Source: a virus
IMG/VR virus record: IMGVR_UViG_3300042523_000751
Location: 1-47,329 of that record
DNA length: 47,329 bases
Direction: 5' to 3' (one strand)
The number at the start of each line of letters is the position of its first letter. Within the stretch, counting starts at the first letter, position 1. The notes under the pieces were generated by a model that worked only from the letters and a program-made list of their open reading frames with translations, had not been told where the DNA came from and did no database searches. The translations under genes and the position numbers were made by a program. This document shows, piece by piece, positions 1 to 47,329 of the stretch.

Positions 1-1788
1 CTCCTGAAAGACGTTGTTATTACTACCAAGTTCTTTGAGGAACATAATTTGGTTTTTAGGTACAAGATATTTTTGTTTACGTCTAGAAATCATGTACTGA
101 ATAAACAAGTGAACATTGTTCTCTACAATTGTCCATGCGTTGTAGTATTCAATAAGTATTTCAAGACGTTCATGTGTTTTCTTTAAGTCATCAAAGCGTC
201 CACACCAAGCTGCAACAATCTTGTCGCCCTCTACGCGTGTTTCAACTGTACCATCTTTCTTATTCACTTTGACTTCCTGTATTGTTTTGTACACAAATAT
301 AGAACATAATGACTCAGATGTAGTGGTTTTACCTTCAGAAACAGGGTCAATGGATGCGTAATATGTTCCAAACTTTGGATTCTCAATTGGTTTCTCATAA
401 ATAATGATGACACCTTCTTTGCTTTCTGTCTTTGGAGATATTGGGAACTCCATGATAGGTATCTTGCGTGTAGACTTTTGAACTATTTTGTCATCTTCCC
501 ACACCAAATCCACATACTCAGTAGGATACTCCTTTTCTTCTATACGTCTAATTTGTTGTGATACCAAGTGCTCTGGAAATCTAGCTTCTTTTCTATAATC
601 AAAAGCCTCTTTTATGTTAATAGGTTTCTGAGAAATACGTAGTCTATAATCCTCTGGTTTAAGTTTTTTCTTCCAGTCTTCACGCTCAATAAGAATCATC
701 TCTAATGCTTTTTCCACTTCAGAGTTCCCATACTGATCTATACATGGAAGCATTGACCATTGTTCTGGAATGAATAAACCACAAAGACCTTTAGTGCCTT
801 TGTCATCTAATAAATCTGTTTGCACTGCTAAAACGTCCTTGGAATCTGGATTAAGTATTAACTCTTTTAGAGGTTCACACTGATCCAAGTCACCCACAGA
901 ACCAGCAACAACAAACATACCTGTATAAACCATACCTGATTTCATGGCAGGTAATAAGTACTCAAGTGTAATGTTCATCTTAGGAGCAATTCCTGCCTCC
1001 TCGTGGAAGAATAAAGTACAAGGACCCCCTACACCATTGGTTGGATCTTTCTCAAGAACCACACCCATGATAACAGACTTGAGACCAATGTCCACTTTTC
1101 TACCACCTTGGGTTACTTCAGTCTTCTGCTCCCAGTTAAGAACCTTGTCTGGATTACATGGACGATACCATGCTGTGTGTTTATTTAAGAAGTTACGATA
1201 CTCTTCAAGAAAACGCCATGTACCTTTTTCATTTATATAGTCTTTAAGTGATCCTGCCATCTTTGCAACAGAACCTTCCTCAAAATAAAATAAGTTTGCA
1301 ATCTTTCCTGAGTGATAATATGAAGATGCAATCTGACGTTTCTTAAGAATAGCTGCATGTTTATTTTTTAATTGAGCCAACTCTTCATAAAGTGCCATAT
1401 GATACTGAGCATCACGCACATCAGCAAATGTAAATCTGTTTACTTCCTTATTATAGATAGGTAAAAAATTTAACCACATGTAGTAATCGCGTGGCAAATA
1501 CCAACTCTTACCATTGTTCTTGTAGATTACACCATTTCTGCATTTGTCTTTTTCTGTATTCCAGTAGTTTACAAAATCTTTTGAACGCTCAGGTGCAAGG
1601 CAGTATACCCTGTTTTTATTAAACTTTCTACCTTCAGCATTAAACTTTTCTGAACACTCATCAAACTCATATTGACCTGGTTCTTTAAATATGCTTTCTA
1701 CAAAATCTGCTAACTCTTCTCGTGTGTCAAACACAGTATAACTCCATTCGTCAGTCTCGTAATTGTATGTTGGTATTTCTCTGTACAT
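1..1788 (-). CDS. terL: Terminase large subunit (TerL), 3' end cut off by the window
   Basis: Packaging motor ATPase/nuclease that pumps phage DNA into the capsid. I translated 596 codons from the ATG at 1788; the frame stays open to the window edge, so the C-terminus is missing. A divergent Walker A lies at residues 149-161 (KKRQIASSYYHSG), a Walker B at about 258-267 (CTLFFHEEAG) and a coupling motif at 295-300 (AGSVGD). An RNase H-like nuclease begins near residue 476 (YYASIDP, candidate Asp481) with a second acid at about 556 (VENN). It is the last visible gene of the leftward operon, one base after the stop of the 79-residue gene. Structural genes would be expected beyond the window. Confidence 0.9.
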   Translation of the reverse strand, partial: MYREIPTYNYETDEWSYTVFDTREELADFVESIFKEPGQYEFDECSEKFNAEGRKFNKNRVYCLAPERSKDFVNYWNTEKDKCRNGVIYKNNGKSWYLPRDYYMWLNFLPIYNKEVNRFTFADVRDAQYHMALYEELAQLKNKHAAILKKRQIASSYYHSGKIANLFYFEEGSVAKMAGSLKDYINEKGTWRFLEEYRNFLNKHTAWYRPCNPDKVLNWEQKTEVTQGGRKVDIGLKSVIMGVVLEKDPTNGVGGPCTLFFHEEAGIAPKMNITLEYLLPAMKSGMVYTGMFVVAGSVGDLDQCEPLKELILNPDSKDVLAVQTDLLDDKGTKGLCGLFIPEQWSMLPCIDQYGNSEVEKALEMILIEREDWKKKLKPEDYRLRISQKPINIKEAFDYRKEARFPEHLVSQQIRRIEEKEYPTEYVDLVWEDDKIVQKSTRKIPIMEFPISPKTESKEGVIIIYEKPIENPKFGTYYASIDPVSEGKTTTSESLCSIFVYKTIQEVKVNKKDGTVETRVEGDKIVAAWCGRFDDLKKTHERLEILIEYYNAWTIVENNVHLFIQYMISRRKQKYLVPKNQIMFLKELGSNNNVFQE

Positions 1789-1789
1789 C

Positions 1790-2029
1790 TTAAAATTTTG
1801 GTGTATCAACTAATAAAGTTACTGTTCTTCTATCAGAAAAGTTCCAAGAAACATTTTTTACTACAAAGTTTTCTTTACCAAGTTCTATCCAATCACCTTT
1901 TGATGGTACACATGGTAAATCTCTTTGTATCAAAGGTCCATCTGTAATATGCTCTACTTTAACAAAGAACATAAACTGTTGTGTATCTTTAGAATTGGTC
2001 ATACGCAAGATTTTGACCTCCCCTAACAT
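1790..2029 (-). CDS. Small conserved-looking phage protein upstream of TerL
   Basis: A 79-residue protein of unknown function. The frame is open much further upstream, but that part lies antisense-like over the preceding gene and looks non-coding. The start at 2029 (MLGEVKIL) overlaps the preceding gene by 41 bases; an alternative start at 2002 (MTNSKDTQ) would overlap by 14. The body alternates hydrophobic and polar residues with a VPSKGDWIEL turn and reads like a small beta-rich protein. Its place next to terL suggests a role in packaging or virion assembly, which is inference only. Confidence 0.65.
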   Translation of the reverse strand: MLGEVKILRMTNSKDTQQFMFFVKVEHITDGPLIQRDLPCVPSKGDWIELGKENFVVKNVSWNFSDRRTVTLLVDTPKF

Positions 2030-2504
2030 GGCTTTTTTGTTCTTCCATAAGGTCTTTGTACGCGCCTTTATATGAGCCACGTATTTGCTCAAACTTTGCT
2101 GCAGCGTTGACCAGCGGTGTGATATTACCATCACGACCATGGTGTATTGGGGTATGTTCCATATATGTAGCAAGGCGATCCAACATAGATTTAATACCCA
2201 TGTAAGCCCTGTACGAAGGTGTTTCATACATCTTTTTACAGAATTCCAAAGCAATAAAAATATCTTCATCTTCAGTAGAAAATTCTGCTTGAAGTTGTGC
2301 AAGTATAAGTTCTTCTTTTTCATGTTCGCGTACATCAAAGAAAGGGTTAATATCTGGATTAGGGCAAGACATATAAAAGATATATTGGTATATCTTTAAA
2401 AAGTCATTAGGATAGTTATCCATAATGTCTTTTAATGCTTTCAAGGCGTAACAGTGTTCTGTTGGTACTATTACACCATTTTGTATGTCAAATAACTTTA
2501 CCAT
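1989..2504 (-). CDS. Conserved hypothetical phage protein, mainly helical
   Basis: A 171-residue protein that begins MVKLFDIQNG and contains IYQYIFYMSCPNPDINPFF (residues about 38-56). The rest is charged and helix-like, with no catalytic motif I recognise. Its ATG overlaps the stop of the PD-(D/E)XK gene, so the two are translationally coupled. The position just upstream of TerL suggests packaging or head assembly, but the function is unknown. Confidence 0.75.
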   Translation of the reverse strand: MVKLFDIQNGVIVPTEHCYALKALKDIMDNYPNDFLKIYQYIFYMSCPNPDINPFFDVREHEKEELILAQLQAEFSTEDEDIFIALEFCKKMYETPSYRAYMGIKSMLDRLATYMEHTPIHHGRDGNITPLVNAAAKFEQIRGSYKGAYKDLMEEQKSHVRGGQNLAYDQF

Positions 2505-3349
2505 TATTTTTTGTTTTTTGAGAAGTTAATTATCTCAGTTTTGTTGTCTTTAAGATACTGAAAAATTGCCATTACCTCTTCTTTCAAGTATGGTAAATTA
2601 TATTGAACAACATCTTTTACAATTGGATCTCCCTGTTCAGTACGACTGACAATTGGATAACCATAATCATCTTCACCTTCTACTTCAAATATAATGTGAT
2701 GTAAGACAAGACTTCCAGGTTGCAGTGTAGGGTTATGTTTCTGAATCATGTACATGTACGCTGAAAGTTGTAGCGCGTAATGATAATAATTGCAGTCATC
2801 TAAATGTGAAACTGGGTGATTCATTTTCTGAGAAAGTCCTTCCCAGTTCACGTAAGATGATGTCTTAATTTCTTTGTTTGTTTTGTAATCTGTAATGTGT
2901 ATCAGGCCATGTGCAATCTCTACCAAATCTGATTGTCCACACACGCCTATAGAACGCAAGAATACAAGATGTTCTGGATATATGCCAGAAAGTATTTTTT
3001 GTGATGACGCTACTTTATATCCTTTTTCATTAACAATTGGTTTAATTACTGCAAGTGTAGCATCATGGCGATTAATAGTATCACATGATACTATGTCTTG
3101 TTCACGTTGATCATGATACCAGGTTCCTAAGTCAGTTGCACGTTTTGCCTCAGCTTTCCAAATTTCTTGGATTGTGTCAGGTGTTAATCCTTTCCACTTC
3201 TTACTTGATTTGGAACTCTTCTTAGATATAGCCTTAGCATCAAATGGTTGTTTAAAATATGATATTAAGGTTGTCACACTAATCCAATCTGTTTGGTCGT
3301 TTGGATCAAGTGATACGTACTTGTGATGTTCTGGTTCAAATGATAACAT
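2504..3349 (-). CDS. PD-(D/E)XK superfamily nuclease (RecB/Cas4-like fold)
   Basis: A 281-residue predicted nuclease. The core is visible in order: an acidic position in GQSDLVE (about residues 138-144), then DYKTNK (about 153-158, the D and xK of the motif), then QLSAYMYMI (about 194-202), the Q-x3-Y helix typical of RecB-like and lambda-exonuclease-like enzymes. The length fits a stand-alone nuclease with no helicase. Packaging-associated processing or recombination are both possible from its operon position; a second nuclease of this superfamily lies at 38881-39924. Confidence 0.75.
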   Translation of the reverse strand: MLSFEPEHHKYVSLDPNDQTDWISVTTLISYFKQPFDAKAISKKSSKSSKKWKGLTPDTIQEIWKAEAKRATDLGTWYHDQREQDIVSCDTINRHDATLAVIKPIVNEKGYKVASSQKILSGIYPEHLVFLRSIGVCGQSDLVEIAHGLIHITDYKTNKEIKTSSYVNWEGLSQKMNHPVSHLDDCNYYHYALQLSAYMYMIQKHNPTLQPGSLVLHHIIFEVEGEDDYGYPIVSRTEQGDPIVKDVVQYNLPYLKEEVMAIFQYLKDNKTEIINFSKNKK

Positions 3350-3351
3350 GC

Positions 3352-3657
3352 TTAGTCTTTTATACTGTTAATAATGGCGTCTTCCTCCTCTTCAGACGTG
3401 ATTGATTCCCATTTGTTCTTAGGACATGACGATGACAAAGAACGTGTCTTAAATGAAAGCTTACAGCCACATTCTCCACAGCAAGGTTGAGTTCCTTTCA
3501 TGTAGCACTTAGAACCCTCTTTATCAATAAAAAAGCAATCCTCGCAGATTGCCATTCTAGATGCTGCAATTTCTTCAATATGCTCCTGCTTGAACATACT
3601 GTTCTTTACACCCTCTAAAATCTTTCCTTTCTCTTTCCAGATTTTTATTAAGTTCAT
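3352..3657 (-). CDS. Cysteine-rich, probably zinc-binding protein
   Basis: A 101-residue protein with at least seven cysteines in residues 38-79 (CEDC, then CYMKG, then CCGECGC, then CPK). This spacing resembles zinc-ribbon or knuckle folds. The N-terminus is basic and helical and the C-terminus is acidic (SEEEEDA). It overlaps the HU-like gene by an ATGA junction, implying translational coupling. The specific partner, nucleic acid or protein, cannot be told from sequence. Confidence 0.7.
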   Translation of the reverse strand: MNLIKIWKEKGKILEGVKNSMFKQEHIEEIAASRMAICEDCFFIDKEGSKCYMKGTQPCCGECGCKLSFKTRSLSSSCPKNKWESITSEEEEDAIINSIKD

Positions 3658-4043
3658 GATTTGTTATTTTTATAGGTTATTTTTTCTTGTTGTTTCTCTT
3701 GCTTCTTAACATCTAACTTGTCAAGTTCTGCAAGAATGTTTTCAAATTTCTGTATGTCAGCTTTAAGTTCCATGATTGACTTGAATTGAGCCATGTCTGG
3801 TTGCTTTATACTTTCATACTTTTCTAGAGACTTCCTGTATATCATTAATTTTTCTTCTAACTTTGGACGCTTGACGAAAAACGTACCTAAGTTATCTACT
3901 GTAATACTTGGAAACTCTAACTGACTAAGTTTTCTCTGAATCATGTTGTAATAACAAGATACTATTTCGTCAACTGTTTCTGAAGACAAATTTAATCTTT
4001 CTGCAACTTTCTCAGAAATCTCTTTACGCTTTATTGGTCTCAA
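3654..4043 (-). CDS. HU/IHF-like DNA-binding protein with helical extension
   Basis: A 129-residue protein. Residues 1-60 follow the HU/IHF pattern: a basic start, two amphipathic helices (KRKEISEKVAERLNLS) and the strand-turn ITVDNLGTFFVK, matching the 'GFGTF' turn of HU proteins. The remaining 70 residues are a charged, probably coiled helix that replaces the usual beta-arm half, so it is not a canonical HU. IHF-like subunits are known in crAss-like phages, which is one reason to suspect that lineage. It overlaps both neighbouring genes. Confidence 0.6.
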   Translation of the reverse strand: MRPIKRKEISEKVAERLNLSSETVDEIVSCYYNMIQRKLSQLEFPSITVDNLGTFFVKRPKLEEKLMIYRKSLEKYESIKQPDMAQFKSIMELKADIQKFENILAELDKLDVKKQEKQQEKITYKNNKS

Positions 4044-4419
4044 GAGCTAAAAATTTATAATCTAACATCACGTTACCAGAACTTAATACAGGTACAGACA
4101 TTGCTATCTCTATAGTTTTCTTGAAGGTATCTGACTTTTTTATCAGACCACGCTTTTCTAGTTTTGTTAGTTTGTTTCGCACATTCTGAGACTTTACACC
4201 AAACTCCTCTGGACTAACATCAGGATACGTATTTTTGACAGTTAAGTTACAAAACTTTGTCAAATCTACTGGCCCCTCAATGGCCAAAAGCGTAAGCAGT
4301 TCTAAATCAGTGTCAATAAGATTCTCTTTCTTAAAGAACACAAACTCAGTTATGACCTGATACTTAACCAGGTCATAATGAGTCAATCTGTACTTTTTTT
4401 CAACTTTAGTTACTTCCAT
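4024..4419 (-). CDS. Winged-helix-like regulatory protein (putative)
   Basis: A 131-residue protein. The segment SQNVRNKLTKLEKRGLIKKS (about residues 80-99) has the recognition-helix-plus-wing pattern of MarR/ArsR-type winged helices, preceded by a helical region (LELLTLLAIEGPVDL). An upstream in-frame ATG at 4428 is also possible; I chose 4419 because it gives a smaller overlap with the preceding gene. Its operon position beside HU-like and packaging genes suggests a late-gene regulator or accessory DNA-binding protein. No family match can be claimed without a profile search. Confidence 0.55.
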   Translation of the reverse strand: MEVTKVEKKYRLTHYDLVKYQVITEFVFFKKENLIDTDLELLTLLAIEGPVDLTKFCNLTVKNTYPDVSPEEFGVKSQNVRNKLTKLEKRGLIKKSDTFKKTIEIAMSVPVLSSGNVMLDYKFLALETNKA

Positions 4420-4792
4420 CTTCAGCAAGTTCTACTTCAACATTTTTTTCAATAACAGTTACTAAACCAGAATGTCTGATATCGCGTTCAATGATTGCTC
4501 TGTATTTTACTACATCATCATTGTCTAAAAATTCAGCAATAATTGCATTAGGAACTGTTGTCAACGCTTCTGCAATGGAATAACTTCCATCAGGGTTTCT
4601 TTGCTGAGTAGTAACCTGTACCACTACAGACTTACCTGCAGGCATTGCTTTGGTTGATTTCATCCAACCTTCAGCCTGGCTTGATGCTTTGCTGATAAGT
4701 CTGAATGTATCGCCATCTCCCCAAAATTGAATGTCTCTAACATTCTTTTTAGCACCGTTGGCTGTGGTGTTGTGTAGTGATTTTTCTTCCAT
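4406..4792 (-). CDS. Conserved hypothetical phage protein
   Basis: A 128-residue protein with the segment DIQFWGDGDTFRLISKASSQ followed by EGWMKSTKAM and a repeated-strand body (VVQVTTQQ). I believe this block recurs in Bacteroidota phages, but I do not know its function. It is beta-rich with an acidic C-terminus. A role in virion or replication-complex assembly is a guess from neighbours only. Confidence 0.75.
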   Translation of the reverse strand: MEEKSLHNTTANGAKKNVRDIQFWGDGDTFRLISKASSQAEGWMKSTKAMPAGKSVVVQVTTQQRNPDGSYSIAEALTTVPNAIIAEFLDNDDVVKYRAIIERDIRHSGLVTVIEKNVEVELAEDGSN

Positions 4793-4797
4793 TTTTT

Positions 4798-5040
4798 TTA
4801 AAGTTTAGTATACGTAAGATCAAAGATGTCTGGCTTGCAAGGATAGAACTCACCTTTTACACCCTTGATGATGTAATCACCAATAGATGCAATCATTGAG
4901 CCTTCAAGCGTTTGAATTCTTAACTCATCTCCGTTCATGTAAGATTGATCACAGAAATCAAATAACTCTTTTCTATTGTCACCTGTCCATTGTAATGCTT
5001 CAATGGTCACAGGTTTTTTGGTATATTTAGCAACGCTCAT
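4798..5040 (-). CDS. PGDYIIKG-type small phage protein
   Basis: An 80-residue protein. The C-terminal block GDYIIKGVKGEFYPCKPDIF (residues 54-73) is a hallmark of a widespread family of small phage and prophage proteins of unknown function. The N-terminal KKPVTIEALQWTGDN block also fits that family. The length is normal for the family. It overlaps the upstream DUF1599-like gene by 14 bases. Confidence 0.8.
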   Translation of the reverse strand: MSVAKYTKKPVTIEALQWTGDNRKELFDFCDQSYMNGDELRIQTLEGSMIASIGDYIIKGVKGEFYPCKPDIFDLTYTKL

Positions 5041-5377
5041 CTCTTTTTTCTTTTAGTTCAATAAATGCTTTCATGATAGCCAGGTAGTTGATAGCATCTT
5101 GTATTGTGTCAATAATAGATTCATCTTTTACCATAGCTTCTTTGTCAAGTAGGGTAGATATTCTGGACATCTTGTCCATCAATCTCACCAAAATACCTTT
5201 CTCAACAGTCACACCTGCAATGGTGCTATTTCTGAAATTGGCAAATGGGTCTTTGTTAGTGCCACCATAATCATTGTTTTTAGCTTTAGCAACAGTGTAA
5301 CAATTGTCAAACGTTTGCTGCATATTCACTAATAAAGGATTACTAGGTTTTGCTACACACTCAAAGTTTTTATCCAT
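5027..5377 (-). CDS. DUF1599-like (nucleotide-modification-associated domain 1) protein
   Basis: A 116-residue protein with the pattern NNDYGG, then DPFANFRNS, then RLMDKMSRI, then KDESIIDTIQDAINYLAIM, which matches my memory of DUF1599/Nmad1, a helical fold linked in phages with modified-base pathways. The start at 5377 (MDKNFECV) leaves 4 bases after the preceding stop; a longer frame from 5413 would overlap the upstream gene. No dedicated base-modification enzyme is seen nearby, so the role remains open. Confidence 0.7.
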   Translation of the reverse strand: MDKNFECVAKPSNPLLVNMQQTFDNCYTVAKAKNNDYGGTNKDPFANFRNSTIAGVTVEKGILVRLMDKMSRISTLLDKEAMVKDESIIDTIQDAINYLAIMKAFIELKEKRDERC

Positions 5378-5381
5378 AGTC

Positions 5382-5699
5382 TTACTTTTGGAATGTAATA
5401 ACTTTGACAACATTCATTTGGGCATTGATGATTTCACCAAGAGCATGATTCATTAAGAACTCTCTGTTTGCTGTAAGAGTTCCATTAACACTGCTGTCTT
5501 CACGATGCTTTTCAATAACATCAATCAAGTATGCACATGCGCGTTTGACTGTATCAACCTCACTATCTCTAGATGGGTTAAATGCAATACCTACCAACTG
5601 CTCTCCACGACTCTCAGTGGAAATGTTATTCATGTCAATTAACTCCTCATTGACAATTGTTGGTTCTGTTAATTCTGGTTTTTCTTTTTCTGTACTCAT
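5382..5699 (-). CDS. Acb2-like candidate anti-CBASS cyclic-nucleotide sponge
   Basis: A 105-residue protein with a disordered acidic N-terminus, then RGEQLVGIAFNPS (residues 31-43) and a helical hairpin ending HALGEIINAQMNVVKVIT (85-102). This layout resembles the Acb2/Tad1 hairpin family, whose members bind cyclic di- and trinucleotides and block CBASS or Thoeris signalling. The family assignment is from memory of the pattern. The gene is early in the leftward operon, fifth from the divergent promoter or closer. Another small helical function cannot be excluded. Confidence 0.5.
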   Translation of the reverse strand: MSTEKEKPELTEPTIVNEELIDMNNISTESRGEQLVGIAFNPSRDSEVDTVKRACAYLIDVIEKHREDSSVNGTLTANREFLMNHALGEIINAQMNVVKVITFQK

Positions 5700-5727
5700 A
5701 TTATTTGGTTTTTAAAAATTGTCAACC

Positions 5728-6003
5728 TTACCATACAATGGCAATATCAAATTCTCCAATCATCATTTTTGTATCACCATCCACTGGTATACGTTCTGCG
5801 TTCTGTAAAGCAGAAGAAGGTACATAAACCTTATCCCCCACACTCACTGAATCTACATCAGCCCCTGTTGCAAAGACTTCAAGTGCTATCCACTTGTCAA
5901 TCATTTTCATTTCAAGTTCACGTTCTGTTTCTGGAGTCAACTCAATTACTGACTCTGGTCTTTTTGGTATGTTAATTAAAACACGTCTTCCTATTAACTT
6001 CAT
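5728..6003 (-). CDS. GroES-like (co-chaperonin-fold) small protein
   Basis: A 91-residue protein that opens GRRVLINIPKRPES and has VGDKVYVPSSA near residue 57 and a closing strand FDIAIVW. The order of strands, the VGDxVxV element and the length of about 90 residues are those of GroES/T4 gp31-type proteins. Phage co-chaperonins help host GroEL fold the capsid protein. The classical mobile-loop hydrophobic tripeptide is not obvious, so the function is tentative. Confidence 0.5.
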   Translation of the reverse strand: MKLIGRRVLINIPKRPESVIELTPETERELEMKMIDKWIALEVFATGADVDSVSVGDKVYVPSSALQNAERIPVDGDTKMMIGEFDIAIVW

Positions 6004-6014
6004 AATTTAAACTT

Positions 6015-6251
6015 TTAAGATTTAGTTTCTGGTGATTTTTCTTCTTCTTTATCATCTTCACCATCAATGATATTAGTACCTGCAGTCTTGATGTTTGCAA
6101 TCATAACCACGTGTTGTAATCTCTCAGACTCAAAGCGTACTGCGCGTGCCTGCTGCTCTGCTAAGTCTGCACGTACTGTAGCTAACTCGATCTGATCTTT
6201 GTACCATGCCAAGACATCTTCGCGTGATACTTCTTCTTTTTCTTCTGTCAT
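6015..6251 (-). CDS. Coiled-coil small protein, first gene of the leftward operon
   Basis: A 78-residue, highly charged helical protein (E/K-rich start, central RADLAEQQARAVRFESERLQ, acidic end). It reads as a coiled coil with a disordered tail. No family is recognised. It starts 23 bases downstream of the putative minus-strand -7 box at 6274-6281, so it should be the first gene translated from the leftward transcript. Confidence 0.7.
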   Translation of the reverse strand: MTEEKEEVSREDVLAWYKDQIELATVRADLAEQQARAVRFESERLQHVVMIANIKTAGTNIIDGEDDKEEEKSPETKS

Positions 6252-6273
6252 AAATATATTATTTAAGTTTTGA

Positions 6274-6304
6274 CAAATATACTCAAAAGTTTAAACTCAA
6301 CAAA
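6274..6304 (-). promoter_or_regulatory. Leftward Bacteroidota-type promoter
   Basis: On the minus strand a TTTG (6304-6301) is followed after exactly 19 bases by TATATTTG (6281-6274), matching the Bacteroidota sigma consensus TTTG-N19-TAnnTTTG. It would drive the whole leftward operon from 6251 to TerL. Confidence 0.7.
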
Positions 6305-6311
6305 TTTATAT

Positions 6312-6319
6312 TACATTTG
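6312..6319 (+). promoter_or_regulatory. Rightward -7 box upstream of the first early gene
   Basis: TACATTTG matches the TAnnTTTG -7 consensus and lies 14 bases before the ATG at 6334, implying a very short leader. The matching -33 region is only a weak TTT at 6290-6292. It is divergent from the leftward promoter. Confidence 0.55.
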
Positions 6320-6333
6320 TCAAAACTTTTATT

Positions 6334-6828
6334 ATGTATGTATCACGTGATTTAGAATGGACAGTGCTCAAAGAACTTTGTAGAAAGTTAGAAAGTCTGG
6401 ATACACACCCAAGTAAGACATTAGTCGTGGTGGTTAGTCCAGATTATAGTGCAACAGTTGGAATGCATGTGGCTCATCACTTGAGCAAAGATGGCGAGAT
6501 GCTAGATATGACCTTTGTGGACGTACCATACCCAGATGAGGATAAGGTATCATATATAAGACAGCTATTAGATCAGACAAACGCAATGGGTATTCGCAAA
6601 TTCCAGCACTATGATAACGTGATTCTCGTAGAAGCAGGCGTGATTACTGGTAAGAACTACACATGGATCACAGAATGCTTAGATGTTGCAGGCATCACAT
6701 ATCACACAGCAGCATTGTTTGAAAACATGGATAGCATATACAAATCAGACATAGTAGGAAGATACTACAAAGAGTCAGACCGCGAACTAGAATTCTATTG
6801 GGAGAAACCTAATAACCACTGGTCATAA
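6334..6828 (+). CDS. Conserved hypothetical, possibly phosphoribosyltransferase-like
   Basis: A 164-residue protein, monocistronic between a promoter and a strong terminator. Two hydrophobic strands (TLVVVVSPDYS near residue 30 and NVILVEAGVITGKNY at 95-109) bracket a helical segment. The second resembles the PRPP-loop of phosphoribosyltransferases (four hydrophobics, two acids, then TG), but the first acid position is weak (VEAG instead of DD). It is the first rightward gene and so probably expressed early. The fold call is tentative. Confidence 0.65.
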   Translation: MYVSRDLEWTVLKELCRKLESLDTHPSKTLVVVVSPDYSATVGMHVAHHLSKDGEMLDMTFVDVPYPDEDKVSYIRQLLDQTNAMGIRKFQHYDNVILVEAGVITGKNYTWITECLDVAGITYHTAALFENMDSIYKSDIVGRYYKESDRELEFYWEKPNNHWS

Positions 6829-6831
6829 AAA

Positions 6832-6862
6832 AGAGGTAGCATCAGCAACTACCCCCCTTTCA
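6832..6862 (+). terminator. Rho-independent terminator after the first early gene
   Basis: GGTAG...CTACC stem flanked by AAAGA and CCCCTTT, so the arms extend with A-T/G-C pairs and end in a short T tract. Confidence 0.65.
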
Positions 6863-7014
6863 TCTTTCTAGAGTAAATTATTTCTATAGAAAACTCTATG
6901 GTGCAAATTGGTATGCACTCACAAATCTATAAAATTTTTTTGAGTATTGAAATCTCTCTGAGGAAGAGAATATGAGTACTGTCTATTGAATCAACCCCCG
7001 CCATCACCCAGCTA

Positions 7015-7038
7015 CACCACACCCCCCATGACATCCAG
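7015..7038 (+). repeat. Leader motif copy 1 (CACCACA-CCCCC-ATGA type)
   Basis: This 24-base C-rich/A-rich segment lies 18 bases before the tiny gene at 7057. Related copies stand at 7266-7287 and 8659-8680, each upstream of a gene. It shares the CCACA, CCCCCA and ATCCAG/ATTCAG blocks with the other two. Confidence 0.55.
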
Positions 7039-7056
7039 GACAACAAAATCCATACA

Positions 7057-7146
7057 ATGTACAAAACATACTACATTGCAGGAGTACAAATCATTGCATT
7101 GTCTTTGTCAGAAGCATACGCTTACTACAGAGATAATTGCAAGTGA
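7057..7146 (+). CDS. Microprotein (29 aa), TYYIAG type
   Basis: A 29-residue reading frame beginning MYKTYYIAGVQI and ending YRDNCK. Support: its pattern (aromatic-I-x-G-x2-I-x-A-x-S/T-x2-E-A-Y-x2-Y) is shared with the 31-residue gene at 23870-23965, and a leader motif found before two larger genes precedes it. It could be a tiny regulatory or inhibitor peptide. A chance frame is possible at this length. Confidence 0.45.
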   Translation: MYKTYYIAGVQIIALSLSEAYAYYRDNCK

Positions 7147-7153
7147 TTTCAAA

Positions 7154-7178
7154 GACGTGGTGGGATGCCACGTGCCTG
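7154..7178 (+). other. Hairpin followed by a palindrome in the leader
   Basis: A 6-bp stem (ACGTGG/CCACGT, loop TGGGATG) is directly followed by the palindrome CTGCGCAG. There is no T tract, so it is not a classical terminator. It lies in the 224-base stretch between the microprotein and the gene at 7371, which otherwise holds leader motif copy 2 and a promoter. Confidence 0.45.
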
Positions 7179-7265
7179 CGCAGGACGAACCACAGAGTGT
7201 CATACATGATGCTCTGTGTTTCTATTAACCTGTTGTCCAACACACATTGCCTTGCACGTTGTACA

Positions 7266-7287
7266 CCACAACTCCCAAGATATTCAG
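7266..7287 (+). repeat. Leader motif copy 2
   Basis: The block CCACAAC-CCCAA-ATTCAG is nearly identical to 8659-8680. The related TTGTCCAACAC also precedes both copies (7233-7243 and 8649-8659), but here 22 extra bases separate the two halves. It lies upstream of the paralogous gene at 7371. Confidence 0.6.
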
Positions 7288-7303
7288 GCATCAGTACTAT
7301 GGC

Positions 7304-7334
7304 CTTTAGAATTATAGTACACATTTTATATTTG
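7304..7334 (+). promoter_or_regulatory. Promoter for the gene at 7371
   Basis: TATATTTG (7327-7334) matches the -7 consensus. The -33 site 19 bases upstream is TTTA, one mismatch from TTTG. The leader to the ATG is about 36 bases. Confidence 0.6.
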
Positions 7335-7370
7335 AACCTTTTGGTGCTTAGGTCAACCATTCCCACGATT

Positions 7371-7862
7371 ATGGCAACAAACGCTGTAACTATCAAAGCT
7401 AATGCTAAAGGAGTATTAGTAAACGTGTATTCAACAAACAAAGAGTTTGGATACATTGTCCTGGAAACCGTTGCAACCTCTTTTGAGAAGGGTTGGATAC
7501 GTGATTCTAAGCGCACATGCCTTATGAGAGGTACTGTTGCACGCTTAGAAGATTTGGTCGCTGCTACCAAAACACTTCCAGGACGCATAGCAGTGCGCGA
7601 GTATCTTGAGGATGAAATTCCTGCTGATGTCGCAAAGTCTAACCTGCGCGATGACATCAGTCTTGAGGAAGCTCTTGAGCCTTACTTGAAACGCGCAGGT
7701 CAAGATGGCGTTCACCTTACCAAAGGTGGAAAGCGTATCGTGAGATTCACAGAGTATGATGGAGCGGGTATTACCCAAGACATCATCATCTCTCACGATA
7801 ACATCGCTGAGGTGGCTGCTTCCAAAGCAGAGGGTGCTAAATCAGAGGACGCACCATTCTAA
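7371..7862 (+). CDS. Conserved phage protein, paralogue A
   Basis: A 163-residue protein of unknown function. I chose ATG 7371 because it follows the promoter and aligns with the start of the paralogue at 8704. Shared blocks are the NKEFGYIVLE-type strand, GWIRDSKRTCLMRG, a PGRI-REYLE region, an IPADVAK helix and a C-terminal ISHDN. The region between the repeats reads as a soluble beta/alpha protein. The pattern is one I associate with Bacteroidota phages; an abundant DNA-associated protein is possible but unproven. A strong terminator follows. Confidence 0.8.
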   Translation: MATNAVTIKANAKGVLVNVYSTNKEFGYIVLETVATSFEKGWIRDSKRTCLMRGTVARLEDLVAATKTLPGRIAVREYLEDEIPADVAKSNLRDDISLEEALEPYLKRAGQDGVHLTKGGKRIVRFTEYDGAGITQDIIISHDNIAEVAASKAEGAKSEDAPF

Positions 7863-7872
7863 ACAGTCCTAT

Positions 7873-7905
7873 GAGAGGCACGTCTATCACGCAGGCGTGT
7901 CTCTC
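7873..7905 (+). terminator. Rho-independent terminator
   Basis: A ten-base-pair stem (GAGAGGCACG / CGTGTCTCTC, one G-U pair) with a 13-base loop, followed by TTTAAATT. It closes the paralogue A unit. Confidence 0.8.
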
Positions 7906-7952
7906 TTTAAATTAAGTGCGTGACTTTTATTAATGCTTTAAAAACAATTCCC

Positions 7953-8294
7953 ATGAAAGCATCAAATTACAATTTCCAGTGGCTTGATTCAACACCTCTT
8001 CACAGCTGGATGAAAAAGAATAACGTGTTAACATTTCACGTTGAAGAGGTTGAAGGTATCAGATTCGCAATATCTCCTTGTGGATATGGAATCATGATGG
8101 CCAGTACTGTGCCAGGATTATGTGGCGACTTGCAAGTGACTTTAGTTGCTAACAAGCGCCACAAGAATTTCCCTGGCGAGTACATGCTTATCACTTGGGC
8201 GCCTTATGCAAATAGACGCCAGAGTGTTAAGTCTTCCTACACTTGCACAAGAGTGAAGAACTATCGCAAACGTGATTACTCTTTATCAGCATGA
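7953..8294 (+). CDS. Hypothetical phage protein
   Basis: A 113-residue protein beginning MKASNYNFQWLD. It has a beta-rich, partly hydrophobic middle (GIRFAISPCGYGIMMAST) and a basic C-terminus (RRQSVKSS, NYRKRDY). No family is recognised. ATG 7953 is preceded by a TTTTATTAA leader element like those before other genes here. Its stop overlaps the start of the following membrane protein (ATGA). Confidence 0.65.
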   Translation: MKASNYNFQWLDSTPLHSWMKKNNVLTFHVEEVEGIRFAISPCGYGIMMASTVPGLCGDLQVTLVANKRHKNFPGEYMLITWAPYANRRQSVKSSYTCTRVKNYRKRDYSLSA

Positions 8295-8443
8295 AAAAGC
8301 AAGTGATGTTATACATCTGGGCAGTGGTCTGCCTGGGTGTATTTAGTGGAGTGTTGATGTCAAGGGGCACACACATTCTACCTGCTGTTGGATTCATGTG
8401 CGTATTCTGGGCGTGCATGTTGATGCCAATGCTCTCAAAATAA
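8291..8443 (+). CDS. Small two-helix membrane protein (50 aa)
   Basis: This short reading frame starts in an ATGA overlap with the previous stop. It encodes two hydrophobic segments, residues 6-24 (MLYIWAVVCLGVFSGVLM) and 31-47 (PAVGFMCVFWACMLM), with a lysine at each end. Coupling to the upstream gene supports translation. Membrane accessory protein, function unknown. Confidence 0.6.
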   Translation: MKKQVMLYIWAVVCLGVFSGVLMSRGTHILPAVGFMCVFWACMLMPMLSK

Positions 8444-8452
8444 AATCAACCC

Positions 8453-8597
8453 TTGGGGACAAGCTGCACACAGTATGCATAGTGGATGGAGTACACTCTA
8501 TCACACATTGCGTCAAGTTGTGCAGTTTTTTGTCCCCAACTTGGGGGAAGGGGAGTGCACAGGTAGGCATACGATACGCAGCAGTTTTTTCCCCAAG
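8453..8597 (+). ncRNA. Structured leader: two consecutive long hairpins
   Basis: Arm pairs: TTGGGGACAA 8453-8462 with TTGTCCCCAA 8530-8539 (10 bp) and CTGCACA 8464-8470 with TGTGCAG 8519-8525 (7 bp). These enclose GATGGA/TCTATC with a GTACAC loop. Directly after, CTTGGGG 8540-8546 pairs with CCCCAAG 8591-8597. Both halves carry GTGCACA- and GCAGTTTTTT-like pieces, suggesting a duplicated element. It lies in the transcript between 8443 and the gene at 8704 and could be an attenuator or an RNA in its own right. Confidence 0.5.
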
Positions 8598-8658
8598 GTG
8601 AGGATAGGTTCTAAGCCACCCTTGAGGAAAGGTGTATGACACGCTGATTTGTCCAACA

Positions 8659-8680
8659 CCACAACCCCCAATGAATTCAG
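8659..8680 (+). repeat. Leader motif copy 3
   Basis: CCACAAC-CCCCAAT-ATTCAG, nearly identical to 7266-7287 and preceded by the same TTGTCCAACAC element. It is 23 bases before the ATG at 8704, so it is conserved together with the duplicated gene. Confidence 0.6.
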
Positions 8681-8703
8681 TATTAATTTAAAACTCTTGA
8701 TGT

Positions 8704-9201
8704 ATGAGTAATGTTAGAATCGTCCCTGGAAAGAAGGGCACAATCGTGACAGCGTACGACACAAACGCTGATTTTGGTTATGTACAATTAGAGCAAAGTG
8801 CTATTGTAATGACCGCTGGATGGGTACGCGAAGTTAAGCGCACTTGTCTTTTACGTGGTAAAACCGCTACGCTTGAGGCATTCGTGACCTCTTGTAAAGG
8901 TTTGCAAGTACCAGGTAAATTGGTTGCACTTGAGTACCTAGAATCTCAAGTACCTGCAGATATCGCGAAGGAGTTCCTACGTGATGACGTGGCCTATGAG
9001 GAAGCAATTGATAGTTATATCAAGCGTGCTGGTGCTGATGGTCCTGCGTTGACTGCTGGTGGAGAGCGTATTTTACGCTTTGTTAAGTGGGATACCGCTG
9101 ATCAAATGCATGATGTGAACGTGGTTCACGATAATCAGGCAGAGGTTAGCGCGTCTAAGACACTTAACAGTGGCAAAGGCATGTTGCCTGGTGGAGAATA
9201 A
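8704..9201 (+). CDS. Conserved phage protein, paralogue B
   Basis: A 165-residue protein, clear paralogue of the gene at 7371. Shared blocks include FGYVQLEQ, GWVREVKRTCLLRGK, LVALEYLES, VPADIAK, a YIKRAGADGPALT-like repeat region and VVHDNQAEV. Both copies keep the same length, so duplication was of the whole gene with its leader. The C-terminus here is glycine-rich (MLPGGE). The function is unknown. A strong GNRA-loop terminator follows. Confidence 0.8.
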   Translation: MSNVRIVPGKKGTIVTAYDTNADFGYVQLEQSAIVMTAGWVREVKRTCLLRGKTATLEAFVTSCKGLQVPGKLVALEYLESQVPADIAKEFLRDDVAYEEAIDSYIKRAGADGPALTAGGERILRFVKWDTADQMHDVNVVHDNQAEVSASKTLNSGKGMLPGGE

Positions 9202-9223
9202 TAGTATCCACTTGCATTAGAGG

Positions 9224-9262
9224 AGGTGAGTGTGAGGGAGAAATCCCTCACTACACCTTTCT
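9224..9262 (+). terminator. Rho-independent terminator with GAAA loop
   Basis: GTGAGGGA 9232-9239 pairs with TCCCTCAC 9244-9251 around a GAAA tetraloop. The outer AGGT/ACCT arms extend it. A TTTCTTT tail follows. Confidence 0.8.
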
Positions 9263-9355
9263 TTACTCTTGAGTTTTTGTGTGATTAACGCATAGTATTG
9301 TGACACTATATAGCTATTCACACCTTCAGTACAAACCTTCAAAACTTTTTTACCC

Positions 9356-9724
9356 ATGGAAAGAGCACGTATGATTGCATACTTAGAACTTGATAGAGAA
9401 CATACATTAGATAGTAGTTCTTTTATTAGTAGTAATGAATACAATATAGCATTAGGTACATTGTGTTCTCTTAACCCTGATGTTTTTGCTTCTGAGTCTT
9501 TTAAAGAAAAGCACAAGATAGATTTCCGCGAACTTGATTATAGGTGTACTATGTATACCTTTGTACTTGATAAGCATCAGTATTTCTATTTCTCTTGTGT
9601 GAAGAATGTAGGATGGGAAGGAGATATTGACATTGACTCTCAGTGTTATGTCAAAGTGGATTATAGGACTATTGAGGAAGTACTTGCTAATATCAAGCAG
9701 TATATCCCTGAAATTACCTATTAA
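9356..9724 (+). CDS. Hypothetical phage protein
   Basis: A 122-residue protein beginning MERARMIAYLELD, mixed alpha/beta with many aromatics (QYFYFSC, ELDYRCTMYTF). No family is recognised. It sits between a terminator and the long gene-poor region, and its 154-base leader contains no clear TAnnTTTG box. Confidence 0.65.
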   Translation: MERARMIAYLELDREHTLDSSSFISSNEYNIALGTLCSLNPDVFASESFKEKHKIDFRELDYRCTMYTFVLDKHQYFYFSCVKNVGWEGDIDIDSQCYVKVDYRTIEEVLANIKQYIPEITY

Positions 9725-10245
9725 GATAAAGTATTGGCGTCTTTCCTTTAACCAGGCGTCTATCCAGTAAGTTGCTGGCGTTGGCTCACCATAACAGACA
9801 AGTGAGAATCCCTGGGTCTGTCTTGAAACATAGCAGAATGGGGGATACGGTCAGGGTGAGAACCTGACCATAAGTATACATTGTTGTTGCCCTCAGAGTT
9901 GAAATACTCATGGCGTATGCGTTAAGCTCCCTTGTGGAGTTACTGAAACAACAGGTCAGCCTTCGTGACCATAGGATAAACCAGTGATGGTATAAAGTGA
10001 TGTGTTGGTAGCACATTGCGCAGAGAGTAATCTCTGTCTTCTGAAAGGTACTATATTCCCTGTAGTATGGTGTGCTTGTGGCCTAACGGTTGATGCACAG
10101 TATTACAGAACTTCTGACAGGCAGGAGTTTGAGAGAGAAATCTCAATAGAAGAGTGTAGTAAGCAAATTGTAGTAGGAGTCGCCAACTCTGAAGCGTTTG
10201 TTAGTTTTTTGTAGTCTGTTGGTAGAAATACCGTGGGCAATTACA

Positions 10246-10373
10246 ATGAACAGTGAGTATCCTTGGCAGGTGAAAACAGAAAGAAGTCGTATCTAAACTA
10301 CTCAAAAGGTAGCATGATGCTGTGCGCTTGGGCCACTTCTTTCACAATTCCTGGACCGCTTAAAACTTTATAA
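10246..10373 (+). pseudogene. Possible frameshifted small gene
   Basis: An ATG at 10246 opens MNSEYPWQVKTERSRI and stops. One base back (-1 frame) from about 10287 the text continues SYLNYSKGSMML and so on to a stop at 10371-10373. Together they would make a protein of about 42 residues if one base were missing from the sequence. No canonical slippery site is present. The stretch coincides with a 9-bp stem, so a non-coding explanation is equally open. Confidence 0.3.
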
Positions 10374-10437
10374 CTTAAAGAGAAAAGCAAAAGTGTCCAA
10401 GCACGTATTGGTGATAATACTCTTATTCTGCTGTAAT

Positions 10438-10628
10438 ATGCAGATGTTTGACGTTCGCAAGACAGATGACAAGGGAAATGATTACTATCTAACTAACAGG
10501 AGGCATCTTGTAAATCCTTTGCAGGGAAGTTGGTAGGAAAAGGAACCTATGAGCCAGTACGTAGTGGTCAGACAGAAACCTATTCTGTTGAGTATGTCGT
10601 GTACTTGCTTAACCGCAAGTGTGTGTAA
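10438..10628 (+). pseudogene. Frameshifted small gene (about 63 aa if repaired)
   Basis: From ATG 10438 the frame reads MQMFDVRKTDDKGNDYYLTN and ends at TAG 10534-10536. The -1 frame then continues GKLVGKGTYEPVRSGQTETY and so on to TAA 10626-10628. Adding one G in the GGG run near 10524 would join them smoothly (LVNPLQGKLVGKG). Both parts have the composition of real protein, so a one-base deletion (mutation or sequence error) is the simplest reading. Confidence 0.45.
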
Positions 10629-10881
10629 GATGACGAAAGTTGTCAGAATCACGATATGAAAGGTCAACACTCAGCCTTTCAAACTCGTTTGAGCGAGTAT
10701 AAATAGTTGCTTAGGCTCAAAGCGTTGTAGTAATACAGGTGCACTGCATGAAGTTTGTAGGGTATACGCCAGTCGTGCGAACCCTATAGGAGTGATTTCC
10801 TAATGCCATATGAAGTATAGTAGTATGGCATTGAACATATCATTAGTTTTTTGATGTTTAAACAATGTAAATTTAAAGAAT

Positions 10882-11310
10882 ATGAAAGTATTAGTGAACA
10901 AATGTTATGGTGGTTATGGAACTTCTGTTCAAGCAGGTCTTGAATGGCTTAAAAGAAGCAACAAAGTTTTTACTGTTATTGATGACAGTTATAATCTTGT
11001 TGTAGAAATGGATGGTGAAAAGCACTACATTGATTTAAACAGAGAAGATCCAATTCTTATTGACTTGTTTGAAGAGAAAGGCAGTGAGTTTGTCTCTGGA
11101 AATCATGCAGAACTTGTATTAGTTCATATTCCTGATGGTTGTGAGTATTCTGTTGGAGAATATGATGGTCAGGAATGGATTGAAGAGACATGGATCAACG
11201 TAACGCTTGAAGAACTGAAGAATGGTCTGTCAGAAGACAGACTAGCTCTTGCTCAAGAGGTTTCTTGTATAAGAATCGCTCATGAGTCTACTGAAGATAC
11301 AATGCAATAA
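10882..11310 (+). CDS. KVLVNKCYGGYG-type conserved phage protein
   Basis: A 142-residue protein. The opening MKVLVNKCYGGYGTS, the middle NREDPILIDLFEEKG and the SGNHAELVLVHIPDGCEY block match a small family I recall from many phages and some bacteria, function unknown. Mixed alpha/beta, acidic. It follows the hairpin series at 10758-10832 and ends in front of a strong terminator. Confidence 0.8.
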   Translation: MKVLVNKCYGGYGTSVQAGLEWLKRSNKVFTVIDDSYNLVVEMDGEKHYIDLNREDPILIDLFEEKGSEFVSGNHAELVLVHIPDGCEYSVGEYDGQEWIEETWINVTLEELKNGLSEDRLALAQEVSCIRIAHESTEDTMQ

Positions 11311-11331
11311 CCGTGGGAAGTTAAAGCAACG

Positions 11332-11364
11332 AGGAGGAGTGTGTAATGCATTCCTCCTTTTTTT
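11332..11364 (+). terminator. Rho-independent terminator
   Basis: AGGAGGA 11332-11338 pairs with TCCTCCT 11352-11358, followed by a run of Ts that leads straight into the next -7 box. Confidence 0.8.
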
Positions 11365-11371
11365 ACCTTTG
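11364..11371 (+). promoter_or_regulatory. -7 box TACCTTTG after the terminator
   Basis: Matches TAnnTTTG and abuts the T tract of the preceding terminator. The gene at 11406 follows after 34 bases containing a TTTATTAA leader element. No clear -33 box was found. Confidence 0.5.
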
Positions 11372-11405
11372 TCAGAAATTTATTAACGTTTTTATATACA
11401 AACAA

Positions 11406-11615
11406 ATGCAGAAGTTACACTTTGCCACAAGAGTTAATGTGAAACTTGTACCAAAGTCTGATGCATCTAACGCTGCTAACAACTTGCGTGAGGAGTTAAG
11501 TATACAAATCAATAAGCACAGAGTGACTATTGATAAAAGTGTATTTGCTAAAACTCCAAGCGAGAAGTTAGAGCTGAAGATTGCTAAGGCTAAGTACAAG
11601 GCGAGCTTGAAGTAA
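11406..11615 (+). CDS. Small basic hypothetical protein
   Basis: A 69-residue lysine-rich protein (MQKLHFATRVNVKLVP, then NNLREELSIQINKHRVTIDK, ending AKYKASLK). The upstream in-frame ATG at 11346 lies in the terminator, so ATG 11406 is preferred. It is bounded by its own promoter-like box and terminator. Function unknown. Confidence 0.65.
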   Translation: MQKLHFATRVNVKLVPKSDASNAANNLREELSIQINKHRVTIDKSVFAKTPSEKLELKIAKAKYKASLK

Positions 11616-11649
11616 TTCTATGTGAGAAAATCCTACTAAAAAGGTTGGC

Positions 11650-11685
11650 TGGAGCTTGGATAACCATGAGGCTCCATTTTTTTTT
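11650..11685 (+). terminator. Rho-independent terminator
   Basis: TGGAGC 11650-11655 pairs with GCTCCA 11671-11676, followed by at least nine Ts. Confidence 0.8.
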
Positions 11686-11705
11686 GTTTCATAAATTCAA
11701 AATAT

Positions 11706-11966
11706 ATGTCAGGAAGACAAACACTTTTAGTATCAATCATTGCGCTATGTACATTAGTAGCAGGATTTTGTATAGGATTAGCATGTGCAAATCCAGTTGA
11801 AACTTCTCCAAAAGGAGATTATACTGATGTTGGTGGCAACATTGACATTGAATACTACTTGGAAGTGTCTGAAGACTCAATATGGGTTGAAGGCGTGCAG
11901 TCCAAGAAAGTTTATTCTGGTAAGTATTCTGATCTTGACAGTCTTATCACAAGTGATAATCTGTAA
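11706..11966 (+). CDS. Membrane-anchored or secreted small protein
   Basis: An 86-residue protein with a hydrophobic N-terminal segment (residues 7-29, TLLVSIIALCTLVAGFCIGL), then an acidic soluble domain (GGNIDIEYYLEVSEDSIWVE). A signal peptide cleaved after ACA or a retained anchor are both possible. The tyrosine/aspartate-rich C-terminal part looks like a compact beta domain. A periplasmic or envelope role is inferred only from topology. Confidence 0.65.
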   Translation: MSGRQTLLVSIIALCTLVAGFCIGLACANPVETSPKGDYTDVGGNIDIEYYLEVSEDSIWVEGVQSKKVYSGKYSDLDSLITSDNL

Positions 11967-11975
11967 GATATGTCC

Positions 11976-12043
11976 TGAGCTAAAGTAGCTCACTCTCCAA
12001 CTGCATTAGAGTTATTCTTTGGCTTACAAGGAATGACTCTTTT
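11976..12043 (+). terminator. Two hairpins, second with T tract
   Basis: TGAGCT 11976-11981 / AGCTCA 11987-11992, then a 10-bp stem AGAGTTATTC 12008-12017 / GAATGACTCT 12031-12040 (one G-U) followed by TTT. The second can act as a terminator for the gene ending at 11966. Confidence 0.6.
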
Positions 12044-12073
12044 GTGGTTAAATGCCTTTGTAATAATACAAAC

Positions 12074-12328
12074 ATGAATAACAAAGACAAAGTAGTTACA
12101 ATGAGCAATGTACTACAAAAGAGCAAGGATGATTGGGTCGTAATCAAACAGATGTATAACCTTGCAGATGACAACATTGATGTGGGAAGCAGAATAACTT
12201 CTACAACTCATAAGATATGTAACCTCAGCGAAATACCAAAAGAATTAATAAAACATGGACACATTGTTGATGGTTTTTTGACAAAAGACATGTTTCATAT
12301 TACAAGTATCAAAAAAGTAAAGATATGA
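12074..12328 (+). CDS. Hypothetical phage protein
   Basis: An 84-residue protein starting MNNKDKVVTMSNVLQ. The frame extends upstream to 12044 but ATG 12074 fits the leader better. No motif is recognised. Its end overlaps the following secreted protein (ATGA), making a translationally coupled chain 12074-13117. Confidence 0.6.
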   Translation: MNNKDKVVTMSNVLQKSKDDWVVIKQMYNLADDNIDVGSRITSTTHKICNLSEIPKELIKHGHIVDGFLTKDMFHITSIKKVKI

Positions 12329-12603
12329 AAATAGTGATGTTTATTATGGTCCTATTAGGTGTGACCAGTGCTGATGCACAAAAGACCTACTCAAAACGCT
12401 TAACAAAAGATGAGAAAAAATTCGTAAATTGCGTTCTCAAGTATGAAAAAGAAAAGGTTATTAGTGTTGTAAAACGTAAGGATAGCCATATAGTACTTGA
12501 ATTCCCATCAACCATGTATGTTCTTAACCCATCAGGTTATGTTGATGACGTATGGATTTTGGAAGATGGAGATTGGACACATTTAGGAAAAGAATCAGAT
12601 TAA
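12325..12603 (+). CDS. Small exported protein
   Basis: A 92-residue protein with an apparent cleavable signal peptide (KIVMFIMVLLGVTSADAQ, cleavage after ADA). The mature part is basic then acidic, ending in a short tryptophan-containing segment (DDVWILEDGDWTHLG). A host-envelope target is plausible but unproven. It is coupled to both neighbours. Confidence 0.65.
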   Translation: MKIVMFIMVLLGVTSADAQKTYSKRLTKDEKKFVNCVLKYEKEKVISVVKRKDSHIVLEFPSTMYVLNPSGYVDDVWILEDGDWTHLGKESD

Positions 12604-12800
12604 TGGAGAGCATTTGTAAACGCTGTATATCAGACACAGCAATTGTCTGCGCAATATGCGTAGATGGATTAAGAGAGGACAGAGTTGTCCTTGAAGGAAC
12701 TTTTAATGGATCAAAACCACACAGATCATGGCAGAAAAAAAAGAAAAAGGAACCATCAACCTTAAAAAAAATGGTACAAAGTCTGAAGAGACAAAACTAA
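12603..12800 (+). CDS. Small zinc-finger-like protein overlapping the next gene
   Basis: A 65-residue protein whose ATG shares a base with the previous stop codon (TAATG). CKRC (about residues 5-8) and CAIC (16-19) form a CxxC-x7-CxxC zinc site. The C-terminus is a lysine-rich tail (KKKKKEP) encoded in the 73 bases that overlap the start of the next gene. The overlap and coupling make it a less certain but credible gene. Confidence 0.55.
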   Translation: MESICKRCISDTAIVCAICVDGLREDRVVLEGTFNGSKPHRSWQKKKKKEPSTLKKMVQSLKRQN

Positions 12801-13117
12801 CAAGAGCTGATTTTGATTTAGCGTTAGAAACAATAAACAATCAACTTAAAGAGATTGAATATTGGAAAGAAGCTACTGCATCAGCAAGAAATGGAGAAGA
12901 ACACTACTTGAATCTTTTAGACCAAGAGTACAAAAAGAATGATGAAATTTTTCAATTTGTAAAAAGCAACATTCAGCGTTTGAAGTATGCGTTCAAAATG
13001 GGATTTGATGTCACAGGTTCAGTTACATATGCTGATATTGATTACAATCTTGATTTGTTACCTCGCATGTTAGAGCACAAGTTTTTCAAAGAGGAGAAAG
13101 AGGAGAAGAAACAGTAG
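12728..13117 (+). CDS. Hypothetical coiled-coil phage protein
   Basis: A 129-residue helical, charged protein (ETINNQLKEIEYWKEATASA, C-terminal EEKEEKKQ). Its ATG lies inside the preceding zinc-finger gene in another frame. It ends in TAG before a strong terminator. No family is recognised. Confidence 0.7.
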   Translation: MAEKKEKGTINLKKNGTKSEETKLTRADFDLALETINNQLKEIEYWKEATASARNGEEHYLNLLDQEYKKNDEIFQFVKSNIQRLKYAFKMGFDVTGSVTYADIDYNLDLLPRMLEHKFFKEEKEEKKQ

Positions 13118-13149
13118 ATATTTTGCAGTGGTTGTAAAAGACCATGAAG

Positions 13150-13187
13150 GTGGGTGTGTACAATGGCGTATACACCCACTTTTTTTG
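13150..13187 (+). terminator. Rho-independent terminator
   Basis: GTGGGTGT 13150-13157 pairs with ACACCCAC 13172-13179, followed by seven Ts. Confidence 0.85.
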
Positions 13188-13215
13188 GAATTATTAATTA
13201 AAAACAGAAAAGTGT

Positions 13216-13392
13216 ATGAAAAGATTTGACACAATTGTAATGTATATCATGCTAGGATGCATGTTAGCATCGTTTGCATGTATGTTTATGACTAGTAATA
13301 GTGATGACTTAATGTATTGCACAATAGCATTTTTGCTATCAGGTGTATGTGGTACTCTTGCCATGGTTGCAAATTCAAGAAAAACAACGTAG
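13216..13392 (+). CDS. Small two-helix membrane protein (58 aa)
   Basis: This short gene starts at ATG 13216 and encodes two hydrophobic helices (about residues 7-25 and 34-50) separated by the polar loop TSNSDD. It is the first gene after a terminator and is preceded by a TTATTAATTAAAA leader, supporting translation. Function unknown. Confidence 0.6.
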   Translation: MKRFDTIVMYIMLGCMLASFACMFMTSNSDDLMYCTIAFLLSGVCGTLAMVANSRKTT

Positions 13393-13417
13393 TATTTACC
13401 TCCTAAATCTAAAAACA

Positions 13418-13684
13418 ATGAGTATAAGTAAAAGACTCAAGGTACTTGAAGAAAAGAAACTCAACTACCTTAATGAATTGGAAGATTTGCATATTTCTGA
13501 GCCAGCTGAAAGATGGTATAAGCAACGCAGATATGAAATTGAAGCACAAGTTGCTATGATTGAAGATGTCATTGATGATCTTGAAAGAGAACAAAAGATG
13601 ATGAGACCTTTGTTTTGGATGTTGATTGGGTTTATTGTAATAGTTTCTGGAATATTAGTGTATAACTTTCTAAAACTGAACTGA
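13418..13684 (+). CDS. Coiled-coil protein with C-terminal membrane anchor
   Basis: An 88-residue protein. Residues 1-60 form a charged coiled coil (KRLKVLEEKKLNYLNELEDL), residues 64-84 are one transmembrane helix (FWMLIGFIVIVSGILVYNF). This is a tail-anchored topology. ATG 13418 is chosen; the frame continues upstream inside the previous gene without sense. Function unknown. Confidence 0.7.
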   Translation: MSISKRLKVLEEKKLNYLNELEDLHISEPAERWYKQRRYEIEAQVAMIEDVIDDLEREQKMMRPLFWMLIGFIVIVSGILVYNFLKLN

Positions 13685-13686
13685 CA

Positions 13687-13929
13687 ATGGCACTATCATA
13701 TAAGAAAGACATTATTACTTCTGTAATAGGATTTAATTTGGATGTCAACATAACTTATACCAATGAGGAAGGTAAAGAAGTTTCAATATGCAAAGGTTGT
13801 AGGTATGTTCCTTACAATGGCACTGAACAAGCACAAATTGGCATTTCAGGAGCTTACAAAAGGTTTTTTACCAATTTCAATCAGGATTTGCTAAACAAAA
13901 TCAGAGATTATCAATCTAAAAATTACTAA
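13687..13929 (+). CDS. Hypothetical phage protein
   Basis: An 80-residue protein, mixed beta then helical, with one CxxC-like pair (CKGC, residues 35-38) that could bind metal but is unaccompanied. It starts two bases after the previous stop, in the same tightly spaced set. No family is recognised. Confidence 0.65.
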   Translation: MALSYKKDIITSVIGFNLDVNITYTNEEGKEVSICKGCRYVPYNGTEQAQIGISGAYKRFFTNFNQDLLNKIRDYQSKNY

Positions 13930-13930
13930 G

Positions 13931-14149
13931 ATGGGTAGAATGAAAGAGTTATTCATGCAAATGCGTGAAAAAGAACAAGAAGAAGATCCATATGATGGAG
14001 TAGATGACGCTTATTGGCAGGATCAAGCCAAATATCAAGAACTCTATGAGAAAGAGTTACGTGAAGAAATGAATAGACAAGCAGAGTTGCCAGTCAACAA
14101 GAAAATTCCACCGTGTGCTGCGCACGATTTTGAGGATCCATTACCATAA
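13931..14149 (+). CDS. Small acidic hypothetical protein
   Basis: A 72-residue, strongly charged helical protein (MREKEQEEDPYDG, YWQDQAKYQELYEKELREEM) ending in a proline-containing tail. Four residues in, a second ATG (MKELFMQM) is an alternative start. No function is recognised. Confidence 0.65.
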   Translation: MGRMKELFMQMREKEQEEDPYDGVDDAYWQDQAKYQELYEKELREEMNRQAELPVNKKIPPCAAHDFEDPLP

Positions 14150-14152
14150 ACT

Positions 14153-14380
14153 ATGATCGCATTATATCTTCTTACTCTGTTATGTTATGCTTTTAACACA
14201 ACAGTTATTCTTGGCTACGTTAAAGAAAATGGAAAGTTTGAGGTTATTGACCTCGCACACATTGTTCTTAGCCCAATTACAGTAGTGAATATCTTTTTCA
14301 TAAAGATATTATCACACATGATACCTCTTGACTATATCTTATGGTCTAGAGATAATGACAAAAATAGCGCACAGCGTTGA
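14153..14380 (+). CDS. Small membrane protein
   Basis: A 75-residue protein with a hydrophobic N-terminus (residues 1-21, ending ILGYVK) and a second hydrophobic stretch (IVLSPITVVNIFFIKILSHM, about 37-56). Two transmembrane helices are likely. Unknown role. Confidence 0.65.
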   Translation: MIALYLLTLLCYAFNTTVILGYVKENGKFEVIDLAHIVLSPITVVNIFFIKILSHMIPLDYILWSRDNDKNSAQR

Positions 14381-14406
14381 TTATTAACAATTTAATCTTT
14401 TTTACA

Positions 14407-14934
14407 ATGCAGAAATTTGCATCAATTACAGCCACAGCACAAGGATATGTTGCTTATGATCCTAATGGACAAGCAAAAATGTTCAAGTATGACAAACTTG
14501 TGCAAAACAAAAACACACGTTCCAACAGAGTTAAAGTAACTCAAGAGGAAATTGAGAAGATTCATCTCAACATGGTTCAGCGTAACATGTATCGTAGACT
14601 AATGTATGGTCTTAAAGAATACACGCCTGAACAAGTTGCGAGTTTCTCTCCAAGCACACTCAGTAGAATTGTTGCTGACTACAAGAAAGCTAAGCAGTTC
14701 TTGCACATTCTTAAAGCAAAAAAGCTATTTGGACCTGAAACTATGATCATCAATGCTCTTTTTCCTCATGTAACAATAGGTGAGAAAGATTTTGATTGGT
14801 TTTTAGATTTGCCTAAAACTGCAACTTTGCGTAACTTAGGAATCACAACACGCGAAGTCATTGACGAGTTTGTCAGACGCAAGTTGTTGCCAAAGAATTT
14901 TTATGAATTAGACACACAAATTCAACTACCATGA
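14407..14934 (+). CDS. Hypothetical basic phage protein
   Basis: A 175-residue protein starting MQKFASITATAQGYVAYDPN. It is basic and helical from about residue 45 on, with repeated Arg/Lys-rich helices and an acid-rich centre (EKDFDWFLDLP). ATG 14407 follows a TTATTAACAATTTAATC leader; an in-frame TTG further upstream was rejected. Nucleic-acid or ribosome binding would fit the composition, but no family is recognised. Confidence 0.7.
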   Translation: MQKFASITATAQGYVAYDPNGQAKMFKYDKLVQNKNTRSNRVKVTQEEIEKIHLNMVQRNMYRRLMYGLKEYTPEQVASFSPSTLSRIVADYKKAKQFLHILKAKKLFGPETMIINALFPHVTIGEKDFDWFLDLPKTATLRNLGITTREVIDEFVRRKLLPKNFYELDTQIQLP

Positions 14935-15242
14935 GTGAAAACACTAATGCCTCCTTCAAAGGCTTAACAAATGAAGAATTGATTATGGTTTACTATCGCT
15001 TTGAGAAGTATTTAACAGGTTTAAATAAAAATCTTGATAAGAACATGATCAGTAAGAATGTAGACACGCCTTTTGGTAATGGAATCGCTATGATTTCAGT
15101 ACCAGAAGAGCATGTTCAACAGTTCAAAGAATCTCAGTACTATGAACTGATAAACTCCATAGTGGCTAAGCTAAAGCCAATTGTAGAACTCATTGAAGAA
15201 TGTGATGCAACAATGAAAGAGTTAGCGCAAGAAGTAAAATAA
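14931..15242 (+). CDS. Hypothetical phage protein
   Basis: A 103-residue, mainly helical acidic protein starting MSENTNASFKGLTNEELI, coupled to the previous gene by an ATGA overlap. Unknown function. Confidence 0.7.
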   Translation: MSENTNASFKGLTNEELIMVYYRFEKYLTGLNKNLDKNMISKNVDTPFGNGIAMISVPEEHVQQFKESQYYELINSIVAKLKPIVELIEECDATMKELAQEVK

Positions 15243-15260
15243 CCATCAAAAACATTAACT

Positions 15261-15785
15261 ATGAGCAAAGACTCAATATTAGTAGACCTTCATAAGTTGC
15301 TTGAAGTAGATTCAGTGGGAAAGGATTATTTTTCCCACATGTTGGTAGCTTTAGAAGTAAGTGAAGATGGTACACCAATAGGTGCGGTTGTGAAAATGAA
15401 ATGTTCACCCATTCTTGCACTAGGTGTGATTGACATACTTCATGAAAAGCTTTCTGAGGCACGTGAGCAAGTTTTAGAAGAACTTAGCAATTACGAAAAA
15501 GCTAACATGAACACGCAAAAGCATGATCATTCTGGTGATGATATTCCTGATGAGAATGATTTCAAAGCAATGATGAAGCATGCAATGGATTCTCTTAGTG
15601 AAAAGGACAAAGCGTTTTTTGTAGACTCACAAAAACGTGCGATTGCAGCGTTATTAGCAAACGATGAGAAAACATTAAAAGCTATTATAGCTGAAATGCG
15701 TGAGTTTGTTGAGCGCAAAAATAAAAACAGAGGAAATGACGACTCTACAGGTTTTGACATAAACGACTTTAAAGGAAGTTTCTGA
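15261..15785 (+). CDS. Hypothetical helical phage protein
   Basis: A 174-residue protein. The N-terminal half is alpha/beta (ILVDLHKLLEVDS, then GAVVKMKCSPILALGVIDIL). It is followed by a histidine/aspartate-rich linker (KHDHSGDDIPDENDF) and a charged helical C-terminus. It sits directly upstream of the MoxR/VWA unit but behind a terminator, so a functional link is only suggested. Confidence 0.7.
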   Translation: MSKDSILVDLHKLLEVDSVGKDYFSHMLVALEVSEDGTPIGAVVKMKCSPILALGVIDILHEKLSEAREQVLEELSNYEKANMNTQKHDHSGDDIPDENDFKAMMKHAMDSLSEKDKAFFVDSQKRAIAALLANDEKTLKAIIAEMREFVERKNKNRGNDDSTGFDINDFKGSF

Positions 15786-15822
15786 CAATCTTACTAACTC
15801 AAATTGAGTATTTTGACAAGTT

Positions 15823-15850
15823 GCAGTTAAGTACTGCTATGAATTTTTTT
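15823..15850 (+). terminator. Rho-independent terminator
   Basis: GCAGT 15823-15827 pairs with ACTGC 15833-15837, followed after a few bases by seven Ts. A separate palindrome (ACTCA/TGAGT, 15797-15809) stands just upstream. Confidence 0.6.
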
Positions 15851-15873
15851 ATTAATCTTTTAAATAAGACACA

Positions 15874-17160
15874 ATGATCCTATTGCAAACAATTATTGAA
15901 GGTACAAGCTACCAATTGAAAACACTTCCTGGACAAAAGTTTGAGAAAAAACTTACAAGAAGCATTGAAGACTTGAAAATTACAGGTCCTATTGCTGAAT
16001 TTGCTAAGTTTCCACTAGGAACAGTGTTTGTGGCAGATGAGTATGACTTCCCAGAAGATGATCACTTACATATCATGAAAGAACATGTTCACGCATTATT
16101 CTTTGAGAAATCTGTTTTTCCTATATCAGTATTGGGAGAAGAGAAAATTCAAGAGATTTGTGACTTTGCTATTGACTATATGTTGGATAGTGGTACACAT
16201 AATATTGATGATGTAAGACATATTGCTGACCAATTTGCAGCGTATGGTTACAAATTTGACTGGGATGAGAAAACTGCTGTTAAACCTATTGAGGAAGGAG
16301 AGATTCCAAGTGGTACAAACATTAAACGTACCATTGCCACTCACTATCCAGTTCCAAAACGTGAGGATTGTGGATTCCACATTGATCCAGACATTTGGTT
16401 CTTGATGGTACGTAATGTATTACGTGGAGAGAATACTTTGTTAGTAGGACCTACAGGTTCTGGTAAAACAGAGATTCTTAAGCACTTAGCAAAAGCTATG
16501 GGTAAAGAACTACATACTCAAGATATGGGTACAGTTCAAGATGCTCAGTCTGCATTGTTAGGTGTTCACCGCATCAACAAAGAAGGGCATTCAGCATTTG
16601 ACTATGCTCCTTTTGTTGGACACATTCAGTCTGGAGGTATTATTCTTTTAGATGAGTTGAATCGTTCACCACTTGCTGCAAATAACATTTTGTTTCCTTG
16701 TTTGGATAGCAGACGTTATTTGCCAGTTGACATCGCTTGCGATGACTGTGAAAGAACTATTCCTGTATCTGATGGAACAGTATTTTTTGCAACCGCTAAC
16801 CTTGGTTCTGAGTATTCTGGTACTCAAGCAATAGATAGAGCGTTATTAGACCGCTTCTTTCCTATTGAGCTTGATTATCCAAGACTTGAGGATGAGGTTA
16901 AAATCTTGATGTTACGTACTGGCGTTGAGGAAAAGGCTGCAACAGCAATCGTTAAAGTATCCAATGAGATACGTAAACAGTACAAAGAGCAGGAATTATC
17001 TTCTGCGATTTCAGTTCGTCACACACTTCAGGCAGCTAGTTTGGTGTCTGATGGGTTTGAGGTAGACAAAGCATTGCTTTCTACTATTATGCCATTGTTT
17101 GAGGATGGTATAGGCGTGTCTGAGCGTAGTAAGGTACTTTCCATAGTATCTGCGTTCTAA
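15874..17160 (+). CDS. MoxR-family AAA+ ATPase (CobS-like)
   Basis: A 428-residue AAA+ ATPase. Residues 1-175 are a phage-specific N-terminal domain. Then come Walker A GPTGSGKT (192-199), Walker B GGIILLDE (254-261), sensor 1 in FATANLG (305-311, Asn309) and an arginine-finger region ALLDRFF (323-329). This is the MoxR/CobS branch, whose members use ATP to remodel partners or insert metal together with VWA-domain proteins. The next gene encodes such a VWA protein, strongly supporting a two-component MoxR-VWA system. The substrate in a phage is unknown. Confidence 0.85.
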   Translation: MILLQTIIEGTSYQLKTLPGQKFEKKLTRSIEDLKITGPIAEFAKFPLGTVFVADEYDFPEDDHLHIMKEHVHALFFEKSVFPISVLGEEKIQEICDFAIDYMLDSGTHNIDDVRHIADQFAAYGYKFDWDEKTAVKPIEEGEIPSGTNIKRTIATHYPVPKREDCGFHIDPDIWFLMVRNVLRGENTLLVGPTGSGKTEILKHLAKAMGKELHTQDMGTVQDAQSALLGVHRINKEGHSAFDYAPFVGHIQSGGIILLDELNRSPLAANNILFPCLDSRRYLPVDIACDDCERTIPVSDGTVFFATANLGSEYSGTQAIDRALLDRFFPIELDYPRLEDEVKILMLRTGVEEKAATAIVKVSNEIRKQYKEQELSSAISVRHTLQAASLVSDGFEVDKALLSTIMPLFEDGIGVSERSKVLSIVSAF

Positions 17161-17198
17161 AAACATGCTGTAGTAGGATCAGCAATGTAGAAAACATG

Positions 17199-17228
17199 AG
17201 AGAGGGACATTCGTGTCCCTTTCTCTTT
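17199..17228 (+). terminator. Rho-independent terminator between the MoxR and VWA genes
   Basis: GGGAC 17204-17208 pairs with GTCCC 17215-17219 with GAGA/TCTC extending it, then TTTTC. It should lower expression of the VWA gene relative to the ATPase, unless the VWA gene has its own promoter. Confidence 0.75.
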
Positions 17229-17251
17229 TCTATTAATTTAATTTAGAACAT

Positions 17252-19120
17252 ATGAGCAAATTTGCTAAAGACTGGTTTGGTAGGAGAAAAGAAGAAGCCT
17301 ATACATACACAGACAACAGAAACAGATTCTTCAATTGGGATAGTGGAAGAAGCAGTTATTCTTCTTATTTTACAAAGTCTAGCGATAGTCTTCAAACATC
17401 TGCAAAGATGATTGGATCTATGTTTAGAGTTATTGGAGTTCCCAAAACATTTGACTATAAAGCTTCTGAACCTAAGAAGAATACAGATTTGCAAATTCCT
17501 ATCCACATGTTAAAAGATGAGGATGGAAAGTTTCGCGATCCAGATCCAGAAATATTAGATGCATTTTATGGTGCTGCAATTCAAAATGCTGCGCTTGCTT
17601 CTATGCAAACAACAAGTGAGTATGGTAAATCTGTCACATGTAGAAATACAGGTAGAACTGGCTTTTCTTTGAAGGATTATATGTTTAGTATTTTAAATAC
17701 TGAGCGTATTGACAAGAAGTTGGCTAATAGATTGCCTGGATACTTAAAGTTTGTTCAAAAGTATAAGGATCACTTGTATGACAAGAACTATGAACCAGTG
17801 GGTCCAGAAGAGAAAGCTCAGAAAAGATTACTTGATCTTGTCACAAGGATGTTAAGATATCCTGCAAATGTGACTGAAGAAGAACTTGATGAGTTTGCTA
17901 AACCATTAAAGCAAATTGAGAGATTACTCAAAAAGCATGGTGGTATTCCAGAAACATCAGACGACTGTTCTTCTATGGCTTCTAGTCTTGCTAATATCGT
18001 ATACAAGTACGTTGAAGAAGAGGAAGAGCCACCAGGCAGTGGAGGAAGTGATGGTGATGATGATGGTGATGATGAGAATGAAGGTGAATCTCCTTCAGGT
18101 TCTGGAAGTTCTCCTGGCGATTCAACGATGGATAAGTCTGAGATAAATGAACTTGCCAAAGAAATGATGAAAGCCACTTTTGGTGAGGATGAATCAAGTG
18201 AAAGTGACTCAGAAGAAATGTCAGCTTTTAATGACTTTGTAGATGAAATGACTAATGAGCCAACAAACACTAAGCCTAATATGGATTATAGTGAAGAAGG
18301 TTCTGCTAGTGATGGAAGTGTTACTTTCATTAAGTCTGATTCTAACAAAGCAAGATATCAGTCTTGTTTAAAGAGGATTGATACAACAAAAGCTACTGTA
18401 CTTCGCAAGTTATTTCAACGCAAAAGCAAAGATTATCAGTTTTCTATGAAGTCTATGCGTTCTGGTAGATTAGATACCAACAAGATTGCTGAGGCAGCGC
18501 AAAGAGTACCAACTGTATATGAACGTTATGGTCAAGTAAAGACTGATGACATTTGTGTAGGTGTTCTTATTGATGAGTCAGGTTCTATGAGTGGTACTAA
18601 GATAGACAAAGCGCGTGAAGCTGCAGTGTTTATCAATGAAGTATTCAAAGGAATGCGCGATGTCAAACTGTATATCTATGGTCATACTGCTGATGAGAGA
18701 GGTTATGGGTCAACTCAAATAAGAGTTTATCGTGAACCAGGTTCTCATACAGATACATATGCATTAGGTTCAGTAGAAGCAAGAAGTAATAACCGTGATG
18801 GTGATGCAATTCTTGCTACTGCCAAACGTATTAGAAAACAGACAGAAAACCCAGGTATTTTGTTTGTTCTTTCTGATGGTCAGCCTTCTGCACATGACTA
18901 CAATGGTAAAGAAGCCATTAATGATACTCGTGCAAAAGTGACTAAAGCACAAAATCTTGGGTTTCAAGTCATTCAGATTGCAATAGAGGAGTCAGTTCCT
19001 TCAGCTCAAATGTTTGACTACTTTATCAAGATGACAGATATCAAAAATCTACCAAGAGAAATGGTAGGATACATGTCGCGTAAAGTAGACAAGTTGATTA
19101 GAGAAAGAGTCACATTGTAA
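17252..19120 (+). CDS. VWA-domain protein, CobT-like partner of the MoxR ATPase
   Basis: A 622-residue protein. The N-terminal half (about 1-250) is helical; an acidic/serine-glycine linker spans about 254-325; a conserved SGRLDTNKI block (404-412) precedes the C-terminal VWA domain. Its MIDAS motif DESGS lies at residues 441-445 (GVLIDESGSMSG), with further MIDAS parts downstream (ILFVLSDGQPS). The layout of acidic linker, SGRLD block and VWA is that of CobT-type proteins that act with CobS/MoxR ATPases. No cobalamin genes are nearby, so remodelling of a protein complex is more likely than metal chelation. Confidence 0.85.
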   Translation: MSKFAKDWFGRRKEEAYTYTDNRNRFFNWDSGRSSYSSYFTKSSDSLQTSAKMIGSMFRVIGVPKTFDYKASEPKKNTDLQIPIHMLKDEDGKFRDPDPEILDAFYGAAIQNAALASMQTTSEYGKSVTCRNTGRTGFSLKDYMFSILNTERIDKKLANRLPGYLKFVQKYKDHLYDKNYEPVGPEEKAQKRLLDLVTRMLRYPANVTEEELDEFAKPLKQIERLLKKHGGIPETSDDCSSMASSLANIVYKYVEEEEEPPGSGGSDGDDDGDDENEGESPSGSGSSPGDSTMDKSEINELAKEMMKATFGEDESSESDSEEMSAFNDFVDEMTNEPTNTKPNMDYSEEGSASDGSVTFIKSDSNKARYQSCLKRIDTTKATVLRKLFQRKSKDYQFSMKSMRSGRLDTNKIAEAAQRVPTVYERYGQVKTDDICVGVLIDESGSMSGTKIDKAREAAVFINEVFKGMRDVKLYIYGHTADERGYGSTQIRVYREPGSHTDTYALGSVEARSNNRDGDAILATAKRIRKQTENPGILFVLSDGQPSAHDYNGKEAINDTRAKVTKAQNLGFQVIQIAIEESVPSAQMFDYFIKMTDIKNLPREMVGYMSRKVDKLIRERVTL

Positions 19121-19123
19121 AAT

Positions 19124-19157
19124 TGTAGCTCTTGGGTAAAACTAAGAGCTACATTTT
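19124..19157 (+). terminator. Rho-independent terminator
   Basis: A perfect 10-bp stem TGTAGCTCTT / AAGAGCTACA (19124-19133, 19144-19153) followed by TTTTAT. Confidence 0.85.
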
Positions 19158-19186
19158 ATATCTTTAACTTTTAAAAGTTTAAATTT

Positions 19187-19747
19187 ATGGAAGATACACA
19201 AAGTGAAGTAAACATGTATGACATTGATGATGTTTCTAAGCTGACTAATCCACCAGAAGTAATGAGGTTTATGGTTATGTTCTTTAGAATATATGATAAT
19301 CAGTATTTTGACATTTTTAAATCTCATACAATGCATCAGGTTCCTGCAATTATGGATGCATTTGATATGTTTATGAGAAAGTCAATGATAGCGTATCCTT
19401 ATAAGTCTGAGTTGAGTGATAAAGTCAAAACAAAAGAAATGCATCTTATTGATGCAGTTGTTACTCTTCATTCAAAGCTGGTTAATTTGCATTTTGGTTA
19501 TTCAAGTATCAGTGCTATTGCAAACATGTCTTCAGAGCAGAGTTCAAAACTTGGAAATATACGCACAGAAGCAACTGAGATGCATCATTTACTTGTAAAT
19601 ATAGCTCATTCTATTAAGAAAGAGATGTTAAAGATTACTCCAGAAAAAGTGTTTTTTACAGAAGAAGAATATCCAAACTATGAAACAAAAGCAAAGCTCC
19701 CAACACCAACTCGTAGAGAGCGTAGAAAGAAAGAGCATGGTCATTAG
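19187..19747 (+). CDS. Hypothetical helical protein
   Basis: A 186-residue protein rich in Met and charged helix (FMVMFFRIYDNQYFDIF, EMHHLLVNIAHSIKKEM), basic C-terminus (RRERRKKEHGH). It starts the unit that includes the radical SAM gene, overlapping it by 11 bases. No family is recognised. Confidence 0.7.
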   Translation: MEDTQSEVNMYDIDDVSKLTNPPEVMRFMVMFFRIYDNQYFDIFKSHTMHQVPAIMDAFDMFMRKSMIAYPYKSELSDKVKTKEMHLIDAVVTLHSKLVNLHFGYSSISAIANMSSEQSSKLGNIRTEATEMHHLLVNIAHSIKKEMLKITPEKVFFTEEEYPNYETKAKLPTPTRRERRKKEHGH

Positions 19748-20576
19748 ACCTAGTGGTAGATCTACAGATTTTATTTCACCAAGTTTTGGTCATGGCTGCT
19801 TGTACAATTGCAGTTACTGCTATATGAAACGTCATAAGCCAGAAGGATTAACAGTTGCTGATGCAAAGAGTGTTGCAGATATTCTTACTGAAATAAACTC
19901 ACACGCATGGTTTGACACAACTGAAAAGCCAAATCAAACACATGAGAAGTTTATTACGTATGACATATCCTGTAATGAGGACTTTGCGCTTCATGCAAAA
20001 TATCATGACTGGGAAAGAATTTTTAAGTTTTTTAGAGATCATGACATTGCTATGGGTTCTTTTGCTACTAAATTTGTAAACACTAAACTTTTAGAGTTTA
20101 ACCCTAAAAGCAAGGTTAGAATCAGGTTTAGTTTGATGCCGCAGAAGTATGCAGATGTTTTGGAGCCAAATACAAGTAAGATTATTGACAGAATTAGAGC
20201 TATCAATGATTTTATAGAAGCTGGTTACGATGTGCACATAAACTTTTCCCCTGTAGTGGTTACAGATGGGTGGTTAGAAGAGTATAGAATCTTATTTGAA
20301 GGTGTAGATGGACTTGTAGATAGAAAATACAAACATCTCGTCAAGTCAGAGGTAATTTTTCTTACACATAGTAGAGACAAGCATCAGCATAATCTGCAGC
20401 ATAACCTGCCTGGTGAGGAGCTTTTGTGGCGTCCAGATATACAAGAGGATAAAGTTTCTCAGTATGGTGGAGCAGCATTGCGCTACAAATCAGGTTACAA
20501 AGCTGAAAGAATATTGGAATTTGAAGAACTTAAAAACGAAATTATACCATGGAACAAGACGAGGTACATATTTTAA
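19737..20576 (+). CDS. Radical SAM enzyme of spore photoproduct lyase type
   Basis: A 279-residue protein. ATG 19737 gives the N-terminus MVIRPSGRSTDFISPSFG and then the iron-sulfur motif C21-x3-C25-x2-C28 (CLYNCSYC), the CxxxCxxC signature. The surrounding GHGCLYNCSYCYMKRH context matches spore photoproduct lyase, which repairs UV thymine lesions by an adenosyl radical. A longer in-frame start at 19680 would overlap the previous gene heavily. Repair of phage DNA is likely; another radical SAM reaction on DNA or protein is possible. Confidence 0.8.
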   Translation: MVIRPSGRSTDFISPSFGHGCLYNCSYCYMKRHKPEGLTVADAKSVADILTEINSHAWFDTTEKPNQTHEKFITYDISCNEDFALHAKYHDWERIFKFFRDHDIAMGSFATKFVNTKLLEFNPKSKVRIRFSLMPQKYADVLEPNTSKIIDRIRAINDFIEAGYDVHINFSPVVVTDGWLEEYRILFEGVDGLVDRKYKHLVKSEVIFLTHSRDKHQHNLQHNLPGEELLWRPDIQEDKVSQYGGAALRYKSGYKAERILEFEELKNEIIPWNKTRYIF

Positions 20577-20701
20577 GAGGAGATACTGTGGCTACTCCAA
20601 AAAGAAAAAAGCCAAATGACAAATCTTCAGTCAAGAAAAAGATTGAAAAGAAAAGTAATAAACAATCTACTAAAAAAACCAACAATGAAGAAGGAGACTA
20701 G
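20549..20701 (+). CDS. Small lysine-rich protein (50 aa)
   Basis: The reading frame overlaps the end of the radical SAM gene by 28 bases and the next gene by 17. It begins MEQDEVHILRGD and continues with a Lys/Ser/Asn-rich disordered tail. Composition suggests nucleic-acid binding. Moderately credible because it fills the gap with no wasted bases. Confidence 0.5.
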   Translation: MEQDEVHILRGDTVATPKRKKPNDKSSVKKKIEKKSNKQSTKKTNNEEGD

Positions 20702-20912
20702 AACATGGATGTTGTATTATATGGTTATAGTACACATTTTTGCAGTGTTAGGCACAACTGGATATGTGATAATGTATTTGCCAGCTTGTTATCCATGTCT
20801 TTGGAGTTGGTTAATGCTTGTAGTATTAGCTTTTGTAAACTATTTCATTTTTGACTGTATGTTTGCATACATAAAAAGAATCAGAAGAAGAAGAAGGTAC
20901 AGAAAGTTATGA
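20685..20912 (+). CDS. Small membrane protein with basic tail
   Basis: A 75-residue protein with two hydrophobic segments (about residues 11-29 and 35-56) and an arginine-rich end (RIRRRRRYRKL). ATG 20685 preferred over an in-frame ATG at 20616 that lies inside the lysine-rich gene. Unknown function. Confidence 0.6.
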   Translation: MKKETRTWMLYYMVIVHIFAVLGTTGYVIMYLPACYPCLWSWLMLVVLAFVNYFIFDCMFAYIKRIRRRRRYRKL

Positions 20913-21106
20913 TACATTTTCTAAAATACTTAGTGGTGTGGATAAGCCAAAACTTATCTATACCATTTTGGATGGTAGGTCATGTGCACCTATCAGTAAA
21001 TGTCTATGAGGATATTTACGAAATCATAGCATCATTTGGCATGAATGCACTTGTTGCTATTGGATTTATTATTAGTTACGTTGAAGAAAAAAAAGAAAAA
21101 AAATGA
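20909..21106 (+). CDS. Small membrane protein
   Basis: A 65-residue protein coupled by ATGA overlap to the previous gene, with hydrophobic stretches near both ends (KYLVVWIS..., NALVAIGFIISYV) and a lysine/glutamate tail. Likely two transmembrane helices. Unknown function. Confidence 0.6.
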   Translation: MIHFLKYLVVWISQNLSIPFWMVGHVHLSVNVYEDIYEIIASFGMNALVAIGFIISYVEEKKEKK

Positions 21107-21534
21107 TGATAACAATATTTAGAGGAACATATGTACTCTTACTGAGTTATAATCCTTGTGATATATTTGATTACTACAACGTTGATGCAATGCACGGTCT
21201 ATCAATAGTAGATTGTACTGCGTCACACAACACAGTTGATAGTGCATATATTGCAGGATGGTGTAATTTTGCACCAAAAGAATCTGGCGAGTATGGTAAA
21301 GATGACAAACGCTATGTGTTTATCAATCTTACAAGATGCAAAAATGATGTATCTACAATGGGTTTAATCATGCATGAGCTTATGCATCAGTCATTCTTTA
21401 TACATGATTACAATATGGACAGAGAAGAAGAGATAATCACATGGGCAGAAGAAGAAGCTTATGAGATATTCAAAATCATCAAGCCTTTTAGAGGCAAAGT
21501 TGTCAAAGATTCATTAACTTCTAAATCAGAATAG
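21103..21534 (+). CDS. Zincin-like putative metalloprotease
   Basis: A 143-residue protein with the zinc-protease signature HELMH (residues 91-95) in GLIMHELMHQSF, followed by DREEEIITWAEEEAYEIF, an acidic helix that could hold a third ligand. The N-terminus has several cysteines and an aromatic-rich strand. The motif is clear but the fold family is not; the target is unknown. A relative lacking the motif is encoded at 24924-25175. Its start overlaps the preceding stop. Confidence 0.65.
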   Translation: MMITIFRGTYVLLLSYNPCDIFDYYNVDAMHGLSIVDCTASHNTVDSAYIAGWCNFAPKESGEYGKDDKRYVFINLTRCKNDVSTMGLIMHELMHQSFFIHDYNMDREEEIITWAEEEAYEIFKIIKPFRGKVVKDSLTSKSE

Positions 21535-21535
21535 A

Positions 21536-21832
21536 ATGGAAAAAAAAGAAACATTAGAAGAAGCTGCTGAAAGAATTTCAAAAACAAATTCTGTATATGA
21601 AACTGCACAGGATGATTTTTATCATGGATTTGTTGATGGTGCTAAATGGCAACAAGAACAGATGTATAGTGAGGAAGATATGAAAAATGCTTTTGATTCT
21701 GCAAGAGAGTTTAACTCTTTAGATGGTGTAGTAGATGTACATATAGTATTACCTATGGGTGGAGATATGTCAGATTTACAACCTTTACACTTTACATTTA
21801 AAGAATGGTTTGAAAAATTTAAAAAGAAGTAG
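21536..21832 (+). CDS. Small acidic protein, GAKW type
   Basis: A 98-residue protein with the motif FVDGAKWQQEQMYSEEDM (about residues 35-52). A related GAKW motif occurs in the 47-residue protein directly downstream. The C-terminal part is hydrophobic and proline-containing (VVDVHIVLPMGG). Function unknown. Confidence 0.7.
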   Translation: MEKKETLEEAAERISKTNSVYETAQDDFYHGFVDGAKWQQEQMYSEEDMKNAFDSAREFNSLDGVVDVHIVLPMGGDMSDLQPLHFTFKEWFEKFKKK

Positions 21833-21834
21833 TT

Positions 21835-21978
21835 ATGGAAGAAGAAATCAAAGAAGCTGCTGCTAATTTAGCTGACCCAAATGTAGACAAGACAGACAAT
21901 TGGATTGCAGGTGCTAAATGGATGTTAGAAAAGTTACAAGACTTTGACACTTGGAAAGAGTGGAAGAACAAAAACTGA
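21835..21978 (+). CDS. Small protein (47 aa), GAKW type
   Basis: This short gene starts two bases after the previous stop. NWIAGAKWMLEKLQDF (residues 22-37) mirrors the GAKW element of its neighbour. Probably a truncated duplicate or a small family member. Unknown function. Confidence 0.55.
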   Translation: MEEEIKEAAANLADPNVDKTDNWIAGAKWMLEKLQDFDTWKEWKNKN

Positions 21979-21983
21979 GAACA

Positions 21984-22229
21984 ATGAAACAAGTATTAAT
22001 AGCACTTTTGACAATAATTATCATATCTTCTTGTATTACAAAAGAATACAGGTATGAGATACATGGTAAAGTCTATATACCAACATCAGGATTGCATCCA
22101 ATGCATGATGCTATATGGCTTACAGACACAATTAATTTTAATGGTGATACCATATATTACTTTAATAGTGATGGATCTAAAGTAACCATTATTCCTCCTT
22201 ATGTTCTGATAGATAAATCAGGCATGTAA
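21984..22229 (+). CDS. Small lipoprotein
   Basis: An 81-residue protein. The start ATG 21984 gives a signal peptide with lipobox ending ISSC (MKQVLIALLTIIIISSC), then a polar domain of about 64 residues with a beta-rich middle (YRYEIHGKVYI). It is likely an outer- or inner-membrane lipoprotein that could act in host exclusion, which is inference only. Confidence 0.7.
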   Translation: MKQVLIALLTIIIISSCITKEYRYEIHGKVYIPTSGLHPMHDAIWLTDTINFNGDTIYYFNSDGSKVTIIPPYVLIDKSGM

Positions 22230-22251
22230 TCTAATACCAAAAATTCTTAAG

Positions 22252-22395
22252 ATGAATGAAGTAAAAAAGACATGTTACTCTTGTCATTTAGACAAAATCA
22301 AATCTGAAATGCAAGAAATTGGTGTATGGATTTGCAATCAATGTTTAGAGAAATCTAAACCAGCAGGTAAAAAGTCATCAACTAAATCAGAATAA
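22252..22395 (+). CDS. Small zinc-ribbon protein (47 aa)
   Basis: Two CxxC pairs (CYSC at residues 8-11 and CNQC at 28-31) followed by a basic/serine tail. This CxxC-x16-CxxC layout is a minimal zinc ribbon. It starts after a short AT-rich gap and is coupled closely to the next gene. Confidence 0.6.
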   Translation: MNEVKKTCYSCHLDKIKSEMQEIGVWICNQCLEKSKPAGKKSSTKSE

Positions 22396-22396
22396 T

Positions 22397-22567
22397 ATGA
22401 GTATTAAAATTAACGCAATGGTTGATGATGTTAAAGCTAACAACAATGAGTACATGGTTATGCCAAAAAAGATAATTCAACAGTATCTTGTGTGGAAGTT
22501 TAAATGTAGCAAGTACTTAGCAAATCAAGCCATTAAAAAACTTTTGGAAAATGAAGAGACTATTTAG
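22397..22567 (+). CDS. Small hypothetical protein (56 aa)
   Basis: The short frame starts one base after the previous stop. It is helical and basic (KKIIQQYLVWKFKCSKYLAN). It overlaps the following 27-residue gene by 17 bases. Unknown function. Confidence 0.5.
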   Translation: MSIKINAMVDDVKANNNEYMVMPKKIIQQYLVWKFKCSKYLANQAIKKLLENEETI

Positions 22568-22634
22568 ATATCTAGCTTGGCTAGAAAGAGAGAAGATCAA
22601 TGCTATGATGCATTGTGGAAAAGGATTTAACTAA
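22551..22634 (+). CDS. Microprotein (27 aa)
   Basis: ATG 22551 opens MKRLFRYLAWLEREKINAMM and ends in CGKGFN. The N-terminal half is an amphipathic basic helix. At this size a chance frame is possible, but it sits in the usual overlapping spacing. Confidence 0.35.
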   Translation: MKRLFRYLAWLEREKINAMMHCGKGFN

Positions 22635-22928
22635 TTAAAGATAATCAGACGCCAAACCAGAGTATTCACGTCAATCAGGTCACATCTTTTATACTTGTAT
22701 AGAACTATGTGACATGAAGTACAAGCAATCAAGTGGTTAAAAGCATATCTGTTGACTACCAAGAACAGATTGGACTCCAAAACATTGAGGAGTATAAACA
22801 AAATATCAGCAGTAATGCTGGACGTATTGCAGCCTTGAGAAAGCTGGTGGTCATTTAGACCAAACACAATGCGAATGAGTTCTCAGCTTGACCCTACATC
22901 TGAGGGTGCTAAAACGATGAGTAACTAA
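22635..22928 (+). pseudogene. Possible multiply frameshifted gene; then non-coding leader to 23019
   Basis: Several protein-like segments follow one another in frames that each step by -1: from 22648 (HIFYTCIELCDMK), from 22719 (VQAIKWLKAYLLTTK), from 22760 (QEQIGLQNIEEYKQ), from 22843 (GGHLDQTQ) and from 22866 to a stop at 22926-22928 (SSQLDPTSEGAKTMSN). Each step could be a single missing base. Alternative frames are also partly open, so this may be chance or a structured RNA. Bases 22884-22910 can also fold (ACCCT/AGGGT, AGC/GCT). Nothing else clear is seen in 22929-23019 but a TTTATTAACTAAAA leader. Confidence 0.35.
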
Positions 22929-23019
22929 AAACCGTGCTACAGGTTGCCTGCAGGGAATAGATCTGTTGACACTGGGAAAGACTAGACACTAACTTTTTTA
23001 TTAACTAAAAACAAATGCT

Positions 23020-23481
23020 ATGGCAGAAACTGTAACAGAAGTTCTCATAGGACATGTTGCTGTGGATTCAGGTCAGTTAATGATCTGTGATCCATGCTAC
23101 ATTGATTCTCAATGGGAAAATGAAGATTTTGAAGACATTAGAGTCTACAAAAACAAACACACTGGTAGAACCTTAACTTATGGAAAGGATTTTGCAAACT
23201 ATGAAGAGGTGTTACCAGAATATGGTAAAACCATGAATGTTCTAATATCAGAGCATGACTGGGAAGTGACAGATAGACCTAAATCAAAAAGTGGATTTAG
23301 CTACAATGCATGTGCACAAGCAACTTTGTCAGAAGAAGGACATGGTGAACTAAGATTCAAAATGGGTCACACGGGTGCTGGTTTAGCATTTAGTACTGCA
23401 TTTGGAGATGGAATGTATCCTGTGTATGCTCATTATGATGAAGAGGGAACTATTATTTCAGTAACTGTACAGCTTCAATAA
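23020..23481 (+). CDS. VDSGQ/DPCY-type conserved protein (DUF4241-like)
   Basis: A 153-residue protein. The N-terminal block HVAVDSGQLMICDPCY (about residues 12-27) and the C-terminal GHTGAGLAFSTAFGDGMYPV (about 116-135) are typical of a broadly distributed phage and bacterial family resembling DUF4241. Function unknown. Spacing to the next gene is one base. Confidence 0.75.
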   Translation: MAETVTEVLIGHVAVDSGQLMICDPCYIDSQWENEDFEDIRVYKNKHTGRTLTYGKDFANYEEVLPEYGKTMNVLISEHDWEVTDRPKSKSGFSYNACAQATLSEEGHGELRFKMGHTGAGLAFSTAFGDGMYPVYAHYDEEGTIISVTVQLQ

Positions 23482-23482
23482 G

Positions 23483-23665
23483 ATGAGTACGTTTGAGTTT
23501 ACTGATGAACTCTTTGAAGAGTTTAAATCTCTTTATGAGAAGAGTGTCAAGGATGAAAAAGAATCCTTTGAGTTTCAAGGGCATGAGGTACTTACATCTT
23601 ACGCCAAGTATGTTATTCAATATTTAGAACAAAATGACACAGGAAGAACAAGTAGCAAAAGCTAA
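23483..23665 (+). CDS. Small conserved hypothetical
   Basis: A 60-residue acidic helical protein with the segment ESFEFQGHEVLTSYAKYVIQ (about residues 27-46), a pattern I have seen in Bacteroidota phage proteins. Overlaps the next gene by 32 bases. Function unknown. Confidence 0.65.
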   Translation: MSTFEFTDELFEEFKSLYEKSVKDEKESFEFQGHEVLTSYAKYVIQYLEQNDTGRTSSKS

Positions 23666-23870
23666 AGAAATCCTTCGCAGAGAAGGATATTTTGTTGACA
23701 ATCTATGGCACATTGATGACATCCAGTATCGTTACAACTGTGACGATGATGAACAAGCACATGCGTTGTTGAACAATGCTCTGACAAATGAAGCAACTAT
23801 GGAGCAAATATGGTTTGCTATAGACATGGCTGCACAAGATGATGGTCTAACACTAATAACAGAAGACTGA
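23634..23870 (+). CDS. Conserved hypothetical phage protein
   Basis: A 78-residue protein with the block REGYFVDNLWHIDDIQ (residues 16-31) and TNEATMEQIWFAIDMAAQDD, a small helical family I recall from Bacteroidota phages. Function unknown. Its stop and the next start share bases (TGATG). Confidence 0.7.
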   Translation: MTQEEQVAKAKEILRREGYFVDNLWHIDDIQYRYNCDDDEQAHALLNNALTNEATMEQIWFAIDMAAQDDGLTLITED

Positions 23871-23965
23871 TGGAAAAACAACTATTTGTCATTGATGGCT
23901 ACAGAATATGGGCAAAGACCTATGAAGATGCCTATGCAAATTATTTAGTAATTTTAAGATTATGA
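23870..23965 (+). CDS. Microprotein (31 aa), relative of the gene at 7057
   Basis: This short gene overlaps the previous stop (TGATG) and the next start (ATGA). LFVIDGYRIWAKTYEDAYAN matches the aromatic-I-x-G-x2-I-x-A-x-T-x2-E/D-A-Y pattern of the 29-residue protein at 7057-7146. The double overlap makes a real translated gene likely. Confidence 0.65.
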   Translation: MEKQLFVIDGYRIWAKTYEDAYANYLVILRL

Positions 23966-24153
23966 CAGAAAAAGAAAAGGCAGAAGAAATGTATAAATAT
24001 GCTGCAAAACTGCATGGTCTTGACAAAGCAAAGGAAGAATCCTTGAAATCAGCAAAAGCAACTCATGCACTAGCACCATTTAGAGATGGAAGAATGCTTG
24101 CAAAAAGTTATTGGGAAAAAGTAATTGAACATTTAAACAAAAAAGTATTATGA
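23962..24153 (+). CDS. Small hypothetical helical protein
   Basis: A 63-residue basic helical protein (MTEKEKAEEMYKYAAKLHGL) with an FRDGRMLAKSYWEKV helix. Coupled to both neighbours by ATGA overlaps. Function unknown. Confidence 0.65.
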   Translation: MTEKEKAEEMYKYAAKLHGLDKAKEESLKSAKATHALAPFRDGRMLAKSYWEKVIEHLNKKVL

Positions 24154-24374
24154 CAACATTCAATGTAGATCAAGAATTTGACAAAATGATGCAAGCACTT
24201 GGTGTTGGTGCATTACCAAAAGATGACTTACAATACACTGAAATGCGTAAAGCGTTTATTGGTGGATGTTTGATAATGTTTCAAACTATTGTAAGTTTGC
24301 AAACTGTTGATGACGAGACAGCAATGAGAGAGATTACTGCAATCTCAGAGCATTTAATGAACGTAACAATATAA
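24150..24374 (+). CDS. Small hypothetical protein
   Basis: A 74-residue helical protein (FIGGCLIMFQTIVSLQTVDD). Coupled to the previous gene. No family is recognised. Confidence 0.65.
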   Translation: MTTFNVDQEFDKMMQALGVGALPKDDLQYTEMRKAFIGGCLIMFQTIVSLQTVDDETAMREITAISEHLMNVTI

Positions 24375-24378
24375 CACT

Positions 24379-24693
24379 ATGGCAACCACTGAAAAAAGAA
24401 TATCAAAAGCTAAGCGTATAGAAAATGCAATGCTTGACTGTTACAGAGAACTCTTTGCTAACAGTACTCGAAAAGGAGATTTTGATGCAATGATGGCTGA
24501 AGCTGACAAGAATGAATTTGGACAGTTAGTGATTCCTTTTATGGATTATGAGCTGGAAGAAGCCAAATTTGAAGAAATTGTACAGAAGTACATGAATGAT
24601 AAAGCATTGAAGTTATCAGAGTATGACAAACGTTCATTCAGCGTGTCAATTCATTTAGGATGTTCACCTAAGTTTAAATCAAAAAGTTTGTAG
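24379..24693 (+). CDS. Hypothetical phage protein
   Basis: A 104-residue, charged helical protein beginning MATTEKRISKAKRIENAM and ending in a short beta-like segment (FSVSIHLGCSPKF). No family is recognised. A 37-base AT-rich gap follows before the next gene. Confidence 0.65.
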   Translation: MATTEKRISKAKRIENAMLDCYRELFANSTRKGDFDAMMAEADKNEFGQLVIPFMDYELEEAKFEEIVQKYMNDKALKLSEYDKRSFSVSIHLGCSPKFKSKSL

Positions 24694-24730
24694 TAACTTT
24701 GATAAATGTAAACATCATAAATTTATTGTT

Positions 24731-24922
24731 ATGGAATATAAATTAGAGCAAGTTGAGAATAACAAGTATACAGTGTTATACTCAACTACTGTATTCATCT
24801 TTTTTACAAGATGGCTATATGTAAAAGAAACCAATTCAAATGCAATTAGGTATTTTGGTAGTAAGAGAGCTGCACAAGCATACATCAACTATCAAACAAA
24901 CCCAAACATGAAATGGAAATAG
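24731..24922 (+). CDS. Small hypothetical protein
   Basis: A 63-residue protein with an aromatic/hydrophobic stretch (TTVFIFFTRWLYV) and a basic end (FGSKRAAQAYINYQ). Could be membrane-associated. Unknown function. Confidence 0.6.
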   Translation: MEYKLEQVENNKYTVLYSTTVFIFFTRWLYVKETNSNAIRYFGSKRAAQAYINYQTNPNMKWK

Positions 24923-24923
24923 T

Positions 24924-25175
24924 ATGGAATGGGTATTTAATGACTTTGTAGTTGTTAGTAACCCTGAATCAACCCATACAAAAGACAAACCAGTAGTTGT
25001 ATTAGATTTTACAAAGTGTGATGGTCCTGATTATAAGATAATGGGATACGTCATGGCTCAATCTATGCATACTGCTGGCGTTTTGTTTAATGGATGTTGG
25101 GATTCAGATGAAGACAACATAATTGCGTGGGCAGAACGTACTGCTCATGAGATTTTTGAGAACTTTTTTAAGTAA
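24924..25175 (+). CDS. Degenerate zincin-like protein
   Basis: An 83-residue protein that aligns with the C-terminal half of the zincin at 21103-21534: GYVMAQSMHTAG for GLIMHELMHQSF and DEDNIIAWAERTAHEIFENF for EEEIITWAEEEAYEIF. The HELMH motif is AQSMH here, so two of three catalytic-site residues (first His and Glu) are lost. It is probably a binding or regulatory paralogue rather than a protease. Confidence 0.65.
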   Translation: MEWVFNDFVVVSNPESTHTKDKPVVVLDFTKCDGPDYKIMGYVMAQSMHTAGVLFNGCWDSDEDNIIAWAERTAHEIFENFFK

Positions 25176-25180
25176 AAAGT

Positions 25181-25651
25181 ATGACAGAAAAAGATGCTTA
25201 CAAATTTTTAATTGCAAAACAGTTTGACATTGAACATTCACGTCAACCTGTTTTTGTAAGAGCTACATGTGGTAGCTGTCTAACATCTTGCATCACATAT
25301 ACAAAAGACTGGACAGAGAAATGCAAATGCTCTAACAAACTTGTTGTATTTGGTGGATTATCATTTCCAGCGTATACTGCATTAAATGAAAGACTTGTAA
25401 GTGAAACTGTTGTATATGCTGATGATGATTTTGAAGTTGTGAGAAATTATGCAACAAGAGGCACAAGAGGTCTTTTAGGTAAAGATCCATTGCAGTATGT
25501 TCCTATTTCAAAAATGAGTGATGGACATATCGCAAACACACTTGAATATGGTGGTGTAGCATGGCATTTAAAACTACTTGCACGTGAGTTGCAGTATAGA
25601 TTTGAAAACAAATTTAGAGTAAAAGACAATGGCGAAATTGAAAATTACTAG
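25181..25651 (+). CDS. Conserved hypothetical with Cys-rich N-terminus
   Basis: A 156-residue protein. CGSC and CKC pairs (residues 30-51) may bind zinc. The central segment YADDDFEVVRNYATRGTRG (about 79-97) followed by PLQYVPISKMSD is a block I recognise from phage proteins of unknown role. It overlaps the next gene by 23 bases. Confidence 0.7.
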   Translation: MTEKDAYKFLIAKQFDIEHSRQPVFVRATCGSCLTSCITYTKDWTEKCKCSNKLVVFGGLSFPAYTALNERLVSETVVYADDDFEVVRNYATRGTRGLLGKDPLQYVPISKMSDGHIANTLEYGGVAWHLKLLARELQYRFENKFRVKDNGEIENY

Positions 25652-25877
25652 AAAACCATTTCTAAGAGTAGAATCTTATTATGGAAAGTACACAACTGAT
25701 GTATCAGACACAGATGATGAGGCAATGATTAGAGATTTTGATTTTATTGTTGAAGTGGAATCAGAACTTGAAACACAAACAGTTGAGATATCAAACATCA
25801 CATGGACTGACGATGAACCACCAGCAAAAGACGTAGCTGAAGATGAAATACGTGAAAACTTCTTTGATTTAATGTAA
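25629..25877 (+). CDS. Small acidic hypothetical protein
   Basis: An 82-residue beta-rich acidic protein (FDFIVEVESELETQTVEIS) starting inside the previous gene's end. No family is recognised. Its end overlaps the next start by one base (TAATG). Confidence 0.65.
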   Translation: MAKLKITRKPFLRVESYYGKYTTDVSDTDDEAMIRDFDFIVEVESELETQTVEISNITWTDDEPPAKDVAEDEIRENFFDLM

Positions 25878-26431
25878 TGAATATAGAACTAGACAAAGCA
25901 ATTGCCAAATTCCAAAAGGAATGTAAAACTTTTGCAACAAGGTACATGCAGGAAAATGAAGAATTACCAATGGTAGTCATATTTCTTGCACAAAATGACA
26001 AAAATGAGTTTATACATGTACTTGCCCCAGATTTAGGACCAATGCACGCACAAGATAAACATTACTTCATTGCTGCTGTCAAAGCTGCCATAACTACAAT
26101 TAAACCTGTAGCAGTAGCTCTTTTAACAGAAGCGTGGATTGTAAAAAGACCAGTTGGTTCAGAAATTGACCGTAACATAAGACCTTCAGAGCAACCTGAT
26201 AGAGAAGAAGTTGTTATGGTCCAAGTTGAAACCTACAAAAGCGCAGGAATGCACATCTATGACATTATTCGCCACACAACTGGTGATATTTCTTTAGAGT
26301 ATGATGACAAAACAAGCAGTGACTCTATTGACAAATCAAATACAGAAGGAACATTCTCCAATCTGTTGAAAGAAAATTATGACAAATTCTACAGAGAGAT
26401 TGTAGAGAGTATTAACAAAAATCAAAATTAA
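25877..26431 (+). CDS. Hypothetical phage protein
   Basis: A 184-residue alpha/beta protein. Central strands PMVVIFLAQND, KPVAVALLTEAWIV and EEVVMVQVETYKSA alternate with helices, followed by a serine/aspartate-rich linker and a helical tail. A Rossmann-like layout is possible but there is no nucleotide-binding motif. Unknown function. Confidence 0.7.
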   Translation: MNIELDKAIAKFQKECKTFATRYMQENEELPMVVIFLAQNDKNEFIHVLAPDLGPMHAQDKHYFIAAVKAAITTIKPVAVALLTEAWIVKRPVGSEIDRNIRPSEQPDREEVVMVQVETYKSAGMHIYDIIRHTTGDISLEYDDKTSSDSIDKSNTEGTFSNLLKENYDKFYREIVESINKNQN

Positions 26432-26437
26432 AACATC

Positions 26438-26752
26438 ATGGACATTACAGTATCAAGCAGAAATTATATTCTTTCAGAAGAGTATGTAAACAAAGATGGT
26501 AAAGTAGAAACAGCTAAAGTAAAGTTAATTGTGGATGAGTCACAAAAGAAGTTTGAAGTAAAACCTGGTGACAACATGGATGCTTTTTATTTCACATCTC
26601 GTATGCCAGCAGATTTTGGAATGTGGGCAGCAGTTGCAAAACTTGCTTACATGGCTGTAGAATTTGGTATCAAAGAACTGAAATTGGAAATCAAAAGTCC
26701 TAAAGACTTAGAAGAAGTTCCTTTTCCAGAAACTACATCTGATGACAAATAA
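26438..26752 (+). CDS. Hypothetical phage protein
   Basis: A 104-residue protein, beta-strand N-terminal half (VKLIVDESQKKFEVKPGDN) and helical C-terminal half (WAAVAKLAYMAVEFGIKEL). Overlaps the following gene by 11 bases. Unknown function. Confidence 0.7.
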   Translation: MDITVSSRNYILSEEYVNKDGKVETAKVKLIVDESQKKFEVKPGDNMDAFYFTSRMPADFGMWAAVAKLAYMAVEFGIKELKLEIKSPKDLEEVPFPETTSDDK

Positions 26753-27059
26753 TGAAAAGTATCTCAGAAATCAGTTAAGTGTATTAACAACAGACTGGAC
26801 ACATATGGACTGGAAAAAAGTAAGAAACATAGATTACTTTTTTTCAGACTATATGCCTGTGGAGCAAGGTCTTTTACATAAGATAGAAAGAATCAGGTAT
26901 TACAATGACAATGGAGTTGTCAAACCTTACTCGCGTCCTGTCATTGAAATGAAAATTGATGAGATAGAGCGCAAGAACAACAAGCAAAAATCATTACTTG
27001 ATCCATCAAAAAAAGAAGTCACAGATGAAGAAGCTGATAGTGATAGACCATTCGTGTGA
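26742..27059 (+). CDS. Hypothetical phage protein
   Basis: A 105-residue protein rich in aromatic and basic residues (MDWKKVRNIDYFFSDYM) with an acidic end. Overlaps the next small gene by 35 bases. Unknown function. Confidence 0.65.
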   Translation: MTNNEKYLRNQLSVLTTDWTHMDWKKVRNIDYFFSDYMPVEQGLLHKIERIRYYNDNGVVKPYSRPVIEMKIDEIERKNNKQKSLLDPSKKEVTDEEADSDRPFV

Positions 27060-27195
27060 AACAGTTACTGTTTACCCTTATGATGAGAATGTATGGGAGT
27101 GTCCAGAAGATTACACTACTGAAGATGGCATATATGTAATCAATAATGATTGCACATGGATTGTTGTCTCAGAAGTCAATATTAAAATTGTATAG
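27025..27195 (+). CDS. Small hypothetical protein (56 aa)
   Basis: ATG 27025 gives MKKLIVIDHSCETVTVYPYD, a beta-rich sequence with three cysteines and an aromatic/acidic middle (ENVWECPEDYTTEDG). It overlaps the previous gene by 35 bases and ends one base before the next start. A zinc- or redox-active site is possible but not evident. Confidence 0.6.
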   Translation: MKKLIVIDHSCETVTVYPYDENVWECPEDYTTEDGIYVINNDCTWIVVSEVNIKIV

Positions 27196-27196
27196 T

Positions 27197-27595
27197 ATGT
27201 CACATCCTTTACATCACAGCATTTCCTCTGCAAAAAAATGGGGAGGTGAGGCAGAAGATTATTTACCAATTCATAATTGGTTTGACGAAACAAAGATGCA
27301 TTATCCAGATATGCGTCATAGAGCATTGCGCCATCATGCAGAAGGCATCTTCTGGTGTGAGAAAGAGTTTGGCGTATACATAGTAAACTCTGCTGGTAAG
27401 AAAGTACCTGTTAGAGCACTTGGCGAACAACATTGTATAGAAGACATTGGATGGATTCCTACAATCAAAGATTACCTTGACAACATGAACATCGTAGGAT
27501 GGATGTACAAGCCTGGCGAAGGGAGAAAAGTTCTCAGAGAAATCGCAAAAGATAAATCAGATTACGTTGAACAATCAAAAACAGAATTACCATGA
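27197..27595 (+). CDS. DUF6915-like protein
   Basis: A 132-residue protein from ATG 27197. It contains SHPLHHSISSAKKWGG, EDYLPIHNWFDETK, FRHRALRHHAEGIF-like MRHRALRHHAEGIF and VPVRALGEQHCIEDIGWIPT, which I recognise as DUF6915, a His-rich bacterial and phage family of unknown function. The several conserved histidines suggest a metal or nucleic-acid site. It overlaps the next gene's start (ATGA). Confidence 0.75.
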   Translation: MSHPLHHSISSAKKWGGEAEDYLPIHNWFDETKMHYPDMRHRALRHHAEGIFWCEKEFGVYIVNSAGKKVPVRALGEQHCIEDIGWIPTIKDYLDNMNIVGWMYKPGEGRKVLREIAKDKSDYVEQSKTELP

Positions 27596-28290
27596 AAATA
27601 GAAGATGTAATTAAATGGTGTGATGAACAATCACAAGATGGCAAAGAAGTAGCAATATGCTGGGAAGGTGGAGGAGACTCTGGCTGGGTATATATAGAAG
27701 TGGATGGAGATAACACAAGTTCTCAAGAATCAGACTGGTTAGTTGACAAAATGTGTGATATTCTTGATTATGGTTCTTGGGCTGGTGAGTTCAATGCTAA
27801 TGGTAGAGCTGTATATGATCCTGTGACAAAAATGTTTGAAGGCGAAGATGTCTATTGTGAAGACACAACAGAAGAGTTGGAGTTAAAAGATGCTGATATC
27901 ATTGAAGTAAGAATACCTAAGAAGTATTTCTTTGAAAGTTTAAGTATTGAACTTGAAAATGTGATTGATGGTGGAGATGTTAACATTGTTCCTAGAGTTA
28001 GAAATGGAATACTAAATCAAGAACTTATTGCTCTTTGTGAGAGTCAAGAAGAGATTATTAGAGCTAAAGCAAGAGAAATTCTTGAAAATAAAACATCTTG
28101 TGAGTATTCAGGTTGGCAGACAGAAGAATGGTCTACTATTGATGATTTTAATGAAGCATCAGCAGAAGATCCTGAGAACTATGTGTTCAAGATTGCTAGA
28201 CTTGAGTATCAAGGTTATAACGAAGATCCTCGTGGTATCTTGTTAGACTTAAATGAGTATGCAGAAATGTTAAATGATAGTGAGTTATGA
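27592..28290 (+). CDS. Hypothetical acidic phage protein
   Basis: A 232-residue, very acidic protein. The N-terminal part has AICWEGGGDSGWVYIEVDGD and LDYGSWAGEFNANGRAVYD, which recall small bacterial proteins of unknown function. The C-terminal half looks like a distinct acidic alpha/beta domain. Coupled to both neighbours by ATGA. Unknown function. Confidence 0.65.
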   Translation: MKIEDVIKWCDEQSQDGKEVAICWEGGGDSGWVYIEVDGDNTSSQESDWLVDKMCDILDYGSWAGEFNANGRAVYDPVTKMFEGEDVYCEDTTEELELKDADIIEVRIPKKYFFESLSIELENVIDGGDVNIVPRVRNGILNQELIALCESQEEIIRAKAREILENKTSCEYSGWQTEEWSTIDDFNEASAEDPENYVFKIARLEYQGYNEDPRGILLDLNEYAEMLNDSEL

Positions 28291-28994
28291 TTACAACAGA
28301 AACAAAAAGCTTCTACTATGTGGAAAACATGAAAGTAGAAGAAGACACAGCGAAAAAGTATTGGAAAACACTCTATAAGGAGTATAATGACTTTTATAAC
28401 GCCATTATTGGTGGTAACGCACATCCTGAAATTCAGGCATTTGCTGATAAAATGGAAACAGAATGGGAAAGCATTCCATTTGCAAATGTAAATGAAGCAT
28501 TTGCAGAAAAGAATATTGAGGTAAGACGTTTATATTTCAAAGCAATTGGTGTTGCTGAAATGTTTAAAGAGTTAAAACCAAAATTAGTTGACAAAAAAGT
28601 TCTTGAAAAAGAAGGCATCACATGGTTAGAGAATGGTACTGAAATATCTACAACAATGCGTGATGAGTATGAGTTGTATGAAATTGAAGGTAAGAAACTT
28701 TTTCCAGAAGAAAAGCAAGAATGGCGTGCTGCAAATGCCACTGTATATGCAGTAAGATGCTGGTGTAGCACAACAGGTCGTGAGTATTGGATTTATGTAC
28801 CTAGAAACATTGGACAAAAAGGTGATGCACTTGAAGCAATTGCTTGGACTGTGCAGTTAAATATCACAGAACCTGAGTATATTTACAGACAAGGTGATGT
28901 TATTTTAACAAAGCATTCTGCATCAAGTAGAGAATGCAGGCCTTATCACTTAGAGGCAAAGGATTATATTAAACTTTTAAAAGCAGAATCATGA
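28287..28994 (+). CDS. Hypothetical phage protein with RQGDVI motif
   Basis: A 235-residue protein. An N-terminal helical half precedes a C-terminal domain with AVRCWCSTTGREYWIYVP (about residues 154-171) and YIYRQGDVILTKHS (about 198-211), a pattern shared with some bacterial families. A beta-barrel fold is likely. Unknown function. Confidence 0.65.
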   Translation: MITTETKSFYYVENMKVEEDTAKKYWKTLYKEYNDFYNAIIGGNAHPEIQAFADKMETEWESIPFANVNEAFAEKNIEVRRLYFKAIGVAEMFKELKPKLVDKKVLEKEGITWLENGTEISTTMRDEYELYEIEGKKLFPEEKQEWRAANATVYAVRCWCSTTGREYWIYVPRNIGQKGDALEAIAWTVQLNITEPEYIYRQGDVILTKHSASSRECRPYHLEAKDYIKLLKAES

Positions 28995-29260
28995 TTGATA
29001 ATCACACAGATGGATGGGAGTCAACAACAAAGTTGCAATTGACGCCAGGTGGTGCACCTGAAAAGCACATTATGCATTCAGATAAACCATTTGGATACAA
29101 AACCAAAACAGAACAATCAATAAACCTGATTGTCAAAAACAGTGCTACTATCACACATGATGAGCATGGTAAAATGGTCTTAGAACCAGGAACTTATAGC
29201 AAGACAAATCAAATGGAGTTTGATCCATTTCAAAACACTGTATCTTACGTGTTTGACTAA
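28991..29260 (+). CDS. Hypothetical phage protein ending the accessory unit
   Basis: An 89-residue protein (MIDNHTDGWESTTKLQL, then beta-rich KNSATITHDEHGKMVLEPG). Coupled to the previous gene and followed by a strong terminator. A small structural or regulatory role is possible; no family is recognised. Confidence 0.65.
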   Translation: MIDNHTDGWESTTKLQLTPGGAPEKHIMHSDKPFGYKTKTEQSINLIVKNSATITHDEHGKMVLEPGTYSKTNQMEFDPFQNTVSYVFD

Positions 29261-29265
29261 CAAAA

Positions 29266-29292
29266 AAAGGGGGATTTGCGTCCCCCTTTCTT
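29266..29292 (+). terminator. Strong Rho-independent terminator
   Basis: AAAGGGGGA 29266-29274 pairs with TCCCCCTTT 29281-29289 around a TTTGCG loop, followed by CTTT. It separates the accessory block from the replication block. Confidence 0.85.
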
Positions 29293-29392
29293 TAACCATC
29301 AAAATAATTCACATTATGAACAAACAGAATCAAAGCTGTCTGTGCAAATATAAGTGAAATATTGAAGATTAGATAGTTTAAGTAACTTTTTT

Positions 29393-29400
29393 TAACTTTG
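29393..29400 (+). promoter_or_regulatory. -7 box TAACTTTG upstream of dUTPase
   Basis: Matches TAnnTTTG and ends five bases before the ATG at 29405, so the transcript would be nearly leaderless. No clear TTTG at -33. Confidence 0.45.
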
Positions 29401-29404
29401 TTAT

Positions 29405-29823
29405 ATGAGTAAAGTAGAATTAAAAATAAAAAAGCTGCAATACCTTGCTACGCCAAGGCTGGTGATGCAGGTATGGACCTAGTAGCAATCAGTGAAGAGT
29501 GGAATAAAGACAACACAATGGTAACATATGACACAGGATTGTCTTTAGAGATTCCTGAAGGTTATGTTGGTCTTTTATTTCCTAGAAGTTCAGTAAGTAA
29601 AACAACTTTGAATTTGGCGAATTCTGTTGGTGTAATTGATTCAGGTTATAGAGGCTCTCTCATGCTTAAATTTAGATACCTTGAAGAAGGTGATGTTTAT
29701 GATGTAGGAGATAGAGTGGCACAACTTGTCATAATGAAATTACCATTTGTAGAAATTACAGAAGTAGCTGAGTTATCATCATCTGAAAGAGGTGAAGGTG
29801 GCTTTGGCAGCACAGGAAAATGA
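29405..29823 (+). CDS. dut: dUTPase expressed only through a -1 frameshift
   Basis: dUTP pyrophosphatase, which keeps uracil out of phage DNA. The N-terminus MSKVELKIKK is in one frame; motif 1 (AAIPCYAKAGDAGMDL), the PRSS motif (FPRSSVSKT), the VIDSGYRG motif and the C-terminal ERGEGGFGSTG arm are in the -1 frame up to the stop at 29821-29823. Joined, the product has about 139 residues, the normal length of a homotrimeric dUTPase. The internal ATG at 29473 would delete motif 1 and leave an inactive protein. So either programmed frameshifting, or a one-base deletion in the A-run at 29428-29433, must be invoked. Confidence 0.8.
29428..29458 (+). promoter_or_regulatory. Putative -1 ribosomal frameshift signal
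   Basis: The heptamer A AAA AAG (29428-29434) is in the required zero frame (ATA AAA AAG), the same heptamer used in E. coli dnaX. After an 8-base spacer (29435-29442) a hairpin CCTTG/CAAGG (29443-29447, 29454-29458) with a CTACGC loop follows, at the usual distance. The stem is short (5 bp), so stimulation may be weak. Confidence 0.5.
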
Positions 29824-29972
29824 AAAATATCTTTGTTAAAATATTATTCTACGCTAAGAAATTTGGTTTAGGTATCTACCTTGAAAAGATGCCTATGGTA
29901 TATTCCTACAAGTATAAGCTAACCTTACAGTTTACTTGGCTAGAATGCTGTATTTTAATCATTAAAAAGTAA
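29820..29972 (+). CDS. Small hypothetical protein (50 aa)
   Basis: Starts in an ATGA overlap with the dUTPase stop. Aromatic and basic (MKNIFVKILFYAKKFGLG, then KYKLTLQFTWLECCILI). Its last third is hydrophobic, so it might associate with membrane. Followed 3 bases later by the next gene. Confidence 0.55.
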   Translation: MKNIFVKILFYAKKFGLGIYLEKMPMVYSYKYKLTLQFTWLECCILIIKK

Positions 29973-29975
29973 ACC

Positions 29976-30347
29976 ATGGAACAAATCAACATGAATAGTG
30001 GCCAAGTAGAGATAGTTGGGCCATTTGGAAGAGTTTATTTATACACTCATGAGTATGCAAAACAACTAGTAAGTCTTGTACATGAAGTTCTTTCTAGAAA
30101 AGTTAGATGGGATGATCCTGACTATTTATCAAGAATGATTTTCTGCACTATGGTTCCAAGTAATGAAGCCAATGATGAGAATGGATTTGGCATTGGTACA
30201 CAACTATACGTGGACATAAATCTTTTGATCACAATTGACACAGTCAAACAGACTATAGAGATTAGCAGCTATGGTTCTGGTGTTGATAATGTAAAAATGA
30301 GTATTGAAGACTTTATACAAAATTTTTATAAAACAGCAGAATTTTGA
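29976..30347 (+). CDS. Hypothetical phage protein
   Basis: A 123-residue alpha/beta protein (QVEIVGPFGRVYLYTHEYAK, then LYVDINLLITIDTVKQTIEI). No catalytic motif is recognised. The unit ends before the -7 boxes at 30380 and 30427. Confidence 0.65.
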   Translation: MEQINMNSGQVEIVGPFGRVYLYTHEYAKQLVSLVHEVLSRKVRWDDPDYLSRMIFCTMVPSNEANDENGFGIGTQLYVDINLLITIDTVKQTIEISSYGSGVDNVKMSIEDFIQNFYKTAEF

Positions 30348-30379
30348 TAGCTATATAGTACAAAATATTTTATTTTTAT

Positions 30380-30387
30380 TAACTTTG
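30380..30387 (+). promoter_or_regulatory. -7-like box TAACTTTG
   Basis: Matches TAnnTTTG and lies in the 93-base gap between genes. A -33 partner is not evident. Confidence 0.35.
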
Positions 30388-30426
30388 TGAGAAGCTTTAG
30401 TCAGTTAAATTCATACCTTAGTATCT

Positions 30427-30434
30427 TAATTTTG
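30427..30434 (+). promoter_or_regulatory. -7 box TAATTTTG just before a start codon
   Basis: Matches TAnnTTTG and ends six bases before the ATG at 30441, a near-leaderless arrangement seen several times in this block. Confidence 0.45.
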
Positions 30435-30440
30435 TGAAAT

Positions 30441-30731
30441 ATGTTATACCAACTTCCAAATGGTAAATGTATTGAACTGAAAGTAGAGCAATATGCTGGA
30501 ATGTCTGATATAGAATGGGACAGAATGCTAAAAGAACTTGAGGCTGCTAATTGGGGAGAAGAAGTAAATGATCCTTTTGCTATAAGTGTCTTGTATTATG
30601 GTCCATCAACAAAAAATGATGTAGAAGATGATTACTATATCACAGAACATGAACCTGATTTGACAGACATTGATAGCATAGATAAACTAACTGACAGTGA
30701 TTTCATTGACATTGATAACATTGAAATCTAA
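30441..30731 (+). CDS. Conserved hypothetical, acidic C-terminus
   Basis: A 96-residue protein beginning MLYQLPNGKCIELKVEQY, an opening I associate with small phage proteins, and ending in a strongly acidic tail (DLTDIDSIDKLTDSDFIDID). The tail could mimic nucleic acid or bind a basic partner. Function unknown. Confidence 0.65.
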   Translation: MLYQLPNGKCIELKVEQYAGMSDIEWDRMLKELEAANWGEEVNDPFAISVLYYGPSTKNDVEDDYYITEHEPDLTDIDSIDKLTDSDFIDIDNIEI

Positions 30732-30749
30732 GCTTGCTAGATAAATTGT

Positions 30750-31166
30750 ATGCAAGTAAAACTTAAAAAATGTTCTAGCTGCGAGCTAGACAAAGTAATC
30801 TGGAAGAACAGCCAGGGTAAAAAGTACTGCAAAGATTGCTGGTACTCTCAAGAAGTCGTGAAATTACCATCAAACTCACGCCCAATCAAACCAAAATCTG
30901 ATAAAAAAGACGTGCTTGATGTTTTATACAGCAAGATGCGTAAAGAGTTCTTAAGTGAACCTTCAAACTCTACATGTAGAGCAAAGTTGCCTGGGTGCAT
31001 GGGTCAATTCAAGGAGAATCTGACAGTGCACCATACTAAAGGTAGAGGGTTATATTATCTTGATAAGAAAACCTGGATACCTTTATGTTTATCTTGCCAT
31101 GAATGGGTGGAAACTCATCCAAAAGAAGCAAGAGAAATGAATTTGTCACAATCTAAATTAACTTAA
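30750..31166 (+). CDS. HNH-type endonuclease with N-terminal zinc ribbon
   Basis: A 138-residue protein. N-terminal CxxC pairs (CSSC about 8-11, CKDC about 27-30) form a zinc ribbon. The C-terminal CRAKLPGCMGQFKENLTVHH (about 76-95) with LCLSCHEWVETHPKEAREM is an HNH/McrA-like core: metal-binding Cys pairs, catalytic HH, and the H near the end. Stand-alone HNH enzymes of phages can be homing or packaging nucleases; the position before the SF2 helicase fits DNA processing. Confidence 0.75.
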   Translation: MQVKLKKCSSCELDKVIWKNSQGKKYCKDCWYSQEVVKLPSNSRPIKPKSDKKDVLDVLYSKMRKEFLSEPSNSTCRAKLPGCMGQFKENLTVHHTKGRGLYYLDKKTWIPLCLSCHEWVETHPKEAREMNLSQSKLT

Positions 31167-31167
31167 A

Positions 31168-31467
31168 ATGAAAAAGTTTATTGGCTATTTTATAATAGGA
31201 GCCACAACAAAACAAGATGCAGTAGATGAAAGAGGATTACTGTTATGGTCAACAAAGAAACCAAATGCAATAGTAAGATTCTTTAACAAGATTCTCTTAA
31301 ACATTCAGTGGATTGACAAGACAAAAGTTCTTGAAGAAAAAGGAGTAAGAAACACAAGAGATAACAATACGCAAATGTATAAGGTTGCTCCAAAAAGAGA
31401 TAACAAGTATGAAAAACCGCGAAATAATCCAAGAAGAAGCTTTAAAGGCGATACAGGGGAAGCGTAA
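31168..31467 (+). CDS. Hypothetical phage protein overlapping the helicase
   Basis: A 99-residue protein with a hydrophobic N-terminus (KKFIGYFIIGATT), then a basic, disordered C-terminus (KRDNKYEKPRNNPRRSFK) that is encoded over the first 59 bases of the helicase gene. Starts immediately after the HNH gene. It could be a small membrane or DNA-associated protein; support is moderate. Confidence 0.5.
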   Translation: MKKFIGYFIIGATTKQDAVDERGLLLWSTKKPNAIVRFFNKILLNIQWIDKTKVLEEKGVRNTRDNNTQMYKVAPKRDNKYEKPRNNPRRSFKGDTGEA

Positions 31468-32512
31468 AGCAGGTCTAGGCATATCAATGGGTGTTGGTAA
31501 GACACTTATTGGGTTGAAGTACCTTGAATCACTGCATCCAACTTGTATGTTCAAACGTTATTTGATAGTTGGTCCTAAATTAAGTGTGTGGGATAGCTGG
31601 CAAAGTGAGTGTATCAAGCATTCAATGTCACATTTACTACCACATTTAGAATTTTCAACATACTTATCATTAAAAAAAGTAGATAGCAGCTTATATGATG
31701 TTGTTATACTTGATGAGTGTCATAGTTTGAAATACACACATGATCACTGGCTTGCCACATTTCCAGGTAAAATCTTAGGTCTTACAGGTACGCCTCCAAG
31801 ATACAAGGTTTCTGAGAAGGGTAAAATGGTTGGTTTATACTGTCCAATAGAGTACACGTACATAACAGATGATGCTGTTGATGACGCAATTCTTAATGAT
31901 TACAAAATAATGGTGCACATGCTGCCACTTAGTGCTGAACGTACTATGAAAGTTAAAAAGAAAGATGGTACTTTCTTCCTAAACAGTGAGCAAAAAGCAT
32001 ATGCATATTGGACTGATCAGCTAAGAAAGATTATGTCACCAAAAGAAACTCAGATAAAACGTATTATGAGGATGAAAGCAATGATGACATTCCCTACAAA
32101 GGAACGATATGCAAAACAGTTGTTGGAAATGATGCATGACAAGTGCATTGTATTTTGTAATACAACTGAGCAAGCAGATTGGATTTGTGAGCATAGTTAT
32201 CATAGTAAGAATTCAGATAGTCCTGAAAATCTGATTGATTTCAAAGATGGCAAAATAACTAAATTGTCATGTGTTCAGCAGCTCAATGAGGGTGTGAATA
32301 TACCAAACTTAAAAGCTGGTATAATCCTGCACTCATATAGTAATGAACGCCAGAGTAATCAGCGCATAGGTCGTTTGCTAAGACTAAATCCTGAAGACAA
32401 AGCTACAATTCATATTCTTGCTTACAAGAATACTGTAGATATGGACTGGGTTTCTGAAGCATTGAAAGACATAGACTCTGAGAAAATTGTTTATACAGAA
32501 CCATATGCATAA
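31409..32512 (+). CDS. SF2 (SNF2-like) DNA helicase
   Basis: A 367-residue helicase from ATG 31409; a start at 31385 would add eight residues. Visible motifs: Q-like N-terminus (IIQEEALKAI), Walker A GISMGVGKT (24-32), DEAH-box variant DECH (102-105), motif III LTGTPP (125-130), and the motif VI region QSNQRIGRLLRL near residue 320. A compact phage SF2/SNF2-like remodeller is expected in this replication block, probably to help replication or recombination. Typical length for stand-alone phage versions. Confidence 0.85.
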   Translation: MKNREIIQEEALKAIQGKRKAGLGISMGVGKTLIGLKYLESLHPTCMFKRYLIVGPKLSVWDSWQSECIKHSMSHLLPHLEFSTYLSLKKVDSSLYDVVILDECHSLKYTHDHWLATFPGKILGLTGTPPRYKVSEKGKMVGLYCPIEYTYITDDAVDDAILNDYKIMVHMLPLSAERTMKVKKKDGTFFLNSEQKAYAYWTDQLRKIMSPKETQIKRIMRMKAMMTFPTKERYAKQLLEMMHDKCIVFCNTTEQADWICEHSYHSKNSDSPENLIDFKDGKITKLSCVQQLNEGVNIPNLKAGIILHSYSNERQSNQRIGRLLRLNPEDKATIHILAYKNTVDMDWVSEALKDIDSEKIVYTEPYA

Positions 32513-32894
32513 TACAACAATCAAAGTAATTATTAGTGGCACTGAGATATTGCCTGCGTCTCCAGAAGATGCAGGTAAACTCAAACTATTCAACATGGGT
32601 GTCAAAAAAGGACAAGAATTAGAAGCATACATTACTGTTCTTGAAAATGACGAAAAAACAGCAGGGCAACTTGCTAAGGCTCACGCTCTTATACGTGAGA
32701 TTGCAAACTCAACAGGTCATTCCATTGAGGAAATAAAACTGATAGTAAAAGAAAAAGCTGGTCTCTATATTCCAGCGACCAGCTCTTCTTCAGCGACTTT
32801 TAAAAGTTTTGCAGATTGTTCTAAACAAGAAATGTCAAAAGCAATAGAAGTTTGTATTGCACTAGGACATGACCTTGGTATTTATCTTTATTGA
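32505..32894 (+). CDS. Conserved protein, possibly NinB-like
   Basis: A 129-residue protein. The C-terminal half has QLAKAHALIREIANSTGHSI and KSFADCSKQEMSKAIEVCIA, which recall recombination proteins of the NinB type, in which a helical core binds single-stranded DNA. This is a resemblance from memory. It overlaps the helicase end by 8 bases and converges with the antisense gene at 32888 (7-base overlap). Confidence 0.6.
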   Translation: MHNTTIKVIISGTEILPASPEDAGKLKLFNMGVKKGQELEAYITVLENDEKTAGQLAKAHALIREIANSTGHSIEEIKLIVKEKAGLYIPATSSSSATFKSFADCSKQEMSKAIEVCIALGHDLGIYLY

Positions 32895-33256
32895 TCTTTT
32901 GACTCAGCTTCTGCTCTTGCTTCTGCTTTTTCCATAGCATCGCGAAGTTCAGCAATAGTCATCTTTTCAAGAAAGTCACCTTCTTTAGCTGCCTTTTCAA
33001 ATTCTCTACAGAGAATCAACAAGGTTTCATATTGAACAATCCAAGGTTCTGTTATATTGCGCGCAGCAATAGCTTGGTGAGATGCTTGTATTTGAGAAAC
33101 TGGTTTACCTTCTAAAAGAAACGCAATAACGTTTTGAATTCTTTTATAGTAACCTGTACTCATTTTGATACTTACAATAGCATCTTCTTTAATTACTTCT
33201 ACCACTTGGTCATCTGCACCAGATGGTAACAACGAGTTTACTACTTCTTCTGACAT
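32888..33256 (-). CDS. Isolated antisense gene, conserved hypothetical
   Basis: A 122-residue minus-strand protein between two plus-strand genes. It has an acidic start, a helical region KMSTGYYKRIQNVIAFLLEG (about residues 31-50), and SQIQASHQAIAARNITEPWI, with a charged coiled tail. The middle block is one I believe recurs in Bacteroidota phages. A TAnnTTTG box lies just upstream on the minus strand. Function unknown. Confidence 0.75.
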   Translation of the reverse strand: MSEEVVNSLLPSGADDQVVEVIKEDAIVSIKMSTGYYKRIQNVIAFLLEGKPVSQIQASHQAIAARNITEPWIVQYETLLILCREFEKAAKEGDFLEKMTIAELRDAMEKAEARAEAESKDQ

Positions 33257-33273
33257 AATATTATTATTTTATT

Positions 33274-33281
33274 CAAAGTTA
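33274..33281 (-). promoter_or_regulatory. Minus-strand -7 box for the isolated gene
   Basis: Reading the minus strand gives TAACTTTG, matching TAnnTTTG, about 17 bases before the ATG at 33256. Confidence 0.5.
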
Positions 33282-33290
33282 CTAAAAGTT

Positions 33291-34034
33291 ATGGAAAAAC
33301 AAACAATCAAACTTGACGCTGCAGATGTTGCAGATAAGATGTACAAAATGCTAAAGTCAAGTGACTCAGGATGGCATGACTTGCTAAAAGGATTTTTAGT
33401 ATCTGAAGATTTTGTGACAATAATAAAGACTCTTGAAGGTCTTGTAAATGAGGACATAAGGTTTACGCCACCACTCAGAATGATATTCAGAGCTTTTTCT
33501 GAATGTCCTCTTGATAAACTCAAGGTAATTGTGGTTGGTCAAGATCCTTACCCTCAGTTAGGTGTTGCAGATGGTATCGCATTTAGTTGTGGTAACACAG
33601 GCAAACCTGAAGCATCATTACGTTATATTCATCGCGCAATAGCAAAGACAGTTTATGACAATGACAACACAAAAGACTTAAATGTAGACTTAGTTGAGTG
33701 GAGTCGTCAGGGTGTTCTTATGCTAAACACATCGCTTACCACAGAGGTAGGTAAAATTGGAAAGCACTTTGCAATATGGGATCCATTTGTGAAGTATCTT
33801 ATAGACATGTTAAATTCAAGGTCTATAAACGCAGAAAAACCCATTGTCTGGGCATTTTTAGGCAAGAAAGCACAAGAATTAGAGGATCTTTTAGATGATT
33901 CTCAAATTATCTTAAGAGCAAGTCACCCTGCCTCAGCTGCATATGCACGTGAGAAAATGTGGGACTGCAATGATATATTCAACAAGATAAATTCTGAACT
34001 TGATGGCCTAGGTTCTACCAAAATTTTATGGTAG
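33291..34034 (+). CDS. ung: Uracil-DNA glycosylase (family 1-like)
   Basis: A 247-residue UDG, which removes uracil from DNA and complements the dUTPase. The water-activating motif is GQDPYP (83-88) followed by VADGIAFS, the family-1 pattern with Pro in place of the usual His. The leucine-loop-like motif is SHPASAAYA near residue 220. ATG 33291 is chosen; the open frame upstream overlaps the antisense gene's promoter. Family 1 or the related 4 cannot be told without a search, but UDG activity is likely. Confidence 0.85.
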   Translation: MEKQTIKLDAADVADKMYKMLKSSDSGWHDLLKGFLVSEDFVTIIKTLEGLVNEDIRFTPPLRMIFRAFSECPLDKLKVIVVGQDPYPQLGVADGIAFSCGNTGKPEASLRYIHRAIAKTVYDNDNTKDLNVDLVEWSRQGVLMLNTSLTTEVGKIGKHFAIWDPFVKYLIDMLNSRSINAEKPIVWAFLGKKAQELEDLLDDSQIILRASHPASAAYAREKMWDCNDIFNKINSELDGLGSTKILW

Positions 34035-34050
34035 TGCAGAATATTTTTAG

Positions 34051-34058
34051 TATATTTG
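34051..34058 (+). promoter_or_regulatory. -7 box TATATTTG upstream of DnaB-like helicase
   Basis: Matches TAnnTTTG, 18 bases before ATG 34077. No clear -33 partner. Confidence 0.5.
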
Positions 34059-34076
34059 TTTATCAAAATTCACTTT

Positions 34077-35096
34077 ATGTATAACAAATTTGAGACTGGT
34101 TCTCCAGGTTCTCCTGCACCTATGCCTCATCAAAAACCATGGCGAAAATATAGCGATATACTAGAAGAAAGCCTTGCGTACATTGAGAAACGTGCAAGAA
34201 AAGAAATAAAGTCCCTCAAAACTTCTTGGGAAGGATTTAATACCATAGGTTTAAATGGTATAGAATGGCAATCATTGTATATTCTTGCAGCAAGACCTGG
34301 TGTTGGTAAGACACTTGTCGCAGCAACATTAACCAGAAAGTTACAAGAATTAAATACTGACCAAGACTTCATGGTTTTGCATTTTCAATTTGAAATGCTA
34401 GGAAGAAACATGGGTATTAGAGAATTGTCTTCAGCAAACAACATGGATATTAGATATCTACAGTCTGCAGAAGATGATGGAATGCCTGCTTTTTCCAAAG
34501 GCGATCACGCAAAACTAGTGGAATATCTTGGTAAACAAAAAACACGTAAAGAGTATGTCATAGATAGATCAATGACTGTGTCAGAAATGAGACACTGGCT
34601 TGTGAAATTTTATGAGGAACATAAAAAACCTTTTGTGGTAACGCTTGACCACACACTGTTGGTTCGCCAATCAGCTTCAGAAACAAGTAAACAAATTACA
34701 TTGCAGAATCTTGCCACAATGTTGACTGAGATGAAGAATTCACTACCTGTGACATTCATAATTCTTACTCAGTTAAATAGAGAAATTGACAATGCTGAAA
34801 GACAAAAGCCAGGTAAGTTGGAGAATTTTCCAACTGAGGCAGATGTCTTTGGAAGCGACTATCTCTTACAATGTGCAGACGTCATGGTTGCATATAACAG
34901 GCCAGCCAAGTATAACATAAGTAGGTATGGCCCTCAAAAGTACATCATAGGCGCAAGTGACAGGTTTTTACTAGCGATGCATGTTCTCAAAAACAGGTTT
35001 GGAGAGACAAGTATTCAATGGTATAAGGCAGACTATGCAAGAATGGAAATTGTTGAAGTGGATGAACCTGATAAGGAACCATTTAAAGCGAAGTAG
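34077..35096 (+). CDS. dnaB: DnaB-like replicative helicase
   Basis: A 339-residue RecA-fold helicase of the DnaB family: Walker A RPGVGKT (73-79), Walker B-like FVVTLDHTLLV, the STQLNRE-type LTQLNREI motif (H4 region), and an arginine-finger-like end (LKNRFGETSIQWYK). It lacks the N-terminal primase-interacting domain of bacterial DnaB, which is usual for phage versions. Expected role: unwinding at the replication fork with the primase encoded downstream. Confidence 0.85.
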   Translation: MYNKFETGSPGSPAPMPHQKPWRKYSDILEESLAYIEKRARKEIKSLKTSWEGFNTIGLNGIEWQSLYILAARPGVGKTLVAATLTRKLQELNTDQDFMVLHFQFEMLGRNMGIRELSSANNMDIRYLQSAEDDGMPAFSKGDHAKLVEYLGKQKTRKEYVIDRSMTVSEMRHWLVKFYEEHKKPFVVTLDHTLLVRQSASETSKQITLQNLATMLTEMKNSLPVTFIILTQLNREIDNAERQKPGKLENFPTEADVFGSDYLLQCADVMVAYNRPAKYNISRYGPQKYIIGASDRFLLAMHVLKNRFGETSIQWYKADYARMEIVEVDEPDKEPFKAK

Positions 35097-35116
35097 TAAT
35101 AATTAAATTTTAGCAA

Positions 35117-35752
35117 ATGAGTAGTTTTAAAGCTGTATCAGAGCCAAAAAAGGAAAAGCACATTAAGGAAATTACTGCAGAGTATGCACCTTTCTGGCAA
35201 ACCTTATTCACCAACATGGGCATCTCCAGTCCAAAGTTTGGTGCTAAGCTCTGCTACATGGGAAAAGAGTTTGGAGATGAAAGAGTAGAATGTGTACGTT
35301 TTTGGACAAGTGAATTATCTTGTGGTCAAGACTTCTATGTGGAGTTGTTTGACTGGGATAAAGAGCACTATGACCGTAGTACTAGAAAATTGTACAGATT
35401 GGTTAACAATCCAAACTGGGCACTTAATCCTAAAAAGTATGTAGGAGTAGAAACATCTAGCGATGGTAAAACGTCTACAACTTATGCGATTAGGTTGACT
35501 GACTTGGAGCTTGTTAACAGTACATCTGTAACTGCTGCTTATGCAGAGGTAGTAAAAGTTCCAGCTCCAGCAGTAATGATGGAGACTGAAGAAGATTTAT
35601 TTCCTGGTGGAATGTATTCTGAGAAAGAAGATACCCACTACAGCGCAATGACTATGCGTGACTATTACTGTATCAAGCACAATATTCCATTGTCTAACAA
35701 GACGTGGTTAAATGAGTTAATCAAACAAAGCAAAGCGTATGTCAACAAGTAA
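35117..35752 (+). CDS. Hypothetical replication-block protein
   Basis: A 211-residue protein, beta-rich in the middle (ECVRFWTSELSCGQDFYVEL), with a helical C-terminus (RDYYCIKHNIPLSNKTW). It overlaps the Sak4-like gene by 14 bases, so the two are coupled. No family is recognised; an accessory replication or recombination factor is plausible from context. Confidence 0.65.
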   Translation: MSSFKAVSEPKKEKHIKEITAEYAPFWQTLFTNMGISSPKFGAKLCYMGKEFGDERVECVRFWTSELSCGQDFYVELFDWDKEHYDRSTRKLYRLVNNPNWALNPKKYVGVETSSDGKTSTTYAIRLTDLELVNSTSVTAAYAEVVKVPAPAVMMETEEDLFPGGMYSEKEDTHYSAMTMRDYYCIKHNIPLSNKTWLNELIKQSKAYVNK

Positions 35753-36521
35753 AGAACAACATCCAGAAGCAAAGCCAGCAGGTTTTGTTCTTCCAATGAA
35801 TAGAACAAAAGCTGAAGTAAAGAGTCCAAAGAATCTTGTAATCTTTAGTAAACCTAAAGTTGGTAAAACAACTTTGTTGTCACAACTTGACAACTGTCTT
35901 ATCATTGACTTGGAAGATGGTACTGATTATGTTGAGGCAATGAAACTTAAAGCAAAATCTATAGCAGATATTGTTACTATTGGTAACATGATAACTGATG
36001 CAGGTAAACCTTATAAGTACATTGCGTTGGATACTATTACTGCGTTGGAAACATTATGTGTTCCTTATGCAGAAGAATTGTATTCAAAAACTCTTATGGG
36101 TAAAGAATGGTTTACCAAACACAAAGCACAGTATGGCAATATCTTGAATATGCCAAATGGTGCGGGATACCCTTGGTTACGTCAAGCTTTTGAGAAAGTT
36201 CTTAATTATGTCAAAACCTTAGCACCTCATGTTATTTTTGTTGGTCACATCAAAGATACTCTACTAGAGAAGAATGGTGCAGAGTTTAACTCACTTGATC
36301 TTGATTTGACAGGTAAGTTAAAGCGTATCACTACATCCAACTCAGATGCTATTGGATACATTTACAGAAAAGGTAAAAAGAACGTTCTTAGCTTTTTGAC
36401 AACTGACGAAATCGCTTGTGGCGCACGCCCTGAGCACTTGAGAAATCAAGAAATTGTCATCTCTGAACCAGACGCAGATGGCAAGATTGTGACAAACTGG
36501 GATAAAGTTTATATTGATTAA
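35739..36521 (+). CDS. Sak4-like RecA-fold ATPase (AAA_24)
   Basis: A 260-residue single-domain P-loop ATPase: Walker A SKPKVGKT (37-44), then LIIDLEDGTDYV, a Walker B-like KYIALDTITALETL (about 88-101), and HVIFVGHIKDTLL. This matches phage Sak4-type RecA-like ATPases that work with SSB in single-strand annealing or recombination. The next gene is the SSB-like protein, which fits that partnership. Confidence 0.8.
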   Translation: MSTSKEQHPEAKPAGFVLPMNRTKAEVKSPKNLVIFSKPKVGKTTLLSQLDNCLIIDLEDGTDYVEAMKLKAKSIADIVTIGNMITDAGKPYKYIALDTITALETLCVPYAEELYSKTLMGKEWFTKHKAQYGNILNMPNGAGYPWLRQAFEKVLNYVKTLAPHVIFVGHIKDTLLEKNGAEFNSLDLDLTGKLKRITTSNSDAIGYIYRKGKKNVLSFLTTDEIACGARPEHLRNQEIVISEPDADGKIVTNWDKVYID

Positions 36522-36540
36522 CATTTAAAAAAGAAAAATT

Positions 36541-37314
36541 ATGTTTAAGTCTAGCGATTTTAAGGAAAAAGTAAGCGGTGGTGTTCCTAAAATTTTACAA
36601 CCAGGAACGCATTATTGTAGAATAACAGATGTTTATCTTGATGCACCTGCATATGACAAAGAAGCTTACTTTGTTGTCCTCAAATTAGAAGGTGTTGATA
36701 GAGGTGATGAGTTTGAAGGTTTGGATGTTGATAAAAACAATCCAAGTCTTGGCAAGTACAGAGGTCAGATTGGTAATGTGAAATCTGCACGTTATCCTTT
36801 TAGCACGTATACTTATGAGGGACGTGTTATCCAAAGAGACAATCAGATATACAACTGGATGAACAATGTTGCAAAACAGATGGGAATTCTTCAGAAAATG
36901 AATGAAAAAGGTGTAGAAGGTGATACTATTGAGGAATATGTAATGGAAGTACGCAAGTATCTTATTGATCCAGAATTGTGGGGTTACTTTACAGTTGGAG
37001 GTGCTGAGTATTTCAATGAAGGATACAGTACACCAAATTATAGATTGTTCTTCCCTAAAGTAGAAGCTCGCAAGAATCTATATCCTTTCTCTGCATTAGA
37101 AGATGATGACAGAAAATCATTGAACTTGATCGCGTATGATCATGAAGCACACATTGTTCCTTCAAAAGATAAGCCAGAAACAGAAGAGAAAAAAGAAGTT
37201 CAGTCTTTTGAACCAACTGTTGCACAGCCATCTCAAGATGAGTCAATTATGAATGATTTTCCTAATCCAGGTGACACACCAATAAGTGATATTGAGTTAC
37301 CATTTGGTAGCTAA
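36541..37314 (+). CDS. SSB-like single-stranded DNA-binding protein (putative)
   Basis: A 257-residue protein. An N-terminal beta-rich domain (THYCRITDVYLDAPAYD, then FVVLKLEGVD) is followed by a helical segment, and the end is an acidic disordered tail closing in DIELPFGS, which resembles the acidic DDDLPF tip by which SSBs bind partner enzymes. No sequence match to bacterial OB folds is claimed. Its place between a Sak4-like ATPase and a primase supports the ssDNA-binding role. Confidence 0.65.
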   Translation: MFKSSDFKEKVSGGVPKILQPGTHYCRITDVYLDAPAYDKEAYFVVLKLEGVDRGDEFEGLDVDKNNPSLGKYRGQIGNVKSARYPFSTYTYEGRVIQRDNQIYNWMNNVAKQMGILQKMNEKGVEGDTIEEYVMEVRKYLIDPELWGYFTVGGAEYFNEGYSTPNYRLFFPKVEARKNLYPFSALEDDDRKSLNLIAYDHEAHIVPSKDKPETEEKKEVQSFEPTVAQPSQDESIMNDFPNPGDTPISDIELPFGS

Positions 37315-37335
37315 GTAATAATTTCAAAAGTTAAG

Positions 37336-37363
37336 AGGGTGAGTGTAATGCTTACCCTTTTTT
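37336..37363 (+). terminator. Rho-independent terminator
   Basis: AGGGTGAG 37336-37343 pairs with CTTACCCT 37351-37358 (one G-U) around TGTAATG, followed by TTTTTC. Confidence 0.75.
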
Positions 37364-37370
37364 CTTTTTA

Positions 37371-37378
37371 TAGATTTG
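37371..37378 (+). promoter_or_regulatory. -7 box TAGATTTG just before the primase start
   Basis: Matches TAnnTTTG, ends four bases before ATG 37383, and stands directly behind a terminator. Near-leaderless transcription of the primase unit is implied. Confidence 0.55.
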
Positions 37379-37382
37379 TAGT

Positions 37383-38387
37383 ATGTTTTCAAGCAGAAAG
37401 TATTTTAAGTCAATAGAAGATGTACCAGATGCATGGATTTTTAAGTATTACCTTGGTCTACCGCATGATTTCACTGGCAGATCGCTAAGAGTCAAAAGCA
37501 TTTTCAATGTTAATGACAAAACTCCTTCAATGTTTGTGTATTATAATCAAGTCACAAATAAGATTGTATACAAGTGCCACTCAACTGGTAAATCAGGAGA
37601 TGGTGCTAAGCTTGTAGAAGAACTGTATGGTCTTTCATTTCAAAAAGCTTGTGAGAAAATTGTCAACGATTATTATGAATTTTGTAAAACAGGTAAATAC
37701 ATTGCATTAGAAATAACTGCAGTTAATACAAGATGGTCAGTAATTGACTTTAAAGTACGTAACTGGTATGAGTATGATGCAAAATTCTGGTTACAATATA
37801 ATATTGGTAGCAGCTTACTCAACAAGTATGGAGTGGTTCCACTTGAGCATTACAAGATTGCGCAAGTAAATACAGAAACAAGTGAAGTATCAAATGTGAT
37901 TGAGAACTTTGGTGACAATATCTATGGTTATTTCAATGAGGATAAGTTATACAAGGTATATAATCCAAAAGCAAAACGTTTCAAGTTCTTTTTACAAGAT
38001 GGAAACTACACTCAGGGTATTAATCAACTAGAAGGCCATGATACATTGGTAGTGGCGTCATCATTGAAAGATGTGATGACTATTAAGAGTCTAGGTTTGA
38101 CAATAGATTGTGTAGCACCAAACAGTGAGAGCACTAAATTAAATCTGTCACAGATTGAAGGATTCAAAGAAGCCTACAAGTATGTTATTACATGTATGGA
38201 TAGCGATGAAGCTGGTATAAAATCTATGAAAAAGTATGAGGAAGAACATAATCTGCCTTTCATATATTTGCCAAGAGAAAAAGACATAAGTGATATTGTA
38301 AAACATCACGGTAAACAAGTTGCACTGTATGATTTTTATCCAAAACTGCAGAACGCAATAGAAAAATATGTCAAAAAAAATCCTTAA
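37383..38387 (+). CDS. dnaG: DnaG-type primase (TOPRIM)
   Basis: A 334-residue primase that makes RNA primers at the fork. The N-terminal part (about 1-110) has a catalytic-core-like layout but only one Cys (CHST, about residue 65), so a full zinc finger is not seen. The TOPRIM domain lies at about 219-310: TLVVASSLKDVMT (221-233) and TCMDSDEAGIK (270-280, DxD). The Glu normally found in the first TOPRIM strand is replaced (VASSL), which is unusual. It follows SSB and precedes a nuclease, as in a replication operon. Confidence 0.8.
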   Translation: MFSSRKYFKSIEDVPDAWIFKYYLGLPHDFTGRSLRVKSIFNVNDKTPSMFVYYNQVTNKIVYKCHSTGKSGDGAKLVEELYGLSFQKACEKIVNDYYEFCKTGKYIALEITAVNTRWSVIDFKVRNWYEYDAKFWLQYNIGSSLLNKYGVVPLEHYKIAQVNTETSEVSNVIENFGDNIYGYFNEDKLYKVYNPKAKRFKFFLQDGNYTQGINQLEGHDTLVVASSLKDVMTIKSLGLTIDCVAPNSESTKLNLSQIEGFKEAYKYVITCMDSDEAGIKSMKKYEEEHNLPFIYLPREKDISDIVKHHGKQVALYDFYPKLQNAIEKYVKKNP

Positions 38388-38410
38388 GTTTGCGTCTAAG
38401 CATCAACTTT

Positions 38411-38875
38411 ATGAACAATTGGATTTACAAGCCACAAGGTGGTTTAGGTAAGGAGATTCTATCTATAGAAGACTTGCCACATTACGAGGAAGCTGTTGGA
38501 TTTGTTTACAAAATAACCAACACAGTTACTGGAAGATTTTACATAGGTAAAAAAAGTCTATACAGTGAGAGAAAGACAAAGATCTCTAATAGAGAGAAAA
38601 CGCAGACAAAGACTAGAAAAACTTTTAAGCGTGTAGTAAAAGAATCAAACTGGAAATCTTACTATGGTTCATGTGATGAGCTTCTATTTGAATTAGAAGT
38701 TGCAGGACCAAGTTATTTCAAACGTGAGATTTTGGAAGTATGTTGTTCCAAAAAGTATCTAGGATATTGTGAAGTGTCACACCAGATGAAGAATGATGTT
38801 TTAACTGCTAACAGTTACAATGGTAACATCATGGGCAAGTACTTTCCATCAGATATGGAAAATTGTAATCAATAG
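38411..38875 (+). CDS. GIY-YIG-like endonuclease
   Basis: A 154-residue protein with the GIY-YIG pattern VYKITNTVTGRFYIGKKS (residues 32-49) followed by the charged region of a Seg-type nuclease and NWKSYYGSCDELLFEL (about 82-97). ATG 38411 is chosen; a start at 38390 adds seven residues. A small stand-alone GIY-YIG enzyme may be a homing endonuclease or a DNA-processing nuclease. Confidence 0.7.
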   Translation: MNNWIYKPQGGLGKEILSIEDLPHYEEAVGFVYKITNTVTGRFYIGKKSLYSERKTKISNREKTQTKTRKTFKRVVKESNWKSYYGSCDELLFELEVAGPSYFKREILEVCCSKKYLGYCEVSHQMKNDVLTANSYNGNIMGKYFPSDMENCNQ

Positions 38876-38880
38876 AAATT

Positions 38881-39924
38881 ATGGGAAAATTTGTAGCACA
38901 AGTAACTCTTTCTGAGCGTATTCAGAAGGAACAAGAATTTTTTGACAAAGACTTTTTAATGTCTTACTCTGGTTTAAGCAAACTAGCATTCAGTCCAGCA
39001 GCATTTTATAAACACTATGTATTAGGACAAAAAGAAGACGTTATGGACAAAAACATGATTGAGGGTTCTCTCATTCACTGTTTATTATTAAAGCCAGAAG
39101 ACTTTGATAATCAATTTGTTGTAAGCGTTGATGACTTACCAAGTGACAATCCACGCAATGTGTTACACACAATTTTTAATCATTATAAAGAATTAAAAAA
39201 AGATGGTGACACGCGTGAAAGTCTTGAAGAATTTTCAGGAGCAATCCTTGATGTTCTGAAAGATATCAATCTCTATCAGTCTCTTAAAACAGATGGACAA
39301 AGAGTAGAGAAAATGATTATCCCAAAGCATGTTGCATACTGGGATTATTTGAAGAAAGCAGAAGGACGTGTGGTTATTGACCAAGACGTATATGACTTCT
39401 GTAAATCTGTAGTAGAAAAGATTACATCAACTGTTCCAGTTATGGATGTAATGGGATTCTTTGCAGATTCTTTCTCACCTGTTGAAAAACACAATGAGAT
39501 TCAGCTGGTTAAATTCGCAGACAATCCACATTTTGGTTTGCGTGGTATTGTTGACAATCTTGTAATTGATCATGCTACAAAAGAGATTCGTGTAAATGAC
39601 CTCAAGAAAACAGGTAAAAGCATTTCACAATTTCCTGAGAGCATTGAGTACTTTAAGTACTGGATGCAGGCTGCAATTTACAAGAAATTAGTAGAGCATG
39701 TGTATACATCTCAACCTAAGTATTTTGGATACAAGATTGTATTTAGATTCTTAGTTGTGGATCCATTTATGCAGATTGCTCCTATCAGAATTTCTGATGA
39801 AACACTTTCCAAGTGGGAAGAAGAAACTGACAAGATGCTTGATGAGGCTAAGTATCACTTTGAGACAAAGAACTTTGAATTACCTTACAAGTTTATCGCT
39901 AACAATAATGAATTGGTACTATGA
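38881..39924 (+). CDS. PD-(D/E)XK exonuclease (RecB-like)
   Basis: A 347-residue nuclease. Motifs in order: an N-terminal entry MIEGSLIHCLLLKP (about 60-73), the catalytic region GLRGIVDNLVIDHATKEIRV (about 220-239), then DLKKTGKSI (about 241-249, D and xK) and WMQAAIYKKL (about 261-270), the Q/Y helix. This matches RecB-like phage exonucleases that work in recombination or replication. Second PD-(D/E)XK enzyme in the window after 2504-3349. Confidence 0.8.
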   Translation: MGKFVAQVTLSERIQKEQEFFDKDFLMSYSGLSKLAFSPAAFYKHYVLGQKEDVMDKNMIEGSLIHCLLLKPEDFDNQFVVSVDDLPSDNPRNVLHTIFNHYKELKKDGDTRESLEEFSGAILDVLKDINLYQSLKTDGQRVEKMIIPKHVAYWDYLKKAEGRVVIDQDVYDFCKSVVEKITSTVPVMDVMGFFADSFSPVEKHNEIQLVKFADNPHFGLRGIVDNLVIDHATKEIRVNDLKKTGKSISQFPESIEYFKYWMQAAIYKKLVEHVYTSQPKYFGYKIVFRFLVVDPFMQIAPIRISDETLSKWEEETDKMLDEAKYHFETKNFELPYKFIANNNELVL

Positions 39925-40448
39925 TAAAAGAAATGTATAAACATTACTTTCAAAAATCTTATACCTTTTTGTATCCTTTGCTTGGTTTCAAGCGAACAAA
40001 AGACCCTAGGCCAGTGCAAGTTTATCTGCATTGGCCAGAGGAGTTTCCAAACTCTGAAAGGAAATTAGTTTGTATTTACCAAAAAGAAGATACAGATCAG
40101 TGGTTGAATTTTGAGAAAAACAAACTGATGACACACACAATGTTTGATTATGTTGTGCCACTTTGCGATGGTAAAGTAGCATACATATTTGACATGAATC
40201 CTGTAGGAAATGATTATGACCTGTTTTTACAAGGTAAATATTCAAAATTCTCACAGAATGCCAAAAGGCACTTATCTGACTATTATGGTATCCACACACC
40301 TGAGTGGGTATATATTGAATCTTTTATTTTTCCTAAAAAGTATTTCAAGCAATATGCTGAGATACTTCTTGTGGATGTTCAAATGCTCCAAGAAGTTGGT
40401 GAACTTTGTGACAAGCATGATAAAGAAAAAGAAACATTTAAACTGTAA
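39921..40448 (+). CDS. Hypothetical replication-block protein
   Basis: A 175-residue protein (DPRPVQVYLHWPEEFPN, then TPEWVYIESFIFPKKYF) of mixed alpha/beta type, coupled by an ATGA overlap to the exonuclease. It reads like a conserved protein of Bacteroidota phages but I cannot name it. A link to exonuclease or polymerase function is inferred from position. Confidence 0.65.
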   Translation: MIKEMYKHYFQKSYTFLYPLLGFKRTKDPRPVQVYLHWPEEFPNSERKLVCIYQKEDTDQWLNFEKNKLMTHTMFDYVVPLCDGKVAYIFDMNPVGNDYDLFLQGKYSKFSQNAKRHLSDYYGIHTPEWVYIESFIFPKKYFKQYAEILLVDVQMLQEVGELCDKHDKEKETFKL

Positions 40449-40465
40449 CGCTTAAAAACAAATAT

Positions 40466-40918
40466 ATGAACACTAGTTTAGCTAACATGGCAGTGTACGC
40501 TGCTAAATGGAATGAGAAACCTTCATTTCGCATGATGTCAATTCACAAAGACTGTCCTTACAATGAGGCAATCTTTGATCCAGAACAAAAGATTCTTGCT
40601 GTTATTTCAAAAGATAGTAAGGATAAACCAATGATGATGCCTCGTCTTTCTGACAAAGGTGATATTATTCCTACAAAACGTGCTGATGGAAACCAAGGAT
40701 GGCAAGAACAACGTGTGGTTATTCCTGCGTATTATGAGTACTACCTTGAAGACATCAATGACATTGTTGCTTTTGTCCAAAGATTTGCAGTTAATCATGA
40801 TTCAAAAGTATTTAGCGACATACTTCATTCAGCATTTGAGTTGGGTACGTATCCACATACTGAAGAGCAAGTGACTGAAATCAAAGAGAATATTAAGAAA
40901 GCAAAAGAGAAAAAGTAA
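40466..40918 (+). CDS. Conserved hypothetical phage protein
   Basis: A 150-residue protein with the pattern KILAVISKDSKDKPMMMPRL (about 44-63) and YYEYYLEDINDIVAFVQRFA (about 90-109). A helical tail follows. Its ATG of the next gene shares the stop region (TAATG). Function unknown; replication accessory is plausible from context. Confidence 0.7.
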   Translation: MNTSLANMAVYAAKWNEKPSFRMMSIHKDCPYNEAIFDPEQKILAVISKDSKDKPMMMPRLSDKGDIIPTKRADGNQGWQEQRVVIPAYYEYYLEDINDIVAFVQRFAVNHDSKVFSDILHSAFELGTYPHTEEQVTEIKENIKKAKEKK

Positions 40919-42903
40919 TGAGAGGTAGAGAATTCTGGGTAATGGACTACGAGACCATTGTCAATTGTTTTGTTGCTGTATATGAAAGTTATGACTCTGA
41001 AGAGAGAAAGGTTTTTGTTATAAACAGAGAGCGAAATGATGCTGCAGAATTTGTTAAGTTTCTCATTGAGTCTAAGAAAGCTGGTGATTGGCATTTTGGC
41101 TACAACAATCTTGCATTTGATGCTCAGATTACTGAGTTCATATTAGCAAATGAAGAAGAGTTCAGCAGTTCACGAGCAGACGCAGAAGCTTTGGCGTACA
41201 GGTTGTATGAATATGCACAGTATGTTATTGGTAAATCTGACAGAAAAGAGTTTCTTGATTACCCAGAATTCAAACTTTCAGTAAAATGTGTTGATATATT
41301 CAAACTAAATCACTGGGATAGTAACGCTAAGCGTACATCCTTGAAGTGGACTCAGTTTGGATTGGATTGGCATAATGTTGAAGAAATGCCTCACCCTCAT
41401 TATGAGAGAGTGCTTGACGATGAAACGCTTGATATGATAGTAAACTATTGTATCAATGATGTTAAGTCAACCAAGGCAATTTTTAACATGAAAGATTCTA
41501 AGGGTACAAAGGTGATGGTATCGCAAATAAATTTGCGTGCTAAGCTGAGTGAAACTTATAATGTAAATCTGTATTCTGCAAGTGAACCTAAGATTTCAAA
41601 AGAGATATTTCTTCACTTTCTTTCTGACAAGTTGGGTATGAACAAGAAGCTTATCAAAGACATGCGAACTTATCGCAAAAATGTCGTGATACGTGATATA
41701 ATCCTACCTTGTGTAAAGTTTGAAACTCCTGAATTTATTGGTGTACATAACTGGTTTAAGAACCTAGTAGTGGATACAACAATACTTGATGGTAGTGAGG
41801 AAGAACTTAAAAAGAAAGGACCAAAGTACAGGATGATGCACAAGGGTGTACCTACTGATTATGCTTTAGGTGGTATCCATGGTTGCACTGCTTCTGGTAT
41901 ATATGTTCCAGGGCCTGGTAGGAAGATTCTGAGTGTGGATGTAACTAGTTACTATCCTAACTTAGCTATTAAAAACAGATGGTCTCCTGCACAAATACCA
42001 AAAGATGATTTCTGTGAGTTATATGAATGGTTTTTTGAAGAAAGAAAGAAGTATCCAAAGTCAAATCCTTTAAATTATCTTTTCAAGATTGTGTTGAATT
42101 CAACATATGGTTTAAGTAAGAGCAAGTATTCATTTCTGTATGATCCTGAATTAACTTTCAGAATCACTGTAAATGGCCAGTTGCTTTTATCCATGCTGTA
42201 TGAGATGATAACAACGCGTATTCCAAATGCTAAACCACTGATGCAAAATACAGATGGTTTGGAATTTGACATAGATGAAAAAGATGAAGAGTTGTTCTTT
42301 CAGATATGCAAAGAATGGGAAGACTTAACACAACTGCAACTTGAGTCTGTTGAATATCAGAAGATGATTATTGGTGACGTGAACAATTATATTGCTGTTT
42401 ACGCAGATGGTAAAACAAAATGTAAAGGTAGGTTTGAATTTGAAGAACTTCCTTTACATAAGAACAAGTCTAATCTTGTAGTACCAAAAGCGTGGTATGA
42501 GTATTTTGTAAATGGTACTGATCCAAAAGAATATCTTCAAAGCAACAGAAACATATTTGACTATTGCACTGGCTCCAAAATAAAAGGAGACTGGTATTTT
42601 ATTGAAAAAGGAATAGACGCTGGTGAATATTATGAGCGTAAACTTCAAAAACTTGTCAGATATTTTGTATCTAAGAAAGGTACAAAGATTGTTAAGTGTA
42701 ATCCTGATGGAAGACAGATACAATTAGAAAGTGGCCCCATACTACAGACAATATTCAACAAGGCAGAAATGCGTTCTTGGGAAGATTATCATATAGATGA
42801 GAAGTATTACTTGACCAAAATTTATGATGAAATCAAGAAAATTGAAAGTACATCTGAAGTGATTCCAACAAACTTATATCAACAATTAAAATTAGAATTA
42901 TGA
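40918..42903 (+). CDS. polB: Family B DNA polymerase with 3'-5' exonuclease
   Basis: A 661-residue replicative polymerase. Exonuclease motifs: Exo I D10-Y-E12, Exo II YNNLAFD (62-68), Exo III YCINDVKS (177-184). Polymerase motifs: A SVDVTSYYP (339-347, Asp341), B K390IVLNSTYG (390-398), C NTDG (444-447, Asp446) in place of the usual YGDTD. The compact size and the TDG motif C are typical of phage family B polymerases of the crAss-like type. Expected to replicate the genome with the DnaB, primase and SSB-like proteins. Confidence 0.9.
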   Translation: MRGREFWVMDYETIVNCFVAVYESYDSEERKVFVINRERNDAAEFVKFLIESKKAGDWHFGYNNLAFDAQITEFILANEEEFSSSRADAEALAYRLYEYAQYVIGKSDRKEFLDYPEFKLSVKCVDIFKLNHWDSNAKRTSLKWTQFGLDWHNVEEMPHPHYERVLDDETLDMIVNYCINDVKSTKAIFNMKDSKGTKVMVSQINLRAKLSETYNVNLYSASEPKISKEIFLHFLSDKLGMNKKLIKDMRTYRKNVVIRDIILPCVKFETPEFIGVHNWFKNLVVDTTILDGSEEELKKKGPKYRMMHKGVPTDYALGGIHGCTASGIYVPGPGRKILSVDVTSYYPNLAIKNRWSPAQIPKDDFCELYEWFFEERKKYPKSNPLNYLFKIVLNSTYGLSKSKYSFLYDPELTFRITVNGQLLLSMLYEMITTRIPNAKPLMQNTDGLEFDIDEKDEELFFQICKEWEDLTQLQLESVEYQKMIIGDVNNYIAVYADGKTKCKGRFEFEELPLHKNKSNLVVPKAWYEYFVNGTDPKEYLQSNRNIFDYCTGSKIKGDWYFIEKGIDAGEYYERKLQKLVRYFVSKKGTKIVKCNPDGRQIQLESGPILQTIFNKAEMRSWEDYHIDEKYYLTKIYDEIKKIESTSEVIPTNLYQQLKLEL

Positions 42904-43727
42904 AAAGAACAGTAAGTGGCATGGATGCCTATGCAAAAATCTTATCTACTGCATTGCCAGAGAAAACAGATACTTACACACCTATCTCGCATGCAAGTGT
43001 GATTAATCGTGTGAGAAGTGAAATAACCAGTGCTGGTTTTATTATCACAGGAGAAGACTATAGATGTACTAATGATGGGCAAATTGCTTTAGGTGCATTA
43101 AGATTGAATTACAAAGCAGATCCAGATATTGAGTTATCTGCTAATTTTACTAATTCATACAACAAACAATTAGCATTTAGATTCAATCTAGGTGGTCTTG
43201 TAAAAGTTTGTATGAATGGTATGATGTTGAACAACAACAAATTTGGCAAATTTAAACGTGTGCACAAAGGTGCAGCAGACCTTTTAGCAGAAGGTATCAT
43301 CAGTGATTATATCAATAATGCTGGTGAGTACTGGGAATCTTTGGTAGAACATAAGAATTCTATGAAAGAAATACTGTTATCAAGCACAGCGCAGCATGAT
43401 CTTGTTGGTGAATTGTTCTTTAAAAAAGAGGTACTTAACACTATGCAATTGAATAGTATTAAGAAAGAGATGGCTAAACCGTCTTTTGACTACAAGGTTG
43501 ACACAGACTCTGCATGGGCATTGTATAACCACATCACATTAGCTCTTAAAGATTCTCACCCATCTACTTGGATGGAAGATCAGTTAAAAGTGCATGAGGT
43601 GTTCTCTAACATGCTTGATTTAGAACCTGAAGTAGACATTACTGAGGTTGTAGAAGAGTATGAGGCTGTGGAAACAATTGATGACGTACTTAATGAACTA
43701 GACTATGAAGACAGTAGGATTGCTTAA
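42900..43727 (+). CDS. DUF932-like protein
   Basis: A 275-residue protein. The segment AFRFNLGGLVKVCMNGMMLN (about residues 97-116) and the preceding YTPISHASVINRVR opening resemble DUF932, a family in phages and plasmids of unknown function, often near replication or recombination genes. It overlaps the polymerase by 4 bases and the next small gene by 23. Confidence 0.75.
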   Translation: MKRTVSGMDAYAKILSTALPEKTDTYTPISHASVINRVRSEITSAGFIITGEDYRCTNDGQIALGALRLNYKADPDIELSANFTNSYNKQLAFRFNLGGLVKVCMNGMMLNNNKFGKFKRVHKGAADLLAEGIISDYINNAGEYWESLVEHKNSMKEILLSSTAQHDLVGELFFKKEVLNTMQLNSIKKEMAKPSFDYKVDTDSAWALYNHITLALKDSHPSTWMEDQLKVHEVFSNMLDLEPEVDITEVVEEYEAVETIDDVLNELDYEDSRIA

Positions 43728-43884
43728 CGACATAATAAAAGATTCTTATTATGCAGTTATGAGACACAAAAGTTCTCACAACAAATTAGAGTTTCTCAGA
43801 AGATTCTTAAAGTACAAATACAATATATCTATTGGAATTGAAGCGTTAAGAAAGCGCGATGAGGAATACAAAAAGGAAAAGTAA
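43705..43884 (+). CDS. Small basic protein (59 aa)
   Basis: From ATG 43705 (inside the end of the previous gene) the frame reads MKTVGLLNDIIKDSYYAVMR and continues with a basic helical tail. A shorter start at 43759 is possible. It closes the rightward replication block before a bidirectional terminator. Confidence 0.55.
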   Translation: MKTVGLLNDIIKDSYYAVMRHKSSHNKLEFLRRFLKYKYNISIGIEALRKRDEEYKKEK

Positions 43885-43901
43885 CCTGTAAAAAACGAAA
43901 A

Positions 43902-43919
43902 TCCCCCATCACTGGGGGA
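43902..43919. terminator. Bidirectional terminator between convergent blocks
   Basis: TCCCCC 43902-43907 pairs with GGGGGA 43914-43919 around an ATCACT loop. A/T-rich flanks on both sides give a U tract for either transcript; it separates the replication and lysis blocks. Confidence 0.8.
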
Positions 43920-43970
43920 CTTTCTACAGAAGAAGAAAAACCAACTAAACATTAAGCATAGTTGCACCTT

Positions 43971-44090
43971 TTATCGCCCTTGCCCTTTATAGCTCTTGCG
44001 ATAGTTTTTTGAGTTTTTAGACTTGGATGTTTTCGTTTTAGCGTGAACACCAGGTCTTGAAACTTTAATATTGTATTTACGTTTGCTCAT
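43971..44090 (-). CDS. Small basic protein (39 aa), RxGVHAKTKTSK type
   Basis: Minus-strand frame starting at ATG 44090: a highly basic protein with NIKVSRPGVHAKTKTSKSKN and a KSYKGQGR end. I recall near-identical small proteins in Bacteroides phages. Basic composition suggests nucleic-acid binding. It is the last gene of the lysis block. Confidence 0.65.
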   Translation of the reverse strand: MSKRKYNIKVSRPGVHAKTKTSKSKNSKNYRKSYKGQGR

Positions 44091-44093
44091 CTT

Positions 44094-44555
44094 TTATTTG
44101 TATGGAAGATACTTAGTAGCTCCTCCTTGCTTTACAGCTTTCAAGATTTGCTTGCGTTGTTTTCCAGTTGACTCATAAGATACGTGTACCCAGTCAGGAT
44201 TTTTGTCAGTACCAAATTCCCAAATCATTTGGTCAAAGTTCAAGTTGTCTTTGATAAAGTTAAAGATTTGAGCATTGGTCACTGCTGTACCATCCATGTC
44301 AATATCAATTGCTTCACCCTGGCAATGTTGAGAGGTCAAACTCCCTCCAATAGCAGTATTCAAAGCTTTGCTTCTGTACCCAGATGAGATGTGTATAGGA
44401 ACACCAAAGTGATCACGTATAGGTTGGAACACATTCTCAGCTAACTTTTTAAAGTTCTCAATGTGTTCAGGAGTTGGCATATTACTAATGCCTTTTCTCT
44501 TTGCAGTTTCACTTCTTGTTACTTCTGCTAATGCTAGATTTTTACTTAGTTGCAT
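44094..44555 (-). CDS. M15-family D-Ala-D-Ala carboxypeptidase/endolysin
   Basis: A 153-residue peptidoglycan peptidase. The metal and catalytic motif is SGYRSKALNTAI (58-69), then TSQHCQGEAIDID (74-86; His77, Asp84), then DWVHVSY (121-127; His124). This is the M15_3 pattern of peptidases that cut peptide stems. With the lysozyme upstream, it would attack peptidoglycan at a different bond. Confidence 0.85.
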   Translation of the reverse strand: MQLSKNLALAEVTRSETAKRKGISNMPTPEHIENFKKLAENVFQPIRDHFGVPIHISSGYRSKALNTAIGGSLTSQHCQGEAIDIDMDGTAVTNAQIFNFIKDNLNFDQMIWEFGTDKNPDWVHVSYESTGKQRKQILKAVKQGGATKYLPYK

Positions 44556-44559
44556 ATGT

Positions 44560-45018
44560 TTATTTTTTAAAGTACAAGTTTGCTTCAGCCTCTCTACGTC
44601 TAACTAAACCAGCTAGTGTTTTACCACCTGCTTTTACCCACTTCATGAATTCTAATCTGATAGATTCATCATTAGGGTTAGCGTTTACTTTTTTAAGTAA
44701 CGTAGAAGATTTTAAATTTGCTGGTCCTAAGTTGTAAGCAAATGAAACTAATGCATCAAACTGATTCTGTGTAATAGTATCTACACAGTAGCTGTCTACA
44801 TATTTCTCAAAGCTCACAAGCATATTTGCCAATAATTCAACAGCCTGCTCTTCTGTTATAGCTGCATCCGTCATTGTTACCTTTTTACCACCAGGATAAA
44901 ATGTAGCTCCATATCCAATTGTAGGAACACCTGCGGAACATTTGTAAGGAGCTGCTCTGAACCCTTCAAATGCTTTGATTAAATCAATCCCTGGTTTCGC
45001 TGTTTTTGTTACTTTCAT
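44560..45018 (-). CDS. GH24 lysozyme (muramidase)
   Basis: A 152-residue lysozyme of the T4 type. Catalytic spacing E-x8-D/C-x5-T is kept as E18, C27, T33 in GFRAAPYKCSAGVPTIGYGA; the usual Asp is Cys here. ALVSFAYNLG (near residue 90) and a C-terminal VRRREAEANLY helix are typical of the family. T4 variants with Cys at this position are known to keep activity, so it may well be active. It overlaps the holin-like gene by 35 bases. Confidence 0.85.
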   Translation of the reverse strand: MKVTKTAKPGIDLIKAFEGFRAAPYKCSAGVPTIGYGATFYPGGKKVTMTDAAITEEQAVELLANMLVSFEKYVDSYCVDTITQNQFDALVSFAYNLGPANLKSSTLLKKVNANPNDESIRLEFMKWVKAGGKTLAGLVRRREAEANLYFKK

Positions 45019-45259
45019 CTTTATTCTTTTTTTTAAGTGACATGACTCTACCTACTGTTGTAATTCCAAATGCACCAAGAGTGATAATCATAAAGCCATC
45101 AAAGATGAATTCTTTTATGACAAGTTCATTTCCCCAGATGCCTGTAACTACATCAACTGTTAAAATAAATACCATAGCAAAAAATGCTACTACACCTACA
45201 AAGGTTTGCTCATTGATGTGATTGTTATCAGATATAAGCTCTCTAAAAAACTTTTTCAT
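44984..45259 (-). CDS. Holin-like small membrane protein
   Basis: A 91-residue protein from ATG 45259. Two hydrophobic segments (about residues 18-38 and 46-69, FVGVVAFFAMVFILTVDVV and IFDGFMIITLGAFGI) are followed by a charged tail (KKKNKDESNKNSE). This topology plus its position before the lysozyme makes a holin the best guess. Overlap with the lysozyme gives coupled expression. Confidence 0.65.
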   Translation of the reverse strand: MKKFFRELISDNNHINEQTFVGVVAFFAMVFILTVDVVTGIWGNELVIKEFIFDGFMIITLGAFGITTVGRVMSLKKKNKDESNKNSETRD

Positions 45260-45263
45260 AATC

Positions 45264-46379
45264 TTACTTTTTTTCTTTGCTGCCTTCCTGAGTAGCATAC
45301 TTGATACCCATTATTGTACCAACTATAGAAAAGGCATTTGTTAATAATACACTAAACATGTTACTCCATGTTGAACCAATAATCTGCGTGTCTTGATTTG
45401 TTACAATGGCCATCCAGTATAACACAGTTGTTACAGCCCCCACTCCTACTATAACAGACAACGCAACTTTGACAATTATTTTTATTAGCTCACTTTGACT
45501 TTTCTTCATCATTACATCCAAGTCATTTAAAGCTGCATCTTTTTCTATCTCTATTGCATTTTTAAGCTTTTGAGAATTAGCAAGTTCTATTTGCAAGTTT
45601 TTTGTAAGGTCATCTATTTTTGCCTTATTAGTAACAGCTTCAGTAACATCAGTTGCAATTTTAACTACATCTGTAATATTTCCTTTGCTGTCAAATACAG
45701 GATTGTAAGATGCTTGTAAGTAAACAGTAGAACCATCTACCTTTTTTCTTTCAAAGATTCCATCAAAGAACTTACCTTTTCGTAAGTTTTCCCAGAACTT
45801 AGCATACTCATCAGATTTGGAATACTCATAACTTACAAAAACGCTGTGATGTTTACCAATGACTTTAGCTTTTTCATTGCCTTTATAACCCATGGTTTCT
45901 AAGAATATAGAATTCACATCTGTTATAAATCCATCAACGTTAAAACTAATCAGAGCAGTGCTTCTGTCAATAGCATCTATTTGTTTTTTGCTATTAACAA
46001 TTATAGTTATGTCAGTAGCAATTTTCATTATCTTGGTAATCTTACCATCCTCATTTAAAATAGGATTATAAGTTGCTTGAAGATTAATAAGAGTTCCATC
46101 TTTTTTTCTTCTTTCAAACTCTCCAGTGTAGTATTTACCACTTCTTAAGATGTCCCAAAACTTTTCATACTCAAGTGATCTAGAATAATCATCACATACA
46201 AAAATGCTATGGTGTTTGCCAATGATATCTTCATGATTACCTTTGCCATAACCCATTGCCTCTAGAAAAATGTCATTAACCCCTGTGATAATACCACCAA
46301 GGTCAAAGTAGATAATAGCGTTGCTTCTATTGATCGCTTCAAGTCTACTTAATAATTCTTCTTTTGGGAGATTTTTCAC
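45264..46379 (-). CDS. Tandem-PAS membrane sensor-like protein in the lysis cassette
   Basis: A 371-residue protein. Two PAS domains of the Aer/BdlA type lie at about 10-125 and 133-248; each contains GKHHS(I/V)F, FER(R/K)K-DG, and Q(A)(T/S)YNP(I/V) followed by KIATD(I/V)T. A coiled coil follows (255-300), then two transmembrane segments (302-325, 338-360) and a short tail. PAS domains of this type sense redox or small molecules through bound cofactors such as heme or flavin, though no cofactor residue is assigned here. The C-terminal membrane part resembles a holin-like module. Sensing coupled to lysis control is an inference. Confidence 0.75.
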   Translation of the reverse strand: MKNLPKEELLSRLEAINRSNAIIYFDLGGIITGVNDIFLEAMGYGKGNHEDIIGKHHSIFVCDDYSRSLEYEKFWDILRSGKYYTGEFERRKKDGTLINLQATYNPILNEDGKITKIMKIATDITIIVNSKKQIDAIDRSTALISFNVDGFITDVNSIFLETMGYKGNEKAKVIGKHHSVFVSYEYSKSDEYAKFWENLRKGKFFDGIFERKKVDGSTVYLQASYNPVFDSKGNITDVVKIATDVTEAVTNKAKIDDLTKNLQIELANSQKLKNAIEIEKDAALNDLDVMMKKSQSELIKIIVKVALSVIVGVGAVTTVLYWMAIVTNQDTQIIGSTWSNMFSVLLTNAFSIVGTIMGIKYATQEGSKEKK

Positions 46380-46636
46380 TATTTACTTATTAATTGCCTT
46401 ACTGTATCTGCCAAATCTCCCACATTCTTTGCTAGATTTTTAATTTCTAACTGAGTTTGCTCTTGAATAGCTTGGTACTTTAATCTTGATTCTTGTTCTA
46501 CAAGTTCAATTTTTCCTTTAAGTTTACCTTGTTCTTCTGTGTTTTTGCGCACATCACTGTGTACAATTTTTAAAAAGTATCCAATAACAGTCACAGCTGT
46601 GCCTAGGATAAACATTACGATATCTGAACTTGTCAT
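46379..46636 (-). CDS. Membrane-anchored coiled-coil protein of the lysis cassette
   Basis: An 85-residue protein with one N-terminal transmembrane helix (residues 5-24) and a long coiled coil (KNTEEQGKLKGKIELVEQES). Similar layouts occur for inner-membrane spanin subunits or small holin-associated proteins. It overlaps the PAS gene by one base. Confidence 0.6.
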   Translation of the reverse strand: MTSSDIVMFILGTAVTVIGYFLKIVHSDVRKNTEEQGKLKGKIELVEQESRLKYQAIQEQTQLEIKNLAKNVGDLADTVRQLISK

Positions 46637-47109
46637 TTTCTAAACTGTTTGATGATTAATAAGATTGCAACTAAGATTATAGAAAGGAACAGCATCCACC
46701 AGGGAAACCCTGATCTTTCTGTATACTTTGTTTTTTTAGTTTCAGCTTTGGTATTTTGCTTATTAATCTTAACTGCTGCAGATAATGAGTCATTATACAT
46801 TCTAGCCATGATTTTCAGTGAGTCTTTGAATCTCTTATTATCAAATCTAGTTTGCCATCTGGTTTGCCATCTTGTTTCTACAGTGGCTTCTGGACAATTG
46901 CAGGGTACTTGGGAAGTAATATAGATTAATGAGTCTTTACCATCTTTGCCTTTGACAACTATGGTATCTGTTTTTTCTACATAGATTGTATCACAAGTGA
47001 TTTTACCACCTTTGGAATAGAACTTATCCAAATGGTATTTAGCATTGTGACAACTAGATACAATAGCTAACAATGACAATAATGTAAGTAGTACAAAAAG
47101 TTTTTTCAT
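46633..47109 (-). CDS. Candidate unimolecular spanin (lipoprotein with C-terminal TM)
   Basis: A 158-residue protein. The N-terminal signal peptide ends in a lipobox with Cys20 (LLAIVSSC); the C-terminus (about 133-155, FPWWMLFLSIILVAILLII) is a transmembrane helix. A long polar linker with a short TRWQ tandem repeat joins them. Outer-membrane lipid anchor plus inner-membrane anchor is the u-spanin plan that fuses the two membranes in the last step of lysis. First gene of the lysis cassette. Confidence 0.75.
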   Translation of the reverse strand: MKKLFVLLTLLSLLAIVSSCHNAKYHLDKFYSKGGKITCDTIYVEKTDTIVVKGKDGKDSLIYITSQVPCNCPEATVETRWQTRWQTRFDNKRFKDSLKIMARMYNDSLSAAVKINKQNTKAETKKTKYTERSGFPWWMLFLSIILVAILLIIKQFRK

Positions 47110-47214
47110 ATGTCTTTTTTTGTACTCTCACCTCCCTCAAGTATAAGATACTACAAATATCTGAAATTACGTGGAAATATGTATATGTTTTTTAAAATAT
47201 TTTTTTATAATTTC

Positions 47215-47246
47215 TTTGGCGCAAAACTCAAAATTCGCGATATTTG
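47215..47246 (+). promoter_or_regulatory. Rightward promoter at the right edge
   Basis: TTTG (47215-47218), 20 bases, then GATATTTG (47239-47246), one mismatch from TAnnTTTG. It would drive the gene at 47291. A GATATTTG-like box on the minus strand (47161-47154) could serve the lysis cassette in the opposite direction. Confidence 0.5.
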
Positions 47247-47290
47247 TTGCCTTTCCTTTTTTATTTTTTTTTACCTTAATAATTATAGTT

Positions 47291-47329
47291 ATGACAGAAA
47301 CAAAAGCAGCTGCTGAGGTTACTCCCTGG
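47291..47329 (+). CDS. Start of another rightward gene, cut by the window edge
   Basis: The ATG at 47291 opens MTETKAAAEVTPW to the window end. Too short to identify. It follows the putative promoter at 47215-47246 and is divergent from the lysis block. Confidence 0.45.
   Translation, partial: MTETKAAAEVTPW

Follow-up and report, generated by a model that had tools for sequence, protein, structure and literature searches.

Why does a phage keep a double PAS sensor among the genes with which it bursts its host? The question is raised by a gene, called T here, in a 47,329-base virus record (IMG/VR record IMGVR_UViG_3300042523_000751), the whole of which is referred to as the window. The window carries a terminase of the crAss-like type (phrog_6681, 8e-61), and the named records that are nearest to it are crAss-like phages. 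T belongs to an operon of six minus-strand genes, in which neighbours overlap or are separated by gaps of a few bases (Table 1). The gene order is lipoprotein, 85-aa transmembrane (TM) and coiled-coil protein, T, c1, lysozyme, and M15 peptidase. A preliminary description of this DNA had proposed a lysis cassette on one strand that includes a holin. The lysozyme, the M15 peptidase, the lipoprotein, the TM and coiled-coil gene, and c1 are all in place, and the word holin describes topology only. c1 has no profile match in Pfam, PHROG, or NCBIfam, and Pfam and PHROG gave none for the lipoprotein. Elsewhere in the window, on the plus strand, a gene for a CbbQ/MoxR-type AAA ATPase (15874-17160) is followed by one for a CobT/VWA-domain protein (17252-19120), which makes a cobaltochelatase-like pair in a crAss-like phage.

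Table 1. Gene T, its parts, and the neighbouring genes in the window (residue numbers are those of the T protein).
Feature	Position	Strand	Details
Endolysin, M15 peptidase	44094..44555	-	PF08291 2e-21
Endolysin, phage lysozyme	44560..45018	-	PF00959 3e-43
c1, small 2-TM holin-like protein	44984..45259	-	likely ATG at 45259; longer ORF to 45298
Gene T	45264..46379	-	371 aa, GTG start; double PAS, coiled coil, two-TM hairpin
Conserved hairpin motif and TM2	45291..45392	-	residues 330-363, DTQIIGSTWSNMFSVLLTNAFSIVGTIMGIKYAT; core near-invariant across all T forms
TM1	45399..45476	-	residues ~302-327; hydropathy and AlphaFold2 model
Signalling helix / coiled coil	45477..45644	-	residues 246-301; runs on into TM1 in the model
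PAS domain 2	45630..45983	-	residues ~133-250; FAD-type H178 and W196
PAS domain 1	45996..46346	-	residues ~12-128; FAD-type H57 and W75
85-aa protein, N-terminal TM and coiled coil	46379..46636	-	overlaps start of T
158-aa lipoprotein, C-terminal TM	46633..47109	-	u-spanin-like by layout

Two PAS stretches are found in T by Pfam (PAS_3, E=9.4e-24, and PAS_9, 1.5e-20; PF08447 and PF13426, both over the curated cut-offs) and by NCBIfam (TIGR00229 sensory_box, 2.4e-27), and the two PAS halves are tandem repeats of each other. An AlphaFold2 model built from 28 relatives (pLDDT 75, pTM 0.40) has two PAS folds, a single helix (246-327) that leads via the coiled coil into TM1, and a second helix (332-368). 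When the model is compared with the PDB by Foldseek, the top match is 3ewk, the tandem PAS redox sensor of MmoS (E=8e-16). Hydropathy also places two TM segments at the C-terminus. The domain layout given in the preliminary description, two PAS domains, a coiled coil, and two C-terminal TM segments, is thus confirmed by profiles, fold, and hydropathy. TM2 is polar, rich in small residues, and near-invariant. Because Lys-rich stretches lie on both outer flanks of the TM pair, its two ends are read as cytoplasmic, as the flanking lysines suggest. T has no methyl-accepting signalling domain in Pfam or NCBIfam. The HATPase domain of a histidine kinase is likewise not found in the window protein by Pfam.

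What the PAS domains may sense is indicated by a few residues. In PAS domains that bind FAD, a Trp on helix F-alpha is the main determinant, and a His and/or Asn is the second (PMC10468136). Both PAS domains of BdlA are predicted to bind FAD (PMC8694187). Alignment with Aer identifies the equivalents of the Trp and the His in each PAS domain of T (Table 1), and the position of the Asn is occupied by Arg. The His and Trp are present in all 168 T PAS copies matched by motif search, and in all 12 matched copies from the kinases described below. T therefore has the residues that mark the FAD-type redox PAS domains of Aer, AerC, MmoS, and NifL. Our best guess is that the PAS domains of T bind FAD and sense redox by means of it. 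Since the His and Trp pair is conserved, redox state read via FAD would be the likeliest signal of T, and the earlier suggestion of a redox sensor gains support from the presence of these determinants.

A scan of viral contigs gives 176 relatives of T, the best 80 of which are 83-100% identical to it over nearly the full length. An endolysin or holin-like gene lies within three genes of T in 72 of the 74 distinct double-PAS loci and in 15 of 15 distinct single-PAS loci. Among 224 control genes taken from these loci, the same holds for 13 (6%). The PAS forms of T thus have a conserved position by endolysin and holin genes, and the fusion noted in the window recurs in the lysis cassettes of other phages. 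The sole exception among double-PAS loci with adequate flanks is L033, where T lies away from lysis genes. The neighbourhoods form a mosaic, in which lysozyme, M15, GH19, and peptidoglycan-binding enzymes (Pfam) substitute for one another and c1 may precede or follow the PAS gene.

Five double-PAS records have the crAss-type terminase at E<1e-55, and two others, L051 and L042, have T4-type Gp23. Judged by these marker genes, the phages that carry double-PAS T are unrelated, being of crAss type and of T4 type. T of the window is 87-88% identical to T of L051 and L042, whereas c1 there is only ~43% identical. The dN/dS ratio of T is ~0.08, similar in each domain, at a synonymous divergence of ~1. 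By these values, T has been kept by selection while moving between phages. With this ratio and a position conserved in relatives, the signal from T is far more than chance. Exactly one T module per genome is found in 24 of 24 records checked, which include both forms. In three loci (L047 and L048, both at 7138-7740, and L060 at 3520-4140), T adjoins an unrelated protein of ~200 aa with an N-terminal TM segment. It looks GAF-like by eye and has no GAF match in Pfam. Its family is very large in viruses (434 pattern hits), and it is possibly another membrane-bound sensor.

Further forms of T were found by a pattern for the conserved GSTWSNMF ahead of TM2. The coiled coil and hairpin also occur behind one PAS domain, in proteins of ~250 aa (e.g., L205), and behind a GAF domain (L262, PF01590 2.3e-17; a second case is L315). 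Both GAF-T loci adjoin endolysin or holin-like genes. In L315 (1431-3591, minus strand), GAF-T is preceded by an S-adenosylmethionine decarboxylase-like gene and a GH19-type endolysin. One pattern hit, L168, is false, as the rest of the membrane module is absent.

The most frequent further arrangement is a short form of T, 180-228 aa in total, whose N-terminal stretch is without a known domain. It was found in 41 distinct loci in the first scan and in many more in the second. A receiver (REC) gene lies within four genes of short-form T in 40 of these 41 loci. In 36 of them it is directly before T, at a distance of 8 nt or less, and in 28 the frames overlap. A histidine kinase is seen upstream of REC in 33 of the 41. 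It has PAS domains, sometimes GAF and two PAS domains, plus a HATPase domain. HATPase_c and Response_reg score above the Pfam cut-off, the H-box motif is found in nearly all loci, and the receiver motifs are found in 32-36 of 36. The H box and ATPase in the kinase, together with the Asp, acidic pair, and Lys of the receiver, are those of two-component systems. The REC assignment rests on Pfam and motifs because modelling REC from a single sequence gave a poor result (pLDDT 49). Two short-form records carry T4-type Gp23 together with a terminase and two further ones carry Gp23, so the kinase, REC, and short T genes are phage genes. In L227 (6128-9129), REC and T are preceded by two consecutive histidine kinases, of which one has PAS domains and the other a different N-terminal part; this suggests two inputs into one relay.

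The PAS domains of these kinases closely resemble those fused to T. Given the order of kinase, REC, and short T, the single gene in the window therefore corresponds elsewhere to three, for the sensor, the relay, and the membrane output. This wiring of sensor to membrane is well supported. Searches of 50,697 phage records and 72,556 plasmids give no match to short-form T, and REC of the short-form loci has none among phage isolates. With the C-terminal module as sole query, phage records yield no hit at E<=10. The membrane module also has no significant match in PHROG or Pfam. Its weak but repeated alignment with phrog_1544 (E 0.007-0.09, four members) is below significance.

Does the output concern lysis? 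T could instead be a membrane signalling protein without a lysis function, which is expressed late together with the lysis genes and serves, for example, in superinfection exclusion or in regulating the respiration or envelope state of the host. Membership in a late operon could by itself explain the position of T, and L033, where lysis genes are absent nearby, and the absence of holin homology agree with such a role. So do the kinase-REC-T operons, which are only partly beside lysis genes. A recognised lysis gene lies within five genes in 21 of 41 loci, many of which are truncated (control, 7 of 46), and within 4.5 kb in 13 of 18 loci of a second set. The lysis link of this form is the main doubt. 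However, the PAS-T loci and the two GAF-T loci are beside endolysin or holin-like genes nearly always, in unrelated phages, and this proximity exceeds what is expected of generic late genes. We consider a role apart from lysis unlikely.

It is also conceivable that T is itself the holin. In this case the hairpin would oligomerise and depolarise the membrane, as a holin or pinholin gated by PAS, GAF, or phospho-REC input, and c1 would be an accessory protein or antiholin. A two-TM hairpin whose ends are probably cytoplasmic and whose TM2 has the composition and conservation described above would suit this role, and no TM protein other than T is seen next to the endolysin in L074, L224, and L243. 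Profiles speak against it. T has no holin match in Pfam, PHROG, or NCBIfam, and the membrane module is rejected as a homologue of c1, its profile not matching the neighbouring small 2-TM proteins (3.7% probability). The holin assignment of the membrane part in the preliminary description is thus not upheld, and "holin-like", said of T, refers to topology as predicted from sequence and not to homology. Most phages with T also carry a separate holin candidate, and Phage_holin_4_1 is present alongside T in many loci. Relatives of c1 are found elsewhere in several genomes where T is beside the endolysin (e.g., L224, L047, L190, and L196), which weakens the case for T as sole holin. A regulator is favoured over a holin because the hairpin has no detectable kinship to c1 or holin profiles, and because a relative of c1 exists elsewhere in several genomes where T adjoins the endolysin without c1. 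We regard a sensor-gated holin as improbable.

That T is an ordinary host regulator, a chemoreceptor or kinase fragment acquired by chance and carried along, is very improbable indeed: PAS domains are widespread among bacteria and phages are known to have single PAS proteins (BFVD matches), but a scan of 84,980 bacterial and archaeal genomes with the sensor part gives a single distant match (28%) and no close bacterial source, T is under strong purifying selection in a fixed lysis position and single copy, and its membrane module is common to several architectures. In BFVD, two proteins of uncultured Caudovirales phages match the PAS part of T, A0A6J5L941 ('histidine kinase', 528 aa) at 32% identity and A0A6J5PRT3 (uncharacterised, 218 aa) at 51%; they may be deposited kinase and single-PAS forms. 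A search of deposited phage, plasmid, and bacterial genomes found no member of the T family. Two matches filed as phage, MT836939 ('Bacteriophage sp.', L082) and OR848229 ('Listeria phage LM 4-14-1', L083), look bacterial. They were dropped as phage relatives because their chemoreceptor, GGDEF/EAL, and RecX-like genes are bacterial content.

We therefore return to T as a phage sensory membrane protein that receives signals of host state and would act on lysis, a reading that we consider probable. Its two PAS domains, in the cytoplasm, would read the state of the host, most likely redox via FAD. One helix would carry the change from PAS2 through the coiled coil directly into TM1, presumably in a dimer, and the strongly conserved hairpin (TM2, GSTWSNMF...) would be the output. 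Because T sits in the lysis operon, the most likely target of this output would be lysis: T might, for instance, hold back or set off the adjacent small holin-like protein, and the energy or redox state of the cell would thereby advance or delay its bursting. In relatives, the same hairpin would be driven by one PAS domain, by GAF, or by a phage histidine kinase and receiver encoded upstream, from which phosphate would pass towards T. A change in PAS, GAF, or, for the short form, phospho-REC would shift the helix pair and hairpin. Against this reading stand the hairpin without significant holin or antiholin homology, the low pTM of the model, and the locus off lysis genes (L033). The tuning of lysis timing proposed in the preliminary description stays conditional, and is strengthened by the occurrence of the same module with PAS, GAF, or a phage kinase and receiver pair.

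More broadly, the T family may be a phage membrane switch with one hairpin and swappable inputs, by which phages read the redox or metabolic state of the host and set the moment of lysis; we hold the chances of this to be about even. The hosts are probably Bacteroidota. Many uncultivated water-dwelling phages carry this membrane protein with a redox-type sensor among their cell-bursting genes. Together with the swaps in related phages, this suggests that these viruses may gauge the condition of their host cell before they burst it. If so, the time of lysis in common aquatic phages would be a physiology-informed decision rather than a fixed clock, and phages would own complete signal-transduction chains for it. 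An abundant family without significant matches in any isolate collection or profile library checked would also gain its first function. The natural swaps of sensors on one conserved hairpin make this reading testable.

How does T compare with known systems? Its PAS, GAF, kinase, and receiver parts are known; within the reach of our searches, neither the common membrane module of these phages nor the wiring is. In the open-access literature, no paper was found on a PAS protein or two-component system of a phage that is connected to a lysis module in the membrane. For this reason, and because the module and short T are without a database match, the wiring is rated new in kind as far as the searches reach, with lysis as its presumed target. 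The alignment of the C-terminal module with phrog_1544 is too weak to connect it to that family. An Immutovirus isolate (NC_055915) has a c1-like gene, an endolysin, and an annotated holin in that order, with no T between them. The PAS histidine kinases MmoS and NifL are the closest solved structures to T by sequence and fold. Unlike them, the window protein has no kinase domain, and the kinase of the short form is a separate phage gene. The chemoreceptors BdlA, AerC, and Aer share with T tandem or single FAD-type PAS domains with the conserved Trp and His, whereas T ends in a membrane hairpin in place of a methyl-accepting signalling domain. In phage T4, RI, like other antiholins, is a membrane protein through which a signal sets lysis time, and it senses in the periplasm. 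The likeness of T to RI is one of working and not of sequence, and the cytoplasm is the predicted site of sensing for T. In the VqmA-Phage/Qtip system of vibriophage VP882, as in T, a phage gene encodes a PAS protein, here one that responds to a host signal and leads to lysis (PMC8284805). While VqmA-Phage is a soluble DNA-binding transcription factor of a temperate phage and responds to the autoinducer DPO (PMC8284805), T is anchored in the membrane and encoded in the lysis operon itself.
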